Assembly (NCBI RefSeq): GCF_010119195.1 | Contig: NZ_WRXL01000003.1 | Span: forward strand, 297,639 to 361,638 | Length of the DNA: 64,000 nucleotides | Reading direction: 5' to 3' | Source: Haloarcula salina | GTDB lineage: Archaea > Halobacteriota > Halobacteria > Halobacteriales > Haloarculaceae | In this document: positions 1 through 64,000 of the stretch, in pieces | Layout: every line of letters starts with the position of its first letter | Position numbering within the stretch: position 1 is the first letter of the stretch | Program-made: the position numbers and the translations under genes | The notes under the pieces: generated by a model | Told to the model about the DNA's origin: nothing | Seen by the model: only the letters and a program-made list of their open reading frames with translations | Databases searched by the model: none

Positions 1-58
1 TAGCGGACCGCCGCCCGACACAAGATTGATGCCGCGGTGTCGGCAACGCGAGGTACGG

Positions 59-802
59 ATGGGCCCCGACACGTCGACGGACGGCACGCCGACAGAGTCC
101 GAGCAGCGAGGGCCCGAAACTGACGCCGCCCCGTGGGCGGTGTACCTGCGAGACGTCGGCACGAGCGTCGGCGCCGTCGTGCTGGTCGGCCTCTTCCTCT
201 TCGCCGTCAGCGGGGTGTGGCCACCGCTCGTCGCCATCGAGAGCGGGAGCATGGAGCCACACATCGACACCGGTGACATGGTGTTCATCATGGACGAAGA
301 GCGGTTCCCCGGCCCCGACGCCCGCCACGGCGTCGTCACCGCCGAGCGCGGTTCCGGGACCGGGTATCGGACTTTCGAGCGGTCCGGCGACGTCATCGTC
401 TTCGAGCCGAACGGGAACGAGCGGCGGACGCCGGTCATCCACCGCGCGATGTTCTGGGTCGAGGACGGCGAGAACTGGTACGACAGAGCGGACGACGACG
501 CCGTCGGGAGCGCCGACAGCTGTCGGGACCTGCGGAACTGCCCGGCCCCGCACAGCGGCTTCGTCACCAAGGGAGATCACAACGGGGCGTACGACCAGGT
601 GACGGGGACCAGCACCGTCGTCCGCCCGACGTGGGTCGTCGGGACCGGCGTCGTCAGGATTCCCCGCCTCGGCTTCGTTCGGCTGTGGCCGACCGCCGGC
701 GACGAGCTGTCGGCGGCCGTCGCCGCCGACGCTCCGGACATCGGAGCGGCGAGCGGACGCGAGCCGACGGGCGGAAGTTCCAACGTGACAACAGAAGGTT
801 GA
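59..802 (+). CDS. Signal peptidase I, archaeal type (S26B), first of a tandem pair
   Basis: Membrane-bound peptidase that removes N-terminal signal peptides from exported proteins on the outer face of the membrane. The 247-residue product has an acidic N-terminus, one membrane segment at about residues 36-52, then the serine motif IESGSMEPH with catalytic Ser64. VIHRA with His128 replaces the bacterial lysine, as known for archaeal/ER-type enzymes, and a KGDHN motif lies at 171-175 with Asp173. A start at 26 is possible, but ATG 59 is preceded by a GAGGT-like ribosome site and gives a normal length. A close paralogue follows 29 bp downstream, so this is a local duplication. The cysteine-bearing insert at about 155-161 is shared by both. 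The family call is secure; the substrates are unknown. Confidence 0.9.
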   Translation: MGPDTSTDGTPTESEQRGPETDAAPWAVYLRDVGTSVGAVVLVGLFLFAVSGVWPPLVAIESGSMEPHIDTGDMVFIMDEERFPGPDARHGVVTAERGSGTGYRTFERSGDVIVFEPNGNERRTPVIHRAMFWVEDGENWYDRADDDAVGSADSCRDLRNCPAPHSGFVTKGDHNGAYDQVTGTSTVVRPTWVVGTGVVRIPRLGFVRLWPTAGDELSAAVAADAPDIGAASGREPTGGSSNVTTEG

Positions 803-831
803 TTGGCGGCCTCCGAGTACTCGCGATAGGA

Positions 832-1521
832 ATGGCCGGTCGAGACCGTCGGTCGTCGGACGAGGACGACGAGCCGGGTGGGATCGTGTACGTGACCGAC
901 GTCGTCAGCAGCGCCGGCTCGGTGCTGCTCGTGGGAATCCTGCTGTTCGCCGTCAGCGGGGTGTGGCCCCCGCTCGTCGCCATCGAGAGCCCGAGCATGG
1001 ACCCGCACATCAAGGAGGGGGACCTCGTGTTCGTGATGGAGGAAGCGCGCTTCTCCGGGCCCGGTGCCCACCACGGCGTCGTCACGGCCGCGAGCGACGG
1101 CGGGTACACGAAGTTCCAGCGCACCGGCGACGTGATCGTGTACAAGCCCGACGGGAACGGCGACCAGACGCCGATCATCCATCGGGCGATGCTCTGGGTC
1201 GAGGACGGCGAGAACTGGTACGACCGCGCCGATCCGGCGTACATCGGGGGCGCGGACAACTGCGAGCAACTGACCTCCTGTCCGGCGGAGTACTCCGGGT
1301 TCATCACCAAGGGCGACAACAACGGGGCCTACGACCAGGTCGGATCGAACCCCATCAGCGACCCGGTCAAGCCCGATTGGGTCATAGGCACCGCGGAGCT
1401 ACGGGTCCCACTGCTGGGGCAGATTCGACTCCAGTGGAGCGAGGCCAGGGCGACGACGCGGCCGGAGATCGGTAGAAACCAGACGAACGCCACCGGAGCG
1501 AACGTGACGGCCCCGGCGTGA
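832..1521 (+). CDS. Signal peptidase I, archaeal type (S26B), second of a tandem pair
   Basis: The 229-residue paralogue of the preceding gene shares the stretch LLFAVSGVWPPLVAIES almost unchanged. Catalytic Ser55 lies in IESPSMDPH, His117 in PIIHRAM, and Asp162 in KGDNNGAYDQ. One N-terminal membrane anchor lies at about residues 25-43. The reading frame is open further upstream, but ATG 832 follows an ATAGGA stretch, avoids overlap with the first gene and begins a typical short acidic N-terminus. The two copies differ mostly at both ends. They may be redundant or split between substrate classes; the sequence does not tell which. Confidence 0.9.
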   Translation: MAGRDRRSSDEDDEPGGIVYVTDVVSSAGSVLLVGILLFAVSGVWPPLVAIESPSMDPHIKEGDLVFVMEEARFSGPGAHHGVVTAASDGGYTKFQRTGDVIVYKPDGNGDQTPIIHRAMLWVEDGENWYDRADPAYIGGADNCEQLTSCPAEYSGFITKGDNNGAYDQVGSNPISDPVKPDWVIGTAELRVPLLGQIRLQWSEARATTRPEIGRNQTNATGANVTAPA

Positions 1522-1548
1522 CGACCGGCCACGCGAGCCCGGACGGAC

Positions 1549-3108
1549 TCAGTTGTCGAAGCGGGCCTGCACGAACGGCTGGACGTCCTCGATGTCCCCG
1601 AGCCGCGAGTCAGAGAGGAGTACGGCCTCCGTCTCCTCCGTGGGCACGGACAGCGAGATTTCCTTCGTCCGGCCGTAGCGCCCCTTCGAGACGACGACGG
1701 CGTTGACGATGCCGAGCATGTCCAGTTCGGAGATGAGGTCGGTGACGCGGCGCTGTGTCAGGATGTCGGCGTCGATCTCCTCACAGAGGTTCTTGTAGAT
1801 GTTGAACACCTCGCCGGTGTTGATGTTGCGGACGCCGTTTTTCTCCAGGAGGATGATCGCGAACAGGACGATCTTCGACTGGGTGGGGAGGGTGCGTACG
1901 ACCTCCACGACGCGGTCGAGTTCGATCTTCTCCTGGGCCTGCCTGACGTGGTCTTCGAGGACGTTGTCCGTCTGGTCGCGCTCGGCCAGCTCCCCCGCGG
2001 TCCGGAGGAGGTCGAGCGCGCGACGGGCGTCGCCGTGTTCCTGGGCGGCGAAGGCCGCACACAGCGGAATCACGTCCTCGGTGAGCGCGTCGTCTTTGAA
2101 CGCCACGTCCGAGCGCGCCTGGAGGATGTCCCGGAGCTGATTCGCGTCGTAGGGCGGGAAGACGATCTCCTCCTCGCCGAGGCTCGACTTGACCCGCGGG
2201 TCGAGGAAGTCGGTGAACTTCAGGTCGTTCGAGATGCCCATGATCGACACGCGGGAGTTCTCCAGTTCGGAGTTCATCCGCGAGAGGTTGTACAGCGTGT
2301 CGTCGCCGCTCTTCTCGACGAGCTTGTCGATCTCGTCGAGCATGATGACGACCACGCGCTCGTGGTAGTCGACGGCGTCGAAAAACGAGCTGTAGACGCG
2401 GTCGGTCGGCCACCCGGTCATGGGGACCTCCTCGAACTCCGCCTTGTCGGCCTCAAGAGACTCGATCTCCGCGTCGAGCGCATCCAGCGAGCCGTACGTG
2501 GTCTCGTCGAGGGCGTCCGCGTCTTCGCGTGCGCGCGACCGGAGGTCGTCGAGGTCGTCGATGCGGTCGTCGATGAGCGCCGCGTTCTTGTCGATGAACT
2601 TGTTTGCGAGCTGGGCCAGCACGCGGTACTGGGTGTCCGTCACCTCGCAGTTGATGTACTCGACCTCGCAGGGGACCTCGTACTTCTGTGAAGTGGTCTC
2701 CAGTTCCTCGCTGACGAACTTCGCGCTCGCCGTCTTACCGGTCCCGGTCTTCCCGTAGATGAGGATGTTCGACGGCGTGTCACCGCGCAACGCGGTGACG
2801 AGAATCGTCGCCATGTTGTTGATCTGCTCCTCGCGGTGGGGCAGTTTGTGCGGCGTATACGACGGGCGGAGCACCTCCTTGTTCTCGAAGATCGGCTCGC
2901 CTTCGAGGAGGTCGTCGAAGAGCCCGCGCGAAGCCTCGTCCGAGGAGTCGTCGTTTCCGGTGTCGAGGCTGTCGAGGATCACGTCGTCGAGGTCGGACGA
3001 CCCCGACGGCGGACTGTCGTCTCGAGGTCGGTCCCCGTCGACGGCGTTCGACGTGTCGTCCGTCGACGAGTCGGGCGTCGGATCCGTATCGTCGCTTGCG
3101 TCGGTCAT
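1549..3108 (-). CDS. cdc6: Orc1/Cdc6-type replication initiator
   Basis: AAA+ origin-binding protein that recognises ORB repeats and recruits the MCM helicase. The 519-residue product has an acidic disordered N-terminus (1-65), Walker A GKTGTGKT at 119-126, Walker B VVIMLDEID near 253-261, a sensor-1 ISND, a sensor-2 region HGDARRALDLL, and a C-terminal winged-helix domain. A charged insert at about 171-230 lies between Walker A and B. The gene points away from the AT-rich, ORB-bearing intergenic region at 3109-4168, the arrangement known for the main haloarchaeal chromosomal origin. An ORB-like site sits only 13 bp upstream of the start codon, so autoregulation by ORB binding is plausible but inferred. 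Confidence 0.95.
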   Translation of the reverse strand: MTDASDDTDPTPDSSTDDTSNAVDGDRPRDDSPPSGSSDLDDVILDSLDTGNDDSSDEASRGLFDDLLEGEPIFENKEVLRPSYTPHKLPHREEQINNMATILVTALRGDTPSNILIYGKTGTGKTASAKFVSEELETTSQKYEVPCEVEYINCEVTDTQYRVLAQLANKFIDKNAALIDDRIDDLDDLRSRAREDADALDETTYGSLDALDAEIESLEADKAEFEEVPMTGWPTDRVYSSFFDAVDYHERVVVIMLDEIDKLVEKSGDDTLYNLSRMNSELENSRVSIMGISNDLKFTDFLDPRVKSSLGEEEIVFPPYDANQLRDILQARSDVAFKDDALTEDVIPLCAAFAAQEHGDARRALDLLRTAGELAERDQTDNVLEDHVRQAQEKIELDRVVEVVRTLPTQSKIVLFAIILLEKNGVRNINTGEVFNIYKNLCEEIDADILTQRRVTDLISELDMLGIVNAVVVSKGRYGRTKEISLSVPTEETEAVLLSDSRLGDIEDVQPFVQARFDN

Positions 3109-3120
3109 AATCGAGAGGGT

Positions 3121-3140
3121 ACCCCTTCGTTTCGAGTGGA
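3121..3140 (-). promoter_or_regulatory. ORB-like element adjacent to cdc6
   Basis: The minus strand reads TCCACTCGAAACGAAGGGGT, matching the TCCACNNGAAACGAGGGG core of the two origin ORBs except for one base. It lies 13-32 bp before the cdc6 start, where initiator binding could repress its own transcription (inference). Confidence 0.65.
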
Positions 3141-3622
3141 GAGCGCATCGGAGATTGCGATAGAGAGGGCGAAGAGGCCGTCAACGCTGTCGTTAGCAGG
3201 AATCGCCGCTCTCCGGCGTCCAGTTGAACCACATGAACCGTTCCGTGATTAGATATTAAGTATTTCGGTCCAACAACTGCGATGCCGACGTGCGCCCCGT
3301 TACCGGTGGATTCAGCTGTATAGTTTCTCTTCGAGATGCTGTTTTTTATCTGAAATATATAGACGGGCTGGGAAGGGTACGGTCGTTGTTTCCGGCCTCA
3401 TCGAATCGCAGGAAGAAGTGATCGTGGACGATGTGGTTTCGGATGCTAGTCGGTGAGATTCGACTGGCCGAGGTGCGTTGATCGGCCGTCGACGGGAAAT
3501 GGTGGGGAGGTCGGCGTGCCGAGGTGGACGTTTCGCCTCGAACGTGTTGGCCGCGGCGTGAGGCAGGCTGCACTCAGATTACTCGGGGGATTAGACCAGT
3601 AAACGGGACGTTATCGGGTCGA

Positions 3623-3651
3623 CCCCCCCACCCCCTCGTTTCGGGTGGAAC
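3623..3651 (-). promoter_or_regulatory. ORB1, origin recognition box
   Basis: On the minus strand this starts GTTCCACCCGAAACGAGGGG and continues into a G-string. It is nearly identical to the plus-strand element at 3898-3926. The G-string-bearing ORB is the known Orc1/Cdc6 binding element of haloarchaeal origins. Confidence 0.85.
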
Positions 3652-3699
3652 GGCTAAGAGGAGTGGGGGGAGGGGGTGGCAACGAGACTATTCTAGCTG

Positions 3700-3790
3700 G
3701 AAGAGGAAAGATTTAATATACAATATATTAAACCAAATCCGCACTAGAAAGAGAGAAGATATAAAGAGTGTATCTAGGGCCTGTTTCTAG
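3700..3790. other. AT-rich putative duplex-unwinding element
   Basis: This tract stands out from the GC-rich surroundings, with runs such as ATTTAATATACAATATATTA and AAGATATAAAGAG. It sits between two inward-facing ORBs, the position expected for the unwinding element. The boundaries are approximate. Confidence 0.7.
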
Positions 3791-3897
3791 TGGAAGACCC
3801 CTCCTAGCTTAGAAATCCGACCGTTGCCTTCGCGCAAGAATACGCCTCACTTCCGTCGTAATCCGCCTCGGTCCGCCCTCCCCCCGGAGGGGATTCC

Positions 3898-3926
3898 GGT
3901 TCCACCTGAAACGAGGGGGTGGGGGG
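3898..3926 (+). promoter_or_regulatory. ORB2, origin recognition box
   Basis: The plus strand reads GGTTCCACCTGAAACGAGGG followed by GG, T and a run of six G. It is the inverted partner of ORB1 across the AT-rich tract. Confidence 0.85.
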
Positions 3927-4035
3927 CATTCTCCCTCCCCACCGAATCCGAGCCGCCCTTGCTCGGCGGACCGATATCCGTCCGGATTCGCACCTCTGTC
4001 TCTCACCTCAGACGAGGACCCCGACGTTCTGTGTC

Positions 4036-4047
4036 GTTCCACCCGAA
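4036..4047 (+). promoter_or_regulatory. ORB half-site without G-string
   Basis: GTTCCACCCGAA repeats the first 12 bases of ORB1 exactly but then diverges. It lies in the oapA-proximal part of the origin. It could be a weak initiator site or decayed copy. Confidence 0.5.
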
Positions 4048-4168
4048 CCGATCCCTCCGGACACTCGTCAGCGAACATATGTTTGTCTGACGTAGGCTTA
4101 AGTAAATTCGCCTATCTTTTACGGGCAGAGCCGCCATACCGGACACCTCCGGGCGGCGGGAGGATAGG

Positions 4169-4810
4169 ATGGGACTGCTTACAAACCTAAAAGATAGCAT
4201 TTCACGTGCAGCATCGACGCTGTTCTCCGAGGAAGATCCGAAGCGGATCGGCATCTACGGCCCGCCGAACGCCGGCAAGACGACCCTCGCGAACCGGATC
4301 GCCCGGGACTGGACCGGCGACGCCGTCGGACCGGAGAGCCACGTGCCCCACGAGACGCGCCGCGCGCGTCGAAAGGAGAACGTCGAAATCGAACGCGACG
4401 GGAAGAAAGTCACAATCGACATCGTCGACACGCCCGGCGTGACGACGAAGGTCGACTACACCGAGTTCCTGGAACACGACATGGAGAAAGACGACGCCGT
4501 CCGTCGCTCCCGCGAGGCCACGGAGGGCGTCGCCGAGGCGATGCACTGGCTCCGCGAGGACGTCGACGGCGTCATCTACGTCTTAGACTCCGCGACCGAC
4601 CCGTTCACGCAGGTCAACACGATGCTCATCGGCATCATCGAGAGCCAGGACCTCCCGGTGTTGATCCTCGCGAACAAGATCGACTTGGAGGAGTCGTCGG
4701 TCCAGCGCATCCGAAACGCCTACCCGCAACACGAGACCATCCCGCTGTCCGCGCTGGAAGGGGACAACATGGACGAGGTATACGACAAGATCGCGGAGTA
4801 CTTCGGGTGA
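4169..4810 (+). CDS. oapA: Origin-associated Era-like GTPase OapA
   Basis: A 213-residue small GTPase with P-loop GPPNAGKTT at 31-39, G3 motif DTPG at 87-90 and G4 motif NKID at 169-172. The C-terminal effector region is short and lacks the KH RNA-binding domain of true Era. The start has GGAGG about 8 bp upstream, and a TTAAGTAAAT promoter-like stretch lies near 4094-4105. It heads a three-gene unit (gaps of 5 bp and then an overlap) next to the origin. The oap name comes from the known conserved linkage to haloarchaeal oriC1. The biochemical role is not established from sequence. Confidence 0.88.
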   Translation: MGLLTNLKDSISRAASTLFSEEDPKRIGIYGPPNAGKTTLANRIARDWTGDAVGPESHVPHETRRARRKENVEIERDGKKVTIDIVDTPGVTTKVDYTEFLEHDMEKDDAVRRSREATEGVAEAMHWLREDVDGVIYVLDSATDPFTQVNTMLIGIIESQDLPVLILANKIDLEESSVQRIRNAYPQHETIPLSALEGDNMDEVYDKIAEYFG

Positions 4811-4815
4811 TCTAG

Positions 4816-5199
4816 ATGGCAGAAGTCAAAGACCCAGACGACGGCGTCCAGATCGACCTCATCAGCGGCGAGCGGATGGACGGTCTCGCCTCGATGGAGA
4901 AGATACGGATGATCCTCGACGGCGTCCGTGACGGGAACATCGTCATCCTCGAAGAAGGGCTCTCGCCCGACGAGGAGTCCCGGCTCATCGAAGTGACAAT
5001 GACCGAGATCAGTCCCGACGAGTTCAACGGCATCGAGATCGAGACCTATCCCAAGTCCCAGACCGCCGATGCAAGCATCCTCGACCGCCTGATGGGCAAG
5101 CAGTCGACCCAGAAGCTGACCGTCATCGGACCGGCGAACCAGATCGAGACGCTCCACAAGGACGAAACGCTCATCAGCGCCCTCGTCTCCCGGAAATAA
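4816..5199 (+). CDS. oapB: OapB family protein (DUF2073)
   Basis: A 127-residue acidic soluble protein, recognised by its place between the Era-like GTPase and the zinc-ribbon OapC and by its DUF2073-like sequence (DLISGERMDGL near the start, then MEKIRMILDGVRDGNIVILEEGL). It has no catalytic motif or membrane segment. Its start is 5 bp after oapA and its stop overlaps the oapC start by one base (TAATG), so the three genes are very likely co-translated. The molecular function is unknown; a replication or RNA-related role is only suggested by linkage. Confidence 0.85.
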   Translation: MAEVKDPDDGVQIDLISGERMDGLASMEKIRMILDGVRDGNIVILEEGLSPDEESRLIEVTMTEISPDEFNGIEIETYPKSQTADASILDRLMGKQSTQKLTVIGPANQIETLHKDETLISALVSRK

Positions 5200-5846
5200 T
5201 GCCCCACCAGTGCACGAACTGCGGCCGTGGCTTCGACGACGGCTCGAAGGAGATGCTCTCGGGCTGTCCCGACTGCGGCGGGAACAAGTTCCAGTTTCAG
5301 CCCGAGGGCGTCGACGCCACCGAGACGCCGGACGCGGAGCCACCGGAACCACCGGGTCCCGACAGCTCGGTCGCTCGGACCGTCGGAAAGACCGCCGCCT
5401 CGGTTCGCGACTTCGTCAGCGGGTCGTCCTCGACGGACGCGCCCGACTCGCGGTCCAGCGGCGCGCCCGCCGGTGAGCGGCCCCAATCCGAGCCCGAGCG
5501 CCCGTCTTCGACCACCGAGGACGCCGCGCAGGCGAGCGCGCGCGGCGACGTGGTCGAACCCGACGAACTCCCCTCGGCCGCGCCCGAACCGTCGGACGAC
5601 GAGCACCAGTTCCGCCCCGTCGGCGCGGACCCGGACCCGCCGGAGGAGCCCGAGCGCGACGACCGCCCGGACCTCCAGGAACTTCGCGAGGAACTCAACG
5701 ACCAGTTCGAGTCGATCAAGGTGCTCGAACCCGGGCAGTACGAACTGAACCTGATGGAACTGTACGACCGCGAGGAGTACATCATCGCGCTCCAGGAGGA
5801 CGGCCGGTACTCCATCCAGGTCCCCGACCCCATCCAGTCCGAGTGA
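5199..5846 (+). CDS. oapC: OapC family zinc-ribbon protein
   Basis: A 215-residue protein with an N-terminal zinc ribbon made of CTNC and CPDC, a long disordered Pro/Glu/Asp-rich middle (about residues 35-150) and a conserved C-terminal domain that contains LRELNDQF-like helix and FESIKVLEPGQYELNLMELYDREEYIIALQEDG. The last part is typical of this origin-linked family. It is the third gene of the oap unit. The zinc ribbon suggests nucleic-acid or protein contact (inference). Confidence 0.85.
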   Translation: MPHQCTNCGRGFDDGSKEMLSGCPDCGGNKFQFQPEGVDATETPDAEPPEPPGPDSSVARTVGKTAASVRDFVSGSSSTDAPDSRSSGAPAGERPQSEPERPSSTTEDAAQASARGDVVEPDELPSAAPEPSDDEHQFRPVGADPDPPEEPERDDRPDLQELREELNDQFESIKVLEPGQYELNLMELYDREEYIIALQEDGRYSIQVPDPIQSE

Positions 5847-5956
5847 GGACGGGTCCGCCTCCCGCCGTTTCGCGTGCACTCGATACGGTACCAGACTTCC
5901 CTGAACACGTCGTAGACTGCCCAGCGACCGCTTTCCGCCTACCACCGGCACAACCA

Positions 5957-5965
5957 TTATATAAT
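5957..5965 (+). promoter_or_regulatory. TATA-like promoter element
   Basis: TTATATAAT in GC-rich sequence is centred about 30 bp before ATG 5991, as expected for a leaderless archaeal transcript. Confidence 0.6.
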
Positions 5966-5990
5966 ATGCCAGAGATGCTTCCGATAACGC

Positions 5991-6122
5991 ATGGGCCACC
6001 GAGAACTCTCGGCATCGGACTCACACCTCGAAGAGTGGGCGTCGCTCCTCGGGACCGACATCGACACCGGGTGTGACGGTTCCGACGCGGACTTGCTCGA
6101 CGAGCAGGACGAGCGCGCCTGA
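5991..6122 (+). CDS. Small acidic hypothetical protein, leaderless
   Basis: A 43-codon frame encoding MGHRELSASDSHLEEWASLL and an acidic, single-cysteine tail ending DEQDERA. It has no recognisable family. Support comes from a strong TATA box at 5957-5965 placed correctly for transcription to begin at or just before the ATG, from the acidic haloarchaeal composition and from the lack of any other gene in 5847-6280. It could instead be a non-coding transcript. Confidence 0.45.
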   Translation: MGHRELSASDSHLEEWASLLGTDIDTGCDGSDADLLDEQDERA

Positions 6123-6280
6123 GCGCGACGGATGCGCCCGGCCTCGCCAGTGGGCGATACGGAGCCTGCCGTCGCGAACGTAGCGTGCGAGACGACGGGT
6201 TCGGTCGTTACCATCCCGTCGCGTTCGAACGTGGTTCGCGCGCGCCGCCTTGGAAAAAGGACCGAACGGGCGTCGTCCGG

Positions 6281-7195
6281 TTACGCGATCTTGTCGTACT
6301 GCTCGGAGAGCTTCTCGGCCGCCTCGCTCATCAGTTCCTGCTCGTAGTCGTCGAGGTCCCACTCGACGATCTCCTCGACGCCGTCGCTGCCGAGTCGGAC
6401 CGGGACGCCGAAGGCGGTGTCCTCGTGGCCGAACTCGCCCTGGAGTTTGACCGACGCCGGCAGCACCTCGCCGGTGTCGCGGACGATGGCCTCGACCATG
6501 TGGGCGACGCCGCGGGCGGGACCCCACTCGGTCGCGCCCTTGCGCTCGATGACGTCCATGGCGGACTCCTGGAGGTCGCCCAGCAGCTGTTCCTTCTCGT
6601 CGTCGCTGAACTCGGGGTCGGTCCCGTCGACGCGGACCTTCGAGAACACGGGGACCTGCGCGTCGCCGTGCTCGCCGAGGATGGTCCCCTCGACGTTCTG
6701 GACCGGGGAGTCGAACTCCTCGCTCAGCACGTAGCGGAAGCGCGCCGAGTCGAGGCGGCCGCCGAAGCCGATGACCTGCTCGCGCGAGCGGTCGCCGGCC
6801 TCGTAGAGGTGGCGGTTGAGCAGGTCGACGGGGTTCGAAGTGGTCAGCGAGATGTAGTCGTCGTTGTGCTCGTCCAGCGAGGACTGGATGTCCTCCATGA
6901 TGGGCGCGTTGTCGCCGGCGAGGTCGATTCGCGTCTGTCCGGGCTGGCGCGGGATGCCGGCCGTGATGACGACCACGTCGGAGCCGGCGGTGTCCTCGTA
7001 GCCGCCCTGCCGGACCGTCGTGTTGGAGTCGTAGGCGATCCCGTGGTTCGTGTCCGCGGCCTGTCCCACCGTGTCGTCTTCCTTGTCCGGGATGTCGACG
7101 AAGACGACTTCGTCGGCGATGTCTCGGAGTGCGATGTTGTACCCTGCGGCAGCGCCGACCGTTCCGGCCGCGCCGACTACGCTTACCTTTGTCAT
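6281..7195 (-). CDS. mdh: Malate dehydrogenase
   Basis: Interconverts malate and oxaloacetate with NAD(P) in the citric acid cycle. The 304-residue protein belongs to the LDH-like halophilic MalDH group. It has dinucleotide motif GAAGTVG at 8-14, substrate loop [14 protein letters not shown] with the malate-selective arginines, and catalytic histidine in GEHGDAQVP. The sequence closely resembles, from memory, the well-studied Haloarcula marismortui enzyme, which also points to the family of this organism. A TTAAAC element about 30 bp before the start (7222-7229) suggests a leaderless promoter. It is transcribed alone. Confidence 0.96.
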
Positions 7196-7337
7196 ACCAT
7201 TCGAAAGCCCACTCGCACGGACGTTAAACGTGTCGAAACCCCTGTTCCACGGCGAGGAACGTGGCCGACGCGCTCGCCCCTTACTCGCCCGTCCCGTACC
7301 CGAAAACGGTTTTCAGCCCCGCGGCGTTGTGACGGGT

Positions 7338-8216
7338 ATGAGCGACTTCGACAAGGAAGCCGAACGAGAGAAACTCCGCGAGAAGTTCGAGAAGGAAGAC
7401 GAGAAGCGCCAGACGACCGAGCAGATGAGCGAGCTCCTGTTGAAGGGCGCGACGATGACCAACGCCCACTGCAGCGACTGCGGCGACCCCATCTTCCGCT
7501 ACGACGGCCAGGAGTTCTGCCCGACCTGCCAGAAGCCCGTCGCGCGCGAGGACGCGGCGAGCGGTGCGGACGAAGCCGACGGAACAGCCGACGCCGACGG
7601 GGCCGAGCGCGACCAGCGCGACGGCGCAGACGACGGCGACCACATCGAGGTCGCCGACCCGAGCGACGAGGCCCGCGTCCAGTTCGGCGGCGACGCCGAC
7701 GGCGAGGACCAGACGACCGACGCCTCTGGTACGACCGGCGAGTCCGAGACCGCCGACGCGGCGACCGATTCGACGCCGCCCTCGGACGCGGCTCCCGAGG
7801 CTGAACGGCCCGCGCGCTCCGCCTCCGATGCCGGATCGGCCCCAGACGCATCCGAAACGGGACCGGTGACCGACGGGACTGCCGCTCCACCCGAACCGGA
7901 GGGGGGTCGGGGGGTTCGCTCCGGAGCCGCTGACGCCGCTGAATCGGGGGCGGAGCGCACCACTGGCGCGGACACCGGCCCGGACGGCCGACCCGAAACG
8001 GGCGGCGGAAACCCCCCCGTTTCCCCTCGACAGCACTGGTCGCGCGCCGGCAGCGACGACGCGGGGGCCGAACTCGACGCGGCGGCGACGCTGCTGGCAC
8101 AAACGGTCCACCGGTTCGCCGAGCGCGCCGCGGCGACGGACAATCCGCGAGAGGCCCGCGAACACCTCCAGGCGGCGCGAGAAGCGGCCGAGGCGCTCGA
8201 CGCGGCGACGTTCTGA
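7338..8216 (+). CDS. p27/Sjogren's-autoantigen-like zinc-ribbon protein
   Basis: A 292-residue protein. A highly charged N-terminal helix (1-38) is followed by a zinc ribbon with Cys45, Cys48, Cys61 and Cys64 (HCSDCG and FCPTCQ). This is the arrangement of the Sjogren syndrome/scleroderma autoantigen 1 family found in archaea and eukaryotes. A long low-complexity acidic linker (about 75-230) and a helical C-terminal domain follow. ATG 7338 is chosen because it starts exactly at the family's charged helix. The linker DNA contains an ORB-like string (7884-7914). The cellular role is unknown. It converges with hef, leaving only 2 bp between stops. Confidence 0.85.
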   Translation: MSDFDKEAEREKLREKFEKEDEKRQTTEQMSELLLKGATMTNAHCSDCGDPIFRYDGQEFCPTCQKPVAREDAASGADEADGTADADGAERDQRDGADDGDHIEVADPSDEARVQFGGDADGEDQTTDASGTTGESETADAATDSTPPSDAAPEAERPARSASDAGSAPDASETGPVTDGTAAPPEPEGGRGVRSGAADAAESGAERTTGADTGPDGRPETGGGNPPVSPRQHWSRAGSDDAGAELDAAATLLAQTVHRFAERAAATDNPREAREHLQAAREAAEALDAATF

Positions 8217-8218
8217 GA

Positions 8219-10780
8219 CTAGGGCTCGTAGTCGGCGGCGACGACCTCGCGGATGCGGTCGGCGGTCACCTCGCCGATGCCGGACACGTCGAGCAGGTCC
8301 TCGCGGTCGGCGGTCATCACGGCTTCCACGCTCCCGAACGCCTCGAGGAGCGTCCGCGCCGTCACCGGGCCGACCTCGGCGATAGAGGCGACGACGTACT
8401 CCTGTTGCTCGGCCAGCGTCTTGGACTGTTTCTCCCCGTGGACGCTCACCTCGCGGTCCGAGACGTCCTGTTCGCGCTCGGCGATGACCTCCAGCAAGTC
8501 GGCCGTCTCGCCCTCGTCGGCGGTGCGGACGATGCTCGCGCCGAAGTCGACCGCCAGCGAGGCGAGCGCGCCCTGGATGGCCTTGTGGTGGACGTTGCGC
8601 GCGCCGTAGAGGTCCTCGCCCTCGATGACGACCACGGGGCGGGCGTAGTGGCGAGTGGCGTCCCCGACCTGCTCGAACATCGAGCGGTCGCCGCCGGTCA
8701 GCGTGTCCATGAAGTCCGCGACGGTCTTTCGCTCGACGACGACGCGGTCCGAGAGGACGTAGTCGCCGACGGCCAGCGTCTCGAGTCGCGTTTCGATCCC
8801 CTCGCGCGTCGAGAGGTCCCGGGCGATGGTGGAGTCAAGCTCCCGCTGGTCGGCGACGATCTCGATCTCGTCGGCGTCGGTCCCCGCGCTCGCGACGGTC
8901 CCGTCGCCGTCGGCTTCCTCCGGCTCACTCGCCGCATCGCCGTCGCCAGACTCGTCTTCGCCGTCCGTCGCGGTTTTGCGAGCCGCCTCGCTCGCCCCGG
9001 CGGCCGCGTCGGCGGCGAACGCGTCGAGGCCGGCCTGCCCGTCGCCGTCCTCGCCCGACGTGTCGCCCGTCCGACCGCTTCCGTTTCGACTGGAACCCGA
9101 CTCCTGTGTATGGGTTTCTCCCCCACCTGTTCCACTGGAAGCGGCCCCCGCTTCGGCGTCGGTTGCGTCGGTGTCGGTCGCCTCACCCCCGCCCTCGTAC
9201 TCGTCGAGGCCGGCCTGCCCGAGCTCGGCCTCCAGTTCGCCGGCGACGCTCTTGAGTTCGTTCAGCTCGCGTTTCATCCGCTTCTGGTCGTTCCGGGCCT
9301 TCCAGAAGTACGCCTCGTCGCGGGTGTCCTCGGCGAGCAGGACGACGACGCGACCCTCGGCCTGGCGGCCGGTCCGCCCCTTGCGCTGGATGGCGCGGAT
9401 CGCGGTCGGGACCGGCTCGTAGAACAGCACGAGGTCGACCTCGGGCACGTCGAGGCCCTCTTCGGCGACGGAGGTGGAGACGAGCACTTCGAACTCCCCG
9501 CCCCGGAAGCGGTCGAGGGTCTCCTGTTGCTGGCTCTGTGTCATCCCCTCGCTGCCGTCGGTGTCGCTCTGGCCGACGAACTTCTCGGTCTCGAAGTGGT
9601 TCGAGAGGAAGTCCACGAGCGTCTCGGCGGTGTCGCGGGACTCGGTGAAGACGATGACGCGCTCGCCGTTCTCGATGCCGAGCGTCTCCGCGAGCAGCAT
9701 TCGGGTCTGGCGGAACTTCGGGTGGAGGTCGTCGTAGGACTCGGCCTTGCGCATCGCCTCGCGGACCTTCGGCTCGCTGACGAGGCGCTGGTCGGCCTTC
9801 GACGCGCCGGAGGAGCGGGCGGCCTCCTTCAGGCGCTCGAAGTACCGCCGCAGGGACTCGACGCTCTGGGTCTCGACGTAGGTGACGGCGGTCCGCAGCT
9901 TCCGGATCTCGGCGAGCAGGCTCATCCCCTGGTAGCCCTCGCTCTGGTCGTTGTCCATCAGCTTGCGGAGTTCGGCCTGCATCCCCTGGATCTCGCGCTC
10001 GGAGACGTCGGCGGAGGACTTGTTCGTGACGCCGAGTTCCTTCAGCTTCCCGAGGCGCTCCTCGATGACCGCGTTGATGGCGTCGCGGATCTCGACGACG
10101 AGGTCGGGCAGTTCGATGCGGTTCCACTCGACGCTCGTGTCGTGGGTGTACTCGGCCACGTCGGCGTCGTCCTCGGTCATCACGGCCACCTCGGAGAGCC
10201 CGAGGTTCTCACAGACCTCGAGGATGGCCTCCTCGTCGTCGCCGGGCGAGGCGCTCATGCCCGTCACGAGGGGATCCTCGGCGTCGGCGTGGTAGCGGTC
10301 GGCGATGTAGTTGTAGGCGTAGTCGCCGGTCGCGCGGTGGCACTCGTCGAAGGTGCAGTGGGTCACGTCCGCCATGGAGATCCGGTTGCCGACGAGGTCG
10401 TTCTCGACGACCTGCGGCGTCGCGATGACGATGCGGGCGTCCGCCCAGAGGTCGGCGCGGTCGTCGGGGCGTACCTCGCCGGTGAACACGACGACCTCCT
10501 CGGGGTCGATTTCGAGAGCCTCGCGGTAGAACTCGGCGTGTTGCTGGACCAGCGGCTTCGTCGGGGCCAGCATGAGCGACTTCCCGCCGACGGCGTGGAG
10601 GCGCTCGGCGGTCACCAGCAGCGAGACGGTCGTCTTGCCCAGCCCCGTCGGGAGACACACCAGCGTGTGGCCGGCACTCGCCGTCTCGGCCAGTTCGACC
10701 TGATAGCGGCGGTTCTCCAGGAACTCCGGGACGACGAGCGGGCGCTCGACGTGCTCGCCACCGGCGTCGGCGGTCGACAT
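8219..10780 (-). CDS. hef: Hef helicase/nuclease (FANCM-XPF type)
   Basis: An 853-residue protein for repair of stalled forks and branched DNA. The N-terminal SF2 helicase has Walker A PTGLGKT near 44-50, motif II DECH at 146-149, ATPQVVEND, the Hef-specific thumb insert, and motif VI QRKGRTGRQ. An acidic, Ser/Gly-rich linker of about 100 residues follows. The C-terminal XPF-type nuclease has VVERKTVADFMDTL and ends in a tandem helix-hairpin-helix domain. The frame stays open to 11362, but ATG 10780 (MSTADAGGEH) gives the family N-terminus and avoids overlapping the upstream gene. It is a single gene, convergent with the p27-like gene. Confidence 0.95.
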   Translation of the reverse strand: MSTADAGGEHVERPLVVPEFLENRRYQVELAETASAGHTLVCLPTGLGKTTVSLLVTAERLHAVGGKSLMLAPTKPLVQQHAEFYREALEIDPEEVVVFTGEVRPDDRADLWADARIVIATPQVVENDLVGNRISMADVTHCTFDECHRATGDYAYNYIADRYHADAEDPLVTGMSASPGDDEEAILEVCENLGLSEVAVMTEDDADVAEYTHDTSVEWNRIELPDLVVEIRDAINAVIEERLGKLKELGVTNKSSADVSEREIQGMQAELRKLMDNDQSEGYQGMSLLAEIRKLRTAVTYVETQSVESLRRYFERLKEAARSSGASKADQRLVSEPKVREAMRKAESYDDLHPKFRQTRMLLAETLGIENGERVIVFTESRDTAETLVDFLSNHFETEKFVGQSDTDGSEGMTQSQQQETLDRFRGGEFEVLVSTSVAEEGLDVPEVDLVLFYEPVPTAIRAIQRKGRTGRQAEGRVVVLLAEDTRDEAYFWKARNDQKRMKRELNELKSVAGELEAELGQAGLDEYEGGGEATDTDATDAEAGAASSGTGGGETHTQESGSSRNGSGRTGDTSGEDGDGQAGLDAFAADAAAGASEAARKTATDGEDESGDGDAASEPEEADGDGTVASAGTDADEIEIVADQRELDSTIARDLSTREGIETRLETLAVGDYVLSDRVVVERKTVADFMDTLTGGDRSMFEQVGDATRHYARPVVVIEGEDLYGARNVHHKAIQGALASLAVDFGASIVRTADEGETADLLEVIAEREQDVSDREVSVHGEKQSKTLAEQQEYVVASIAEVGPVTARTLLEAFGSVEAVMTADREDLLDVSGIGEVTADRIREVVAADYEP

Positions 10781-10857
10781 TACCCACGCGTTCGACCCGG
10801 CCGCGGTTAAGCGTTCAGATACCGCGGTGAAAGTGAAGGCGGTCGCTGAGCGGCTGA

Positions 10858-11448
10858 TCAGAACGGGAGGTACTGGACGCCGACCCACATCGCTAGCGCG
10901 CCGAGGACCGGGATCGAGAAGTTGTCGTCGATGACGTAGCCGGCGATGCGGGGCTTGACGCCGTCGGCGAAGGTGGCCGCCGCGCCGCCGAGGACCGCCG
11001 CGGCGGTCGAGACGAACGGGGCCGCGAGCAGCGTACAGACGCCGAACATCACGAGCAGGACCCAGGCCTGCTTGACGCTGCTCGCGTCCCCGGACCCGAG
11101 GAGGCCGCTGATGGGGTCGCCGATGGCGAGCATCAGCATCGCGGGGACGGCGATGTCGGTCGTCACGCCCGGCAGCCCTACGGCGAAGGCGACGGCGGCC
11201 ATCCCGACGATGTACAGCGCGTAGCCGGCGGGGTTGTCCTGCTCGTACTCGCGCGTGAGGCGGTCGTAGACGACCCAGTCGAGACCGGTCGTCAGCCGGA
11301 CGGCTTCGAGGACGACGACGACCGCGAGCGCGACGGCCAGAAAGCCCCGGACGACGCGCCACGTGATCAGGTCCGGGCGGAGCAGGTGGGCGAGCGGGAC
11401 CGTCGCGCCCGTGACGTGGACGAGCCGTCGTGACACCTCGTCGGCCAT
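10858..11448 (-). CDS. Dolichol/phytol-kinase-like CTP-dependent membrane kinase
   Basis: A 196-residue integral membrane protein with about six helices. MADEVSRRLVHVTG at the start and the polar loop AIGDPISGLLGS followed later by TFADGVKPRIAGYVIDDNF are characteristic of CTP-dependent polyprenol (dolichol/phytol) kinases. It may phosphorylate a lipid carrier for glycosylation or isoprenoid salvage; the exact substrate cannot be read from sequence. Its ATG directly abuts the glyS stop (TAA ATG), making it the last gene of the CBS-glyS operon. Confidence 0.75.
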   Translation of the reverse strand: MADEVSRRLVHVTGATVPLAHLLRPDLITWRVVRGFLAVALAVVVVLEAVRLTTGLDWVVYDRLTREYEQDNPAGYALYIVGMAAVAFAVGLPGVTTDIAVPAMLMLAIGDPISGLLGSGDASSVKQAWVLLVMFGVCTLLAAPFVSTAAAVLGGAAATFADGVKPRIAGYVIDDNFSIPVLGALAMWVGVQYLPF

Positions 11449-13185
11449 TTACAGGTCGTCGAAGGTGAGTTCGCCGGTGTTGAGCTGTTCGAGCGTCTCC
11501 GCCAGTCCGTCGACGGGGAGTCGCTTCTGTTCGGTCGTGTCGCGCTCGCGGACGGTCACGGTGTCGTCTTCCAGTGCCTCGTAGTCGACAGTGACGCAGT
11601 AGGGCGTGCCGACCTCGTCCTGGCGGCGGTAGCGACGGCCGATGGCCCCGGAGTCGTCGTAGGTCACCGACAGGCCGGCCGAGCGGAGGTCACCGGCGAT
11701 CTCGCGGGCGAGGTCGTCCATCCCGTCCTTGTCCATCAGGGGGAAGACGCCGACCGTCGTCGGGGCCTGCTCGGGCGGGAGCGAGAGGTAGGTCCGCTCC
11801 TCGCCGTCGACCTCGTCGGTCTCGTACGCGTGCGCGAGGACCGTGTAGATGATCCGGCCCACGCCGAAGGATGGTTCGACCACGTGCGGGCGGACGTGCT
11901 CGCCGCTCTCGGTCACCTCGTCGACGCTGAAGTTCGTCTGCTCGACGGGGACCGCGTAGTCCTCGCCGTCGATTTCGACGGTCACCTCGTCTGCGTCGAA
12001 GGCGCTCGGGTCGCGCTCGGCCAGCGCTTCGAGCGCGTCGGCGACCCGCTGCGCGTCGCCGCCGAACTCCGGCCCGAGGTAGCTCATGTCGGGGTCGACG
12101 GTGGCGCGCTCGACGGTGATCGGCTCGTCGTACTGCTTGAAGACGGTGAAGTCCTCGCCGGAGTGCTCGGCGTGCTTCGAGAGGTCGTAGTCGCCGCGGT
12201 AGGCGAAGCCGGTGATCTCGATCCAGTCGCCGTCGACCTCGCTCTCGGCGTCCCAGCAGTCCGAGGCGTAGTGGGCGCGCTCGCCGGCGAGGTGCTGGCG
12301 GTACCGGAAGCGGTCCATGTCGACGCCGATGCGCTCGTACCACCGCTTGGAGACGCCGAGGTAGTAGGCGACCCAGTCGCTGGCGACGACGCCCTCGTCG
12401 ACGGCCTCGCGGACGGTGAGGTCGCGCTGGCCGCCGTCGTCGGCCTGCTGCGATTCCGCGGAGTACAGCGGCAGCGTCACGTCGGCGACCTCGGCCAGCG
12501 GCGGCTCGTCCTCCTCGGGGTCGACGAAGTGCTCCAGTTCGGCCTGTGTAAACTCCCGGACGCGGACCAGCGACTTCCGCGGCGAGATCTCGTTGCGGTA
12601 GGCCTTGCCGATCTGGGCGACGCCGAAGGGGAGCTGGTTCCGGGCGTACTCCGAGAGCTGCGGGAACTCGACGAAGATGCCCTGTGCCGTCTCCGGGCGG
12701 AGGTAGCCGGGCGAGGACGAGCCGGGCCCGATGTTCGTCTCGAACATCAGATTGAAGTTCTCGACGGGCTCGCCGGCCAGCGACGCGCCACAGGAGGGAC
12801 ACTCGATACCGTGTTCGGCGATGAGGTCCATGACCTCCTCGTTCGGGAGCGACTCGGCCTCCTCGACGTCGGTGTTGTCCTCGACGACGTGGTCGGCGCG
12901 GTGGGTCGCGCCGCACTCGCCGCACTCGATTATCATGTCGTCGAAGCCGTCGAGGTGGCCCGACGCCTCGAAGACGGGCTCGGGCATCACGGTGGGCGCG
13001 GAGATCTCCTGGTGGCCCTCCTTGACGACGTAGCGGTCGCGCCAGGCGTCCTCGACGTTCGACTTCAGCGCGGCCCCCTGCGGGCCGTAGGTCCAGAAAC
13101 CGGACGCGCCGCCGTAGGCGCTCGCAGACGGGAAGTAGAAGCCGCGGCGCTTGGCCAGCTCGGTGAGGCGCTCGCCCTCGTTCAT
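11449..13185 (-). CDS. glyS: Glycyl-tRNA synthetase, class II dimeric type
   Basis: Charges tRNA-Gly in the cytoplasm. The 578-residue enzyme has the class II N-terminus (LAKRRGFYFPSASAYGG), an inserted zinc-binding segment with CGECG and CPSCG pairs, motif 2 around RNEISPR, a C-terminal catalytic block with FGVGRIIY, and an anticodon-binding domain. Its start codon overlaps the stop of the CBS gene (ATGA), and its stop is followed at once by the kinase-like gene, so the three form one minus-strand operon. Confidence 0.95.
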   Translation of the reverse strand: MNEGERLTELAKRRGFYFPSASAYGGASGFWTYGPQGAALKSNVEDAWRDRYVVKEGHQEISAPTVMPEPVFEASGHLDGFDDMIIECGECGATHRADHVVEDNTDVEEAESLPNEEVMDLIAEHGIECPSCGASLAGEPVENFNLMFETNIGPGSSSPGYLRPETAQGIFVEFPQLSEYARNQLPFGVAQIGKAYRNEISPRKSLVRVREFTQAELEHFVDPEEDEPPLAEVADVTLPLYSAESQQADDGGQRDLTVREAVDEGVVASDWVAYYLGVSKRWYERIGVDMDRFRYRQHLAGERAHYASDCWDAESEVDGDWIEITGFAYRGDYDLSKHAEHSGEDFTVFKQYDEPITVERATVDPDMSYLGPEFGGDAQRVADALEALAERDPSAFDADEVTVEIDGEDYAVPVEQTNFSVDEVTESGEHVRPHVVEPSFGVGRIIYTVLAHAYETDEVDGEERTYLSLPPEQAPTTVGVFPLMDKDGMDDLAREIAGDLRSAGLSVTYDDSGAIGRRYRRQDEVGTPYCVTVDYEALEDDTVTVRERDTTEQKRLPVDGLAETLEQLNTGELTFDDL

Positions 13186-14027
13186 AGGCCCTGCAGCAGG
13201 TCGATGTCCCGGACGATGCCCGTGAGCTCGTCGCCGGACAGCAGCGGGATCTGTTCGATGTCGTGCTCGATCATCAGCTGCGCCGCCTCAGCCGCCGTCC
13301 GGCGCTTGTTCACCGTCACCACGTCGCCGGTCATGAACTCGCTGACCGGCTCGACGGGGATCTCGACGTTCCGGGTCGGCATGTAGCGCCCGCCGACGGC
13401 TTTGATGCCCTCCCAGGCCCACTCGTCGTCCTGGTTGGCGATGGAGTCGCCGGTGTCGTCCTCGCCCTCGACGACGCGGGCGACCTCGATGATGTCGACC
13501 TCGGTGAGCATCCCCGTCATGTCGCCGTCGTCGTCGAGGACGACGCCGTAGGGGACGTTGGCGTGCGAGAGTTCGCGTTCGGCGACGGTCAGCGGCGTCT
13601 CGGCGTACACGCAGTTGATGTCGCGCTCCGCGAGGTCGCCGACGATGCGGTCACCGTCGACGTCGCCGTTAGCGATGGCGCGGATCACGTCCGTGATCGT
13701 GATGATGCCTTCGAGGCGGCCGTCGACGACCGGGACGCGGCGTTCTCCCTCGCCGACCATGAGCTGTGCGGCGGCTTCGATGGTCGTGTCCGCGCTGATC
13801 GTCGGCACCTCCTCGACGAGGAGGGCGAGCTGGTCCTCGTCGGGGCGCTCGATGAGCGCGTCCCGCGAGACGATCCCGCGGAACTCCTCGCCGCCCTCGG
13901 TTTCCTTTATCACCGGGACCGACGAGAAGCCCCGCTCCTGTAGATACTCCAGTACGTCGTCACGGGTGCCCGGAATCGAGACCGTGACGACCTCCGAGCG
14001 CGGCGTCATAGCGTCTGCGACGTTCAT
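13182..14027 (-). CDS. Four-CBS-domain regulatory protein
   Basis: A 281-residue soluble protein with four CBS motifs, visible as repeated blocks such as MTPRSEVVTVSI, ALIERPDEDQLALLVEEVPTI, GRLEGIITITDVIRAI, GMLTEVDIIEVARVV and GIVRDIDLLQGL. Pairs of CBS domains usually bind adenosine nucleotides. No fused effector domain is present. ATG 14027 is preferred over one 24 bp upstream because GGAGG lies about 10 bp before it and the protein then starts at the first CBS helix. Translational coupling to glyS suggests a link to translation or metabolic state; the target is unknown. Confidence 0.88.
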   Translation of the reverse strand: MNVADAMTPRSEVVTVSIPGTRDDVLEYLQERGFSSVPVIKETEGGEEFRGIVSRDALIERPDEDQLALLVEEVPTISADTTIEAAAQLMVGEGERRVPVVDGRLEGIITITDVIRAIANGDVDGDRIVGDLAERDINCVYAETPLTVAERELSHANVPYGVVLDDDGDMTGMLTEVDIIEVARVVEGEDDTGDSIANQDDEWAWEGIKAVGGRYMPTRNVEIPVEPVSEFMTGDVVTVNKRRTAAEAAQLMIEHDIEQIPLLSGDELTGIVRDIDLLQGL

Positions 14028-14430
14028 ACTGCCAAAACCTCCTGCCCGCATCTACTAAGTCCTTAACATCCGTCCGCTTTCCCGCCGCTCGTCCGGTGAA
14101 ATCGCGCGACGGTGTCGCGTGCGTTCGAAGTGTTACAGCAGTCTGTCCTCGTAACGCCACCCGCTCCTCGCTCACCGACTCGGACCTCAGATGTATATTG
14201 AATATATCATTTATTCAGTCCGGACCTGTCCCGTCGAGCGACCCGCGGTCTACAGGCGCTATCACTTTACGTATCAGGTGTATGCCGATGGCGATCCGTC
14301 CGGGAACAGGCCCCTGGACGCACCGGTCCTGACAGCATCCGAACTATTGTCAGACGCGTGGTGGGAGCGAATCGACCCACCGTCTACGGGTTTCGCTATA
14401 TTTTTATACGGTTGTTACATATTGTCATGC
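14028..14430. other. Intergenic region, little structure
   Basis: About 400 bp between divergently transcribed genes. The left part carries a TTAAGGACTTAG promoter-like stretch for the CBS operon. An isolated AT-rich patch lies at 14191-14216 (ATGTATATTGAATATATCAT and following). The right end holds the promoter of the next small gene. A frame open from 14191 into that gene lacks protein-like composition. Confidence 0.5.
14397..14408 (+). promoter_or_regulatory. TATA-like promoter element
   Basis: TATATTTTTATA about 26 bp before ATG 14431, in the position for a leaderless transcript of the small conserved gene. Confidence 0.6.
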
Positions 14431-14598
14431 ATGGAGCCGGACACGGTTGCCCCAGTCGAAGTTGCCGCGGACGCAGAGGTCATGGCTTCCGTCGAGGAAG
14501 GCGACACCGACCAGTTCATCATCGCGGACGTGACACAGGACGACGCGTATCTGACGGTGCCGCTCGAAGAGGCAGCCACGCTTCCGGCCTGGCGGTAG
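14431..14598 (+). CDS. Small conserved haloarchaeal protein (DUF7556-like)
   Basis: A 55-residue acidic protein: MEPDTVAPVEVAADAEVMAS, then EGDTDQFIIADVTQDDAYL and a tail ending LPAWR. I recall the pattern VMAS-EEG-T-QF-IADVT-D-A-L-VPL-EA--LP-WR from small conserved haloarchaeal proteins (DUF7556). A strong TATA element lies 26 bp upstream of the ATG. No catalytic motifs; function unknown. Confidence 0.72.
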   Translation: MEPDTVAPVEVAADAEVMASVEEGDTDQFIIADVTQDDAYLTVPLEEAATLPAWR

Positions 14599-14657
14599 AC
14601 GCCGCGTCGGTTTCCGACAGCGGCACCGTTTTGCCCGTCGAGTCGGTGTTCTCGGAC

Positions 14658-14828
14658 ATGTTCTCTGGAACCGTCCTCTCGTTCGCCGTCGGGTTCGTCC
14701 TCCTCGTCGCGGCGTCGTACATCGGCACGACGATGGCCCTCCGAGGGTTTTTCGGCCGCGACTACCGCTCCGAGGAGCCGTCCCTGTCCGACGCGACCAC
14801 CGGGAACGAGGACGAGTCGAGCGGCTAG
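14658..14828 (+). CDS. Small single-span membrane protein, hypothetical
   Basis: A 56-residue protein with one hydrophobic helix (about 6-26, VLSFAVGFVLLVAASYIGTT) followed by a charged, acidic cytoplasm-like tail. ATG 14658 gives a clean N-out membrane anchor; a GTG four codons upstream is an alternative. It lies 59 bp after the DUF7556-like gene on the same strand and may be co-transcribed. No family recognised. Confidence 0.55.
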   Translation: MFSGTVLSFAVGFVLLVAASYIGTTMALRGFFGRDYRSEEPSLSDATTGNEDESSG

Positions 14829-14978
14829 CCGGGCCGCCGACTCGCCGGGAGCGCGACGGGCGTGACGGTCGCTGGCACACCGACCGTACGAGCGTGCGAC
14901 ACCCTCACGAACGGGCGCGCAGTCCCCGCTCGCGCGGAGAAAACAAGCGTTATGGCGTCCCGGTAAGTTCGACTCGAT

Positions 14979-16565
14979 ATGAAGGTACTCGTCACGGACC
15001 CGATCGCTGACGCCGGCCTCGAACGACTGCGCGAGGCGGGCCACGAAGTCGAGACAGCCTACGACGTCGAGGGCGACGCGCTCCTGGAAGCGGTGGCCGA
15101 CGTGAACGCGCTCATCGTCCGCTCCGGCACGCAGGTCACCGAGGAAGTGTTCGCCGCCGCACCCGACCTCGTCATCGTCGGCCGGGCCGGTATCGGCGTC
15201 GACAACATCGACATCGACGCCGCCACCGACCACGGCGTCATCGTCGCCAACGCTCCCGAGGGCAACGTCCGGGCGGCCGCCGAGCACTCCGTCGCGATGG
15301 CCTTTGCCACCGCGCGCTCCATCCCGCAGGCCCACGACCGACTCAAGGGCGGCGAGTGGGCGAAGGGCGAATTCCTCGGCACGGAGGTCAACAACAAGAC
15401 CCTCGGCGTGGTCGGCTTCGGCCGCGTCGGTCAGGAGGTCGCGAAGCGCCTCGGGGGCCTGGGCATGGACATCGTCACGTTCGACCCCTACATCAGCGAG
15501 GAGCGCGCCGAGCAGTTCGGCGCGGAACTGGTCGACGACCTCGACGACTGCCTCGCGGCCGCCGACTTCGTCACCATCCACACGCCGCTGACTCCCGAGA
15601 CCGAGAACATGATCGGCGAGGAGGAACTCGCCCAGCTGGAGGGCGGCTACGTCATCAACTGCGCCCGCGGCGGCATCATCGACGAGCCGGCGCTGGCCGA
15701 GGCCGTCGAGGACGGCCTGCTCAAGGGCGCGGCGCTCGACGTCTTCGGCGAGGAACCGCTCCCCGAGGACAGCCCCCTGCTCGACGTGGAGGACGTCATC
15801 GTCACGCCCCACCTCGGCGCGTCCACGGAGGCCGCCCAGGAGAACGTCGCCACGTCCACGGCCGACCAGGTCGTCGCCGCGTTCAACGAGGAACCGGTCG
15901 CGAACGCCCTGAACGCCCCCTCGCTCGACGAGGCGACGTTCCGGGAGGTCGGGCCGTACCTCGACCTGGCCGACACCGCCGGTCGCATCGCCGTCCAGCT
16001 GTTCGGCGGCCACATGTCCACCGTCGAGGTCACCTACGCCGGTGACATCGCCGAGGAGGACGTGGAGTACGTCACCGCCAGCGCGCTGAAGGGCGTCTTC
16101 GCGCCCTCGGACCTGCAGGTCAACGCCGTCAACGCACCCCAGATCGCCGAGGACCGCGGCATCGACGTGACCGAGTCCAAGACCCGCTCCTCGGAGGACT
16201 ACCAGAGCCTCATCACCGTCACCGTCTCCGACGGCGAGGAGTCCGTCTCCGTCTGCGGGACCCAGTTCGGCGGCGAGGAACCGCGCATCGTCCGCATCGA
16301 CGACTTCCGTATCGAGGCCGTCCCGCACGGTCACATGCTCGTCGTCCGCAACAAGGACGAGCCCGGTACCATCGGCTTCATCGGGACGGTGCTCGGCGAG
16401 TCCGACATCAACATCGCCGGGATGTTCAACGGCCGCGAGACCATCGGCGGGGAGGCCCTCTCCGTCTACAACCTCGACGAGCCGCCGATGAACGACGTGC
16501 TCGACCGCCTCCAGTCCGACGACCGCATCATCGAGACGACCTACGTCGCGCTCGGCGACGAGTAA
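14979..16565 (+). CDS. serA: D-3-phosphoglycerate dehydrogenase
   Basis: First step of serine synthesis: 3-phosphoglycerate to 3-phosphohydroxypyruvate with NAD. The 528-residue long-form enzyme has an N-terminal substrate lobe, the dinucleotide motif GFGRVGQE near 148, the catalytic arginine region INCARGGIIDE, and the histidine segment VTPHLGAST. An intervening domain and a C-terminal ACT domain (HMLVVRNKDEPGTIGFIGTV, then GESDINIAGM) follow. The ACT domain implies serine feedback control as known in the family. It is a single gene. Confidence 0.95.
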   Translation: MKVLVTDPIADAGLERLREAGHEVETAYDVEGDALLEAVADVNALIVRSGTQVTEEVFAAAPDLVIVGRAGIGVDNIDIDAATDHGVIVANAPEGNVRAAAEHSVAMAFATARSIPQAHDRLKGGEWAKGEFLGTEVNNKTLGVVGFGRVGQEVAKRLGGLGMDIVTFDPYISEERAEQFGAELVDDLDDCLAAADFVTIHTPLTPETENMIGEEELAQLEGGYVINCARGGIIDEPALAEAVEDGLLKGAALDVFGEEPLPEDSPLLDVEDVIVTPHLGASTEAAQENVATSTADQVVAAFNEEPVANALNAPSLDEATFREVGPYLDLADTAGRIAVQLFGGHMSTVEVTYAGDIAEEDVEYVTASALKGVFAPSDLQVNAVNAPQIAEDRGIDVTESKTRSSEDYQSLITVTVSDGEESVSVCGTQFGGEEPRIVRIDDFRIEAVPHGHMLVVRNKDEPGTIGFIGTVLGESDINIAGMFNGRETIGGEALSVYNLDEPPMNDVLDRLQSDDRIIETTYVALGDE

Positions 16566-16603
16566 GGCAAAAAACGCGACTGGGTTTTCGACCGCCGGCT
16601 CGG

Positions 16604-16819
16604 CTACTTCGCGTCGAGGACGCGCTCGTATCTGTCGACGACGGCCTGGCGGTGTTCTCGCTCTCGTTCGAGCGCCGTTTCGAGCATCGCGATCTGCGAG
16701 CGTAACATCGCGATCTGTAGCTGATAGATCGTACTCGGCGTCTGTCGGGACGACGGTAACGAAGAGCCCGACCGCTCCTCGGAGTCGATTGTCGACACTG
16801 TACTGCGGGACGAGGCCAT
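16604..16819 (-). CDS. Small coiled-coil protein, hypothetical
   Basis: A 71-residue protein with a serine-rich disordered first half and a predicted coiled coil in the second, where the near-repeat QIAMLRSQIAMLE and charged heptads (ALEREREHRQAVVDRYERVL) are visible. It shows no cysteine or catalytic motif. It lies between the serA stop and the histidine kinase pair, convergent with serA. The acidic-helical composition supports coding; a family is not recognised. Confidence 0.55.
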   Translation of the reverse strand: MASSRSTVSTIDSEERSGSSLPSSRQTPSTIYQLQIAMLRSQIAMLETALEREREHRQAVVDRYERVLDAK

Positions 16820-16876
16820 ATCGACCGAAGCGGCGCCACGGGCAAAAACACCCGTCGGACGGTTGTCACGCGCCCG

Positions 16877-17923
16877 TCAGTCGCTCCGCTCCTCGCGCTC
16901 CCGCTTCCCGTTCGCCACCACCGGCCGCTCGGTCGCCAGCGGGACCCGGACCGTGAGCGTCGTCCGCTCGTCGCGCCTGTCGTAGGCGAGGCTCCCGCCG
17001 TGACATTCGAGAATCCACTTCGTCAGCCACAGCCCCAGCCCGGTGCTGTGTCTGAGCTGCGTGATCGGCTGGTCGCCGAACAGCACCGCCCGCTCGTTCT
17101 CCGGCAGGCCCGGCCCGTCGTCGCTGATCTCTGCCACCGCGTCGCCGGCCTCGCTACGGATCGAAATCGACAGCCCCGGCTCGCCGTCGGCGTGTTTGAT
17201 CCCGTTCTCGACGAGCTGTGCCAGCGCGACTTCGAGCCGGTCGTCGGCCGCCACGAGCACCGCTCCGTCGCCCTCGACGGCGACGTCGACCGTCGACGCG
17301 TCGTACTCGGCGAGGACCGACCGCAGGCACGCCACGAGGTCGACCCGCGACTCCGTCACCGCCGTCGACTCCATCACGTACTCCAGTTTCCCGGCCGTCT
17401 CGCTCAGCCCGGACAGTTCACGTGCGGCCATCGCCATCAGCGACGCCTGCTGGCCGAGATCGCCGGAGAGCTCCGTCGACAGCCGCTCCGCGCCGTCGAG
17501 CAGCGGCACGAGCTTGTTCCTGAGGTTGTGTCGCAACACGCGGTGGAGCACCTGGTGGTGTTGCTCCATTCGGTGGGCCGCGGTCACGTCGGTGTAGAGC
17601 ACCAGCGCCCGGTCGGACTCGGTCGAGACGACCCGGCAGGAGAACTGTCGCGGTCCGGTCGCCGTCTCCCTGGTGATGACCCCTCGACAGAACCCGTTCC
17701 CGGCCGTCCTATCGTCGTCAACCGGCCGCTCGCGCTCCTCGCCGTCGGGTTCGACGTGGGCCGTCAGCGAGTCGCCGCGAACCTGGTCGCGCTCGACGCC
17801 GAAGATGTCGACGAACGCGTCGTTCACGGCCCGAACGACGGGCTCGTCGTCGACGAACTCCACCTCGGCGACGGCGTCGCTCGTGTGTTCGAACAGCCCC
17901 CGGAAGCGGTCGTCGTCACTCAT
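16877..17923 (-). CDS. PAS-domain sensor histidine kinase
   Basis: A 348-residue soluble kinase. A PAS domain (1-115, FRGLFEHTSDAVAEVEF at the start) is followed by an H-box with phosphoacceptor His132 in LRHNLRNKL. The HATPase has an N box VENGIKHA, a G1 box DDGPGLP and a G2 box STGLGLWL. No membrane segment is present, so it likely senses an internal cue. Its start overlaps the end of the upstream kinase by 8 bp, so the two are co-expressed. No separate response regulator lies nearby; orphan kinases are common in haloarchaea. Confidence 0.88.
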   Translation of the reverse strand: MSDDDRFRGLFEHTSDAVAEVEFVDDEPVVRAVNDAFVDIFGVERDQVRGDSLTAHVEPDGEERERPVDDDRTAGNGFCRGVITRETATGPRQFSCRVVSTESDRALVLYTDVTAAHRMEQHHQVLHRVLRHNLRNKLVPLLDGAERLSTELSGDLGQQASLMAMAARELSGLSETAGKLEYVMESTAVTESRVDLVACLRSVLAEYDASTVDVAVEGDGAVLVAADDRLEVALAQLVENGIKHADGEPGLSISIRSEAGDAVAEISDDGPGLPENERAVLFGDQPITQLRHSTGLGLWLTKWILECHGGSLAYDRRDERTTLTVRVPLATERPVVANGKREREERSD

Positions 17924-19979
17924 GCCGGTACTGGCCGGCGGAGACGAACTCGAAGCGAGCCCCGCCGCTCTCGCTCTCGGTCACCGAGACCTCCCAGTCG
18001 TGCGCGCGAGCGATCTCGTCGACGATTGTCAGCCCCAGCCCGGTCCCGTCGTCGCTCGTCGTGTACCCGTTGTCGAAGACGCCGTCCCGCTCGTCGGCCG
18101 GGATACCGACACCGTCGTCGGCGACGTAGAAGCCGCCGTCGAGGTCTCCCACTCGAACCGTCGACGCCTGTCCGTGCGTGACGGCGTTGCGAAAGAGGTT
18201 CTCGAAGAGGTGTTTCAGTCGGGTGTCGTCGCCCGAGACGACGAGGGCCTCGGACTCGACGACCAGGTCGGTCCCGCAGGAACTGACGTGGTCCCAGCAG
18301 GTCCGCGCGAGCGTCCCGAGGTCGACCGGCTCCGGCTCCTCGACGCGGTTGCCCTGACGCGTCAGGGTCAGCACGCCCTCGATGACCTCCTCCATGCGCT
18401 CATGGGCCTGGCGCATCCGATCGATCTCCTCGTTGAAGTCGTGCAGTTGGCTCAGCGTCCCCTCGGCGACCTGCAGGGGGTTCCGAAGGTCGTGCGAGAC
18501 GGTGCTCGCGAACCGTTCGAGGCGCTCGTTCTCGCGCTGGAGTTTCCGCTCGTGCTCGAGCCGCTGGAGCGCGATCTCGGCGTTGCTCGCGAGGATCTGG
18601 ACGAGGTTCAGGTCCGTCTCGTCGAAGGCGTTCGCCTCGGTCTGGCCGACGCTGATGAGGCCGTAGCTGTCGATGGGGACGTAGAGCCACGAGACGACCG
18701 GCCGGAGGTCGTCACCGCCGTCGTGGTCCCGGATGTCGGTGTAGACGGTCGCCTCCTGCTCGGCGAAGGCCTCGCCGGCGAAGCTCTCGCCGACCTCGTA
18801 GGCCGGGCGCTCGGAGAGCAGTTCCTCGGCCTTGTCGTTGACGTGGACGGGACAGAGCTCCCCGTCTCGCAGCACACGGATGACGTTGATGCGAAACTCC
18901 AAAATGGACTCGATGGCCTCGCCCACTTCGGCGGCGACCGCCGACGGAGTGTCGGCGCTGAGCAGGTCCCGCGTGGCCTCGTGGAGTGCCTCGATCTTTC
19001 GCTCACGGTTGCGCTTCTCCGTGATGTCCGTGTTGATGGCGACGAAGCCCCGCGGCTCGCCGTCGTGCGGGAGCGGCGCGATGGTCTGCTCGATGACGTA
19101 TCGCTCGCCGTCCGCGCGCTCGTTGACCAGTTCGCCCTGCCAGACCTCGCCGGCCGTGACGGTGTCCCACAGGTCCTCGTAGAACGCGGCGTCGTGCTCC
19201 CCGGACTTGAGCACCCGCGGCGTGTTCCCCATGACCTCCGTCGCGTCGTAGCCGGTCAGTTCCTCGAACGCCGGATTGACGTACTCGATGACGCCCTCGC
19301 GGTCGGTGAAGACGACGGCGTGGCCCGCGCTCTCGACCGCCTCCCGGAACTTCCACGGGCTGATGTCCGCGTTCGAGACGCGCCTGTCGACCGCTTCGCC
19401 GCCGTCGGTTCGGTGCTCGCGTCGACCGTCGCTCCCCCGGATCAGCGCCAGGTGCGCGGACAGCACGTCGCCGTCGATCCGGTCGAGTTCGCCGAGGATG
19501 TCCGGGCGCGCTAGCTCGCGAAGCCGTCCTCGGACGCGGCGGAACTCCCGATTCCGCTCGAGCTCCTCGCTCGAACTGGCGGCCGACAGCGCCTGCGCTT
19601 TCCGGACCAGCGTCGCCGCTTCGCGGACCTCGCCGTCACCGAGCGCCCTCGCCCGGTCGACCGCCGTCCGGAGGTCGTCGCCGTCGACCGGCTTCCGGAG
19701 GTAGTCGTCGCACGGGAGCGACAGGAGCGCCGGCGTCGGTGTCGCGTCGGCGACGACGACGACGTACCGCGTCCCCCCGACGGTTCGGACCGTCTCTTTC
19801 AGTTCTCGAAACTCGATCTCGGGGCGTCCGTGATCGTAGACGACGACGCCGGCCCGGTCGAACGCGTCGGCGATGTCGTCGACCGAGTCCACCACGGCGT
19901 ACTCGTCCGCCGAACCGAGACCGGTCTCGTACGCTCGTCGATCTACGATGTCGTCGACGACCAGCACGTCTCGAGGCAT
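17916..19979 (-). CDS. Receiver-HalX-PAS-GAF hybrid histidine kinase
   Basis: A 687-residue multi-domain kinase. The N-terminal receiver has VLVVDD at 5-10, phospho-acceptor candidate Asp49 in VVVYDH, and Lys97 in YLRKP. A HalX-like helical segment (about 105-185), a PAS domain (about 205-325), a GAF-like domain with phosphate-loop cysteine (about 335-475), a HisKA with SHDLRNPLQ, and a HATPase ending in DDGVGIP and GTGLGLTIV follow. It is cytoplasmic. Its TATA element is at 20006-20015. It probably relays signals with the downstream PAS kinase, whose start overlaps its stop. Confidence 0.87.
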   Translation of the reverse strand: MPRDVLVVDDIVDRRAYETGLGSADEYAVVDSVDDIADAFDRAGVVVYDHGRPEIEFRELKETVRTVGGTRYVVVVADATPTPALLSLPCDDYLRKPVDGDDLRTAVDRARALGDGEVREAATLVRKAQALSAASSSEELERNREFRRVRGRLRELARPDILGELDRIDGDVLSAHLALIRGSDGRREHRTDGGEAVDRRVSNADISPWKFREAVESAGHAVVFTDREGVIEYVNPAFEELTGYDATEVMGNTPRVLKSGEHDAAFYEDLWDTVTAGEVWQGELVNERADGERYVIEQTIAPLPHDGEPRGFVAINTDITEKRNRERKIEALHEATRDLLSADTPSAVAAEVGEAIESILEFRINVIRVLRDGELCPVHVNDKAEELLSERPAYEVGESFAGEAFAEQEATVYTDIRDHDGGDDLRPVVSWLYVPIDSYGLISVGQTEANAFDETDLNLVQILASNAEIALQRLEHERKLQRENERLERFASTVSHDLRNPLQVAEGTLSQLHDFNEEIDRMRQAHERMEEVIEGVLTLTRQGNRVEEPEPVDLGTLARTCWDHVSSCGTDLVVESEALVVSGDDTRLKHLFENLFRNAVTHGQASTVRVGDLDGGFYVADDGVGIPADERDGVFDNGYTTSDDGTGLGLTIVDEIARAHDWEVSVTESESGGARFEFVSAGQYRHE

Positions 19980-20005
19980 CTCTTGACCGTCTCTCTCTCA
20001 GTAAT

Positions 20006-20015
20006 CGTATTATAG
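20006..20015 (-). promoter_or_regulatory. TATA-like promoter for the kinase pair
   Basis: The minus strand reads CTATAATACG about 30 bp before the start codon at 19979, fitting a nearly leaderless transcript. Confidence 0.55.
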
Positions 20016-20093
20016 CGTCCCCCAGATTACAGGGGAGTGAGAACGAAGTGGGGCTTTAAATGTAAGGGCGAACACGTTCTCGCGCCCGGCGGG

Positions 20094-23000
20094 CTACATG
20101 AAGTCCGCGATGCCGGACTGCTTGTTGTGGTCGTCTTCGAACACGGACTCGATCGACTGCTCGAGGACTTCGAGTCGCTGTTTCGTGTAGTCGCGCGCGC
20201 CGAACTCCTCGGCGACGCGGATGGCCGTGTCGATGTACTTGTTAACCGACCCCTCGTGGACCGTGAGGTTCACGCGGCCGCCGCACTCACGGCAGTCGCC
20301 GGTCAGCGGGGCGCGCCGGAACGACTCCCCGCAGTCCAGACACCTGACCTCCTGTCTGGAGAACGCCCGGAGGTTCCCGATGAGGTCCGGCAGGAAGTGG
20401 TACTCGATGATCCGCTCGGCCACGTCGCTCTCGACGACGGCCCGCAGCTTCCGGGAAATCTCCAGTTGGGCGTCCATCTTGTCCTCCATCGACCCGAGGG
20501 TCTTGTACGCCGAGAGGTCCGGTCCCGCCGCGATGTTCGTCGTGTCGTGGGTGTGCATGAACTCCGTGTACTCGCGGTCGGTGCCCAGCGTCTCCTCGGC
20601 GATCTTCATCACGTCCTCGACCTCCGTCGGGTCTTTCAGTTCCCGCGTGGCCTCGTAGAACTCGCGGGGATAGGTCGCCATGATGTCCATGTTGTGGGCC
20701 TCGTCGTCGATCTCGCTGGGATCGATGCGCGAGGACATCACCAGCGGCGCGTCCATCCGCCCGCCGCGCTTGTCCGGCAGGAACTTTCGCGAGAAGTTCA
20801 GCAGGCCGTCCATCAGGAGCATGACGCAATCTTCGTCACCATCGCAGTTCCGACGCTTAGCCGCGTGAAAATACGGATGTGCATAACCTACGGCAGCTGA
20901 TGTGAAGCCGACGACGCGGCCGACGGTCGCCGCGCTGGTGTGGGGGGCCATCCCGAATACGAGTTCGCCGACGAGGTCCTCGCGGTCGTCGAACTCGTAG
21001 AAGCGCTCCAGCCCGTAGTACTGCTTCAGCAGGTCGTCGACGAATCGCGCGGTCTGAAGCATGTGTTCCGCCGCGCCGTCCGACAGGACGATGTCCTGGA
21101 CCTTCAGCTCGACCAGCTGGTCGTCGTGGGTCAGCGGGTCGCCGTGGATGTCCTCGTCGTAGCCCAGCGCCCGGAGTCGGTCGGCGGTCACGTCCAGTTC
21201 GGCCGGCCGGACGGCGGTCACGGGCAGGTCCGTCATGTCGTAGCGGACGGTGCCGTCTTTGAACGCCGACACGTCGTGTTTCGCCCGGAGGATGCCCTTC
21301 TCCATCGGCTCGGGGGCCTTCTCGCCGGAGGTCAGCCCCTTGACGGCTTTCAGCGTGTCGAAGGCGGTCTCGCGCTCGCCGACGCTCTCCAGGGCGTTGC
21401 GGTAGGCCGCACGGAGGTCCAGTTCCTTGTACTGCGTGGGCGAGGCCAGCGTCTCACAGCGGGGGCACTCTGCCCGGCCGGACTCGTCCGGTTCGACCTC
21501 CGATTCGCAGTCGGGGCAGACGTACACCGGGTCCGCCGTGGTTCCGCAGTCCGGACAGCAAGCGTGGTGGGTCTCGGTGCCGCAGTCGCGACAGCGCCGG
21601 CGGGCGATCTCGACCTCGACGCGGCCGGGCGTGTCGCTCATGTCGTCGGCGTGCTTCGTGGCCTTCGCCACGTCGCGCTGTGCGCCGCCGGCCTCGCCGA
21701 TGGGGCTGAGCGTGTGGACGGCCGGCGAGAGGTCGCGGCGCTCTGACTTCTCCGGCCGGCCCATCCGGTTACCGATGCGTGTCGGGGCGCGCTCGCGGAC
21801 CTCGAAGGGCGCGACCTCGTTGATGGCCTCGACGGCGTTCTGCCCGTCTTCCGGTTCGGCGTCCTCCGAGACGCCGATGGCGTCGACCGACTCGCTCTCG
21901 CCGTAGGTCCGCGCGCGCTCGGAGAGGTCGGCGAACGTCCAGTCGCGCTCCAGCGACCGGGAGAACCCGAGCGTCCGCACCAGCGGAACCCAGTCGGTGA
22001 CCGTGACGGTGTCGTCGTCCTGCGTGTGTTCGACGAGCAGGTGTTCGAGGGTCTCCTGGACGGCGTCCGTGCGCGGGAAGACCAGCGCGCCGTCGTCGGT
22101 GTGAGCGTCGCCCGCTCTGTCCTCCGCCTCGGGGTCGGCGTACGCCCCGTCGGCCTGGGCGATGTGACTGTCCTCGACCGCGTCGGCGAGCGCGCCGACC
22201 TGCTCGACGCTCACGTCGTGCCAGAGGTAGGTGTACTTCGGGTGCAGCGGCGCGTCGTACTCGGTGGCCCACTCGAGGGCCTCGTCGGCGCTTGGGTCGT
22301 CGAGGTCGATCCGCGGGGAGTCCCGCATCGCCTGTACGTCCGCGCCCGCGGCGTCGAGGTCCTGGCTCCACCACTCGACGGTGTAGGAGGCCGGCGCGAG
22401 CGGGTGGTTGTTCTCGACGAACTCGCCGTAGTTGACGAGGTACTCGCCGAGATCGATGATCTTCTCGACGCCGTTGCGCACTTCCAGGGCCTCCTCGGCG
22501 TCGTCGATGCGCCGGACCTCGCCGTTCGCGAGGCGCACGGTCGGGCCCTCGATGGTGTCGACGGGGACGACGCCGGCCGCCTTTCCCGGCCGCTCGGTCT
22601 TGATCTGGGTCCCGGTCGCGAGGAAGTCGTCGACGAGGTGCATCGTCGCCGGGTGGACGCCGGCGGTCGCGAAACCGTGGTTGCGCGCCCGACCGTAGCG
22701 CAGGCGGAAGCCGCCCGCCTTCGACGGATGGGAGAACACCGGTCGGCCGGCGATGAGGTCTCGCAGGTACTTCTTCGCGGGGTCGACGCGGGGCGGGCCC
22801 GGCACGTCGTCGCTCTCCTCGTCCCCGTCTGCGTCGTCGCCCTCGTCGTCGGCCTCGTCACCGTCGCCGCTCGCGTCCTCCGAGCCCTCGTCGTCGGCCT
22901 CGGTCTCGCTCTCTCCGATGGTTCCGTCGATGAGGTCCTGGAGCCACGGCCAGTCGATCTCGTCCAAGTTCCGCGTGTAGCGCTGGATCTTCGGGGCCTT

Positions 23001-23753
23001 GAGCGCAATCCCCTCGGCGAGCACCAGACACATCCCGCCCCGGGGGGAGTTCGAGTCCACCCGCTCTAGGTCCCGGTAGCCCGAGACCTCCTCGTCGCCG
23101 GTCGCCTCGCCGTCCAGCATGATGGGCATGTGCTCGGCGATGAACTTCGTCTCCTTCTCCTTGGGCGAGTACTGCAGGCCGGTGTCCTTGTCGTAGAGGT
23201 CGACCTCCTCGGCGTAGCGGCCGATCTCGTCGTCGCGGGCCTTGTACTGGTCGATTCCGAGCAGCGCACGGGCGTAGTCCGCGACCAGCACCGAGAGCGC
23301 CTGGGCCGTCCCGCCGGCCGAGCGGATCGGGCCGGCGTAGTAGACGTTGATGAACTCCGTGCCGTCGTCGTTCTCCAGCAGCTCGACGCGGTCGATGCCC
23401 TCGATGGGGGCGGCGACGACCCCCTCGGTCAGCAGGGCCACGGCGGTCCGGACCGCGCCCTCGACTTTCCCCTCGCGGCTGTCGTAGTCGCCGACGGTCC
23501 CCTCGACGAAGTCGTCGACCAGTTCCAGCGCCGCCTCCTCGCGGGACATCTGGCCCTCCAGTTCGCGGACGCGCTCGGCGACGCCCTCGATGCCGAGGAT
23601 GTTCTCGACGCGGTCGGCCATGTCGCGCGCGGTCGGGATCTCGACCTCGGGCTTCGGGTCGCCGCCGCGCTGTTTCGCCCGCTCGGCCACGTCGAAGGCG
23701 TCCTCGAGCTGGCTTTCGAGCGTTTCGAAGTACCGTTCGTCGGCCTCCCGCAT
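20094..23753 (-). CDS. polC: DNA polymerase D large subunit (DP2), intein-free
   Basis: The 1219-residue catalytic subunit of the archaeal replicative polymerase D. It shows the N-terminal DP2 domain, a central acidic haloarchaeal insert (about 270-320), a cluster of zinc-binding CxxC pairs (CRDCG, CCPDCG, CPDCE, CPRCE), the active-site motif N969-C-D-G-D-E-D975, and a C-terminal zinc module CLDCGESF and CRECGG. Several haloarchaeal DP2 genes carry inteins; this one has none. The codons around the active site are strikingly AT-ending (see the 20826-20903 entry). The downstream neighbours are the PAS kinases; upstream, the PPC-domain gene ends 1 bp before the start. Confidence 0.95.
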   Translation of the reverse strand: MREADERYFETLESQLEDAFDVAERAKQRGGDPKPEVEIPTARDMADRVENILGIEGVAERVRELEGQMSREEAALELVDDFVEGTVGDYDSREGKVEGAVRTAVALLTEGVVAAPIEGIDRVELLENDDGTEFINVYYAGPIRSAGGTAQALSVLVADYARALLGIDQYKARDDEIGRYAEEVDLYDKDTGLQYSPKEKETKFIAEHMPIMLDGEATGDEEVSGYRDLERVDSNSPRGGMCLVLAEGIALKAPKIQRYTRNLDEIDWPWLQDLIDGTIGESETEADDEGSEDASGDGDEADDEGDDADGDEESDDVPGPPRVDPAKKYLRDLIAGRPVFSHPSKAGGFRLRYGRARNHGFATAGVHPATMHLVDDFLATGTQIKTERPGKAAGVVPVDTIEGPTVRLANGEVRRIDDAEEALEVRNGVEKIIDLGEYLVNYGEFVENNHPLAPASYTVEWWSQDLDAAGADVQAMRDSPRIDLDDPSADEALEWATEYDAPLHPKYTYLWHDVSVEQVGALADAVEDSHIAQADGAYADPEAEDRAGDAHTDDGALVFPRTDAVQETLEHLLVEHTQDDDTVTVTDWVPLVRTLGFSRSLERDWTFADLSERARTYGESESVDAIGVSEDAEPEDGQNAVEAINEVAPFEVRERAPTRIGNRMGRPEKSERRDLSPAVHTLSPIGEAGGAQRDVAKATKHADDMSDTPGRVEVEIARRRCRDCGTETHHACCPDCGTTADPVYVCPDCESEVEPDESGRAECPRCETLASPTQYKELDLRAAYRNALESVGERETAFDTLKAVKGLTSGEKAPEPMEKGILRAKHDVSAFKDGTVRYDMTDLPVTAVRPAELDVTADRLRALGYDEDIHGDPLTHDDQLVELKVQDIVLSDGAAEHMLQTARFVDDLLKQYYGLERFYEFDDREDLVGELVFGMAPHTSAATVGRVVGFTSAAVGYAHPYFHAAKRRNCDGDEDCVMLLMDGLLNFSRKFLPDKRGGRMDAPLVMSSRIDPSEIDDEAHNMDIMATYPREFYEATRELKDPTEVEDVMKIAEETLGTDREYTEFMHTHDTTNIAAGPDLSAYKTLGSMEDKMDAQLEISRKLRAVVESDVAERIIEYHFLPDLIGNLRAFSRQEVRCLDCGESFRRAPLTGDCRECGGRVNLTVHEGSVNKYIDTAIRVAEEFGARDYTKQRLEVLEQSIESVFEDDHNKQSGIADFM
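20826..20903 (-). other. Recoded, AT-rich patch at the PolD active site
   Basis: Sixteen of 26 codons here end in A or T (for example ACA TCA GCT, then GTA GGT TAT GCA CAT), against almost none in the flanking codons, while the protein sequence (TSAAVGYAHPYFHAAKRRNC followed by DGDEDC) is the conserved active site. The patch begins and ends abruptly. It may be a conversion tract or scar of a former intein (inference). Confidence 0.75.
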
Positions 23754-23754
23754 G

Positions 23755-24177
23755 CTACACGTTCCAGAGGTCGAGGTCCGTCGCGTCGTCGTGTTCCCGC
23801 TTGAGTTTCGCGTCGAACGCGCGGACGTACAGCTCGCCCGCCCAGACGGTCGCGCGGTTCAGGTGGCCGGCGATCGCCTCGCCGTCGGGTCGCGAGAGGA
23901 CCGCGTGCGTGTGGGCGAAGCGCTCGCCGTCGAGGTGTGAGACGTTCCCCATGCAGGCGGCGACCTCCAGGGGCTCGTCGAACGTCATCGAGTCGTACTC
24001 GGTACGGTCCTGGTCGTAGAACATCAACTCGGCGTCCTGCACCGCGCCGAGGCCGTAGAAGAAGCCGGCGTCGATGCTCCGCTTGTCGGCGAACGTTTCG
24101 ATCTCCTCGCGCCAGTCCGCGCCGTGCTCCAGCCGGCAGACGTACTCGGACGTGCTGTCGACTTCCCGATAATCCAT
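23755..24177 (-). CDS. PPC/DUF296-domain putative DNA-binding protein
   Basis: A 140-residue single-domain protein of the PPC (DUF296) fold, the plant/prokaryote conserved domain. It is recognised by GADWREEIETFADKRSIDAG, FFYGLGAVQDAELMFYD and the metal-type histidine motif HTHAVLSRPDG. Bacterial and archaeal members are trimeric and sometimes linked to DNA binding, but the role is unsettled. It sits 1 bp before polC and is likely co-transcribed with it. A TATA-like TTTATATCG lies at 24229-24237, about 55 bp upstream, implying a short leader. Confidence 0.85.
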   Translation of the reverse strand: MDYREVDSTSEYVCRLEHGADWREEIETFADKRSIDAGFFYGLGAVQDAELMFYDQDRTEYDSMTFDEPLEVAACMGNVSHLDGERFAHTHAVLSRPDGEAIAGHLNRATVWAGELYVRAFDAKLKREHDDATDLDLWNV

Positions 24178-24365
24178 ATGCGTACCGAACGACAGGCCGG
24201 TCCAAAAGCGTTGCTTTCGACCCGACGTTTATATCGAAAGCCGGGGCCAGGGCCGCTGTGATCTGATTCGGGTCCCGGCGCGAGACGCGGTCGGGCGGCA
24301 CGACGCGCCGGGAGCGACGCGTGCCGCCTGTTCGCCACACCACCTCCGGATAGCCCTCGCTACGC

Positions 24366-24875
24366 TCACGCCGGGAGCGAGACCCGGCTCACTTCCTGCC
24401 CGAGGTCGGCGTCGAAAAAGGCGAGCGCCTCGACGGACCACCGGACCGGCTCGATCTCCCGCTCGACCAGCCGTCGGGCCGCGTCGGCGTCGCCGCCGCG
24501 GGCTATCGTCACGTGCGGGACGTAGTCTCCCCCCTCAACCCCCGCAACGGCGTCGAATCGCTCGCAGAGGCGCTCGTGGAGCGCGAGCAGTCCCGGGCTC
24601 TCGACGGCGAGGTACACCACCGGCGACGGTCCGGTCGCCGCCGTCTCGAACTGCTCGATGCCCGTCACCGCCGCCTCGAACGTCGGCTGGCCGTGCAGCG
24701 AGTCGCGCGCTTGCGCTTCCAGGCGCGCGTACGCCGCGTGATCGCCACTGCCCAGTCGCTTGGCGACGAGGGTGTGCTCGCCCCGCCCCCGTTCCTCGGC
24801 CAGCGGCAGTTCGGTCGCGAGATCGGCCGCCAGCGTCGTGATCTCCGACGGGAGCGGGACGTTGAGGCTGTACAC
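24366..24875 (-). CDS. 2H phosphoesterase, 2'-5' RNA ligase-like
   Basis: A 169-residue protein with the two signature motifs of the 2H superfamily, HTLVAK near residue 34 and HVTIAR near residue 130. The superfamily handles 2',3'-cyclic phosphate or 2'-5' linked RNA ends. GTG 24875 (MYSLNVPLP) is chosen because the family begins with this beta strand; an ATG 27 bp upstream adds non-conserved residues. It is a single gene with no clear operon partner. The exact reaction is not predictable. Confidence 0.8.
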   Translation of the reverse strand: MYSLNVPLPSEITTLAADLATELPLAEERGRGEHTLVAKRLGSGDHAAYARLEAQARDSLHGQPTFEAAVTGIEQFETAATGPSPVVYLAVESPGLLALHERLCERFDAVAGVEGGDYVPHVTIARGGDADAARRLVEREIEPVRWSVEALAFFDADLGQEVSRVSLPA

Positions 24876-24915
24876 ACGCCGGCTGACGCCGGGCTGTGGC
24901 AAAAGAGACGCGATC

Positions 24916-25103
24916 CTACAGCCGGTCGACCAGCCAGAGGACGATGAGGACGACGAGGACGACGCCCAGGAGGGGCTGTAAGAACCCGAGCAGGCCGGTC
25001 AACAGCCCGAGGACGACATCCAGTATCTCTAGCGCCAGCCAGACGACGACCAGCGCGAGAACGACCTTCAGGAGGTGTCCACGTCGAGTTCTGCTCTGTC
25101 CAT
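24916..25103 (-). pseudogene. Frameshifted small membrane protein (DUF7554-like)
   Basis: Reading from ATG 25103 gives MDRAELDVD and then runs into a stop at 25068-25070. The next frame continues as LLKVVLALVVVWLALEILDV with further hydrophobic sequence to a stop at 24916. Inserting one base (GAC to GACGAC-like) near 25076 would restore a 62-residue protein beginning MDRAELDVDDLLKVV, the pattern I recall for the small haloarchaeal DUF7554 family, with two membrane helices. No start codon serves the second frame alone nearby. It is a recent one-base deletion, a sequencing error, or programmed slippage; the first two are more likely. Confidence 0.65.
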
Positions 25104-25214
25104 AGGCGACGGGTCGAGCGGCCGCGTCAAACCCCTTGTGGCTGTTCCGACGGGCGCGGCCGCGTCGCGGTCCGGTTGTTGACTCGGTAGCGCGCCGCAC
25201 GATCGGCAATAAAC

Positions 25215-25220
25215 CATATA
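25215..25220 (+). promoter_or_regulatory. TATA-like promoter element
   Basis: CATATA within AATAAACCATATAC, about 30 bp before ATG 25247. Confidence 0.5.
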
Positions 25221-25246
25221 CCCGCCGAGCGGGAAGCCGCGGTAGA

Positions 25247-26335
25247 ATGGGTCGGACGCTCGGAACGGTGGCGGTCGTACTGCTCGCCGTAGCGATGCTC
25301 GTCCCGCCGGCGGCGGCCGGGTTCGGCGCGCTCGACCAGCAGTCGGTCGACCCCGACGTGGTCGTGATGACTGCCGACGTGGGGGCCGACGGGAGCGCGG
25401 ACTGGACGGTGGCCTACCGCGTCCGGCTGGCCGACGACAACGAGACGGCGGCGTTCGAGGACCTGCAGGCCGACGTCCGGGCCAACTCGTCGGCGTACAC
25501 GGACCGCTTCGCGGGACGAATGGAACGCACCGCACGCGCGGCCGAGAACGCCACGGGGCGCGAGATGACCATCGAGAACGTCACGGTCCAGACGCGGACG
25601 GAGACGCTCGGCCAGACCTACGGCGTCGTCACCTACCGGTTCGCGTGGACGAACTTCGCGGCGGCGTCCGACGGGCGACTCGAGATCGGCGACTCGCTCT
25701 CGGGGTTGTTCCTCGACGGTGAGACCTCGCTGACGGTGCGCTGGCCGTCCGCGTACCGGGCCGAAGGCGTCACCCCGTCGCCGGACGAACGGACCAACAC
25801 GTCGGTCACGTGGCGCGGCCAACAGGAGTTCGGCGCGGACGAGCCCCGCGCCGTCGTCACCAGCGGGGCCGCTGCGTCGGATGACGGCGGGCCGAACACT
25901 CTGCTCGTCGTCGCGGCGATCGGGCTGGTCGCTCTCGTCGTCGCGGCCTACGCCGTCCGGCGGTACGGGCTATCGGATGGCGACGACTCGCCGGACCGGT
26001 CCGGGCCGACCGAGTCGGGTGACTCGACTGCGGACACCGCGACCCCGCCGCCGAACGACGCGAACGGAGGGGCCGGTGCGGAGACCCCGCCCCAGGACCT
26101 CCTGAGCAACGAGGAACAGGTCGTCCAGCTGCTCGAAGCGAACGGCGGTCGACTCAAGCAACAGCGGGTCGCGAGCGAACTGGACTGGACCGACGCCAAG
26201 ACCAGCCAGGTCATCAGCGGCCTGCGGGACGACGACGAGGTCGAGACGTTCCGTATCGGTCGGGAGAACGTCGTGACGCTCCCGGACACCGAACTGACCG
26301 GCGGGACCGACGGCGGCGACTCGGGCGACGAGTAG
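25247..26335 (+). CDS. Membrane-anchored protein with extracytoplasmic domain and C-terminal wHTH
   Basis: A 362-residue protein: signal peptide (1-25, ending PPAAAGF), an exported domain of about 180 residues rich in acidic and Thr residues (DUF7345-like), one membrane span near 215-235, an acidic linker, and a cytoplasmic winged helix-turn-helix domain (about 285-345: LSNEEQVVQLLEANGGRLKQ and TDAKTSQVISGLRDDD). This one-piece sensor-regulator layout is common in haloarchaea. The signal sensed and the target genes are unknown. ATG 25247 gives the signal peptide at residue 1. Confidence 0.82.
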   Translation: MGRTLGTVAVVLLAVAMLVPPAAAGFGALDQQSVDPDVVVMTADVGADGSADWTVAYRVRLADDNETAAFEDLQADVRANSSAYTDRFAGRMERTARAAENATGREMTIENVTVQTRTETLGQTYGVVTYRFAWTNFAAASDGRLEIGDSLSGLFLDGETSLTVRWPSAYRAEGVTPSPDERTNTSVTWRGQQEFGADEPRAVVTSGAAASDDGGPNTLLVVAAIGLVALVVAAYAVRRYGLSDGDDSPDRSGPTESGDSTADTATPPPNDANGGAGAETPPQDLLSNEEQVVQLLEANGGRLKQQRVASELDWTDAKTSQVISGLRDDDEVETFRIGRENVVTLPDTELTGGTDGGDSGDE

Positions 26336-26439
26336 CGGTAATAAAGGTATCGACGATTCACGTGCCTCGACGGCCCGTGACGGCGCTGCCAGGCGGTTTA
26401 ATCCGGCTTAATCGGCACAAATCCGGGACGACGACCGGC

Positions 26440-26447
26440 TATTTATA
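26440..26447 (+). promoter_or_regulatory. TATA-like promoter element
   Basis: TATTTATA about 33 bp before ATG 26477. Confidence 0.55.
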
Positions 26448-26476
26448 GGGTCTTCGGGGGCGACGTACCGAACGTG

Positions 26477-27253
26477 ATGAGACGAGCGACCCCAGTCACG
26501 GTAGCACTCCTGCTCGTGGTGAGCACGCTCGCCGCGGTGCCGGTCGCCACGATGGCACAGGAAACCGCGACGGACGCCGAGCCCGCGGCCGGGAACGCGA
26601 CGGCCGCGCCCGGCGCTCAGCTGTCCGGCGTCGTCGGCGTGCAGGGGGCCGAAATCGGCGGCGACGTGCAGTCGCGGACCTACGGGCTGCGCGTGGCGCA
26701 GGCGAACACCGACGCCGCGAAGGCGGCCGTCGTCGCCGAGCAACTGACCGACTCTCGACAGCGCCTCGCCGAACTCGAACGGCGCAAACAGTCGCTCGAC
26801 CGGGCTCGCGCGAACGGCTCGATGACCGCGGGCGAGTACCGCGCGAAGGTCGCCCGACTCCACGCAGAGACGCGGACCGTCGAGCGCCTGGTCGGCCAGG
26901 CGAACGAGACTGCCGGCCGACTCCCCGCCGCGGCGCTCGAACGGAAGGGCGTCGACGCGGCGGCGATTCGGACGCTCGCCCAGCGGGCGAACGAACTGAG
27001 CGGGCCCGAAGTCGCCGCCATCGCGCGGGCAGTCGCGGGACCCGGCGTGGGTGAGCAGGCTCGCCCCGACGGGGCCGGTGAGCGGACCGCTGTCGGTGGG
27101 AACCGTACCGCGTCGGACCGGACTGCCGATCCGGCCGGGGACGGACCTCAGCAGAACGCGACTGACCGTCGACCGGACGCCGAGACGACATCGACCGACG
27201 CGACGACGAACAGCACCGACCGACCGTCCAGCGGCGGCCAGAGTGACCGGTAG
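26477..27253 (+). CDS. Secreted haloarchaeal protein (DUF7096-like)
   Basis: A 258-residue protein with a signal peptide (MRRATPVTVALLLVVSTLAA), a conserved central part starting LSGVVGVQGAEIGGDVQSRT and containing a long charged helical segment (about 85-140, coiled-coil-like) and LSGPEVAAIARAVAGPGVG, and a disordered Thr/Asp-rich tail. I recall this pattern from haloarchaeal exported proteins (DUF7096). No membrane anchor is seen at the C-terminus. GTG 26474 is adjacent; ATG 26477 is preferred. Function unknown. Confidence 0.75.
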   Translation: MRRATPVTVALLLVVSTLAAVPVATMAQETATDAEPAAGNATAAPGAQLSGVVGVQGAEIGGDVQSRTYGLRVAQANTDAAKAAVVAEQLTDSRQRLAELERRKQSLDRARANGSMTAGEYRAKVARLHAETRTVERLVGQANETAGRLPAAALERKGVDAAAIRTLAQRANELSGPEVAAIARAVAGPGVGEQARPDGAGERTAVGGNRTASDRTADPAGDGPQQNATDRRPDAETTSTDATTNSTDRPSSGGQSDR

Positions 27254-27312
27254 CGGCGGCGGGGCCGAGTCTGGGGCTGTGGCGCATACACACACCGATC
27301 GCAACACGGAAG

Positions 27313-27321
27313 CTATTAGTA
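27313..27321 (+). promoter_or_regulatory. Weak TATA-like element before the arg leader
   Basis: CTATTAGTA about 30 bp before ATG 27347. Confidence 0.35.
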
Positions 27322-27325
27322 GCCG

Positions 27326-27344
27326 ACTTGCAGTAGTCGCAAGT
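27326..27344 (+). promoter_or_regulatory. Inverted repeat, candidate operator of the arg cluster
   Basis: ACTTGC, seven bases, GCAAGT: perfect 6-bp arms between the TATA-like element and the leader ATG, overlapping the expected transcription start. A site here would block initiation when occupied (inference). Confidence 0.5.
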
Positions 27345-27346
27345 AC

Positions 27347-27439
27347 ATGACGCGGACCCTCGACATCCTGCCGCTCGCCGCGGGCAGCGAGGGGTCCGTC
27401 CGCTTTTCCCCACGACGGCGACGACCGGGCCTCTGCTAG
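27347..27439 (+). CDS. Putative arginine leader peptide
   Basis: A 30-residue frame, MTRTLDILPLAAGSEGSVRF followed by SPRRRRPGLC, ending 120 bp before argG. Residues 23-26 are four consecutive Arg codons (CGA CGG CGA CGA, 27413-27424), directly followed by a hairpin that covers the last codons and the stop. Placement upstream of an arginine biosynthetic cluster is what a translation-coupled attenuator would look like: ribosome stalling at Arg codons would change folding downstream. No poly-U terminator follows, so control might act on argG translation or Rho-like termination instead. It could also be a small functional protein. Confidence 0.5.
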   Translation: MTRTLDILPLAAGSEGSVRFSPRRRRPGLC

Positions 27440-27443
27440 GCCC
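27427..27443 (+). promoter_or_regulatory. Hairpin at the end of the arg leader
   Basis: GGGCC, loop TCTGCTA, GGCCC: perfect 5-bp GC stem beginning 2 bp after the Arg codon run and containing the leader stop codon in its loop and 3' arm. A ribosome finishing the leader would cover it; one stalled on Arg codons would not. Confidence 0.45.
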
Positions 27444-27488
27444 ACTACTATCCACATTCTGACTCACGGTTCGTCTCGTCCACAAGCA

Positions 27489-27510
27489 CCGCCGGTCGGC
27501 TGTCCGGCGG
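27489..27510 (+). promoter_or_regulatory. GC-rich hairpin in the argG 5' leader
   Basis: CCGCCGG, loop TCGGCTGT, CCGGCGG: perfect 7-bp stem 50 bp before argG. It lacks a following T-run. Possible second element of the leader switch (inference). Confidence 0.45.
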
Positions 27511-27559
27511 GTCACGCTAAACCGACAGTCACACCACGGAACCCATCCAGAATACATCC

Positions 27560-28807
27560 ATGCCAGAAGGAAACGGTACCGTCGCGCTCGCCTTCTCCGG
27601 CGGGCTCGACACGACAGTCTGCGTATCGCTGCTGAAAGAGGAGTACGGCTACGACGAGGTCGTCGGCGTCACCGTCGACGTCGGCCAGCCCGACTACGAG
27701 TTCGAGGAGGCCGAGGAGACCGCCGAGGCGCTGGGCGTCGAGCAGTTCGTCGTCGACGCGAAGGCGGAGTTCGCCGACCTCTGTCTCGAGGCCGTCAAGG
27801 CCAACGCCGACTACCAGGGCTACCCGCTCGGAACCGCGCTCGCGCGCCCGGTCATCGCCAAGGCCATCCTCGAAGTCGCCGAGGACGAGGGCTGTTCGGC
27901 CGTCGCCCACGGCTGTACCGGCAAGGGCAACGACCAACTGCGCTTCGAGGCCATCTGGCGCGACTCCGACCTGGACGTCATCGCCCCGGTCCGCGAACTC
28001 GGCCTGACCCGCGAGTGGGAGAACGAGTACGCAGCCGAGAAGGGCCTGCCCGTCGAGGGCGGCGACGGCGGTCGCTACTCCATCGACACGAACCTCTGGA
28101 GCCGCTCCATCGAGGGCTCCGAACTCGAAGACCCGAGCACGATTCCCGACGACGACATCTACAAGTGGACCGAGAACCCCTCGGACAAGGACGCCGAACT
28201 CGTCGAGATCGAGTTCGAGGAGGGCGAGGCCGTCGCCGTCGACGGCGAGGCCCTCGACACCGTCTCGCTCATCGAGCAACTCAACGAGCAGGCGGGCGCA
28301 CACGGCATCGGCCGCACGGACATGATGGAAGACCGGATGCTCGGGCTGAAGGTCCGCGAGAACTACGAGCACCCCGCGGCCACCGTCCTGCTGACGGCCC
28401 ACGAGGCGCTGGAGGGCCTCGTCCTCACGCAGGAGGAACGCCAGTTCAAGGCCCAGGTCGACCAGGAGTGGTCCCAGAAGGCCTACCAGGGCCTCGTCGA
28501 CGCGCCGCTGACGGGCGCGCTCGAGGCGTTCATCGACGAGACGAACGAGCGCGCCACCGGCACCGTCACCGTGAAGCTCGAGGGCGGGCACTGTCGTCCA
28601 GTCTCGCGCGAGTCCGACTACGCCGTCTACAGCGAGTCCGCGGCCTCCTTCGACGAGGAGGACGTCTCCGGCGGCATCACCCAGCAGGACGCCACCGGCG
28701 TCGCGAAGTACCACGGCTTCCAGTCCCGCCTCGCCAACAAGATCCTCGAAGACGCGAAGAAGGGCGCGGCCGTCACCGACGGCAGCGGCGAGGGCGCGGA
28801 GGAGTAA
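27560..28807 (+). CDS. argG: Argininosuccinate synthase
   Basis: Joins citrulline and aspartate with ATP to argininosuccinate, the eighth step of arginine synthesis. The 415-residue enzyme has the PP-loop FSGGLDTTVC near residue 10, the GCTGKGNDQLRFE segment, and the TNLWSRSIEGSELEDP stretch typical of the family. It has no obvious Shine-Dalgarno; the ATG follows a 5' leader of about 210 bp that carries a putative Arg-codon leader peptide. argH follows after 4 bp, and the ornithine genes follow in the same direction. Confidence 0.96.
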   Translation: MPEGNGTVALAFSGGLDTTVCVSLLKEEYGYDEVVGVTVDVGQPDYEFEEAEETAEALGVEQFVVDAKAEFADLCLEAVKANADYQGYPLGTALARPVIAKAILEVAEDEGCSAVAHGCTGKGNDQLRFEAIWRDSDLDVIAPVRELGLTREWENEYAAEKGLPVEGGDGGRYSIDTNLWSRSIEGSELEDPSTIPDDDIYKWTENPSDKDAELVEIEFEEGEAVAVDGEALDTVSLIEQLNEQAGAHGIGRTDMMEDRMLGLKVRENYEHPAATVLLTAHEALEGLVLTQEERQFKAQVDQEWSQKAYQGLVDAPLTGALEAFIDETNERATGTVTVKLEGGHCRPVSRESDYAVYSESAASFDEEDVSGGITQQDATGVAKYHGFQSRLANKILEDAKKGAAVTDGSGEGAEE

Positions 28808-28811
28808 ATCG

Positions 28812-30347
28812 ATGAGCGACGGCGGGGACCGCGACGCGAGCGAGGCCGACGGCGGCGACGCGGCGGACGCGAGCGGCGATGCCGACCGCGGCGACGAGAC
28901 CGTCGTCCGCCGCGAGCGCTTCGCCGGGGGCCCCGCCCGCTCGTTCCTCTCCTCGCTCGCCGACGACGAGCGCATCTTCGCGGCCGACCTGGCCGTCGAC
29001 CGCGCGCACGTCGTGATGCTCGCGGAGCAGGACATCGTCGGTCGAGAGACGGCCGGCGAGATTCTGGCCGCGCTCGACGACGTGGAAGCCACGGGGCACG
29101 GCGCGCTCCCGGACGGCGAGGACGTGCACGAGGCCATCGAGAGCGCGGTGATCGAGCGCGTCGGCCCCGACGGCGGGAAGATGCACACCGCCCGCTCGCG
29201 CAACGACGAGGTGGCGGCCTGCATCCGCTACCGCCTGCGCGCGGACGTGCTCGACCTTATCGAGACTGTCGTGGGCGCGCGCGAGCAGTTGCTCGACGTG
29301 GCCCGCGCCGAGCGCGAGACGGTGATGCCGGGCTACACGCACCTCCAGCCCGCACAGCCGACGACGGTCGCACACTGGGTACTCTCCTACGAGCAGGCGC
29401 TCCGGCGCGACACCGCGCGGCTGCTCGACGCCTACGCGCGCATCAACCAGAACCCGCTCGGCTCGGCCGCCTTCGCCGGGACGCCGTTCGACGTCGACCG
29501 TGAACGCACCGCTGAACTGCTCGGGTTCGACTCGGTGGCCGAGAACTCGATGGACGCCTCGGCGACGCGGGACTTCCTCGTCGAGACGACGAGCGCCGTC
29601 GCGACGCTGGCGACGACGCTGTCGGGGCTGGCCGAGGACGTGGTCGTGATGGCGAGCAAGGGCCACGTCGACCTCCACGACGACTACTCGTCCACGTCGT
29701 CGATCATGCCCCAGAAGAAGAACCCCGACACGCTGGAACTGGTCCGCGGGCGCACCGGCGACGCCGTCGCCGGGCTGAACGGCCTGCTGACCAACCTCAA
29801 GGGCCAGCCCCGCGCCTACAACCGCGACCTCCAGCGCGCCGGCCGCCACGCCTGGGACGCCATCGACAGCGTCACCGAGAGCGTGGCGGTCGCCGCGGGC
29901 GCGGTCGCGACGGCCGACTGGCCCGCCGAGACGCTCGAGGCCGCTGCCAGCGACGGGTTCGCGACGGCGACCGGCGTCGCCGACCTGCTGGCGATGGCCG
30001 GCGTCCCGTTCAGGACGGCCCACGAGGTCGTCGCCGAGGCCGCGGCGGGGCTGGAGGCGGACGAGGACGCGCCCGACTACGCGGCGCTGTCCGCCGTCGC
30101 CGAGGACGCACTCGGCGATCCGCTCTCGACCTACGTCGACCGCGAGGCGCTCGAAGCCGCGCTCGACCCCGTCGAGAGCGTCGCCATGCGCGACTCCCGC
30201 GGCGGGCCGGCCCCCGACGCCGTCGACGCTCAGGTGTCGACCGCCGAGGACGCCGTCGCGATCGACGACGAGGCGCTCGCCGACCGCCGACGGGCCGTCG
30301 ACCGGGCGGACGAACGGCTTCGCACGGAGGTGGATCGCTATGCCTGA
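28812..30347 (+). CDS. argH: Argininosuccinate lyase
   Basis: Splits argininosuccinate into arginine and fumarate. The 511-residue protein belongs to the fumarase/aspartase fold, with TARSRNDEVA, MPGYTHLQPAQPTTVAHW, and the signature loop SSIMPQKKNPDTLE. A disordered acidic N-terminal extension of about 30 residues precedes the conserved part. It starts 4 bp after argG. The next gene has its own promoter 165 bp on, so argGH is one transcription unit. Confidence 0.96.
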   Translation: MSDGGDRDASEADGGDAADASGDADRGDETVVRRERFAGGPARSFLSSLADDERIFAADLAVDRAHVVMLAEQDIVGRETAGEILAALDDVEATGHGALPDGEDVHEAIESAVIERVGPDGGKMHTARSRNDEVAACIRYRLRADVLDLIETVVGAREQLLDVARAERETVMPGYTHLQPAQPTTVAHWVLSYEQALRRDTARLLDAYARINQNPLGSAAFAGTPFDVDRERTAELLGFDSVAENSMDASATRDFLVETTSAVATLATTLSGLAEDVVVMASKGHVDLHDDYSSTSSIMPQKKNPDTLELVRGRTGDAVAGLNGLLTNLKGQPRAYNRDLQRAGRHAWDAIDSVTESVAVAAGAVATADWPAETLEAAASDGFATATGVADLLAMAGVPFRTAHEVVAEAAAGLEADEDAPDYAALSAVAEDALGDPLSTYVDREALEAALDPVESVAMRDSRGGPAPDAVDAQVSTAEDAVAIDDEALADRRRAVDRADERLRTEVDRYA

Positions 30348-30379
30348 ACGTCCGCCATCCCCGCGAGGGGATTTTGTAC

Positions 30380-30468
30380 CATAATTCTGATACTCGTATC
30401 AGTCACGTCGCGGATATTGCCTTCTGGAAGCGTTAGCGTGCAGTCCGTGTCATAATTGTATTCTGATA
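30380..30468 (+). promoter_or_regulatory. Repeated operator-like motifs upstream of lysW
   Basis: CATAATT occurs at 30380-30386 and 30451-30457, and TTCTGATA at 30385-30392 and 30461-30468. The first copy is part of a perfect inverted repeat CTGATAC-TC-GTATCAG (30387-30402). The AT-rich motif pair contrasts with the surroundings and precedes the lysW promoter by 10-100 bp, as expected for Lrp-like or ArgR-like control (inference). Confidence 0.45.
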
Positions 30469-30479
30469 AGTTCGAAGCC

Positions 30480-30484
30480 TTTAA
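30480..30484 (+). promoter_or_regulatory. TATA-like promoter of lysW
   Basis: CCTTTAAGTGG about 30 bp before ATG 30513. GTGGT and ACCAC arms (30485-30489 and 30507-30511) form an inverted repeat across the start site. Confidence 0.5.
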
Positions 30485-30512
30485 GTGGTACGCTGAACGA
30501 CTGTGAACCACA

Positions 30513-30677
30513 ATGGCAGAATGCATCGAGTGCGGGGCCGACGTGACCCTGCACGACGACCTGGAAGTCGGAGAGATAGTCGACTGTGCGACCTGCGGTG
30601 CCGAACTCGAAGTCGTGGGCACCGACCCCGTCGAGCTCGACAGCGCACCCGAGCTCGAAGAGGACTGGGGTGAGTGA
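30513..30677 (+). CDS. lysW: Amino-group carrier protein LysW/ArgW
   Basis: A 54-residue carrier to whose C-terminal glutamate the substrate is attached during ornithine synthesis. It has a zinc ribbon with CIEC and CATC pairs and the diagnostic C-terminus EDWGE. It replaces the N-acetyl group used by most bacteria to protect the amino group. Its place directly before argX-argC-argB-argD-argE fits the established LysW pathway; since argG, argH and argF are linked, the product here is arginine rather than lysine. Confidence 0.95.
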   Translation: MAECIECGADVTLHDDLEVGEIVDCATCGAELEVVGTDPVELDSAPELEEDWGE

Positions 30678-30761
30678 GGTGTTCGCGGTGGCGCGGCGCA
30701 CTGCGCCGTATCCGACCGTGGTGCCTGTGGCCGCGAGCCGCGAACTGACGGAGGCCGACAG

Positions 30762-31664
30762 ATGAAGGTCGGGATCCTCTACTCGCGCATCCGACGGGAC
30801 GAGAAGCTCCTGCTGTCGGAACTGCGCGAGCGCGACCACGAGATCGAGAAGATCGACGTCCGCAAACAGCAGTTCAACATCAGCGAGGCCCCCGAGGCGT
30901 TCGACGACCTCGACATCGTCGTCGACCGGTGTCTCGCGACCAGCCGCAGCGTGTACGCGACGAAGTTCGCGAAGGCCTACGGCGTCCCCGTCGTGAACGG
31001 GCCGGACGTGGCCGACACCTGCGCGGACAAGGTCAACAACAGCCTCGCGCTGGAGGCGGCCGGCGTCCCGACGCCGGACACCGACGTGGCCTTTACCAAG
31101 GACGCCGCGCTGGAGTCGATCGAGAAGTTCGGCTACCCTTGCGTCCTCAAGCCCGTCGTGGGCTCGTGGGGCCGCCTGATGGCCAAGATCGACTCGCGGT
31201 CGGCCGCCGAGGCCATCCTCGAACACAAGGAGACGCTGGGCCACTACGAGCACAAGATCTTCTACGTCCAGGAGTTCGTCGAGAAGCCCGGCCGCGACAT
31301 CCGCGTGCTCGCCACCGACGGCGAGCCGGTCGCGGCGATGGTCCGCTCGTCGGACCACTGGCTCACCAACGCCGCCAAGGGGGCCGAGACGGACACTTTC
31401 GAACTCGACGACCGCGCGCTGGAACTGGTCGAGAAAGCCTCCGAGGCCGTCGGTGGCGGGCTGCTCGGCATCGACCTCATGGAGACCGGGGTGTCCCAGA
31501 GCGACGGCGAGTGGTCCTTCGAGGACTACACCGTCCACGAGGTCAACCACACCGTCGAGTTCAAGGCGCTGAACGAGGTCACGGACATCGACGTGCCCGC
31601 CGCCGTCGTCGACTGGCTCGAACAGCGGGCCGCGACGGGCGCCGACGCCGAGGTGACGGCATGA
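30762..31664 (+). CDS. argX: Glutamate-LysW ligase ArgX (RimK-like ATP-grasp)
   Basis: Attaches glutamate to the C-terminus of LysW using ATP. The 300-residue ATP-grasp protein starts MKVGILYSRIRRDEKLLL, has the GPDVADTCADKVNNSLALEA segment, the ATP-grasp lysine region YPCVLKPVVGSWGRL, and the metal-binding DLMETG and YTVHEVNHTVEF near the end (N-H-T in place of lysine-type LysX variants). The 84 bp between lysW and argX contain only a small CGGCGC/GCGCCG hairpin. Its stop overlaps the argC start by 4 bp. Confidence 0.93.
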   Translation: MKVGILYSRIRRDEKLLLSELRERDHEIEKIDVRKQQFNISEAPEAFDDLDIVVDRCLATSRSVYATKFAKAYGVPVVNGPDVADTCADKVNNSLALEAAGVPTPDTDVAFTKDAALESIEKFGYPCVLKPVVGSWGRLMAKIDSRSAAEAILEHKETLGHYEHKIFYVQEFVEKPGRDIRVLATDGEPVAAMVRSSDHWLTNAAKGAETDTFELDDRALELVEKASEAVGGGLLGIDLMETGVSQSDGEWSFEDYTVHEVNHTVEFKALNEVTDIDVPAAVVDWLEQRAATGADAEVTA

Positions 31665-32698
31665 CGTACACCGCGAGCGTCGTCGGCGGGTCCGGTTTCA
31701 CGGGCGGGGAACTGCTCCGCCTGCTCGACGGCCATCCCGAGTTCGACCTGGCCCAGGCGACCAGCCGTTCGAAGGAGAACAAGACCGTCGGGCACGCCCA
31801 CCCGAACCTCCGGCACTCGGACCTGCGTTTCTCCTCGCCGGAGGACCTCGACTCCGTGGACGTGCTGTTCGCCGCGACACCCCACGGCGTCTCGATGGAA
31901 CAGATCGACCGTTTTCAGGAGGCCGCCGGCACGGTCGTCGACCTCTCCGCCGACTTCCGGCTGGACACCGAGGCGCAGTACGACGAGTGGTACGACGGCC
32001 ACACGCGCCCGGAACTGCTCGCCGAGAGCGAGTACGCGCTGCCGGAGCTCAACCGCGACAACCTCGAGGGCGCGGACCTCATCGCCTCCGGCGGCTGTAA
32101 CGCCACGGCGACGATTCTGGGCCTGCTCCCGCTGTTCGAGGCCGACATCCTCTCCGGCGACGAGCAGGTCGTCGTCGACGTGAAGGTCGGCTCCAGCGAG
32201 GGCGGGGCCGGCGGCGGCGAGGCGTCGAGCCACCCCGAGCGCTCGGGCGTCGTCCGCCCGTACGCGCCCACGGGCCACCGCCACGAGGCCGAGATCCAGC
32301 AGTTCCTCGGCATCGACGTGTCCTTCACCGTCCACGCGGTGGACATGACCCGCGGCGCGAGCGCGACCTGTCACGTGTTCCCCGACGGTCCCGTCTCCAA
32401 GGGCGACCTCTGGGGAGCCTACCGCGGGCAGTACGAGGACGAGCCGTTCGTCGAACTCGTCTCGGGCGGTGGCGGCGTCTACCGCTACCCCGAGCCCAAG
32501 TCGGTCGCGGGCACGAACGGGGCCGAGGTCGGCTTCGAACTCGACCCCGGCAACAAGCGACTGGTCGTGTTCTCGGCCATCGACAACATGATGAAGGGGT
32601 CGGCGGGACAGGCCGTTCACGCCGCGAACGTCGCCCTCGGCATCGAGGAGACGGCGGGACTGGAGTTCCAGGGACTCCACCCCGTCGGCGCACCGTAA
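31661..32698 (+). CDS. argC: LysW-glutamyl-phosphate reductase
   Basis: Reduces the phosphorylated, LysW-bound glutamate to its semialdehyde with NADPH. The 345-residue protein begins with a Rossmann motif VVGGSGFTGGELLRLL, holds catalytic Cys146 in ASGGCNATA, and has the VDVKVGSSEGGAGGGEASSH block and the FTVHAVDMTRGASATCH segment typical of ArgC/LysY. Its ATG overlaps the argX stop (ATGA). The earlier open frame upstream is only the argX shadow. Confidence 0.95.
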   Translation: MTYTASVVGGSGFTGGELLRLLDGHPEFDLAQATSRSKENKTVGHAHPNLRHSDLRFSSPEDLDSVDVLFAATPHGVSMEQIDRFQEAAGTVVDLSADFRLDTEAQYDEWYDGHTRPELLAESEYALPELNRDNLEGADLIASGGCNATATILGLLPLFEADILSGDEQVVVDVKVGSSEGGAGGGEASSHPERSGVVRPYAPTGHRHEAEIQQFLGIDVSFTVHAVDMTRGASATCHVFPDGPVSKGDLWGAYRGQYEDEPFVELVSGGGGVYRYPEPKSVAGTNGAEVGFELDPGNKRLVVFSAIDNMMKGSAGQAVHAANVALGIEETAGLEFQGLHPVGAP

Positions 32699-32716
32699 CA
32701 CCTGGAGGTAGTTTTC

Positions 32717-33616
32717 ATGACTGTAGTCATCAAAGTCGGTGGCGCTCGCGCTGTTGACCCAGCGGGGGCGCTTGCGGATGTCGCATCGCTCGTAGCGGAC
32801 GGAGAGCAGGTCGTCGTGGTTCACGGCGGCTCGACGAAGGTCGACGAGACGCTCGAACGGCTCGGCGTCGAGCCGGAGTACGTCGAGACGCCGTCGGGCG
32901 TCGTCGGCCGGTTCACCGACGAGACGACGATGGAAGTGTTCGAGATGGCCTTCGGCCACCTCAACACCCAGCTCGTCGCCGGGCTCCAGACGCAGGGCGT
33001 CGACGCGGTCGGACTGAACGGCGTCGACGGGAAGCTGCTGTACGGGCCCCGGAAGTCCGCGGTGCGGGTCGTCGAGGACGGCAAGCGCAAGATCCGCCGC
33101 GGCGACCACTCCGGGACCATCAAGCGGGTCAACGGCGACCTGCTGGAGACGCTGCTCGACGATGGCTACACGCCGGTCGCGGCACCGCCGATGGCGGGTA
33201 GCGAGGCGCGAAGCGCCTCGGAAGATTCGAGCGGCGACGAGCCGCGAGAACGGATAATTCCGGTAAACACCGACGCCGACCGCTCGGCGGCGGCCATCGC
33301 CGGCGAACTCGACGCGACGCTGGTCCTCCTGACCGACGTCGAGGGCGTCTACGCGGACCCGGACGACCCGGCGACGCTCATCGAGGCCGTCGAGACGGCC
33401 GAGGAGTGGGACGCCCTCGAAGACGCGGCCGAGGGCTTCATGGGTCGGAAGATCATGGCTGTCGAGGAGGCCCTCGACGGCGGCGCGCCCGAGGCGGTCG
33501 TGGCCGACGCCAACGCCGACGAACCGATTCGCTCGGCGCTCGACGGCGGCGGCACGCACGTCTACGCCGGCGCGCTCGAACAGGACGACGAAACGACGGA
33601 GGAAACAGACACATGA
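32717..33616 (+). CDS. argB: LysW-glutamate kinase
   Basis: Phosphorylates the side chain of LysW-bound glutamate. The 299-residue amino-acid kinase starts TVVIKVGGA, has VVVHGGSTKVDETLERLG and NTDADRSAAAIAGELDATLV, and LTDVEGVYADPDDP. Between APPMAG and IPVNTDADRSA there is an extra stretch of about 18 low-complexity residues encoded by palindromic DNA (33197-33252). The reading frame is kept. A GGAG-like ribosome site precedes the start; its stop overlaps the argD start by 4 bp. Confidence 0.94.
   Translation: MTVVIKVGGARAVDPAGALADVASLVADGEQVVVVHGGSTKVDETLERLGVEPEYVETPSGVVGRFTDETTMEVFEMAFGHLNTQLVAGLQTQGVDAVGLNGVDGKLLYGPRKSAVRVVEDGKRKIRRGDHSGTIKRVNGDLLETLLDDGYTPVAAPPMAGSEARSASEDSSGDEPRERIIPVNTDADRSAAAIAGELDATLVLLTDVEGVYADPDDPATLIEAVETAEEWDALEDAAEGFMGRKIMAVEEALDGGAPEAVVADANADEPIRSALDGGGTHVYAGALEQDDETTEETDT
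33197..33252. repeat. In-frame palindromic insert within argB
   Basis: CGAGGCGC-GAA-GCGCCTCG (33202-33220) is a perfect 8-bp inverted repeat, followed by GCGGC-GACGA-GCCGC (33231-33245). The segment encodes SEARSASEDSSGDEPRER, not expected between two conserved kinase blocks. It resembles short palindromic elements of haloarchaeal intergenic DNA inserted into a surface loop (inference). Confidence 0.55.
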
Positions 33617-34740
33617 GCGGATTCGTCTTCAACGAGAAACCCATCCAGATCGAACGCGGCGACGGCGCGTACGTCTACGACGCCGACGGCACCGAGTACT
33701 TGGACATGGGCGCGTCCTACGCCTGCGTCCCGCTCGGGCACGGCAACCCGGCGGTTCAGGACGCCGTCACCGAGCAGCTAGAGAAGATAACGTACGTACA
33801 GGCGTCGTACCCGAACGCCGAGCGGACGGCCCTGTACGAGCTGCTCGCCGACACCGCGCCGGACCCGATCGACAAGACCTGGCTCTGTAACTCCGGGACC
33901 GAGGCCAACGAGGCGGCGCTGAAGTTCGCCCGCTCGGCCACCGGGAACTCGAAGATCGTCGCGACGATGCAGGGCTTTCACGGCCGGACGATGGGCGCGC
34001 TCGCGACGACGTGGAAGAGCAAGTACAAGAAGCCCTACGAGCCGCTCATCGGCGACGTGGAGTTCGTCCCCTACGACGACAGCGAGGCGCTGGCCGAGGC
34101 CGTCGACGAGGACACCGCGGCGTTCATCGTCGAACCGGTCCAGGGCGAGGGCGGTATCAACCCCGCCTCGACCGAGTACCTCGAAGCGGCCCGCGAGATC
34201 ACCGAAGAGGCCGGTGCGGCCCTCATCTTCGACGAGGTCCAGACCGGCATGGGCCGGACCGGCGCGCTCTGGAACTCCCAGCGCGCGGCCGTGACCCCGG
34301 ACATGATCACGTCGGCGAAGGGGCTGGGCAACGGTCTCCCCGTCGGCGCGACGCTGTGTCGCGACTGGATCGCCGAGAACTACGGCTCGCACGCCTCGAC
34401 GTTCTCCGGCGGACCGGTCATCTCCGCCGCCGCCGGCGCGACCGTCTCGACGCTCGTCGACGACGAGGTGCCCGAGAACGCCGCCGCGATGGGCGACTAC
34501 CTCCAGACGGAACTGGAATCGGCCATCGGCGACGAGGTGCGGGACATCCGCGGCGAGGGCCTGATGGTCGGCGTCGAGGTCGGTCGCGGCGCGAACGCGG
34601 CGCTGAAGGAACTCGCGCTGCACCACGGTGTCCTGGCGCTGCCGGCCGGCCGCACCGTGGTCCGCCTGCTCCCGCCGCTGACCATCGACGAGGGCCACGC
34701 CGACGCCGTCGTCGAGGCGATGACGGAGGTGCTGGGATGA
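33613..34740 (+). CDS. argD: LysW-ornithine aminotransferase
   Basis: PLP-dependent aminotransferase converting LysW-glutamate semialdehyde to LysW-ornithine. The 375-residue class III enzyme has NSGTEANEAALKFARS, GFHGRTMGALATTW, the PLP-phosphate/aspartate segment LIFDEVQTGMGRTG, and Schiff-base Lys236 in TSAKGLGNGLPVGA. The start overlaps the argB stop and the stop overlaps the argE start (ATGA in both cases), so translation is tightly coupled. Confidence 0.95.
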   Translation: MSGFVFNEKPIQIERGDGAYVYDADGTEYLDMGASYACVPLGHGNPAVQDAVTEQLEKITYVQASYPNAERTALYELLADTAPDPIDKTWLCNSGTEANEAALKFARSATGNSKIVATMQGFHGRTMGALATTWKSKYKKPYEPLIGDVEFVPYDDSEALAEAVDEDTAAFIVEPVQGEGGINPASTEYLEAAREITEEAGAALIFDEVQTGMGRTGALWNSQRAAVTPDMITSAKGLGNGLPVGATLCRDWIAENYGSHASTFSGGPVISAAAGATVSTLVDDEVPENAAAMGDYLQTELESAIGDEVRDIRGEGLMVGVEVGRGANAALKELALHHGVLALPAGRTVVRLLPPLTIDEGHADAVVEAMTEVLG

Positions 34741-35798
34741 GCGAGACCGCGACCCGCGAGGCCGACGCCGAGGCCCGCGACCTGCTCGAAGCCGTCGTCC
34801 GCATCCCCTCGGTTTCGCGGAACGAACGCGAGGCCGCGGAGCGACTCGTCGACTTCTTCGAGGCCCACGACCGCGAGGTGTGGCTCGACGAGGTCGGCAA
34901 CGTCCGCGCGCCCGACGACGACGGCGTCCTCCTCACGTCGCACATCGACACCGTCCCGGGCGACATCCCGGTCCGCGTCGAGGCGACCGACGAGGGCGAC
35001 GTGCTGTGGGGCCGCGGTAGCGTCGACGCGAAAGGCCCCCTGTGCGCGATGGCCGTGGCTGCCGTCCGCACCGGCGCGTCCTTCGTCGGCGTCGTCGGCG
35101 AGGAAGTCGACTCCAAGGGCGCGCGATACCTCGTCGAGGACCGCGAGGACGCCCCCGACGCCGTCGTCAACGGCGAACCCTCCGGCTGGGAGGGCATCAC
35201 GCTGGGCTATCGGGGACTGCTCGCGGGCACCTACGTCGCCACCAGCGAGTCCGGTCACTCCTCGCGCCCGGAGAACAACGCGATTCAGGACGCCATCGAC
35301 TGGTGGTCGGCCGTCGAAGCCGAGTTCGACCCCGACGACTGGGTCCCGGTCTTCGAGCGCGTCACCTGCAAGCCGGTCGACATCGACGGCGGTATCTCCG
35401 AGGACGGATTGAGCGTCGAGACGACGATGGACGTTCAGCTTCGCGTCCCGCCGGAGTACACCACCGACGAGATTCGGGAGATAGCCGACGGCTATCTCGG
35501 TAACGGCACCGTCAACTGGGACGACAAGGTCGAACCCGTGATGCAGAGCCCCCGGACGAGCGTCGCCCGGGCGTTCCGGGCCGCCATCCGCCAGCACGGC
35601 GGCGACCCCACGCTGCTGCGCAAGACCGGCACAAGCGACATGAACGTCTACGCGAAAGCGTGGGACTGTCCCATGGCGACCTACGGGCCCGGCGACTCCG
35701 ATCTCGACCACGCACCGAACGAGCGCCTGCCGCTCGACGAGTACGACCGCTCGGTCAGCGTCTTAGAGAGCGTCGCCGAGCGCCTGCTGGAGGACTGA
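34737..35798 (+). CDS. argE: LysW-ornithine hydrolase
   Basis: Releases ornithine from the LysW carrier. The 353-residue M20-family metallopeptidase starts with a helical segment, has metal-binding LLTSHIDTVPGD, WGRGSVDAKGPL, the paired glutamates in GVVGEEVDSKG, and GTSDMNVYAKAWDCP near the C-terminus. It is the LysK/ArgE-type hydrolase rather than a general peptidase because of its place in the cluster. argF begins 1 bp after its stop. Confidence 0.93.
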   Translation: MSETATREADAEARDLLEAVVRIPSVSRNEREAAERLVDFFEAHDREVWLDEVGNVRAPDDDGVLLTSHIDTVPGDIPVRVEATDEGDVLWGRGSVDAKGPLCAMAVAAVRTGASFVGVVGEEVDSKGARYLVEDREDAPDAVVNGEPSGWEGITLGYRGLLAGTYVATSESGHSSRPENNAIQDAIDWWSAVEAEFDPDDWVPVFERVTCKPVDIDGGISEDGLSVETTMDVQLRVPPEYTTDEIREIADGYLGNGTVNWDDKVEPVMQSPRTSVARAFRAAIRQHGGDPTLLRKTGTSDMNVYAKAWDCPMATYGPGDSDLDHAPNERLPLDEYDRSVSVLESVAERLLED

Positions 35799-35799
35799 G

Positions 35800-36696
35800 A
35801 TGGACGTACTCGACGTCGACGACCTCACGACCGACGAGCTGGCGACCGTCCTCGACCGCGCCGCGGCCATCAAGGCCGACCACGGCGCGGGGGCCACCAG
35901 CGACCTGCTCGACCAGCAGACGCTCGGCATGATCTTCGAGAAGCCGTCGACGCGCACTCGCGTCTCCTTCGAGACGGGGATGACGCAACTGGGCGGCCAC
36001 GCCGTCTTCCTCGGCCCCGACGACATCCACCTGGGCCACGGCGAACCGGTCAAGGACACCGCCCGCGCGCTGGGTCGCTACGTGGACTTCATCATGGCGC
36101 GCGTCTTCGACCACGCCGACGCGGAGGAGCTGGCCGCCTACGCCGAAGTCCCGGTCATCAACGGGCTGACCGACGACGCCCACCCCTGCCAGACGCTCGC
36201 CGACCTGCTGACCGTCCGCGAGCAGTTCGGCGACTTCGAGGACGTATCGGTCGCCTGGGTCGGCGACGGCAACAACGTCTGCCAGTCGTTCGTCATCGGC
36301 GCGGCGATGGTCGGCCTCGACCTGACCGTCGCCACGCCCGAGGGCTACGGCATCTCCGACGACGTGGCCGACCGGGCCGCCGGCTTCGGCAACGCACCCG
36401 AGACCACTCACGACCCCGAGGCCGCGGTGGCCGACGCCGACGTGGTCTACTCGGATGTCTGGGTCAGCATGGGCCAGGAGGACCAGCGCGGCCAGAAACT
36501 CGAAGACTTCGACGGCTTCCAGATCACGCCGGACCTGCTGGGCGACCGCCCGTTCATGCACTGTCTCCCCGCCCACCGCGGCGAGGAAGTCACCGACGAG
36601 ACCATCGAGTCCGACAACGCGATCGTCTGGGACCAGGCGGAGAATCGGCTACACGCTCAGAAAGGGTTGTTAGCGTGGTTGGCTGAGCAAGAGTGA
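35800..36696 (+). CDS. argF: Ornithine carbamoyltransferase
   Basis: Makes citrulline from ornithine and carbamoyl phosphate. The 298-residue enzyme has the carbamoyl-phosphate motif STRTR at 50-54, DDAHPCQTLADL, and the ornithine-site HCLPAHRG near the C-terminus. It closes the cluster that starts with lysW. Its last 20 codons (AENRLHAQKGLLAWLAEQE) are repeated twice in the DNA immediately downstream. Confidence 0.96.
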   Translation: MDVLDVDDLTTDELATVLDRAAAIKADHGAGATSDLLDQQTLGMIFEKPSTRTRVSFETGMTQLGGHAVFLGPDDIHLGHGEPVKDTARALGRYVDFIMARVFDHADAEELAAYAEVPVINGLTDDAHPCQTLADLLTVREQFGDFEDVSVAWVGDGNNVCQSFVIGAAMVGLDLTVATPEGYGISDDVADRAAGFGNAPETTHDPEAAVADADVVYSDVWVSMGQEDQRGQKLEDFDGFQITPDLLGDRPFMHCLPAHRGEEVTDETIESDNAIVWDQAENRLHAQKGLLAWLAEQE

Positions 36697-37080
36697 GTAC
36701 GCGTCGAACGGAGTGAGACGCGCCTTTTTCCCCACGTTTTTGCGCGAGCGGTTTCCGCAGCGAACGACGTGAGCGAGGAAACCCGACGCGGAAAAAGTGG
36801 CTGCCGGTCCAGGCGGAGAATCGGCTACACGCTCAGAAAGGGTTGTTAGCGTGGTTGGCTGAGCAGGAGTAGTCTCGCGTCGAAGGGCGTGAGGCGCGTT
36901 TTCGCCCACGTTTTGCGCGAGTGGTCGTAGCGGAGCGAACGACCCGACGCGGAAAAGGTGGCTGACGGAGGGGCTGTTAGCGTGGCTGGCCGAGCAAGGG
37001 TGAGTCCGCGTCGAAGGGCGTGAGACGCGTTTTCGCCCACGTTTTGCGCGAGCGATTCCCGCAGCGAACAGCGTGAGCGG
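36633..37080 (+). repeat. Tandem copies of the argF 3' end with a GC-rich element
   Basis: The segment 36633-36693 (inside argF) recurs at 36809-36869 with one difference before a changed stop codon, and a shortened, diverged copy ends at 37003. Each copy, with stop codon TGA, TAG or TGA, is followed by a related element starting near CGCGTCGAA and containing CGCCCACGTTTT-GCGCGAG-like sequence. The first period is 176 bp and the second 131 bp. The copies have no start codon and are not genes. This is a duplication of gene end plus element, by slippage or by a mobile palindromic element. Confidence 0.85.
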
Positions 37081-37115
37081 CGCGTGCCATACTCGGCCCT
37101 GCCGTCTCGGGAATC

Positions 37116-37149
37116 TCCACCCGAAACGATGGCCTTTTCGCTACGTTTG
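37116..37149 (+). repeat. Direct repeat, left copy, ORB-core-like
   Basis: Starts TCCACCCGAAACGATGGCC and ends CGCTACGTTTG. It matches 38388-38421 at 30 of 34 positions; the two flank the PRTase-HAD gene. Confidence 0.65.
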
Positions 37150-37171
37150 GGACTGTTTCACACCCCGGCCG

Positions 37172-38149
37172 TCACAGGAACACGGACGAGGCGCGCTTGA
37201 CGAAGTCGACGGGGTCGGACCGGAGTTGGTTGACGTACCGGACGGGGTCCGACTGGACGGCCTCGATGGAGGCGCGGCCCTCTCGGGCGACCCGGTTGAA
37301 GTAGCCCTGCTGTAGCATCACGTTGCGCTCCTTGCTGTAGACCGGCTTGCTCGTCTGGCGGGCGATCTTCCGCGCCTGGGTGTGGGAACTCTCGATGAAC
37401 AGCTTCGCGTCCGTCGACTGGTACACGTCTGCCTTGTACTCGGCGTGGTCGCCCGCGGCGACGCGGGCCGCCTTGTCTGGGTACTGCATCATCACGAGCT
37501 CGTCGTACTCGATGCCGTGCTCGTCGAGCCAGGCCGCCGTCTCCTCGCGGTACTTCTCCAGCCGACAGGTCACGATCCGGCCGATCTCCACTGACGGAAC
37601 GCACTTGGGGGAGACCGTCGTCAGGAACTCCCGGTAGTTCGGTCCGTCGTCGTTCTCCGCCGGGGTCGGGTCGCGACACAGGATGCCGTCCAGGTCGACG
37701 CAGGCGTCGTTGAGAAAGTCGTGGTGCATCATGTTCCACTCGAACACCCGGGGGAACGGGAGCGTCTGGGCGTACGTGTCGACGAATCGCTCGGAGCCCT
37801 CGTCGACGTACACCGCGCCGTAGTGCGTTTCGGCGGATAGGTCGAGTGACTCGACGGTCTCTCGCGCTTCGGTCATCGCGCCGCCCTTGTAGACGGTGTC
37901 GTCGACGATCAGTATCTTCGAGAACGCCGAGACGTCGAACTCGCCGGCGTATCGCTCGCCGGTCTGCAGCAGTCGATGCTCCTGCAGCCCCTCGATGTCC
38001 GTCATGGGTAAGTTCAGATGGAGCGATAACAGATTCGAGACGAGCATCCCGCTTCTCGGGATGCCGACGATCAGGTCGAGATCGTCCGGCAGGTCGACAA
38101 TCCACTCTTGCGTATCGGCGCTGAGATGATCGAAACTCCTGTAATTCAT
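37172..38149 (-). CDS. Phosphoribosyltransferase-like protein with HAD-type domain
   Basis: A 325-residue two-domain protein. The N-terminal half (about 1-115) is type I phosphoribosyltransferase-like, with IVGIPRSGM and the PRPP-loop pattern ILIVDDTVYKGG. The second half has a HAD nucleophile-type motif VDLDGILCRDPT near 140, with YKADVYQSTDAKLFIESSH later. ATG 38149 is chosen over one 18 bp upstream because MNYRSFDHLS begins the domain. The substrate is unknown; such fusions often occur in surface-polysaccharide regions. Codon use is a little less GC-biased than neighbours, and 34-bp direct repeats flank the gene, so it may have been acquired. Confidence 0.75.
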   Translation of the reverse strand: MNYRSFDHLSADTQEWIVDLPDDLDLIVGIPRSGMLVSNLLSLHLNLPMTDIEGLQEHRLLQTGERYAGEFDVSAFSKILIVDDTVYKGGAMTEARETVESLDLSAETHYGAVYVDEGSERFVDTYAQTLPFPRVFEWNMMHHDFLNDACVDLDGILCRDPTPAENDDGPNYREFLTTVSPKCVPSVEIGRIVTCRLEKYREETAAWLDEHGIEYDELVMMQYPDKAARVAAGDHAEYKADVYQSTDAKLFIESSHTQARKIARQTSKPVYSKERNVMLQQGYFNRVAREGRASIEAVQSDPVRYVNQLRSDPVDFVKRASSVFL

Positions 38150-38387
38150 TGTTTGCTGGCATCGCAAGTATTAGCATCTCCCCGTCGCAGCGGGACATGC
38201 GCTTACTTGTTTTCAGAGTGACAGTCATGGCCGCTTATTAAAAACTGCGATCTGTAGATCGTGTGTCACCTGTGCGTGGTCAGGGCTTCGACTCCGCCAC
38301 GCCGCTCGCTCACGACGGTCGATACGGCGTCCCGTCGGCGACTCTCGTCCGCGGGAGCCGCCGGCTGTCGACGAAATCGCGCCCGGT

Positions 38388-38421
38388 TCCAGTCGAAACG
38401 ATGCCCTTTTTGCTACGTTTG
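38388..38421 (+). repeat. Direct repeat, right copy, ORB-core-like
   Basis: Starts TCCAGTCGAAACGATGCCC and ends TGCTACGTTTG. Partner of 37116-37149. It lies in a roughly 400-bp gene-free stretch (38150-38546) that otherwise shows only a small CGATC-TGTA-GATCG palindrome near 38249 and the regulator promoter. Confidence 0.65.
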
Positions 38422-38496
38422 CGAACATACCGCACAGTGCTCGTGGGTGCCACGCCCGACCGCCTCGGATCGGCTGACACGCTCGATACCGGGTGA

Positions 38497-38512
38497 GGTC
38501 GTGGTAACGACC
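38497..38512 (+). promoter_or_regulatory. Palindrome upstream of the regulator promoter
   Basis: GGTCGT-GGTA-ACGACC, perfect 6-bp arms, lies immediately before the TATA-like GTTTAT (38515-38520) of the 38547 gene. It is a candidate operator for self-control (inference). Confidence 0.5.
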
Positions 38513-38546
38513 CCGTTTATCGGCTCGGCGGTGAAACACTCGGACA

Positions 38547-38933
38547 ATGGCAGTCGACTCCGCACCGGACCGGGGCAGTGACCTGCTCGACGGCGACGAG
38601 TCGGAACTGAATGAGGCGCTGGCCTGCGCCTTCGGAATCCGAGCCCACGACCGCCGAACGTATCGCGCGCTGGTGCGGGTCCCGGACAGCACCGTCGCCG
38701 ACCTCGCGGACGAACTGGACCGAGACCGTTCGAACGTCAATCGGTCGCTGTCGACGCTCCGCGAGGCGGGACTCGCCACCCGCCGGCGTCGGCTCCTCGA
38801 CGGCGGCGGCCACGTCTTCGAGTACACGGCGACGCCCCCCGCTGCGGCCCGAGAGCTGCTGCACGAGGCCTTCGACGCGTGGGTCGCGGGCGTCCGCGAC
38901 CGCATCGACGAGTTCGGCGACGAGCGGGCGTAG
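38547..38933 (+). CDS. TrmB/MarR-like winged-helix regulator
   Basis: A 128-residue single wHTH protein. The recognition region ADLADELDRDRSNVNRSLSTL and LREAGLATRRRRLL with a beta wing (GGHVFEYTATPP) matches the TrmB/ArsR-like helix-turn-helix pattern. The C-terminal helix LLHEAFDAWVAGVRDRIDEF likely dimerises. No ligand domain is present. A TATA-like element is 29 bp before the ATG with a palindrome just upstream. Targets are unknown. Confidence 0.8.
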   Translation: MAVDSAPDRGSDLLDGDESELNEALACAFGIRAHDRRTYRALVRVPDSTVADLADELDRDRSNVNRSLSTLREAGLATRRRRLLDGGGHVFEYTATPPAAARELLHEAFDAWVAGVRDRIDEFGDERA

Positions 38934-39004
38934 CCGGCGCCGGAACCGCGCGTCAGCGCCCGCCAACCGTCCGACTTTTGCCTGCCCGGGGCGTGGTCCC
39001 GACA

Positions 39005-40387
39005 ATGGCCGACCTAGAGCTTACCGACGACGTGCCCCCGGAGGCCGACGACGGCGTCTGGCTGACCTGCATCGAGTGCGGGGAGACGTTCGCGCCCTTC
39101 GACGCGATTCGCTACACCTGTGACGACTGCGACGGACTGCTGGAAGTCCGCTACGCCGACCTGCCCACCTTCGACGAGTTCGAGGGCCGCGGCGTCTGGC
39201 GGTACAACGCCGCGCTGCCCTTCGAGGAGGGCGTCACGCTCCCCGAGGGCGACACGCCGCTGCACCGCGTCCCGCGGCTCGAAGACGACGTCGGCGTCGA
39301 CGCGCTCCGCGTGAAACACGAGGGCATGAACCCGACGGGATCGTTCAAGGACCGCGGCATGACCGTCGGCGTCCGCGTCGCCCAAGAGGTCGGCGTCGAC
39401 CGACTGGCCTGTGCGTCGACCGGCAACACCTCCGCGGCGCTCGCGGCCTACGGCGCGCGCGGCGGCATGGAGACGCTCGTCCTCCTCCCGGCCGGCAAAG
39501 TCGCCGCCGGGAAGATCGCGCAGGCGAGCCTCCACGGCGCGCGCATCCTCGAAGTCGACGGCAACTTCGATCAGTGTCTCGACATCGTCCAGGACCTCGC
39601 CGCCCGCGGCGAGGCCTACCTCCTGAACTCGCTGAACCCCTTCCGCCTCGAAGGCCAGAAGACCATCGGCCTGGAGATCATGGAGTCGTTCCACGCCGAC
39701 CACGGCGAGTACCCCGACCGCATCGTCCTGCCCGTCGGCAACGCCGGCAACACCGCGGCGCTCTACAAGTGCTTCCGCGAACTGGTCAAGGCCGGCGCGA
39801 TCACCGAGGACCAGGTCCCGAAGCTCACTGGCGTCCAGGCCGAGGGGGCCGCCCCGATGGTCGAGGCCATCGAGGAGGGGGCCGAGGACACGACCCGCTG
39901 GGACGAGGTCGAGACCCGCGCGACCGCCATCCGCATCGGCAACCCGGTCAACGCCCCGAAGGCGCTGCCGGGCATCCGCGCCACCGGCGGGACCGCCGTC
40001 GCCGTCTCCGACAAGGAGATCACTGCGGCCCAGCGCGACCTCGCGGGCGAGGGCGTCGGCGTCGAACCGGCCTCCGCCGCCTCGGTCGCCGGCCTCCGAA
40101 AACTCCGCCGCGAGGGCGAGGTCGACGGGAGCGAGTCCGTCGTCTGCCTGACCACGGGCCACCTGCTCAAGGACCCCGACGCGGCCGCCGAGGCCGGGGC
40201 CGAACCCGAACCGGTGCCCAACGACACCGACGCCATCCTAGACATCATCGACGACGGGTCGTCCTCGGTCGGGAAGTCGGTTCGCCGGCAGGCCGGGAAG
40301 GTTGCCGACTCGCCGTCGCTTCCCGCCCTGGTCGCCGGCGGCCTCGGCCTCGCGTATCTCTACCGGAAACTCCGCTCGAAGCGGTAA
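39005..40387 (+). CDS. thrC: Threonine synthase, zinc-ribbon type, with C-terminal hydrophobic tail
   Basis: PLP enzyme converting O-phosphohomoserine to threonine. The 460-residue protein has an N-terminal zinc ribbon (Cys22, Cys25, Cys39, Cys42), PLP lysine Lys115 in NPTGSFKDRGM, the STGNTSAALAAYGARGG phosphate segment and VPVGNAGNT-like LPVGNAGNTAALY. After the usual end it continues about 50 residues through an acidic linker to VADSPSLPALVAGGLGLAYL and a basic end RKLRSKR, which could anchor it to the membrane. That tail is unusual. ATG 39005 begins the conserved part. Confidence 0.93.
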   Translation: MADLELTDDVPPEADDGVWLTCIECGETFAPFDAIRYTCDDCDGLLEVRYADLPTFDEFEGRGVWRYNAALPFEEGVTLPEGDTPLHRVPRLEDDVGVDALRVKHEGMNPTGSFKDRGMTVGVRVAQEVGVDRLACASTGNTSAALAAYGARGGMETLVLLPAGKVAAGKIAQASLHGARILEVDGNFDQCLDIVQDLAARGEAYLLNSLNPFRLEGQKTIGLEIMESFHADHGEYPDRIVLPVGNAGNTAALYKCFRELVKAGAITEDQVPKLTGVQAEGAAPMVEAIEEGAEDTTRWDEVETRATAIRIGNPVNAPKALPGIRATGGTAVAVSDKEITAAQRDLAGEGVGVEPASAASVAGLRKLRREGEVDGSESVVCLTTGHLLKDPDAAAEAGAEPEPVPNDTDAILDIIDDGSSSVGKSVRRQAGKVADSPSLPALVAGGLGLAYLYRKLRSKR

Positions 40388-40617
40388 CGTCGGCGGGCGT
40401 CGCCGCCGGGTCCGTGGCCGTCGACCGAACACCTGCTCGGAGACCTCGACGCGGCCGCCACCCGCTGTCTCTCGGGTTTCGCCCCAGCAGAGATATCTGT
40501 CCGGCCCGGCAACCGTCGAACGATGGACGGACCGAGTGCTCCTCCCCCGCGTTCGCTGTGGGACTGCCCCGAGACCAGGACGCCGCTCGCGAGCCACCGA
40601 CGGCCGGGAGCGAGACG

Positions 40618-41292
40618 GTGACGGGCGTCTACGAGCGCGCCCTGGGCGAGGCCGCCGCCGACCTCCATCCGAAGGTCCGCGAGCGCTACGACCTCGACGC
40701 CGACGACGGCGTGGTCTGCGTCGGCCGCGGCGAGATGGACATCACTCGCGGGACACTCGTCTTGCCGGCGCTGTACGCGATGACGACCCAGAACATGCTG
40801 TTCCCCGAGTCCGGGACGGACGTACCCTTCTCCGTGACGACGACGGCGTACACCACCGCCGCGGGACACGAGGCGATGACGACTCGCCGGGCGTTCGACT
40901 TCGGCGACACGACGCGCGTGTTCGACTCGCTGACCGTCTGGGACGCCGACGCCGAGCGCCTGCTCGACTTCCTCGGGACCCGCGGCCGCGTCGCGAGCGA
41001 ACTCCGCCCCCGAGTCGAGGACGGCGCGCTCGTCGTCGCCGGCGGTCGGCAGTGGGCTCGACTGGGCAATCGGTACGTCCCGCTGCCGGGGCCGCTGGCC
41101 GCCGACGTCGAGGTCCGGGACCGCTACGACGAGAGCGACGAGCGCTACCACGTCACCGCGACGGTCGAGAACGGCGTCGTCGGCCACATGCTGGGCTACC
41201 GCGGGACGTTCACCCAGGAGCAGACCGACGGTGACGGGACGCCCGACGACCTGCGAATCGTCCGGGACCTCGACCGCCTGCCGCCGCGATGA
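40618..41292 (+). CDS. DUF4166-family protein
   Basis: A 224-residue protein recognised by its start (MTGVYERALGEAAADLHPKV), DVPFSVTTTAYTTAAGHEAM and a C-terminal beta-rich region with GYRGTFTQEQ. No catalytic motif or membrane segment is evident. GTG 40618 is selected because a GGGAG-like ribosome site lies just upstream and the protein then starts at the family N-terminus. The stop overlaps the next gene's start (ATGA); DUF4166 and YndJ-type proteins are neighbours or fusions in other prokaryotes, so they may act together. Function unknown. Confidence 0.75.
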   Translation: MTGVYERALGEAAADLHPKVRERYDLDADDGVVCVGRGEMDITRGTLVLPALYAMTTQNMLFPESGTDVPFSVTTTAYTTAAGHEAMTTRRAFDFGDTTRVFDSLTVWDADAERLLDFLGTRGRVASELRPRVEDGALVVAGGRQWARLGNRYVPLPGPLAADVEVRDRYDESDERYHVTATVENGVVGHMLGYRGTFTQEQTDGDGTPDDLRIVRDLDRLPPR

Positions 41293-42254
41293 CCCGCGAT
41301 GGCGGCCGCACTGCCCGCCGGCCGACGCTCGGCGGCCTCGTCGTGGCCGACCTGAGCGCGGCGCTCGGTGCGGTCGTCTGGGTCGCGATGACGCTCGCCG
41401 CGGGTCTCGACGCCGTCGAGCGCGCACTGGCGCTCGCGCCGCTGGTCCTGGTCCCGCTCGGTCTCGCGGCGGTCGGGACGCCGCCGCTCCGCGGACGAGC
41501 TGGCCGATTGCTGCGCGCCGCCGTCTGGCTCCAGCCCCTCGGCGCGCTCGCCCTCGCCGCGTCGCTCGCAGTCCCGTCCCCGTCCCCGCGGGCCGCCGCG
41601 CTCGCGGTCCCGTGGCTGGCCGTCACCGGGCTCCTGGGTCTCGTCGCGCTCGCCCGGACCCGCGACCGCGGCGACCTGTCGCTCCCGGAGACGGCGGCCG
41701 ACGCGGGGCTGGCGTACGTCTCCGTCGGCGCGGTGGCGCTGTTGCTCTTGCACCTCGACCTGACGCTCTGGTTCGGCCGGACCATCATCGGGCTGACGGC
41801 GGTCCACTTCCACTACGCGGGGTTCGTCCTCCCGGTCGCCGCCGGGCTGACGGGACGCTGTCTCGGCGACCGCTCCCGCGCCGTCCGCGCCGTCGTCTGG
41901 ACGATCCTCGCCGGCCCGGCGCTCATCGCCGTCGGCATCAGCTTCTCGCCGCTCGTGGAGGTGGTCTCGGTCGGCGCGTTCACCGTCGCGGTCGCCCTGT
42001 TCGGCCTCGTCGTCCTGTGGCGCGTCGCCCCGACGCGGCCCCGAGCGCAGGCGCTCCTCCTCGGGCTGTCGGCGGTCGCGCTCCCGGTTTCGATGGCACT
42101 CGCGCTCGGCTACGCCGTCTCGACGTTCACCGGCCGCTCGCTCGGGCTGACCGTTCCAGTCATGATCGCGCTCCACGGCTCGCTCAACGCCTTCGGGTTC
42201 GCCTTACTCGGCATGCTCGGCTGGCGGCTCTCGGTTCCGTCCCGCGATGAGTGA
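41289..42254 (+). CDS. YndJ-like multi-span membrane protein
   Basis: A 321-residue integral membrane protein with about nine hydrophobic segments. The segments around RTIIGLTAVHFHYAGFVLPV and MIALHGSLNAFGFALLGMLG are the conserved YndJ core, with histidines inside the membrane. The function is not established. Start and upstream stop overlap, and the pair is followed by a convergent gene. Confidence 0.78.
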   Translation: MTRDGGRTARRPTLGGLVVADLSAALGAVVWVAMTLAAGLDAVERALALAPLVLVPLGLAAVGTPPLRGRAGRLLRAAVWLQPLGALALAASLAVPSPSPRAAALAVPWLAVTGLLGLVALARTRDRGDLSLPETAADAGLAYVSVGAVALLLLHLDLTLWFGRTIIGLTAVHFHYAGFVLPVAAGLTGRCLGDRSRAVRAVVWTILAGPALIAVGISFSPLVEVVSVGAFTVAVALFGLVVLWRVAPTRPRAQALLLGLSAVALPVSMALALGYAVSTFTGRSLGLTVPVMIALHGSLNAFGFALLGMLGWRLSVPSRDE

Positions 42255-42366
42255 GCGCGCAGCGTTGTCGACTCGGTGACTCCCGCCGCCGATTCGATTC
42301 TGGAGAGGACGGGCGCGCGTCTCGACGATTCGACGAGGATTCCCCGCTCCGTCGGCCCGTCGCTCG

Positions 42367-42765
42367 TCAGTGCTCCGCGCGCTCGGGCTCCAACCGGTAG
42401 CGAGTCGTCTCCTCCCCGTCGAAGCGCGGTCCGGTCCCGGTCGAATCGAAGCCCGTCGTCTCGACGGCGTCGCGGACCTCCCGTTCGCTCTCGGGGACCA
42501 GCAGTTCGACGGACATGTGTTCCCGGCGGGCGAACTCGATCGGGTCGGCGAGCAGCCGCTCGCAGGCCTCGCTCGTCCCGGCCAGTTGCGTCACGTGGAC
42601 GGTCCCTCGCTCGGCGTCGAAGCTCACGAACCCGACGGTGTCATCGCCCTCCTCGGCGACACGGACGGTTCGGTCGTGGACGAGGTTTCGCATCACGTCC
42701 GGCGGCCCGTCGGCGAGGGCCGCCAGCCGCTCGGCGTCGTCCTCGACGGCGTCGCGGATTTCCAT
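42367..42765 (-). CDS. GNAT-like small protein
   Basis: A 132-residue protein with the beta-alpha pattern of N-acetyltransferases: MEIRDAVEDDAERLAAL, VRVAEEGDDTVGFVSFDAER, GTVHVTQLAGTSEACERLL and a final strand ETTRYRLEPER. The acetyl-CoA pyrophosphate loop is weak (TSEACERLL in place of Q/RxxGxG/A), so catalytic activity is uncertain. A TATA-like GTTTATTT lies about 27 bp before the ATG at 42765. An earlier start in the same frame is not supported. Confidence 0.65.
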   Translation of the reverse strand: MEIRDAVEDDAERLAALADGPPDVMRNLVHDRTVRVAEEGDDTVGFVSFDAERGTVHVTQLAGTSEACERLLADPIEFARREHMSVELLVPESEREVRDAVETTGFDSTGTGPRFDGEETTRYRLEPERAEH

Positions 42766-42886
42766 GCCTGTGTGTGGGAACCCCATGCAAATAAACGGTG
42801 TGTCGCGCTCGCCGGCGCGTCGACCGCGGGCGGGCGGCCGGTCGGCGTCCGCGTTTCCCGTCGGCCGACGACCGCAGATGAACACA

Positions 42887-42908
42887 GTTATCCCGGGTGA
42901 CGGATAAC
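42887..42908 (+). promoter_or_regulatory. Inverted repeat upstream of aspartate kinase
   Basis: GTTATCC, eight bases, GGATAAC: perfect 7-bp arms, ending 41 bp before the aspartate kinase ATG. It is a candidate operator or riboregulator element; no known riboswitch core was recognised. Confidence 0.5.
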
Positions 42909-42949
42909 CCGGTTTCAATGAGTCACACATACACAGACACGGTGGTAGC

Positions 42950-44125
42950 ATGCGCGTAGTCGCCAAGTTCGGTGGAACGAGCCTCGGCAGCGGTGACCGG
43001 ATCAACCGGGCCGCCGACTCGATCGCGACGGCCATCCAGCAGGGCCACGAGGTCGCCGTCGTCGCCTCGGCGATGGGCAACACGACGGACGAACTGCTCG
43101 ACGAGATCAACTACGACGCCGACGAGAGCGACCGCGCCGAGATCGTCTCGATGGGCGAGCGGACCTCCGTCCGCATGCTCAAGGGCGCGCTCGCCGCCCG
43201 CGGCATCGAGGCCGTCTTCCTCGAGCCCGGCAGCGAGGACTGGCCGATCATCACCGACGAGTACGGCGAGGTCGACGTCGAGGAGACCCAGAAGCGCGCC
43301 CACGCGCTGGCCGGCCAGCTCCAGGACGTCGTTCCGGTCATCACCGGCTTCCTCGCCGAGGACCACGAGGGCAACGTCACGACGCTCGGCCGCGGCGGCT
43401 CCGACACGACCGCCGTGATGATGGGCGACTACATGGACGCGGACGAGGTCGTCATCGTCACCGACGTGGAAGGCGTCATGACCGGCGACCCACGCGTCGT
43501 CGAGGGCGCGCGAAACGTCGGCAAGATCTCCGTCGACGAGCTCCGCTCGCTGTCGTTCCGCGGGGCCGAGGTGGTCGCGCCGTCAGCGCTGTCGTACAAG
43601 ACCGGCGACCTCGGCGTCCGCGTCGTCCACTACCAGCACGGCGATCTGCTGAGCGGCGGCACGTCTATCGAGGGCGAGTTCCAGAACCTCATCGACCTGC
43701 AGGAGCAGTCCGTCGCCTGCGTCACCGTCGCCGGGCGCGCCATCCGCAACAGCCCGGGCATCCTCGCGGACCTCGCCTCTGCCATCGCCGCGGAGGACAT
43801 CAACATCGAGGCCAACTCCTCCGGGATGGACTCGCTGACGTTCTACGTCGACGGCGAGGACGCCGAACAGGCCGAGGCGCTGCTGCACGAGCGCATCGTC
43901 GACGACGAGACGCTCTCGTCCGTCACCGTCGAGGACGACATCGCAGTCATCCGCGTCACCGGCGGCGACCCGAGCCAGTCCGCGCTCGCCCACCAGGTCA
44001 CCGAACCGCTCGCCGAGGCCCACATCCACCTCTACGACGTGATCACGTCGGCGACCTCCGTCTCCGTGTTCGTCCCGTGGGAGGACCGCGAGCAGGCGCT
44101 CTCGCTCGTCCAGGACGTGTTCTGA
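42950..44125 (+). CDS. lysC: Aspartate kinase
   Basis: Phosphorylates aspartate, first step toward threonine, methionine and lysine. The 391-residue enzyme has the N-terminal KFGGTSLG motif, GRGGSDTTAVMMG, and two C-terminal ACT domains (VTVAGRAIRNSPGILADLAS and IRVTGGDPSQSALAHQV near 350) that usually mediate feedback inhibition by lysine or threonine. A perfect inverted repeat lies just upstream. It is a single gene, convergent with the ferredoxin gene. Confidence 0.95.
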   Translation: MRVVAKFGGTSLGSGDRINRAADSIATAIQQGHEVAVVASAMGNTTDELLDEINYDADESDRAEIVSMGERTSVRMLKGALAARGIEAVFLEPGSEDWPIITDEYGEVDVEETQKRAHALAGQLQDVVPVITGFLAEDHEGNVTTLGRGGSDTTAVMMGDYMDADEVVIVTDVEGVMTGDPRVVEGARNVGKISVDELRSLSFRGAEVVAPSALSYKTGDLGVRVVHYQHGDLLSGGTSIEGEFQNLIDLQEQSVACVTVAGRAIRNSPGILADLASAIAAEDINIEANSSGMDSLTFYVDGEDAEQAEALLHERIVDDETLSSVTVEDDIAVIRVTGGDPSQSALAHQVTEPLAEAHIHLYDVITSATSVSVFVPWEDREQALSLVQDVF

Positions 44126-44145
44126 GGACGGCGTTTTCACCGGCG

Positions 44146-44799
44146 TCAGTCCGTCGACGCCTGCTCGAATCGGCTCGCTGGCAACAGCAACTCGCTCACT
44201 TCCGGCAAGTGCTTGAGGTTGTAGACGACCTTCGCGTCGTCGGTGACCGGCGCGGCGATACACGACAGCCGGATCCCCTTCTCGGTGAGGTCCGGCGGGA
44301 GGATGTGGCTCGCCGGTGACGGCATCTCCCCATCGACGACCGCGACCGCGCAGTTCGTACACGCGCCGCCGCGGCAGGCGAAGGGCCACGCGAACTCGTT
44401 TCTCTCGGCCGCTTCGAGCAGCGTGTCGTTCGGCTCGACGTAGAACCGTCCGTAGTCCGCGGTGTCGAGGTCCGCCGCGGCCGCCTTCTCGAAGAGGTCG
44501 TCGTCGTCCAGCGCCCACCCGCGGTCGTCGAGCACCTCGAAGTTGAGGAACTCGACCAGCGGATCGTCCGGCTCCGGCGGGGCCGGCTCGGCCTCGCTCT
44601 CGGCGTCCTCGTCGGGCAGCGGGTCGCCGGGCTCGTAGCCGTTCTGCAGCCGCTCGTAGGCCGTCTTCACCGCCTGGAACTCGGCTATCGACCCGCCCTG
44701 GTCGGGATGCGCGTCTTTGACGCGTTCCCGGTACGCGTCGACGACCTCGTCGTCGTCGGCGTCCGGCGGGACCCCGAGCACCTCGAATGGGGACTCCAC
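44146..44799 (-). CDS. 2Fe-2S ferredoxin with N-terminal J domain
   Basis: A 217-residue electron-transfer protein. The N-terminal part is a J domain (SPFEVLGVPPDADDDEVVDA, HPD at 31-33). After an acidic linker comes a plant-type 2Fe-2S ferredoxin with Cys142, Cys147, Cys150 (CRGGACTNC) and Cys180, and the family helix insert of haloarchaeal ferredoxins. The J domain could recruit Hsp70 for cluster assembly or regulate folding (inference). It is a single gene, convergent with lysC. Confidence 0.9.
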   Translation of the reverse strand: MESPFEVLGVPPDADDDEVVDAYRERVKDAHPDQGGSIAEFQAVKTAYERLQNGYEPGDPLPDEDAESEAEPAPPEPDDPLVEFLNFEVLDDRGWALDDDDLFEKAAAADLDTADYGRFYVEPNDTLLEAAERNEFAWPFACRGGACTNCAVAVVDGEMPSPASHILPPDLTEKGIRLSCIAAPVTDDAKVVYNLKHLPEVSELLLPASRFEQASTD

Positions 44800-44880
44800 A
44801 CCGTCACGTAGCGGGCACGGACATAAATCCCCTCCTCTCGCTACAGTTTCTGCTGGCGACCCGCGGTAGCGATCCCGCGA

Positions 44881-45579
44881 TTATTGTCCCTTGACCAGCC
44901 TGAAGCCGATGTTCCGCGGGAGGCCGGCGTCCTCGACGGCCTCGATGACTGCGTCGGTGTCGTATTTGACCCGCCGGTCTTCGACGGTCATCTCGTCGAG
45001 GTCGAGCACCGAGTAGGCCGCCCGGAAATCGTTATCGCGGGGCTGGCCCACGCTCCCGGGGTTCATCACGATGCCGTCGTCGTACACCTCGTGGTGCTGG
45101 TGGTGCGTGTGGCCCATCACGAGCACGTCCTCGTCGTCGAGCAGGTCCGGCCCGAACTCGTCGGGGTACGTGTAGTGGTCCGGGTCGTCCGGGTGGCCGT
45201 GGACCAGCTTGACCCGGTCGTCACAGACCCGCCGCTCGTCTGGGAGGTCGGCGAGCCACGCCAGTTGCTCCTCGGAGAGCTGCTCGGTGGCGTGTTCGAC
45301 GCCGGCTTGCGCCATCCCGTTGAAGGCGAAGGGCGTCTCGCCAGCGACGGCCCGGTCGTGGTTGCCCATCACCGTCGGGACCGCTTCGGTCGGCCACGGG
45401 ACGCCTTCGGGCAATCCCGCCGACTCGCCCCGCATCGCGTCGACGCAGTCGGCGTGCCAGGGGTTGTACCCGACCACGTCGCCCGCACAGACCAGTCCGT
45501 CCACCGCCGGCATATCGTCGAGGACCGCCGCCAGCGCCACCCTGTTTCCGTGAATATCCGAGAGGACTCCGAGCTTCAT
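44881..45579 (-). CDS. Calcineurin-like metallophosphoesterase
   Basis: A 232-residue YfcE/MJ0936-like phosphodiesterase. Metal ligands are visible in order: LSDIHGNRVAL, CAGDVVGYNP, VMGNHDRAV, LVHGHPDD, MGHTHHQHH. Small members of the group hydrolyse cyclic nucleotides or other phosphodiesters; the natural substrate is unknown. It begins 22 bp before the end of a run-through region toward purO, on the same strand. Confidence 0.88.
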   Translation of the reverse strand: MKLGVLSDIHGNRVALAAVLDDMPAVDGLVCAGDVVGYNPWHADCVDAMRGESAGLPEGVPWPTEAVPTVMGNHDRAVAGETPFAFNGMAQAGVEHATEQLSEEQLAWLADLPDERRVCDDRVKLVHGHPDDPDHYTYPDEFGPDLLDDEDVLVMGHTHHQHHEVYDDGIVMNPGSVGQPRDNDFRAAYSVLDLDEMTVEDRRVKYDTDAVIEAVEDAGLPRNIGFRLVKGQ

Positions 45580-45646
45580 TGTTCGTTCCTATCCACTGAA
45601 GGGTCTTGAGTGTCGGTGCTGACTCAGTTACTGTGTCGCCCGCGTG

Positions 45647-46255
45647 TCACTCGCCGTTGTACACGGCCACGTCGAACGAGCCCGCGGTCCCGCTGACGCC
45701 GGCCGCACAGACGGCGTGTTCGTACTCGTGGTCGTACACCTCGCGAGCCGCCGCGTCGGCCGCCGTCGCGTCCAGGCCGAACGCCGTCGGGCTGTCCTCC
45801 TCGTAGGTGGCGACGAGCGTCGGCTCGGTGACCTCCTCGACCAGCAGGGCGTCCCGGCGGACGGTCCCGACGACCGCGCCCGGCCCCTCGGCGGTCGTCG
45901 TCGGGTCCGCCGCGTCGACGCCGACGATCCCCGCGATGCGGGGCGTGTCGTAGTCGTCCTTCTCGAAGTCCAGCGCGAGCAGCGGCTCCGCCAGCGCGTC
46001 CCGCGCGGGGTAGCCCAGTTCGAGCTTCTCCGCGATGGGGTCGACGTGCGAGCCGTTGCCCACGACCGCGCCGCGCTCGGTGACGCGGACGCCGTTGTAG
46101 GAGATGTAGGGGTTGTCCGTCTCCGGCGCGTCCGGCGTCGGTTCGACGGTCACGGTGCCGTCTCGCTGGACGGCCTGGCGGTTCGGGAACGAGCGCGATG
46201 AGACGCGGTACGCGCCGACCTCGGGGCCGACGACGACGAATCGTCCGACGTACAT
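45647..46255 (-). CDS. purO: IMP cyclohydrolase, archaeal PurO
   Basis: Last step of purine synthesis, closing FAICAR to IMP. The 202-residue archaeal-type enzyme starts [20 protein letters not shown], includes [12 protein letters not shown] and [20 protein letters not shown], and ends with [10 protein letters not shown]-like [10 protein letters not shown]. It belongs to the PurO family, unrelated to bacterial PurH. It lies upstream of the phosphoesterase on the same strand with a 67-bp gap. Confidence 0.93.
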
Positions 46256-46384
46256 ACCCGACTGTGATCGGCACCCGGAAAAAGCGGTGTCGATGTCGCG
46301 CCGCCCGCGACACGGCCGGTCTCTGAGACGAGAATGTATGTTATCTGACGTGAATTGAAATACGAACGCGACTCGATTCGACTC

Positions 46385-46981
46385 ATGGTGACTGAGAAAG
46401 ACTGTCTCGACGCGCTCCGCTCCGCAGCGAAGAGCCTCGGTGAGTCCCCGACCAAAGCGCAGTACGAGGACCTCGGACTCACTCCAGCGTCGGGGACGAT
46501 TCAGCGTGTCCTGGGCAGTTGGAACGACGCGAAGCGCGCGGCAGGACTGGAGACGAATTACTCTCGCGGGACTCGCGTCGCCGAGCGGCCCGCAAATGTC
46601 TCTCTTCCCGAGGGTTGTTCGTGGTCTGACCTCTCACAGGACCAGCGTTGGCACTACAAAAACGTTGAGGAGAACGGACAGCGAACCCTTGATCGACGGA
46701 CGAGACATCGCGGATGGGTGTACGAACAGAAGCGAAACAGCGGCGGATGCCGACGCTGTGACGAGACCGACCCGGCCTGTCTCGACTTCCACCATCGCGA
46801 CGACGAAGAGAAGGAAATGACCATCTCTCAGATGATTACCTACGGCTATTCGAAGGCCAAAATCAGCGAAGAGATGGCGAAATGCGACATCCTTTGTGCC
46901 AACTGTCACCGAAAGGAACATTACGAAGTGCCGGATACAGTCGGGCCTCCCACGGTCGACACGCCGGATGCCGGCGAGTGA
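46385..46981 (+). CDS. HNH endonuclease with homing-endonuclease-associated repeat
   Basis: A 198-residue protein. The N-terminal part ([20 protein letters not shown], then [20 protein letters not shown]) resembles the homing-endonuclease-associated repeat, a DNA-binding unit. The C-terminal part has zinc-type HNH features: [19 protein letters not shown] and [15 protein letters not shown]. Codon use is less GC-biased than neighbours, suggesting transfer. It ends about 90 bp before a tRNA gene whose 3' end is duplicated. It may be a free-standing nuclease or a remnant cargo gene of an integrated element. Confidence 0.8.
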
Positions 46982-47038
46982 CATAGCCACCTCACTCCGC
47001 AACACTGAAATACGGCTGCGGGATTACAGATAATCACG

Positions 47039-47062
47039 CGCCACCATCTGCGAACGGTGGCG
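47039..47062. repeat. Hairpin upstream of tRNA-Gln
   Basis: CGCCACC, ten bases, GGTGGCG: perfect 7-bp stem ending 8 bp before the tRNA. It could end the HNH transcript or belong to the tRNA leader. Confidence 0.45.
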
Positions 47063-47070
47063 AAGGTATC

Positions 47071-47143
47071 AGTCCATTGGGGTAGAGGCCAATCCTGAAG
47101 CCTTCTGGGGGCTTCGACCCTGGTTCGAATCCAGGATGGACTA
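47071..47143 (+). tRNA. tRNA-Gln (CTG anticodon)
   Basis: A 73-nt cloverleaf: acceptor AGTCCAT pairs with ATGGACT plus discriminator A. The anticodon stem AAGCC/GGCTT closes loop TTCTGGG, giving anticodon CTG after T33. The T arm is CCTGG-TTCGAAT-CCAGG. The D arm GGGGTAGAGGCC fits haloarchaeal tRNA-Gln. No intron is present and CCA is not encoded. Its 3' end is repeated at 47227-47256. Confidence 0.93.
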
Positions 47144-47263
47144 TTTCTGCGGCGAGCAATAACGCGAGCCGCGAATCGTAATTACTGGTTCGAGCCCCGG
47201 CAGACGAGCGTAGCGAGTCTGCAGTCGGTTCGAATCCAGGATGGACTATTTCTGCGACGAACA
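47122..47263 (+). repeat. Duplicated tRNA 3' end (att-like scar)
   Basis: 47122-47158, which covers the last 22 nt of tRNA-Gln and its flank, is repeated at 47227-47263 with only two mismatches; the first 30 nt are identical. The 68 bp between the copies also hold another T-arm-like string (CTGGTTCGAGCCCCGG) and GACGAGCGTAGCGAGTC, an inverted-repeat-rich stretch. tRNA 3' ends are the usual integration sites of haloarchaeal elements, so this looks like a remnant or scar. Confidence 0.75.
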
Positions 47264-47325
47264 AATCAGCGAGCCGCGCACGTCTCGCACACCGGATACT
47301 TGTAGCTCGCCCCGAGAGTACGGGT

Positions 47326-47757
47326 ATGGCTCCCGCTCACGTGCTCGTCCCGCTCGACGGGTCGCCGCTCTCGGACGAGGCGCTGACGTACGCGCTGTCG
47401 ACCTTCGACTGCGAGATAACGGTGCTGAACGTCGTCGCGCCGCTGGACGCCGGAATGAGCGAGGGCGGGGTGCTCGAACCCGGCGACGAGCGCCGCGAGG
47501 CGGCGATGGAGCGAGCGAACGACCTCGTGGAACGAGCGAAGCGGCGGGCCGCCGAGCGCGACCAGGCGGTCACCACCACTGTCGAGACCGGCGACCCGGC
47601 GGAGACGATACTCGACGCGGTTTCGGAGCGAGACGTGGATCAAGTGGTGATGGGCGGCCACGGCGGGGAGCGCAACGAACTCGCGCGGCGGCTGCTCGGG
47701 ACCGTGGCGACGGCGGTCGTCAGCGAAGCGCCGGTGACGGTGACGGTCGTGCGGTAG
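47326..47757 (+). CDS. Universal stress protein (UspA family)
   Basis: A 143-residue single-domain protein: MAPAHVLVPLDGSPLSDEAL at the start, and the nucleotide-binding loop VVMGGHGGERNELARRLLGT, a G-x2-G-x9-G(S/T) pattern, followed by VVSEAPVTVTVVR. It likely binds ATP. It is a single gene after the tRNA scar. Confidence 0.9.
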   Translation: MAPAHVLVPLDGSPLSDEALTYALSTFDCEITVLNVVAPLDAGMSEGGVLEPGDERREAAMERANDLVERAKRRAAERDQAVTTTVETGDPAETILDAVSERDVDQVVMGGHGGERNELARRLLGTVATAVVSEAPVTVTVVR

Positions 47758-47795
47758 CGCCAGGCAGTCGGCTGCTGGTGGTCGGTCGCTCCGTG

Positions 47796-48989
47796 TCAGA
47801 CCTGCCCGCCGAGCGCCGCTTCGAGGACTTGATACACGCCGTACCCGACGGCGACGCTCGTGACGAGCGTGACGAGCCAGAAGCCGACGGTGACGCCGAT
47901 TTTCCGCCGGGAGACGCCGGCCGACCCGCCGGCGAGGCCGCCGCCGATGACGCCGGAGATGATGATGTTGTTGAACGAGATGGGGATGCCAAGCGTGATG
48001 GCGGCCTGCGCGATGATGAAGCCGGGGACCAGCGCGGCGATGGAGCGCCGGACGCCGAGCTGGGCGTACTCGCGGGAGGTGGCCTGCAGGAGCCGGGGCG
48101 CGCCCATCCACGCGCCGCCGAGGATGCCGGCGGCCCCGAGCGCGAGCAGGAGGAGGCCGGGCAGGCCGAGTTCGACGCGGTAGAGGTTCTCCAGCGGGCC
48201 GGTGGCGAGGCCGACCTGGCTGCCGCCGCTGGAGAAGGCGACCACGCTGCCCAGCGCGACGAGGAACGTCTTGATGCCCTTGTCGACGGAGGCCTGGGTC
48301 CGTCGGCGGATGAACAGGAAGCTCCCGGCGGCGACGAGCAGCGTCAGGACGACGGCGGCGATCTCGGTGCCGACGACCATGGCGGCGAAGCCCGCGAGCG
48401 AGCCCTGTTCGCTCCCGGCCGGCGAGGGGATGACGCTCAGTTCGACGTTGGCGACGATGCCGCCGACGACGCCCGCCAGCAGCGGGACGCCGACGGTCTC
48501 GGGGATGTCGTCCCGACGCAGGAGCGTCGCGGTGAGGTAGGCGAGCCCGCCCGAGACCGGCGGGACGAGCAGCCAGAACGTCGCGATGCGGCGGTAGGTG
48601 CCGAACACGGGATCGCCGCCGAGCGAGAGGCCGACGCCGATCATCGCGCCGGTCGTCGCGAACGCCGCCGGGACGGGGTAGCCGGTGTAGATGCCGAAGG
48701 CCATGAACGCCGTCGCGGTCAGCAGGCCGGCGACGGCCGCCAGCGACGAGATCGTCGCGCCGTCGATGAGGCCCGCGCCGACCGTCTCGGAGATGCTCCC
48801 GCCCTGCGTGAGCGCGCCGAGCGCGGCGAGGATGCCGATGAGGAACGCGGCGCGCATCGTGGAGATGGCGTTCGCGCCGATAGCGGGGGCGAACGGCGGC
48901 GAGTTGCTGTTGGCCCCGAGCGTCCAGGCCGTCACGAGTCCGGTGACCGTCGCGAGGGCGACGAGCGCCCAGAAGACGACTGCTACCAC
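47796..48989 (-). CDS. Inorganic phosphate transporter, PiT family
   Basis: A 397-residue membrane permease with about ten helices in two related halves. The PiT signatures are visible as GANSNSPPFAPAIGANAISTMRAA near residue 25 and GSVVAFSSGGSQVGLATGPL, with GAWMGAPRLLQATSREYAQL in the second half. It takes up phosphate with a cation. The second half lacks the usual GANDVANA wording seen in bacteria but keeps the fold. It is a single gene on the minus strand. Confidence 0.88.
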   Translation of the reverse strand: MVAVVFWALVALATVTGLVTAWTLGANSNSPPFAPAIGANAISTMRAAFLIGILAALGALTQGGSISETVGAGLIDGATISSLAAVAGLLTATAFMAFGIYTGYPVPAAFATTGAMIGVGLSLGGDPVFGTYRRIATFWLLVPPVSGGLAYLTATLLRRDDIPETVGVPLLAGVVGGIVANVELSVIPSPAGSEQGSLAGFAAMVVGTEIAAVVLTLLVAAGSFLFIRRRTQASVDKGIKTFLVALGSVVAFSSGGSQVGLATGPLENLYRVELGLPGLLLLALGAAGILGGAWMGAPRLLQATSREYAQLGVRRSIAALVPGFIIAQAAITLGIPISFNNIIISGVIGGGLAGGSAGVSRRKIGVTVGFWLVTLVTSVAVGYGVYQVLEAALGGQV

Positions 48990-49174
48990 CGCTCGTCCGG
49001 TGCCGGTTGGCTCCGGGTTCGGTCGCGACCGGCGGTCTGACAGGAGTTCGACGTGGCCATTGCCCCGAGTTCACGCCCGGAACAGTTAAATCGCTCGCGC
49101 GGTCGGTCCGCGGCGGTCACCGGGCCGCTGTGGCATGATTTGTCTCCCGTGTGGCCGGTGTGTGGCACCGAAGT

Positions 49175-49180
49175 CTTTAA
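49175..49180 (+). promoter_or_regulatory. TATA-like promoter of the BMP operon
   Basis: CTTTAA about 28 bp before ATG 49206 in otherwise GC-rich DNA. Confidence 0.5.
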
Positions 49181-49205
49181 CGGTCGTCCACTCTGCAGGT
49201 GGCAC

Positions 49206-50327
49206 ATGTCACAACGGAGACGTACGTTCCTCAGTAGCATCGGCACGGCGACGGCAATCGGTCTGGCCGGCTGTAGCGGTGGCGGTGACGGCGGCAGCAC
49301 CGGGGGCGACGGCGGCGACGGGACCGCGTCAGGCGACGGGGGCAGCACCGAGAGCGGCCCGGCCGCGCGGGTCGGCATGGTGTACGCGACCGGCGGCCTC
49401 GGCGACGGCTCGTTCAACGACCAGGCCCAGACCGGCATCATCCGCGCCGAGGAGGAACTGGGCATCGCCTACGCCGAGTCCCAGCCGGAAGCGGTTCAGG
49501 ACTTCTCGAACCTCCAGGCCCAGTACGCGCAGGCGACGAACCCGAACTACGACCTGGTCTGCTGTATCGGCTTCCTGCAGGCCGACGCGCTCACGCAGAA
49601 CGCGGAAGACTACCCGGATCAGAACTTCATGATCGTCGACTCCACGGTCGACGCCGATAACGTCGGCTCCTACGTCTTCGCCGAGCACGAGGGCTCGTTC
49701 CTCGTCGGCCTCATGGCCGGTCGCCTGACGAGCCAATCGTTCTCCGCCGGAGCCGGCTCGACCGCGAGCGACTCGACGAACGTCGGCTTCGTCGGCGGCG
49801 TCGAGAGCGACCTCATCAAGAAGTTCGAGGCCGGCTACACCGCCGGCGTGAAGTACGCCAACGAGGACGCAACCGTCCAGACGGCCTACGTCGGTGGCTT
49901 CACCGACCCCTCCGGCGGCCAGGAGGCCGCGCTGTCGATGTACAACTCCGGGGCCGACATCGTCTACCACGCGGCCGGCAACACCGGGACCGGCGTGTTC
50001 CGCGCGGCCCAGGAGGCCGAACGCTTCGCCATCGGCGTCGACCGCGACCAGTCCATCACGAAGGAGTCCTTCAGCAACGTCATTCTCGCGAGCATGGTCA
50101 AGCGCGTCGACAACGCCGTCTACTCCTCCGTCGAGTCCGTCGTCAACGACGAGTTCCAGGGCGGCTCGGTGAACACGCTCGGCCTCCAGGAGAACGGCGT
50201 GGAGGCGGTGTACGGCCAGCAGCTCGGCTCCGAGATCCCGCAGGGAATCAAAGACGAGGTCTCGGAGGCCCGTCAGAGCATCATCGACGGCGACATCAGC
50301 GTCCCGACCGACCCGAGTAACGCCTGA
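49206..50327 (+). CDS. BMP-family ABC transporter substrate-binding lipoprotein
   Basis: A 373-residue exported binding protein. It has a twin-arginine signal (SQRRRTFLSS) with lipobox LAGC, so it is probably Tat-exported and lipid-anchored, as is usual in haloarchaea, and a Gly/Ser/Asp-rich linker. The BMP/PnrA-like domain starts ARVGMVYATGGLGDGSFNDQ and contains DQNFMIVDSTVD and NTGTGVFRAAQEAE. Members bind nucleosides or similar compounds. It is followed by the ATPase and two permeases in the same direction. Confidence 0.92.
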   Translation: MSQRRRTFLSSIGTATAIGLAGCSGGGDGGSTGGDGGDGTASGDGGSTESGPAARVGMVYATGGLGDGSFNDQAQTGIIRAEEELGIAYAESQPEAVQDFSNLQAQYAQATNPNYDLVCCIGFLQADALTQNAEDYPDQNFMIVDSTVDADNVGSYVFAEHEGSFLVGLMAGRLTSQSFSAGAGSTASDSTNVGFVGGVESDLIKKFEAGYTAGVKYANEDATVQTAYVGGFTDPSGGQEAALSMYNSGADIVYHAAGNTGTGVFRAAQEAERFAIGVDRDQSITKESFSNVILASMVKRVDNAVYSSVESVVNDEFQGGSVNTLGLQENGVEAVYGQQLGSEIPQGIKDEVSEARQSIIDGDISVPTDPSNA

Positions 50328-50449
50328 GCGCGGGCCCGCGACGAACCCGGCTTCTCCTCTCGCTACGCGGCGGCACGCCGTCCCGTGGCGGCGTGTGCGA
50401 ACGTGTGTGACCGTGAAGTTGAAACCACAGGCAGTCAACCCCACAGGGT

Positions 50450-52006
50450 ATGGAACAGGCCGTCCACCTCGACGGTATCACGAAACGGTTCCCGGGCGTC
50501 GTCGCCAACGACGACGTAGACCTCGCGGTCGAGAAGGGGACGGTCCACGCGCTGCTCGGCGAGAACGGCGCGGGCAAGACGACCCTGATGAACGTCCTCT
50601 ACGGCCTCTATCGACCGACGGAGGGGCGCGTCGTCGTCCACGGCGAGGAACGGCACTTCGACTCCCCCCGGGACGCCATCGACGAGGGCGTGGGGATGAT
50701 CCACCAGCACTTCATGCTCGTCGACCCGATGACGGTCGCCGAGAACATCACGCTCGGGAACGAGCCCCGCAAGTGGCTCGGGCTCACCGTCGATCGGACG
50801 ACGGCCCGCCAGCAGGTGGTCGAACTCGCCGAGCGCTACGGCTTCGACATCGACCCCGACGCCCGCATCGAGGACGTGGGCGTCGGCGTCCAGCAGCGCG
50901 TCGAGATCCTCAAGGCGCTGTACCGCGGGGCGGACGTGCTGATCCTCGACGAGCCGACCGCGGTCCTGACCCCACAGGAGGTCGAGGACCTCTTTCGCGT
51001 CCTCGAAGAGCTGACCGAGCAGGGCAAGACGATCATCTTCATCACGCACAAGCTCGGCGAGGCGATGACGGCCGCCGACGAGATCACCGTCCTCCGCGAG
51101 GGCAAGAACGTCGGGACGGTCCCCGCCGACGACATCACCCGCGAGGAGCTGGCGGAGATGATGGTCGGTCGGGAGGTCCTGCTCGACGTGGACCGCTCCC
51201 CGACCGAGCCGGGCCGCACCGTCCTCGACGTCGAGGACCTGGTCGTCGAAGACGACCGCGGCGTCCGCGCTGTCGACGGGCTCTCACTGGACGTCCGGCA
51301 GGGAGAGGTCCTCGGCATCGCCGGCGTCGACGGCAACGGCCAGTCGGAACTGATCGAGGCGATCACGGGCCTGCGAACCCCCGACGAGGGACGGATCGAG
51401 GTCGACGACGTGGACCGGACGACCGACAGCCGCCGCAGCCGCATCGAAGCCGGGATGGCCTACGTCCCAGAGGACCGCCAGGAGCGCGGGCTGGTGATGG
51501 AGTACGATCTCGTCGAGAACGGCCTGCTCGGGAGCCAGCACGCCGAGGAGTACGCCTCGAACGGGCGCATCGACTGGGAGCGGACGCGCGGGCACGCGGA
51601 AGAGATAATCGAGGAGTACGACGTCCGTCCGCCGGACGCCGACGCGGAGGCCGAGTCCCTCTCTGGCGGTAACCAGCAGAAGTTCGTCGTCGGACGGGAG
51701 TTCGCCCGCGACCCCCGACTCGTCGTCGCCTCCCACCCGACCCGCGGCGTCGACGTGGGGTCGATGGAGTTCATTCACGACCGCCTCAACGGCCTCCGCG
51801 AGGACGGCCGGGCCGTGTTGCTCGTCTCCTCGAACCTCGACGAGGTGCAGTCGCTTTCGGACCGCCTCGCGGTCATCTACGAGGGCGAGTTCGTCGACAT
51901 CGTCGACCCCGACGCGGTGACCGAGGAGCAACTGGGCCTGCTGATGGCCGGCCAGGAACCCGACGAGGTCCCGTCTATCGCCGCCGCGGGAGAGGTGGGA
52001 CCATGA
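50450..52006 (+). CDS. ABC transporter ATPase with two nucleotide-binding domains
   Basis: A 518-residue duplicated ATPase of the RbsA/NupA type. The first half has Walker A GENGAGKTT near 37-45, signature and Walker B around VGVQQRVEILKALYRGADVL and ILDEPTA. The second half has the altered P-loop GIAGVDGNGQSEL and signature LSGGNQQKFVVGREF with VASHPTRGVDVG. The asymmetry between sites is typical of the sugar/nucleoside subfamily. It overlaps the next permease by 4 bp. Confidence 0.93.
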   Translation: MEQAVHLDGITKRFPGVVANDDVDLAVEKGTVHALLGENGAGKTTLMNVLYGLYRPTEGRVVVHGEERHFDSPRDAIDEGVGMIHQHFMLVDPMTVAENITLGNEPRKWLGLTVDRTTARQQVVELAERYGFDIDPDARIEDVGVGVQQRVEILKALYRGADVLILDEPTAVLTPQEVEDLFRVLEELTEQGKTIIFITHKLGEAMTAADEITVLREGKNVGTVPADDITREELAEMMVGREVLLDVDRSPTEPGRTVLDVEDLVVEDDRGVRAVDGLSLDVRQGEVLGIAGVDGNGQSELIEAITGLRTPDEGRIEVDDVDRTTDSRRSRIEAGMAYVPEDRQERGLVMEYDLVENGLLGSQHAEEYASNGRIDWERTRGHAEEIIEEYDVRPPDADAEAESLSGGNQQKFVVGREFARDPRLVVASHPTRGVDVGSMEFIHDRLNGLREDGRAVLLVSSNLDEVQSLSDRLAVIYEGEFVDIVDPDAVTEEQLGLLMAGQEPDEVPSIAAAGEVGP

Positions 52007-53325
52007 GCGGAGACGACCCCTCGACGGACGGCGACAGCCCGCCAGACCCCGGCGATGGCGAGCGGGCCACGGAGTCCGATGGCGACGCCTCCGCCTCGGA
52101 CAGTCGATGGGACGCGGCCCGTCGACGGCTCGTCAGGCTGGGACAGACCTCCGTCGGCGAGCGGGTCCTCATCGCGCTCTCGGCGCTGGTGCTCTCGATG
52201 GCCGTCGGGACCGTCATCGTCCTCGTCGCCGGCGTCCTGGCGACCTGCCGGGACCCGGCGCTCACGATCGGCGGATCGACGCTGTGTTACGACCCGTTCT
52301 TCGTCTTCGACCGGCTGTTCCTCGGGGCGCTCGGCGACCCCTTCGCCGGCGGCTGGTCGCCGCTGAACAACCAGTTCGCGGCGACATTGCGCGAGACGAC
52401 CATCCTGGTGTTCACCGGGCTCTCGGTGGCGCTCGCGTTCCGCGCGGGCATCTTCAACATCGGGACGCAGGGCCAGCTCGTCGTCGGCGCGCTGGCCTCC
52501 GCGCTGGCCGTGCTGTGGACCGCCTCGCTGGTCTCGGGGACGCTCGCGCTCGTCACGCTCATCCCCGTCGGCCTGCTCGCCGGCGCGCTGGGCGGCGGCT
52601 TCTACGGCGCGATCCCGGGCGCGCTGAAGGCCTACGCCGACGCGAACGAGGTCATCACGACGATCATGCTCAACTTCGTCGCCACGCTGGTCACGCGCTA
52701 CCTGGTCAGGAACCACTTCGCGGACCCGACGAGCCAGGCGACCCAGACCCGGACGCTGCCCGACGCTGGGCAGTTCCCCGCGATCCTGTTCGACCCGCGG
52801 ACGGACTTCTCGATACTGGCGCTATTGCTGGCGCTCGCGTTCGTCGGCGGCGTCTACTACCTGCTCGAACACACGTCGTTCGGCTACGACCTGCGGACCG
52901 CCGGCATCCAGCCCGCGGCCGCGGAGTACGGCGGCGTCAACGCCCCGCGGACCGTCCTCTCGTCGCTCACGCTGTCGGGCGCGCTGGCCGGCGTCGGGGG
53001 CGCGCTGTTCGTGATGATGACCCTCGGGAAGTTCCAGACGGGCATCCCGAGCTACGGCTTCGACGGCATCACCGTCTCGATCCTCGCCGGCAACAACCCC
53101 ATCGGGGCCGTCTTCGCCGCGTTCCTCTTCGGCGTCCTCAAGTCCGGGTCGAACGTGGTGTCCTTTGCGACCAACGTCCCGCCGCAACTGGTGGGCGTCC
53201 TCCGCGGGCTCATCATCCTGTTCGTCGCGATGCCGGAGTTCTTCCGGCTCATCGGCCGTCGGCTCGCCGCCGGCGACCCGGAGTCCGGAACGGCCGTCAC
53301 CGCGGGAGGTGGGGCCGATGACTGA
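52003..53325 (+). CDS. ABC transporter permease, first subunit
   Basis: A 440-residue membrane subunit of the BPD_transp_2 type. It has a long acidic cytoplasmic N-terminus (1-55), then about nine to ten helices with FRAGIFNIGTQGQLVVGALA and VITTIMLNFVATLV. The loop around GYDLRTAGIQPAAAEYGGVN is the ATPase-contacting region. ATG overlaps the ATPase stop (ATGA), and its end overlaps the next gene by 8 bp. Confidence 0.92.
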   Translation: MSGDDPSTDGDSPPDPGDGERATESDGDASASDSRWDAARRRLVRLGQTSVGERVLIALSALVLSMAVGTVIVLVAGVLATCRDPALTIGGSTLCYDPFFVFDRLFLGALGDPFAGGWSPLNNQFAATLRETTILVFTGLSVALAFRAGIFNIGTQGQLVVGALASALAVLWTASLVSGTLALVTLIPVGLLAGALGGGFYGAIPGALKAYADANEVITTIMLNFVATLVTRYLVRNHFADPTSQATQTRTLPDAGQFPAILFDPRTDFSILALLLALAFVGGVYYLLEHTSFGYDLRTAGIQPAAAEYGGVNAPRTVLSSLTLSGALAGVGGALFVMMTLGKFQTGIPSYGFDGITVSILAGNNPIGAVFAAFLFGVLKSGSNVVSFATNVPPQLVGVLRGLIILFVAMPEFFRLIGRRLAAGDPESGTAVTAGGGADD

Positions 53326-54382
53326 CGACGGTCTCGTGGACAGCCTCCGCTCCGCGTCGGGGCGGCTGCTCATCGCCGGCGTCGCGGTTCTCGCGCTGCT
53401 GGTGCTCGGCGTCGCGGGACTCGTCGCGCCGGACTCGACGGCCGGTCGGCTGTTCTTCGTCCTCGCCTCGAAGTCGACGCTGGCGGCGACGCTGCGGCTC
53501 TCGGTCCCCATCGTCTTCGCCGCGCTCGGCGGCATCTTCGCCGAGAAGAGCGGCGTCATCAACATCGGGCTGGAGGGCCTGCTCATCATCTCCGCGTTCA
53601 GCGCCATCTACGGCGCGGACGTGACCGGGTCGCTGTGGGCCGGCTTCTTCGTCGGCATCCTGTCGTCGACCCTGCTGGCGGCGCTGTTCGCCGTCGTCTG
53701 CATCGAGTTCCGCGCCGACCAGATCATCGCCGGGCTGGCCGTCTGGCTCATCGCGCTCGGCCTCGCGCCCTTCGCCTCGTCGGTGTTCTACGGCGGCCCC
53801 AACACGACCAACGTCGGGACGCTCGACACCATCACCATCGAGGGACTGGCGAGCATCCCGTTCTTCGGCGCGTTCTTCGACGCCTCGCCCGCCGTCCACC
53901 TGATGCTGATCGCGGTCCTGGTCTCGTGGTACGTCCTGAACCGCACCACCTTCGGCCGCTGGGTTCGCGCCGCCGGCGAGAACCCGAAGGCCCTCGACAC
54001 CGCCGGCGTCGACGTGTCCCGCGTCCGCTACGCCGCCGTCCTGCTGTCCGGCGTCCTCTCGGGCATGGGCGGGGCCGCGCTGGCGTTCAACATCGGCCAG
54101 TTCACCGGCAACGGCCCGACGATGGTCAACGGCAAGGGGTTCATCGCCATCGTCGCCTACCTCTTTGGCAACTACAACCCCGTCGGCGCGCTCCTCTCGA
54201 CGGCGCTGTTCGCCGGCCTCGACGCCACGCAACTGCGCCTCCAGACGGCCGACGTGATCGCCGTCCCCGACTCGCTGGTCCAGACCATCCCCTTCGTCGC
54301 CGTCATCCTCGTGCTCGCCTTGGTGGGCCGCACTCGCCTGCCCGAGGCCGCCGGCGATCACTACGAGTCCGGCGAGGAGTAG
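53318..54382 (+). CDS. ABC transporter permease, second subunit
   Basis: A 354-residue membrane subunit, homologous to the previous one: FAEKSGVINIGLEGLLIISA, RADQIIAGLAVWLIALGLAP and the contact loop RWVRAAGENPKALDTAGVDV. ATG 53318 follows a GGGAGGTGGGG ribosome-site stretch and gives a normal length; the open frame upstream is a shadow of the previous permease. Together the four genes form a nucleoside-like importer. Confidence 0.93.
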   Translation: MTDDGLVDSLRSASGRLLIAGVAVLALLVLGVAGLVAPDSTAGRLFFVLASKSTLAATLRLSVPIVFAALGGIFAEKSGVINIGLEGLLIISAFSAIYGADVTGSLWAGFFVGILSSTLLAALFAVVCIEFRADQIIAGLAVWLIALGLAPFASSVFYGGPNTTNVGTLDTITIEGLASIPFFGAFFDASPAVHLMLIAVLVSWYVLNRTTFGRWVRAAGENPKALDTAGVDVSRVRYAAVLLSGVLSGMGGAALAFNIGQFTGNGPTMVNGKGFIAIVAYLFGNYNPVGALLSTALFAGLDATQLRLQTADVIAVPDSLVQTIPFVAVILVLALVGRTRLPEAAGDHYESGEE

Positions 54383-54550
54383 TCGTCGGTCGTCGATTCG
54401 GTGTCTTACCTACCGCAACGACCGCTTGACGGGGACTGCGGATACAAAAATGACGCACAGTACTCTGTATGTGTACACGTGCTATCGACGGTAGGACCGG
54501 ATCTCGACGGCTGAGAAATAGTTAACGAGGAGCGTGAAAAAGTCGAGCGT

Positions 54551-54949
54551 GTGACTGACGATCTCGCGTATCCCTGCGTCGAACTTATCCTCGATCTCCA
54601 CGAGCAGATCGTGGAAGAAGGCGCCACCACGGAATCGGGGATTCGGTCGGAGGACGCGATCACATCCGCGCTGCAGTACATCTCTGAGGGATTCTTCGGG
54701 GCGGTTCCCGAGACGATCCACGAGAAGGCGGTCCACCTGATGCGGTTACTCGTTGCGGACCATCCGTTCGTTGACGGGAACAAGCGAACAGCACTCCGAA
54801 CAGTCGTCGTCTTCTATATGATGAACGGATACGCGTTCGAATACGGCGATGAAATTCGGGCCCTCTTGCACCGTTTCGCAACTGACGAAGCCGCGGTCGA
54901 TACAGGGACTGCGGTCATCTACTTCCGGGCGTGTGCTCGCCGCAACTGA
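54551..54949 (+). CDS. Doc/Fic-family toxin-like protein
   Basis: A 132-residue protein of the Fic/Doc fold: TESGIRSEDAITSALQYISE, and the active-site motif HPFVDGNKRT at 71-80 with catalytic His71. Doc-type proteins phosphorylate or AMPylate targets and are usually paired with an antitoxin. GTG 54551 is the best start. Lower GC than neighbours suggests recent transfer. No antitoxin gene is recognisable upstream (54383-54550 has only a nine-codon remnant-like frame); a small acidic gene follows. Confidence 0.87.
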   Translation: MTDDLAYPCVELILDLHEQIVEEGATTESGIRSEDAITSALQYISEGFFGAVPETIHEKAVHLMRLLVADHPFVDGNKRTALRTVVVFYMMNGYAFEYGDEIRALLHRFATDEAAVDTGTAVIYFRACARRN

Positions 54950-54983
54950 TAAATGGACACACTGGGTAGTCTCCGACGGAGAA

Positions 54984-55154
54984 ATGGCGTCTAGCACCGA
55001 CTCCTCGACAGCGACTGACGACGAGGTCCGCGAGCTGTACGAACGGTATCAAGCGGCCGAAAGCGACGCCGAACGCCGGGAGATCGCCCTCGAGATGGGG
55101 AAGCTCGATGGGCGCCGCCACGCGGAAATCTATGCAGCACTCGAGAACGAGTGA
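54984..55154 (+). CDS. Small acidic protein, candidate partner of the Doc-like gene
   Basis: A 56-residue, very acidic helical protein: MASSTDSSTATDDEVRELYE, then RYQAAESDAERREIALEMGK and a short tail. It begins 34 bp after the Doc-like stop on the same strand. It shows no Phd/AbrB signature, so an antitoxin role is inferred from place and size only. Composition matches the low-GC islet rather than flanking genes. Confidence 0.55.
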   Translation: MASSTDSSTATDDEVRELYERYQAAESDAERREIALEMGKLDGRRHAEIYAALENE

Positions 55155-55293
55155 GACGGGTGTGTCTGTTTCCGTGACGACCGTCCACAGTCCATATTTC
55201 TATCCCGACAGGTCCCCGCACGCTCTTCGTGACACGAGCGACGCCGGCTAGCCGAACACTGATGTGCGCGGGCGGCACACCACGAACTAGCAA

Positions 55294-57999
55294 ATGTCGC
55301 GCCGATACGACCACGCGCGGGTCCAGGAGTACTGGCAGCGGGTCTGGGAGCGAGAGGGCGTCTTCGAGTGTCCGGCCGACGCCGACGACCCGACCTACGT
55401 GCTGGGGATGTTCCCCTACACCTCCGGATCGCTGCACATGGGACATATCCGGAACTACGCCATCACCGACGCGTACGCCAGGTATCGGCGGATGGCCGGC
55501 GACGACGTGCTCCACCCGATGGGGTGGGACGCCTTCGGCCTGCCGGCGGAGAACGCGGCCTACGAGCGCGACACCGACCCCGAGTCCTGGACGCGGACCT
55601 GCATCGACCAGATGAAAGACGACCTCCGGGAGATGGGCTTTGGCTACGACTGGTCCCGGGAGATCACGACCTGCGACCCGGAGTACTACCGCTGGAACCA
55701 GTGGCTGTTCACGCGCTTCTACGACGAGGGGCTGGTCGAGTACGACGCGGCGACGGTGAACTGGTGTCCTGACTGCGAGACGGTGCTGGCCGACGCGCAG
55801 GTCGAGACGCCCGACGACGCGATCGGCCACAGCCACGCCCACGGCCAGGGCGTCTGCTGGCGCTGCGGCACGGCCGTCGAACAGCGCGACCTCGACCAGT
55901 GGTTCCTCTCCATCACCGACTACGCCGAGGAGCTGTACGACGGCCTGGACGACCTGGACGGCTGGCCCGAGGGCGTCCGCGACAGCCAGCGCAACTGGAT
56001 CGGCCGCCAGGAGGGCGCGCGCGTCACCTTCGCCGTCGGCCACGACGACCACCCCGCGGTCGACGCCTTCACCACCCGCCTCGACACCGCCTACGGCGCG
56101 ACGTACCTGGCGCTCTCGCCCGGTCACGACCTCGCTCGCGCGCTCGCCGAAGACGACGAGACCGTCGCCGACTACGTAGAGTCGGTCGCCGCCACCGACG
56201 ACGCCGGCATGAGCGGCGTCGAGACTGACCTGACGGCGACTCACCCCTACACCGGCGCGGAGATTCCCGTCTACGTCGCGGCGTACGTCCTCGACGACGT
56301 GGGGACGGGCGCGGTCATGGGCGTGCCCGCGCACAACGAGCGCGACCACGCCTTCGCCAGCGAACAGGGTCTGCCCGTCGAGCAGGTCGTCGAACCGGTC
56401 GACGGCAGCGGGACGGACCTCCCGCACGCCCCCTACACCGACGACGGGATGCTGACCGGGAGCGACGACTACGACGGCCTCGCCAGTTCGGCCGCCCGCG
56501 AGCGCCTGCTGGACCACGACGCCGCCGAGGAAGCCGTGACCTACCGCCTCCGCGACTGGCTCATCTCCCGCCAGCGCTACTGGGGGACGCCGATCCCCGT
56601 CGTCCACTGCGACGACTGCGGCCACGTCCCCGTCCCCGAGGAAGACCTCCCCGTCGAACTGCCGGAGTACGTCCAGACGACCGGGAACCCGCTCGACGCG
56701 GCCGAGGAGTGGAAGCGGACGACCTGTCCCGACTGCGGGGCCGACGCCGTCCGCGAGACGGACACGATGGACACGTTCGTCGACTCCTCGTGGTACTTCC
56801 TGCGGTACCTGTCGCCGCACGGCGAGGCGCAACGCGGCTCGGAACAGGCGAGCGGTGAACCCGCGAGCCACTTCGACGACGCGCCGTTCGACCAGGCGAC
56901 CGCCGACGAGTGGCTCCCGGTCGACGTGTACGTCGGCGGCGAGGAACACGCCGTGTTGCACCTCCTGTACATTCGCTTCTTCGCCCGGGCGCTCTCCGAC
57001 ATCGGCCTGCTGGATTGCGACGAACCCGTCGAGCGACTCATCAATCAGGGGACGGTGCTCCACGGCGGCGAGAAGATGTCCAAGTCGAAGGGCAACGACA
57101 TCGCGCCCCACGAGTACGGGGCCGAGACGACGCGGCTGTTCGTCCTCTCGGCGGCCCACCCCTCCCAGGACTTCGAGTGGACGGTCAAGGACGTCTCGAC
57201 GGCCTACGACTTCCAGCAGACGCTGTACCGACTCGTCGCGGAGTACGCCGACGGGATGGACGCGCGAACCGAGAGCGCCGACCACGACGCCTACCTCGAA
57301 CGCGAGATCGACCGGACCATCGCGGCCGTCACCGAGGAGTACGAGCGCTTTCGCTTTCACCGCGTCGTCGGCGAACTCCAGCGCTTCGCCCGCCTGCTCG
57401 GCCGGTACGCGAGCCACGACCGCCCCTACCGGTTCGCCTACGGCCGCGGGCTGCGGGTGCTGACCGCGCTGGTCGCCCCTATCGCGCCGTTCCTCGCCGA
57501 GGAGATGTGGCACCTGCTCGACGAGGACGGCCTTGTCGCCGAGCACCGCTGGCCCGAACCGCTTCGCGACGTGGACGACTACCGAATCGAACGCGAGGTC
57601 GTCCGGCGCACGCTCGACGACGTGCGCGACATCACCGAGGTGGTCGACATCGAGGAACCGGACGAAATCGAACTCGTCGTCGCCGCCGACTGGAAGTACC
57701 GGGCCTACGAGATCGCCCGCGCGGCCGACCCGGACGACGCCATCGTCGGCGCGATCATGGCCGACGAGGCGATCAAACGCCACGGCGACGCGGCCGCCGA
57801 CTACGCCGGAGACCTGGCCGACCGCGGGGCCGGCCTGGAACCGATCGTCGACGGCGAGCGCGAACTCGACGTGCTCCGGCAGGCCGCGTGGCTGTTCGAA
57901 GACGAGTTCGGCAGCGAGGTGACCGTCCGGCGGGCGACCGAGGGCGACGACCTCGCGGCGAAGGCCCGGCCGAACAAGCCCGCCATCCACATCTCCTGA
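55294..57999 (+). CDS. leuS: Leucyl-tRNA synthetase
   Basis: Charges tRNA-Leu. The 901-residue class Ia enzyme has HMGH (HIGH motif) at 48-51 in [16 protein letters not shown], an editing domain with [17 protein letters not shown], and KMSKSKGN near 594-601, followed by an anticodon-binding helical domain. The layout is bacterial-type LeuRS, as known for haloarchaea. ATG 55294 starts just before the conserved helix. A TATA-like CATATTTCTATC lies about 95 bp upstream, so a leader of around 70 nt without evident structure is likely. Confidence 0.95.
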
Positions 58000-58045
58000 G
58001 CGGCGCGCCGGGCGCGTGCTCGCCGCCACGGCGACCGGCTAGCGC

Positions 58046-58495
58046 CTACTCGCTCGCGGCGCTCGCGTCGTCCCGAACGGCGTCGTGGGCCGCCGAAACG
58101 GCGTGGAGCAGGCGGTCGCGGCGCTCGTGGTACGCCAGGTGCGAGCGGCAGTCGCAGTCCGAACAGCCGAAGCCGTCGACGCGGCCGAACCCCTCGGCCG
58201 CCGGGCCGTCGACCGCCGACGCGACGGCGCACTCCGCGTCGGCCGCGGTCGTCACGACGCGGTCGATGGCGGTGGCCGGGTCGCCGAGCAGGTAGTCGAC
58301 GTGCCAGTGTCGGGTGTCGTTCTCGCCGGCCGCGATGGCGCGGTGTCTGTCGACGCGACCGAACCCGCCGCTCCCCAGCGCGCTCCCGGTGTAGGCGTAC
58401 CACCCCGCCGGAAACGGTCGCTCGCCAAGCGCGCCGACTTCGATGGCGTCGTCGCCGCGTCGTTCGAGCACGAGCGTGTACGTCCCCCCGGACAT
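58046..58495 (-). CDS. GIY-YIG-like DUF123 protein
   Basis: A 149-residue protein. GTYTLVLERRGDDAIEVGAL, then WYAYTGSALGSGGFGRVDRH, and later TRHWHVDYLLGDP, GCSDCDCRSHLAYHER-like residues match the archaeal DUF123 family, related to the GIY-YIG fold and sometimes fused to endonuclease III. Conserved His and Cys residues suggest metal binding. Activity is not established. Confidence 0.8.
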   Translation of the reverse strand: MSGGTYTLVLERRGDDAIEVGALGERPFPAGWYAYTGSALGSGGFGRVDRHRAIAAGENDTRHWHVDYLLGDPATAIDRVVTTAADAECAVASAVDGPAAEGFGRVDGFGCSDCDCRSHLAYHERRDRLLHAVSAAHDAVRDDASAASE

Positions 58496-58501
58496 CCCCG
58501 C

Positions 58502-58792
58502 TCAGGCCCCGATGTCGGCGTCGGCGGCGAGGGCGTCGAACCCGTCGAGGCGGAACTCTCGGGAGTCGGTGCAGTCCTCGTTCTCGGCGGCGAGTTCGCC
58601 GACGACCCAGTCGAAGCGGTGGGCGAACGCCTCGTAGGGCGCGTCGTCGAGCAGGTCGGTGACGCGCTCCGCGGTCAGGTCCTCGTCGTACTCCTCGGCG
58701 AAGGCGGCGGCGTTCTCGGCGGCGGTCTGTGCGGTCTCGTCGTCGGTCTCCTCGGCGAAGGCCGAGGCGAGCGTCTCGCGCAGGTCTGACAT
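58502..58792 (-). CDS. Small acidic helical protein, conserved-looking
   Basis: A 96-residue protein with a strongly acidic helical start (MSDLRETLASAFAEETDDET) and a more conserved-looking second half, DLLDDAPYEAFAHRFDWVVG, then DSREFRLDGFDALA. It lies 6 bp upstream of the DUF123 gene on the same strand, so they are probably co-transcribed. The earlier start in the same frame is rejected because its composition is Arg/Gly-rich shadow-like. No family recognised. Confidence 0.7.
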   Translation of the reverse strand: MSDLRETLASAFAEETDDETAQTAAENAAAFAEEYDEDLTAERVTDLLDDAPYEAFAHRFDWVVGELAAENEDCTDSREFRLDGFDALAADADIGA

Positions 58793-58915
58793 GCGCGGAG
58801 CAACGCGTCGGGTCCACGTATGCGTTCTGGAACGACCTGACGGGTGTGATGTGCCCCCCAACTGTCGACCCGACGCCCGGGCGTTTCTTGTGCGCGCGGC
58901 GGCAATAACGGGCCG

Positions 58916-59515
58916 ATGCCATCCCTCCGCGACAGTCCGACCGCGGTCACGCTGGCGCTCCTCGCCGGCGTCTTCGCCGTCCAGCAGGTCGTCGGGCTCG
59001 TCGGCCCCGCGAGGGGCCTGTTCGCCCTCTCGCCGCCGCTGTTCAGTCGCCCGTGGACGCTCGTGACCAGCGTGTACGCCCACGCCAGCCTCCCGCACCT
59101 GCTCGCCAACGCCGTCGGCCTCGCCCTGGCCGGGGCCATCGTCGAGCGCCGGGCGTCGCGGGCCCGTTTTCACGCGTTCTTCGTCTCGACCGGTGGGTTG
59201 GCCGGTGTCTCGCAGGTCTCCGTTGCAGGGCTGATCGGGCCGTTCGTCCCCGGGATGGTCAGTCACGTCTCGGTCCTGGGGGCCAGCGGCGCGGTCTTCG
59301 CGCTCTTCGGCTACCTGCTCGCGGCCAATCGGCTGACCGACACCCTCGTCGGCGGGTTCGAACTGCCGGCGCGGGTCCAGCTCGGCCTCGCCGCCCTCGT
59401 CGCCGCCACGATCACGCTCGCGACGGCGAACCCCGGCGTCGCGCTGGTCGCGCACTTCACCGGCCTCTTGCTCGGCGCTCTCGCCGGTCGCGTCCACCTG
59501 CTTCGCCCGGCCTAG
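58916..59515 (+). CDS. Rhomboid-family intramembrane serine protease
   Basis: A 199-residue membrane protein with about six helices. Family features are the WTLVTSVYAHASLPHLLANA block of the first membrane region, catalytic serine in LGASGAVFALFGYLLAANR, and catalytic histidine in ALVAHFTGLLLGALAGR. It cleaves membrane proteins within the bilayer; the substrate is unknown. It is divergent from the preceding pair. Confidence 0.9.
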   Translation: MPSLRDSPTAVTLALLAGVFAVQQVVGLVGPARGLFALSPPLFSRPWTLVTSVYAHASLPHLLANAVGLALAGAIVERRASRARFHAFFVSTGGLAGVSQVSVAGLIGPFVPGMVSHVSVLGASGAVFALFGYLLAANRLTDTLVGGFELPARVQLGLAALVAATITLATANPGVALVAHFTGLLLGALAGRVHLLRPA

Positions 59516-59634
59516 TCCCGCGAACCGACGCCGAGCGCGAACACGTGACGCCGCCCGCCGTCGGGGTCGGGGCGGCGATTCCCGCACCTGGTAGACGCCT
59601 GATAACAATATGCACAGAGAACGAACACCGAGGT

Positions 59635-59802
59635 ATGCGGGAGCGTAACACGAAAACGGTCGACCCACCGCTCGGGAAGTGCCCGGCCTGTGACGCGACC
59701 ATCCCGGCGGCGAACCTCGTCGTCGCCTACGAGGCCGCGGGCGACTGGCCCCGGATGCTCGCCGAGTGTCCGACGTGTGACGAACCGGTGACGCCGGTGT
59801 GA
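59635..59802 (+). CDS. Small zinc-binding protein (DUF7837-like)
   Basis: A 55-residue protein with two CPxC knuckles: GKCPACDATIPAANLVVAYE and AECPTCDEPVTPV. I recall the pattern (CP-CDATIPA, then W-ML-ECP-C) from small haloarchaeal zinc proteins. ATG 59635 is preceded by GAGGT. Such proteins often act in regulation, but this one has no assigned function. Confidence 0.72.
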   Translation: MRERNTKTVDPPLGKCPACDATIPAANLVVAYEAAGDWPRMLAECPTCDEPVTPV

Positions 59803-59946
59803 GCCGACCGGAACCGACCGACGCCCGGCGCGTGAATGTGTATAGCCACGCCGACGCCGGCGGGGTATAGGTGTAGTAACCACCGATTAGCCGCCGACCC
59901 TCGAGTACCGAATCAATGCAACCGACGCCAACGCAGGTGACCGACG

Positions 59947-60255
59947 GTGGACCAGTCGAGTAGCGACGGCCGTTCGCTCCACGCCCCAGGGGGAACGGGA
60001 CGGCCGGAGCGCTCCGTGAGTGCAGTCGCCGTCCGGGCCGTCGTCGCCGCGGCGCGCCTGGGATGGGGACTCGCCCTCCTCGCCGTGCGCCCCGTCGCCT
60101 TCTGGGGGGCCGTCGTCCTCCCGCTGGTGTATCTCCCAGCGCTCTACGGGGTCGGTGCGGTCGGATACCGGCCGCTGTTGCTCGAACTCCTCGCGCTCCA
60201 CGTCGCCAGCATCCTCCTCGGCCACGGCCACTCGCCGTTCTGGACCCGCTCGTGA
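59947..60255 (+). CDS. Small membrane protein, hypothetical
   Basis: A 102-residue protein starting at GTG 59947 with an acidic/polar N-terminus and two hydrophobic segments: VRAVVAAARLGWGLALLAVR and WGAVVLPLVYLPALYGVGAV, plus a third weak one. It has no catalytic motif. The polar-then-membrane pattern and C/G third positions support coding. No family recognised. Confidence 0.55.
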   Translation: MDQSSSDGRSLHAPGGTGRPERSVSAVAVRAVVAAARLGWGLALLAVRPVAFWGAVVLPLVYLPALYGVGAVGYRPLLLELLALHVASILLGHGHSPFWTRS

Positions 60256-60328
60256 CCGCCGACGCAGACTGTTCCCGTTCGCCGACCGGTCGCCGCGCTC
60301 GCGTCTGCGCTCGGAGTCGTCGCCACTC

Positions 60329-60344
60329 TCCAGTCGAAACGATG
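60329..60344 (+). repeat. ORB-core-like motif
   Basis: TCCAGTCGAAACGATG, identical to the first 16 bases of the 38388-38421 repeat, in the intergenic stretch before the converging gene at 60368. Confidence 0.55.
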
Positions 60345-60367
60345 GGGGTGTGTTTTACCGTCCCACG

Positions 60368-61111
60368 TCAGTAGTAGTCACCGAATAACTGCTCGTCGAG
60401 CCGACCAGTCACCGTTTCGGCGAGCGTTTCGAGATTCACAGTGTCCTCACGGTTGTACGACACCAGCGTTTCGAGTGCACCGTCTCGGCCCTGTTCGTGC
60501 TCTCGCCAGAGCCGCACCGCGTCCCGACCGGAGATGTCGGGCCGGTCGCGCTCGATGCCGATGTCTCGCTCGACCTGCTTGAGTCCGCCGGAGAGGCCGA
60601 TCTTCTTGCAGGTGTACATCAGGTCCAGGTGGGGGCGGTCGAGGTCGACGTCGAAGTTCGCTTCGAGGAAGGGCACGTCGAAGCGTTTGCCGTTGAACGT
60701 CACCAGGAGGTCCGCCCCGTCGAATGCCGCCCGGAGGGTCTCGCTCGTCAGGTCGTCGCCGGCCACCAGGGTCTCCGTGTCGCCGTCCTGGTAGAAGCTC
60801 ACGGTCGTCACCTGATTCCGGTCCTGATCGAGGCCCGTCGTCTCGATGTCGAAGAAGCAGGCCCGGTCGCTGAACGTCTCGTACAGCCGCCAGCGCTCTC
60901 CGCTCGGGAACGCTCGGTCGAAGTAGGGCACGTCCGTCGCCGCGATGCGGTCCCGCCCCTCGTCGATGAACTGCTGGATGCGCTCGCCGCGCTGTCCGCC
61001 GACGACGGACGGCTCGAACTCGTCCCAGTGGGTGACGCCCGCCTCCCAGATGGACTGCTCGGTCTTCTCGCCGACGCCGTCGGTGCCGATGAAACTGTTC
61101 TCGACGCGCAC
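60368..61111 (-). CDS. RNase H-fold exonuclease-like protein
   Basis: A 247-residue protein. After an N-terminal region (GVGEKTEQSIWEAGVTHWDE) comes a DEDD-type domain: acidic CFFDIETTGLDQDRN, then LVTFNGKRFDVPFLEANF, and later DLMYTCKKIGLSGGLKQ and SYNREDTVNLETLA. This matches the YprB-like RNase H family in archaea and bacteria. GTG 61111 is chosen because it begins the folded N-terminus (MRVENSFIG); the upstream frame is unlike protein. The nucleic-acid substrate is unknown. Confidence 0.85.
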   Translation of the reverse strand: MRVENSFIGTDGVGEKTEQSIWEAGVTHWDEFEPSVVGGQRGERIQQFIDEGRDRIAATDVPYFDRAFPSGERWRLYETFSDRACFFDIETTGLDQDRNQVTTVSFYQDGDTETLVAGDDLTSETLRAAFDGADLLVTFNGKRFDVPFLEANFDVDLDRPHLDLMYTCKKIGLSGGLKQVERDIGIERDRPDISGRDAVRLWREHEQGRDGALETLVSYNREDTVNLETLAETVTGRLDEQLFGDYY

Positions 61112-61169
61112 GCTCTCGGGTACAGGCCAGGCCGTATGTAAGCCCGTCGGTGCGCGGCCTCGTCCGTCG

Positions 61170-61325
61170 CTACCGGCCGCACATCGAGAGCACGCTGTCG
61201 TAGACGGTCCCGTCGTCCAGCGGGACGACGACCGTGCTTCCGCAGTGGGTGCAGGCGGACCGTGGACGGTCGAACGTTCGCTCACAGAGGGGACAGACGA
61301 ACCGCGAGGGGCTGGTTTCGGACAC
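61170..61325 (-). CDS. Small zinc-ribbon protein
   Basis: A 51-residue protein with CPLCERTF and ACTHCGST, two knuckles spaced as in small haloarchaeal zinc proteins. It lies 58 bp upstream of the exonuclease-like gene on the same strand. GTG 61325 (MSETSPSRFVCPLC) is preferred; an ATG 33 bp upstream would add eleven hydrophobic residues. No function assigned. Confidence 0.6.
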   Translation of the reverse strand: MSETSPSRFVCPLCERTFDRPRSACTHCGSTVVVPLDDGTVYDSVLSMCGR

Positions 61326-61492
61326 GAGCGAAGGGACGGCCGCGACGCAGAAACTCACAGTCGCTATGTGTATTTCGCGCGCACTACCGCGACGCTATTG
61401 ATATAGTTGGCTGGCGTTCGGGCGGTCGCCACTACTGTCTCGTGCTACCGTTTTCCATAGCTTGAATATCGGGACGGTTTGAATATCAGGGT

Positions 61493-62584
61493 ATGGGCGG
61501 TGGGACGGCCTCGGACGGCGAGATCAGTGCCGGGGAGCCGCTAGTCGCTCGCTTTCTCGACCGAACCGGCATCACCCGTCTCGCCCCGACGAGTCGGCTC
61601 CCGGTCGATATCGGACCGCTCACGTGGTATGCGCTCGCCGTCGTCGCGGTCGAACTGATGGGCCTCCAGGGCTACCGACTGGCGACGGGGCAGGTGCTGA
61701 CGTTCGTCCAGAACCCGCTCTGGCTGCTCAGGCCGCTCGTGTTGCTCGGCGCGGCACTGGCGACCGAGAACCTCTACCGTCGCTACGACCGGGCGCTCGA
61801 ACGGAGCAACATCGCCGAGCGCGTGGCGGACCCCGACCGCTTCGACGGCCTCGTCCCGGACCGACTCACCGCGCTCCTCGTCGCGCTCGGCGTGGGATTC
61901 ACGCTCGTCAACGCCGTCGGTATCCTCACGATCCAACAGCTCTACGCCGCCGGCGGCGGGACGCGCGTGGTCCGCTTTCTCGTCGTGACGCCCTTCGGCT
62001 ACGTGCCCGTGCTGGCGACCTTTCTCGCGACCTACGTCGCCGTCGAGGTAGTGCTGCCCCGCCGTATCGCGGCCGCAGACGTGGCGCTCGACTACCTCGA
62101 CCCGGAGCGACTCGGCGGGATGCGCCCCGTCGGCGAACTGGTCAAGCTGGCCTATTACTACCTCATGGTCGGCCTCGTCGCCTACGCCGTGGCGACGTAC
62201 GGTCCGTACGTCCTCGGCGGCGCGTTCGCCTACCGCGCGCTCGACGCGCCGGGGCTGGCGGTCAACGCCGTCTTCACGGCCGTCTGGCTCCTCGCCGTCG
62301 GCGTCATGGCCTATGGCATCTACGTCCTCCACCAGCACATGGCGCGCCAGAAGCGCGAGCGTCTCTACGAACTCGACCGGCGAGCCAGAGCCCACGTCGA
62401 CGACCCCTGGGACATCCGGTCGTTCGACGCGCTCGACCCGCCGCCCGAGTACCAGCGCTACCGCAAGCGGGTCGAACTCGTCACCGCGACGAAGGAGTAC
62501 CCGGCGACGTTCACGATGTGGTCCCAGCTGGTCGTCGGCGTCATGCTCCCGAAGGCGCTCCAGCTCGTCCTGGCCGCGGCCTGA
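61493..62584 (+). CDS. Multi-span membrane protein, hypothetical
   Basis: A 363-residue integral membrane protein with about six hydrophobic segments and a charged C-terminal cytoplasmic part (MARQKRERLYELDRRARAHV, DPPPEYQRYRKRVEL). It has no transporter signature I recognise. A direct repeat of TTGAATATC (61462-61470 and 61479-61487) lies just before the ATG and may be a regulator site. It is followed by a UspA gene in the same direction. Confidence 0.72.
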   Translation: MGGGTASDGEISAGEPLVARFLDRTGITRLAPTSRLPVDIGPLTWYALAVVAVELMGLQGYRLATGQVLTFVQNPLWLLRPLVLLGAALATENLYRRYDRALERSNIAERVADPDRFDGLVPDRLTALLVALGVGFTLVNAVGILTIQQLYAAGGGTRVVRFLVVTPFGYVPVLATFLATYVAVEVVLPRRIAAADVALDYLDPERLGGMRPVGELVKLAYYYLMVGLVAYAVATYGPYVLGGAFAYRALDAPGLAVNAVFTAVWLLAVGVMAYGIYVLHQHMARQKRERLYELDRRARAHVDDPWDIRSFDALDPPPEYQRYRKRVELVTATKEYPATFTMWSQLVVGVMLPKALQLVLAAA

Positions 62585-62626
62585 GCGAGCGAAAACACGA
62601 AGCGGTCGGCGGCCGCAGTGCCGGGT

Positions 62627-62986
62627 ATGACGACGTTCCTTCTCGCGACGACCTCCGTCCACGTCACCGCGGCCGCCGCCGACTACCTTCAGAGCCGGCT
62701 CGACCCGGGCGGCGACGACCGCGTCGTCGTGGTCGCGGTCAGCGAGCCCGAAGCCCCCGACCGAGACGCGGGCGACGCCGTCAACGTGGCGCGCTCGCGG
62801 CTCGCGGAGTTCGTGCCCACGACGGAAACGAGAGAGGGCGATCCGGTCGAGGAACTCCTCGCGGCCGTCGACGAGCACGACCCCGACGAAGTACTCCTCG
62901 GCGCGAGCGGCGACGAGGTCGGGGAGACGGCCAGCGCGCTCCTCGCGCGGACCGACAGGCCGGTCGTGGTCGTCCCGCTCGCCTAG
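62627..62986 (+). CDS. UspA-family protein
   Basis: A 119-residue small UspA-like protein: TTFLLATTSVHVTAAAADYL, then VEELLAAVDEHDPDEVLLGA and TDRPVVVVPLA. The glycine-rich loop is short and partly lost (GASGDEVGETASALLAR), so nucleotide binding is uncertain. ATG 62627 is preferred over GTG 62618. It ends 4 bp past the stop of the converging ParA-like gene; the shared CTAG provides both stops. Confidence 0.75.
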   Translation: MTTFLLATTSVHVTAAAADYLQSRLDPGGDDRVVVVAVSEPEAPDRDAGDAVNVARSRLAEFVPTTETREGDPVEELLAAVDEHDPDEVLLGASGDEVGETASALLARTDRPVVVVPLA

Positions 62987-63708
62987 CGCGAGAACAGCCC
63001 CGACTCCTCGAAGGTCAGCCCCAGGTCGACGCCGAGCAGGGCCTCGGTCATCGCGGCGAGGGCCGGCGCGACCTCCGTGTCGGGGTCGGTGGCGAGCGGC
63101 GTCGGCGCGTCCGAGCCGATGCGCGGAATCGCGTGGTCGGCGTCCGAGGGCGTCGGGCCGTCACCGTCGACCCCCGTCGCGACGACGGCGTCGGCCGGCG
63201 CACCGATGTCTCGCAGTCGCCCCTGGTGTCGCGGGAGCGCGTCGCGCCCCCGCTCGCTCTCCGGAGCGACCAGCGCACGCGTTTCGGCTGTCGTGACGGC
63301 CGCGACGGCCTGGTTCGACGCGACCGGCGGCACGTCGAGCAGGACGCGGTCGAACCGGCCGGCCAGTTCGTCGACCGCGCGCTCCAGCGTCTGGGCGCTC
63401 TCGGGCGACTTCGCGCGGGCGAGGCGCTCGAACGGCGCGTGGGCCGGACACAGCGCGACCCGGCCGCCGGCGTCGAGGTCCATCTCGTACAGCGCCTCGT
63501 CGACGGGCGCGTCGCCGAGCGCCACCGCGGTCGCGTCGGCGTCGATGCGACCCTCGACGTACCTCGCCAGCCCCTGCGTGGCGAAGGCCGCGTCGACGAC
63601 CGCGACCGACCGGCCGCCGCGGGCCAGCGTCGCCGCCGTCTCCACTGCCAGCCTGGTCGTTCCCGCCCCTCCGGTACACCCCGCGAACGCGAGCGTCGAA
63701 ACCCCCAT
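62983..63708 (-). CDS. ParA/MinD-like protein with altered Walker A
   Basis: A 241-residue protein of the MinD/ParA fold: strand and loop LAFAGCTGGAGTTRLAVETA, SVAVVDAAFATQGLARYVEG, DRVLLDVPPVASNQAVAAVT. Both lysines of the usual KGGVGKT deviant Walker A are missing here (CTGGAGTT), so ATP hydrolysis is doubtful; it may bind nucleotide or a partner without turnover. It is a single gene. Known haloarchaeal relatives with normal loops exist, so this is probably a divergent subfamily. Confidence 0.75.
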   Translation of the reverse strand: MGVSTLAFAGCTGGAGTTRLAVETAATLARGGRSVAVVDAAFATQGLARYVEGRIDADATAVALGDAPVDEALYEMDLDAGGRVALCPAHAPFERLARAKSPESAQTLERAVDELAGRFDRVLLDVPPVASNQAVAAVTTAETRALVAPESERGRDALPRHQGRLRDIGAPADAVVATGVDGDGPTPSDADHAIPRIGSDAPTPLATDPDTEVAPALAAMTEALLGVDLGLTFEESGLFSR

Positions 63709-63751
63709 ACCGTTTCTCGTGGGCTATCTTTCGATAAAAAGATACGGAAAG

Positions 63752-64000
63752 TTATTCGAGGCCGGCGGCGATGTCGCCCTCGATTGCGTCGAGTTCGTCG
63801 TCGGAGAGGTCCGGGCGGTCGGTGACCAGCGCGTGGATTGGGCGGCCGCCGTCCTCGGCGAAGCGCGGGACGATGTGCGCGTGGACGTGCGGGACCTCCT
63901 GGCCCGCCTCCTCGCCGTTGTTGAACGCGACGGTGCTGGCCGGGGCGTCGACGGCTCCCTCGACGGCCGGGACGAGTTCGTGAACGGTCGACAGGACCTC
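63752..64000 (-). CDS. HIT-family protein, 5' end outside the window
   Basis: The last 82 residues of a histidine-triad nucleotide-binding hydrolase. The diagnostic HVHAHIVPR (H-x-H-x-H) is present with the preceding NNGEEAGQEVPHVH helix-strand. The remaining N-terminal part lies beyond base 64000. The acidic tail (DRPDLSDDELDAIEGDIAAG) is common in haloarchaeal members. Confidence 0.9.
   Translation of the reverse strand, partial: EVLSTVHELVPAVEGAVDAPASTVAFNNGEEAGQEVPHVHAHIVPRFAEDGGRPIHALVTDRPDLSDDELDAIEGDIAAGLE

Follow-up and report, generated by a model that had tools for sequence, protein, structure and literature searches.

Codons around an empty pol-IIa intein site in a haloarchaeal DNA polymerase D gene: a probable footprint of intein homing

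Introduction

Homing group I introns and inteins are known to co-convert their surroundings, replacing a short stretch of flanking host sequence so that the flanks follow the element and not the host. Precise deletion of an intein leaves no trace, and its loss is therefore normally invisible. A homing cycle of invasion, degeneration, loss and re-invasion, with resistant alleles, accounts for the coexistence of intein-free, full-length-intein and mini-intein alleles in one genus. In haloarchaea, codons flanking the MCM-d intein were reportedly co-converted during invasion (PMC10643990). Soucy et al. (2014; PMC4071816) reported the pol-IIa intein, inserted in the large subunit of DNA polymerase D (DP2, encoded by polC), from 75 halobacterial sequences; many of the copies are mini-inteins, and losses are likely.

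Here we analyse a 64,000-nucleotide stretch of a Haloarcula salina genome (the window) whose polC allele shares with the haloarchaeal pol-IIa system its gene and, by position, its insertion point, but differs in being free of the intein. The locus resembles the exonic co-conversion tracts of group I introns and inteins in that flanking sequence tracks the element and not its host, whereas here the flanks are distinct even in element-free alleles and form islands of synonymous, AT-ending codons that span about 180 bp and occur in several genes and throughout the class. It also departs from the homing cycle with resistant alleles, as we detect no resistance by target change, and intein-free and full-length alleles draw on a common pool of flank codons. 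Flank co-conversion by homing elements, including MCM-d, is thus known already; for AT-ending islands at empty intein sites we found no earlier report in the open literature, which is weak evidence of novelty as most subscription papers lie outside that scope, and the terms codon, synonymous and GC content do not appear in the text of PMC4071816.

Results

The open reading frame of polC contains all three DP2 domains of Pfam (PolC_DP2_N, _central and _cat, with E values down to 3e-140), and its features are collected in Table 1. An earlier note on this DNA had described an abruptly bounded patch with 16 of 26 codons ending in A or T and had read it as a nucleotide-level feature, and both the description and the reading stand. 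In the remaining 1147 codons of the gene the proportion of AT-ending codons is 6.5%, the amino acids of the patch alone predict 2.0 such codons, and the runner-up 26-codon window outside the island contains 5. Among 20,000 genes simulated with AT-ending rates (AT3) specific to each amino acid, not one contained a 26-codon window with 16 AT-ending codons, the simulated maximum being 12, which rules out chance or amino-acid composition as the cause. The borders of the island are sharp (-20/-19 and +5/+6), the protein sequence is conserved across it, and a genuine intein insertion point lies at its centre.

Table 1. Features of the polC locus in the window; codons are numbered from the Cys of NCDGDED (+0)
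Feature	Position	Strand	Description
polC / DP2, large subunit of DNA polymerase D, intein-free	20094..23753	minus	1219 aa; ORF, translation, Pfam
AT-ending codon island, codons -19..+6	20826..20903	minus	16/26 codons AT-ending
Empty pol-IIa intein insertion point, HAAKRRN/CDGDED	20846..20847	minus	between Asn AAC (20849-20847) and Cys TGC (20846-20844); relatives' inteins exactly here
Second, unoccupied pol-IIb intein site, RGG/(S)MDAPL, codon +29	20759..20760	minus	occupied in relatives
Zone of AT3-rich intein-free alleles, tree following intein state, codons -30..+28	20760..20936	minus	family profile, trees
Left flank haplotype, codons -19..-1	20847..20903	minus	common to endonuclease-bearing (HEN) intein alleles L042 (same genus) and, codons -15 to -4, L080 (Halorarius halobius)
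Right flank, codons +0..+7, TGC GAT GGT GAC GAA GAT TGC GTC	20823..20846	minus	8/8 as intein-free L011, half as L042

We searched 146 genomes of the window genome's family for DP2 relatives, most of which carry an intein exactly at the HAAKRRN/CDGDED joint, while some have one at another joint 29 codons further along; by gene and number, these joints correspond to pol-IIa and pol-IIb in Soucy et al. (2014; PMC4071816). The earlier note's statement that DP2 inteins occur at NCDGDED is borne out, and the insertion point (20847/20846) falls inside the patch (20903-20826), whose centring on it the note had suggested checking. Relatives' pol-IIa inteins span 169-553 aa, full-length copies being about 480-550 aa and mini-inteins about 170-190 aa; full-length copies contain LAGLIDADG_3 and Intein_splicing domains (LAGLIDADG_3 in both of two copies scanned), and no LAGLIDADG domain was detected in the single mini-intein scanned. 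At the DP2 site of the window allele, translation and comparison with relatives reveal an exact HAAKRRN-CDGDED joint with no intein residues left, which rules out a degenerate intein remnant. One relative (L132) has a pol-IIa intein of 255 aa, intermediate between the mini and full-length classes, possibly with a decaying endonuclease. At the pol-IIb joint, relatives bearing that intein have Ser immediately after the joint and most uninvaded alleles, including that of the window, have Arg, Gln or Lys; three alleles (L082, L120 and L127) have Ser there without the intein and may be ex-carriers.

Across 130 DP2 genes of the family (40 intein-free, 36 with a full-length intein and 54 with a mini-intein), AT3 is raised only at codons -30 to +29 and is flat elsewhere, at about 0.10. 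Within this zone it reaches 0.29-0.41 in intein-free alleles, where it peaks at the insertion point, 0.19-0.31 in full-length alleles and 0.13-0.21 in mini-intein alleles, with excesses of 0.218, 0.137 and 0.047, respectively. Intein-free alleles exceed mini-intein alleles in 9 of 12 genera (Wilcoxon p 0.021), a contrast that comes mostly from a few genera and is lacking in several, and the difference between intein-free and full-length alleles is not significant across genera (p 0.21). The same zone is raised (AT3 0.18-0.35) in 33 intein-free DP2 genes from three other families; since the intein-free alleles of the sampled families are AT-rich, the AT-ending zone at pol-IIa is a class-wide phenomenon and no peculiarity of the window strain. 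The earlier note had argued that the same AT-ending codons in all haloarchaea, regardless of intein history, would point to selection on the DNA or RNA. Such a distribution, as worded, is not what is seen: mini-intein alleles are mostly not AT-rich, but intein-free alleles are so across families. The shift in the patch is specific to A/T, with C/G turnover unchanged (C/G mismatch 0.284 against a background of 0.278), and uniformly faster synonymous turnover is thereby ruled out. No AT-rich donor was found, the genes sampled elsewhere in the class having a GC3 of 0.79-0.97, so that co-conversion alone leaves the AT-richness of the haplotypes unaccounted for.

We scanned 250 long GC3-rich ORFs of the window's genome (108,025 codons in about 460 kb of sequence) for internal AT3 islands with GC3-rich flanks. 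The DP2 patch ranks first (16/26), a Ser/Gly linker of a Hef-like helicase/nuclease in the same window second (14/26), and the Walker-A region of the genome's own MCM gene, another intein site, third (13/26), all lower-ranked islands having 10/26 or fewer. This unbiased scan of the genome picks out DP2 and MCM. The second-ranked island (9080-9157, in the Hef-like ORF 11689-8221 on the minus strand) is of low complexity and showed no sign of being an intein site. The genome's own MCM gene (locus L266) is intein-free; its AT-ending island covers Walker A, where the MCM intein sites lie, and its pattern, noted together with L215, resembles those of other genera. DP2, MCM, PolB and the main RNR are all apparently intein-free in the window's genome (G000), although most species of its genus carry the pol-IIa intein.

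Intein sites in MCM and PolB were placed from intein-bearing relatives. Intein-free MCM genes have an AT3 of 0.258 over the zone of their four intein sites, as against 0.128 (p 7e-7), and intein-free PolB genes have elevated AT3 at NSLYG (p 0.04) and at YGD/T (PolB c, p 2e-4) but not at SLYP; the control zones of this comparison are not raised either. The excess by site is 0.229 at pol-IIa, 0.10-0.19 in MCM, 0.056 and 0.086 at PolB b and c, and 0.02-0.03 in rfc. There is no island at PolB a (-0.013) or in gyrB (-0.009, with the site placed by motif and not from an intein-bearing copy), and the excess averages 0 in rpoB, a gene without an intein. Islands are therefore present at most intein sites of intein-free MCM and PolB and absent from gyrB and rpoB. 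The behaviour of rpoB and of conserved PolB stretches rules out a general relaxation of codon usage at conserved active sites. Roughly, AT3 excess declines along with the reported site occupancy (PMC4071816), an informal trend in which the gyrB position is assumed. The RNR comparison comprised only seven intein-target paralogues.

We compared the tree of the 59-codon patch with those of nine control segments of equal length by counting parsimony steps. Intein state (none or intein) requires 22 steps on the patch tree and 28-33 on the controls, whereas genus requires 36 steps on the patch tree and 21-27 on the controls; with RY-coded trees the corresponding values are 25 against 29-35 and 39 against 21-36. 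The patch tree follows intein state, not genus, unlike the nine control segments, and does so also after RY coding, which reduces the signal but does not abolish it and speaks against a compositional artefact. Gene exchange at the site, akin to the gene conversion that the earlier note had put forward among other origins, is indicated by this tree test. Cross-genus pairs of intein-free alleles with a run of 10 or more identical consecutive codons were seen at 17.2 against 2.7 expected from column shuffles on the left and at 4.0 against 0.4 on the right; such runs are about six- to ten-fold above the shuffles in the patch and one- to three-fold in background segments (seen/expected ratio 1.0-2.8). 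A simpler test lends exchange no support: nearest-neighbour genus agreement is no lower in the patch (0.77) than elsewhere (0.53-0.68). In a second family, 30 genes from many genera are nearly fixed for a rare-codon haplotype (GCA ACT GTC GGG AGA GTG ATT GGT TTC ... CAT CCG TAC TTT CAC), these loci having been chosen by similarity to a consensus that we composed ourselves, and AGA at codon -24 recurs in four families.

The earlier note had asked whether intein alleles carry the same AT-ending codons as the window. Some do: L042, from the same genus and with a 505-aa intein, is identical to the window in 20 of 22 left-flank codons, and L080, from Halorarius halobius and with a 493-aa intein, has a 12-codon stretch that is the same save for one Gly codon. 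Window, L042 and L080 have in common a rare left-flank haplotype, which in the window stands without an intein and beside codons +0 to +7 that differ from those of L042; farther right, L042 is again nearest to the window allele. A search for further carriers of this haplotype returned only Halorarius halobius, and a degenerate pattern of the left flank had no match in IMG/VR viral contigs. The inteins of L042 and L080 both contain LAGLIDADG_3 and are visibly different in sequence, so no single transfer event is traced. In the background tree, built from the rest of the DP2 gene, the window is basal or sister to a wholly intein-bearing clade, and that tree therefore offers no support for intein loss here.

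Discussion

The AT-ending patch in DP2 is probably a footprint of intein homing at pol-IIa, where flank haplotypes have been exchanged by co-conversion and are found, in this allele, without the intein. The position of the island, its dependence on intein state, its recurrence at other sites and its decoupling from species history are direct observations. As co-conversion would have it, the tract is centred on a known insertion point, the same flank stands beside an endonuclease-bearing copy in another lineage, and its history follows the element and not the host. At each homing or loss event, a double-strand break would be repaired with a short tract (about 90 bp per side) of another allele; because such repair replaces short flanks whenever an intein is gained or lost, flank haplotypes may circulate among species together with, or swapped against, the intein. 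Mini-intein alleles, without an endonuclease, would leave this cycle and drift back to GC-ending codons. Since the window's left flank is of the kind found beside endonuclease-bearing inteins but has no intein, its genome would be either an ex-carrier or the recipient of an ex-carrier's flank.

Selection for escape from the endonuclease might produce a similar pattern, if selection in intein-free alleles had favoured synonymous changes that make the site refractory to the homing nuclease; because the default codons are G/C-ending, such changes would go mostly to A/T, and AT3 is indeed highest in intein-free alleles, with its peak at the joint. Codon +2 (GGT versus GGC) separates intein-free from full-length alleles at p 0.04, and codons +5 and +6 do so at about 0.08, but the former is the best of some 70 tests, and once these are allowed for no column within 10 codons of the joint distinguishes the two classes, whose codons there are near-identical. 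Moreover, the AT-rich zone of about 180 bp is broader than a LAGLIDADG target, full-length alleles are also AT-rich although they have no target to protect, and turnover of C/G among GC-ending codons is not raised. The target change blocking a homing nuclease that the earlier note had suggested is thus unsupported, and we regard escape as unlikely. A constraint on the DNA or RNA itself, in which an overlapping element is kept in intein-free alleles and lost once an intein splits the segment, would suit the near-fixation of the second family's haplotype and the recurrence of AGA at -24 in four families. However, those 30 genes were picked by similarity, synonymous identity between genera of the window's family is lower in the patch (0.47 against about 0.65), full-length inteins split the segment too and the codons are nonetheless kept, and unrelated islands at MCM and PolB intein sites would not be expected of a DP2-specific element, all of which makes such a constraint improbable.

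Homing might also leave its mark through mutation, with repeated nuclease breaks and error-prone repair adding C-to-T and G-to-A changes around the site, and an A/T-specific shift without extra C/G turnover, centred on the cut region, agrees with this. Deamination of resected 3' overhangs, however, predicts an excess of T on the left and A on the right, and fourfold sites display the opposite (T share 0.45 left, 0.66 right), an asymmetry in the wrong direction that rules out resection-linked deamination; two-step codons such as AGA are common to several families and long identical haplotypes to different genera, and we consider mutagenic repair very unlikely. Ordinary homologous recombination with a divergent relative, independent of any intein and landing on the active site by chance, is the most doubtful of these explanations. 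Haloarchaea recombine freely (PMC4500145), and conserved protein segments favour such exchange, but many genera have the island at these very codons, it depends on intein state, and islands occur at MCM and PolB intein sites while equally conserved stretches of PolB and rpoB have none.

With intein homing as our preferred reading of the DP2 patch, we tentatively suggest that empty intein sites in haloarchaea may preserve a legible record. Recurrent homing, rather than codon selection, may set the synonymous sequence of about 180 bp of catalytic core in the most-invaded replication genes, and the flanks may hitch-hike as haplotypes between genera and families, so that past invasions would be detectable in intein-free genomes from codon usage alone. 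The question bears on whether empty sites represent never-invaded, escaped or ex-carrier alleles. If the codon footprint is true, past invasions could be counted in intein-free genomes, the reach of homing in moving host DNA between species could be measured, and synonymous sites in the active sites of replication genes would not serve as neutral markers for haloarchaeal phylogeny.
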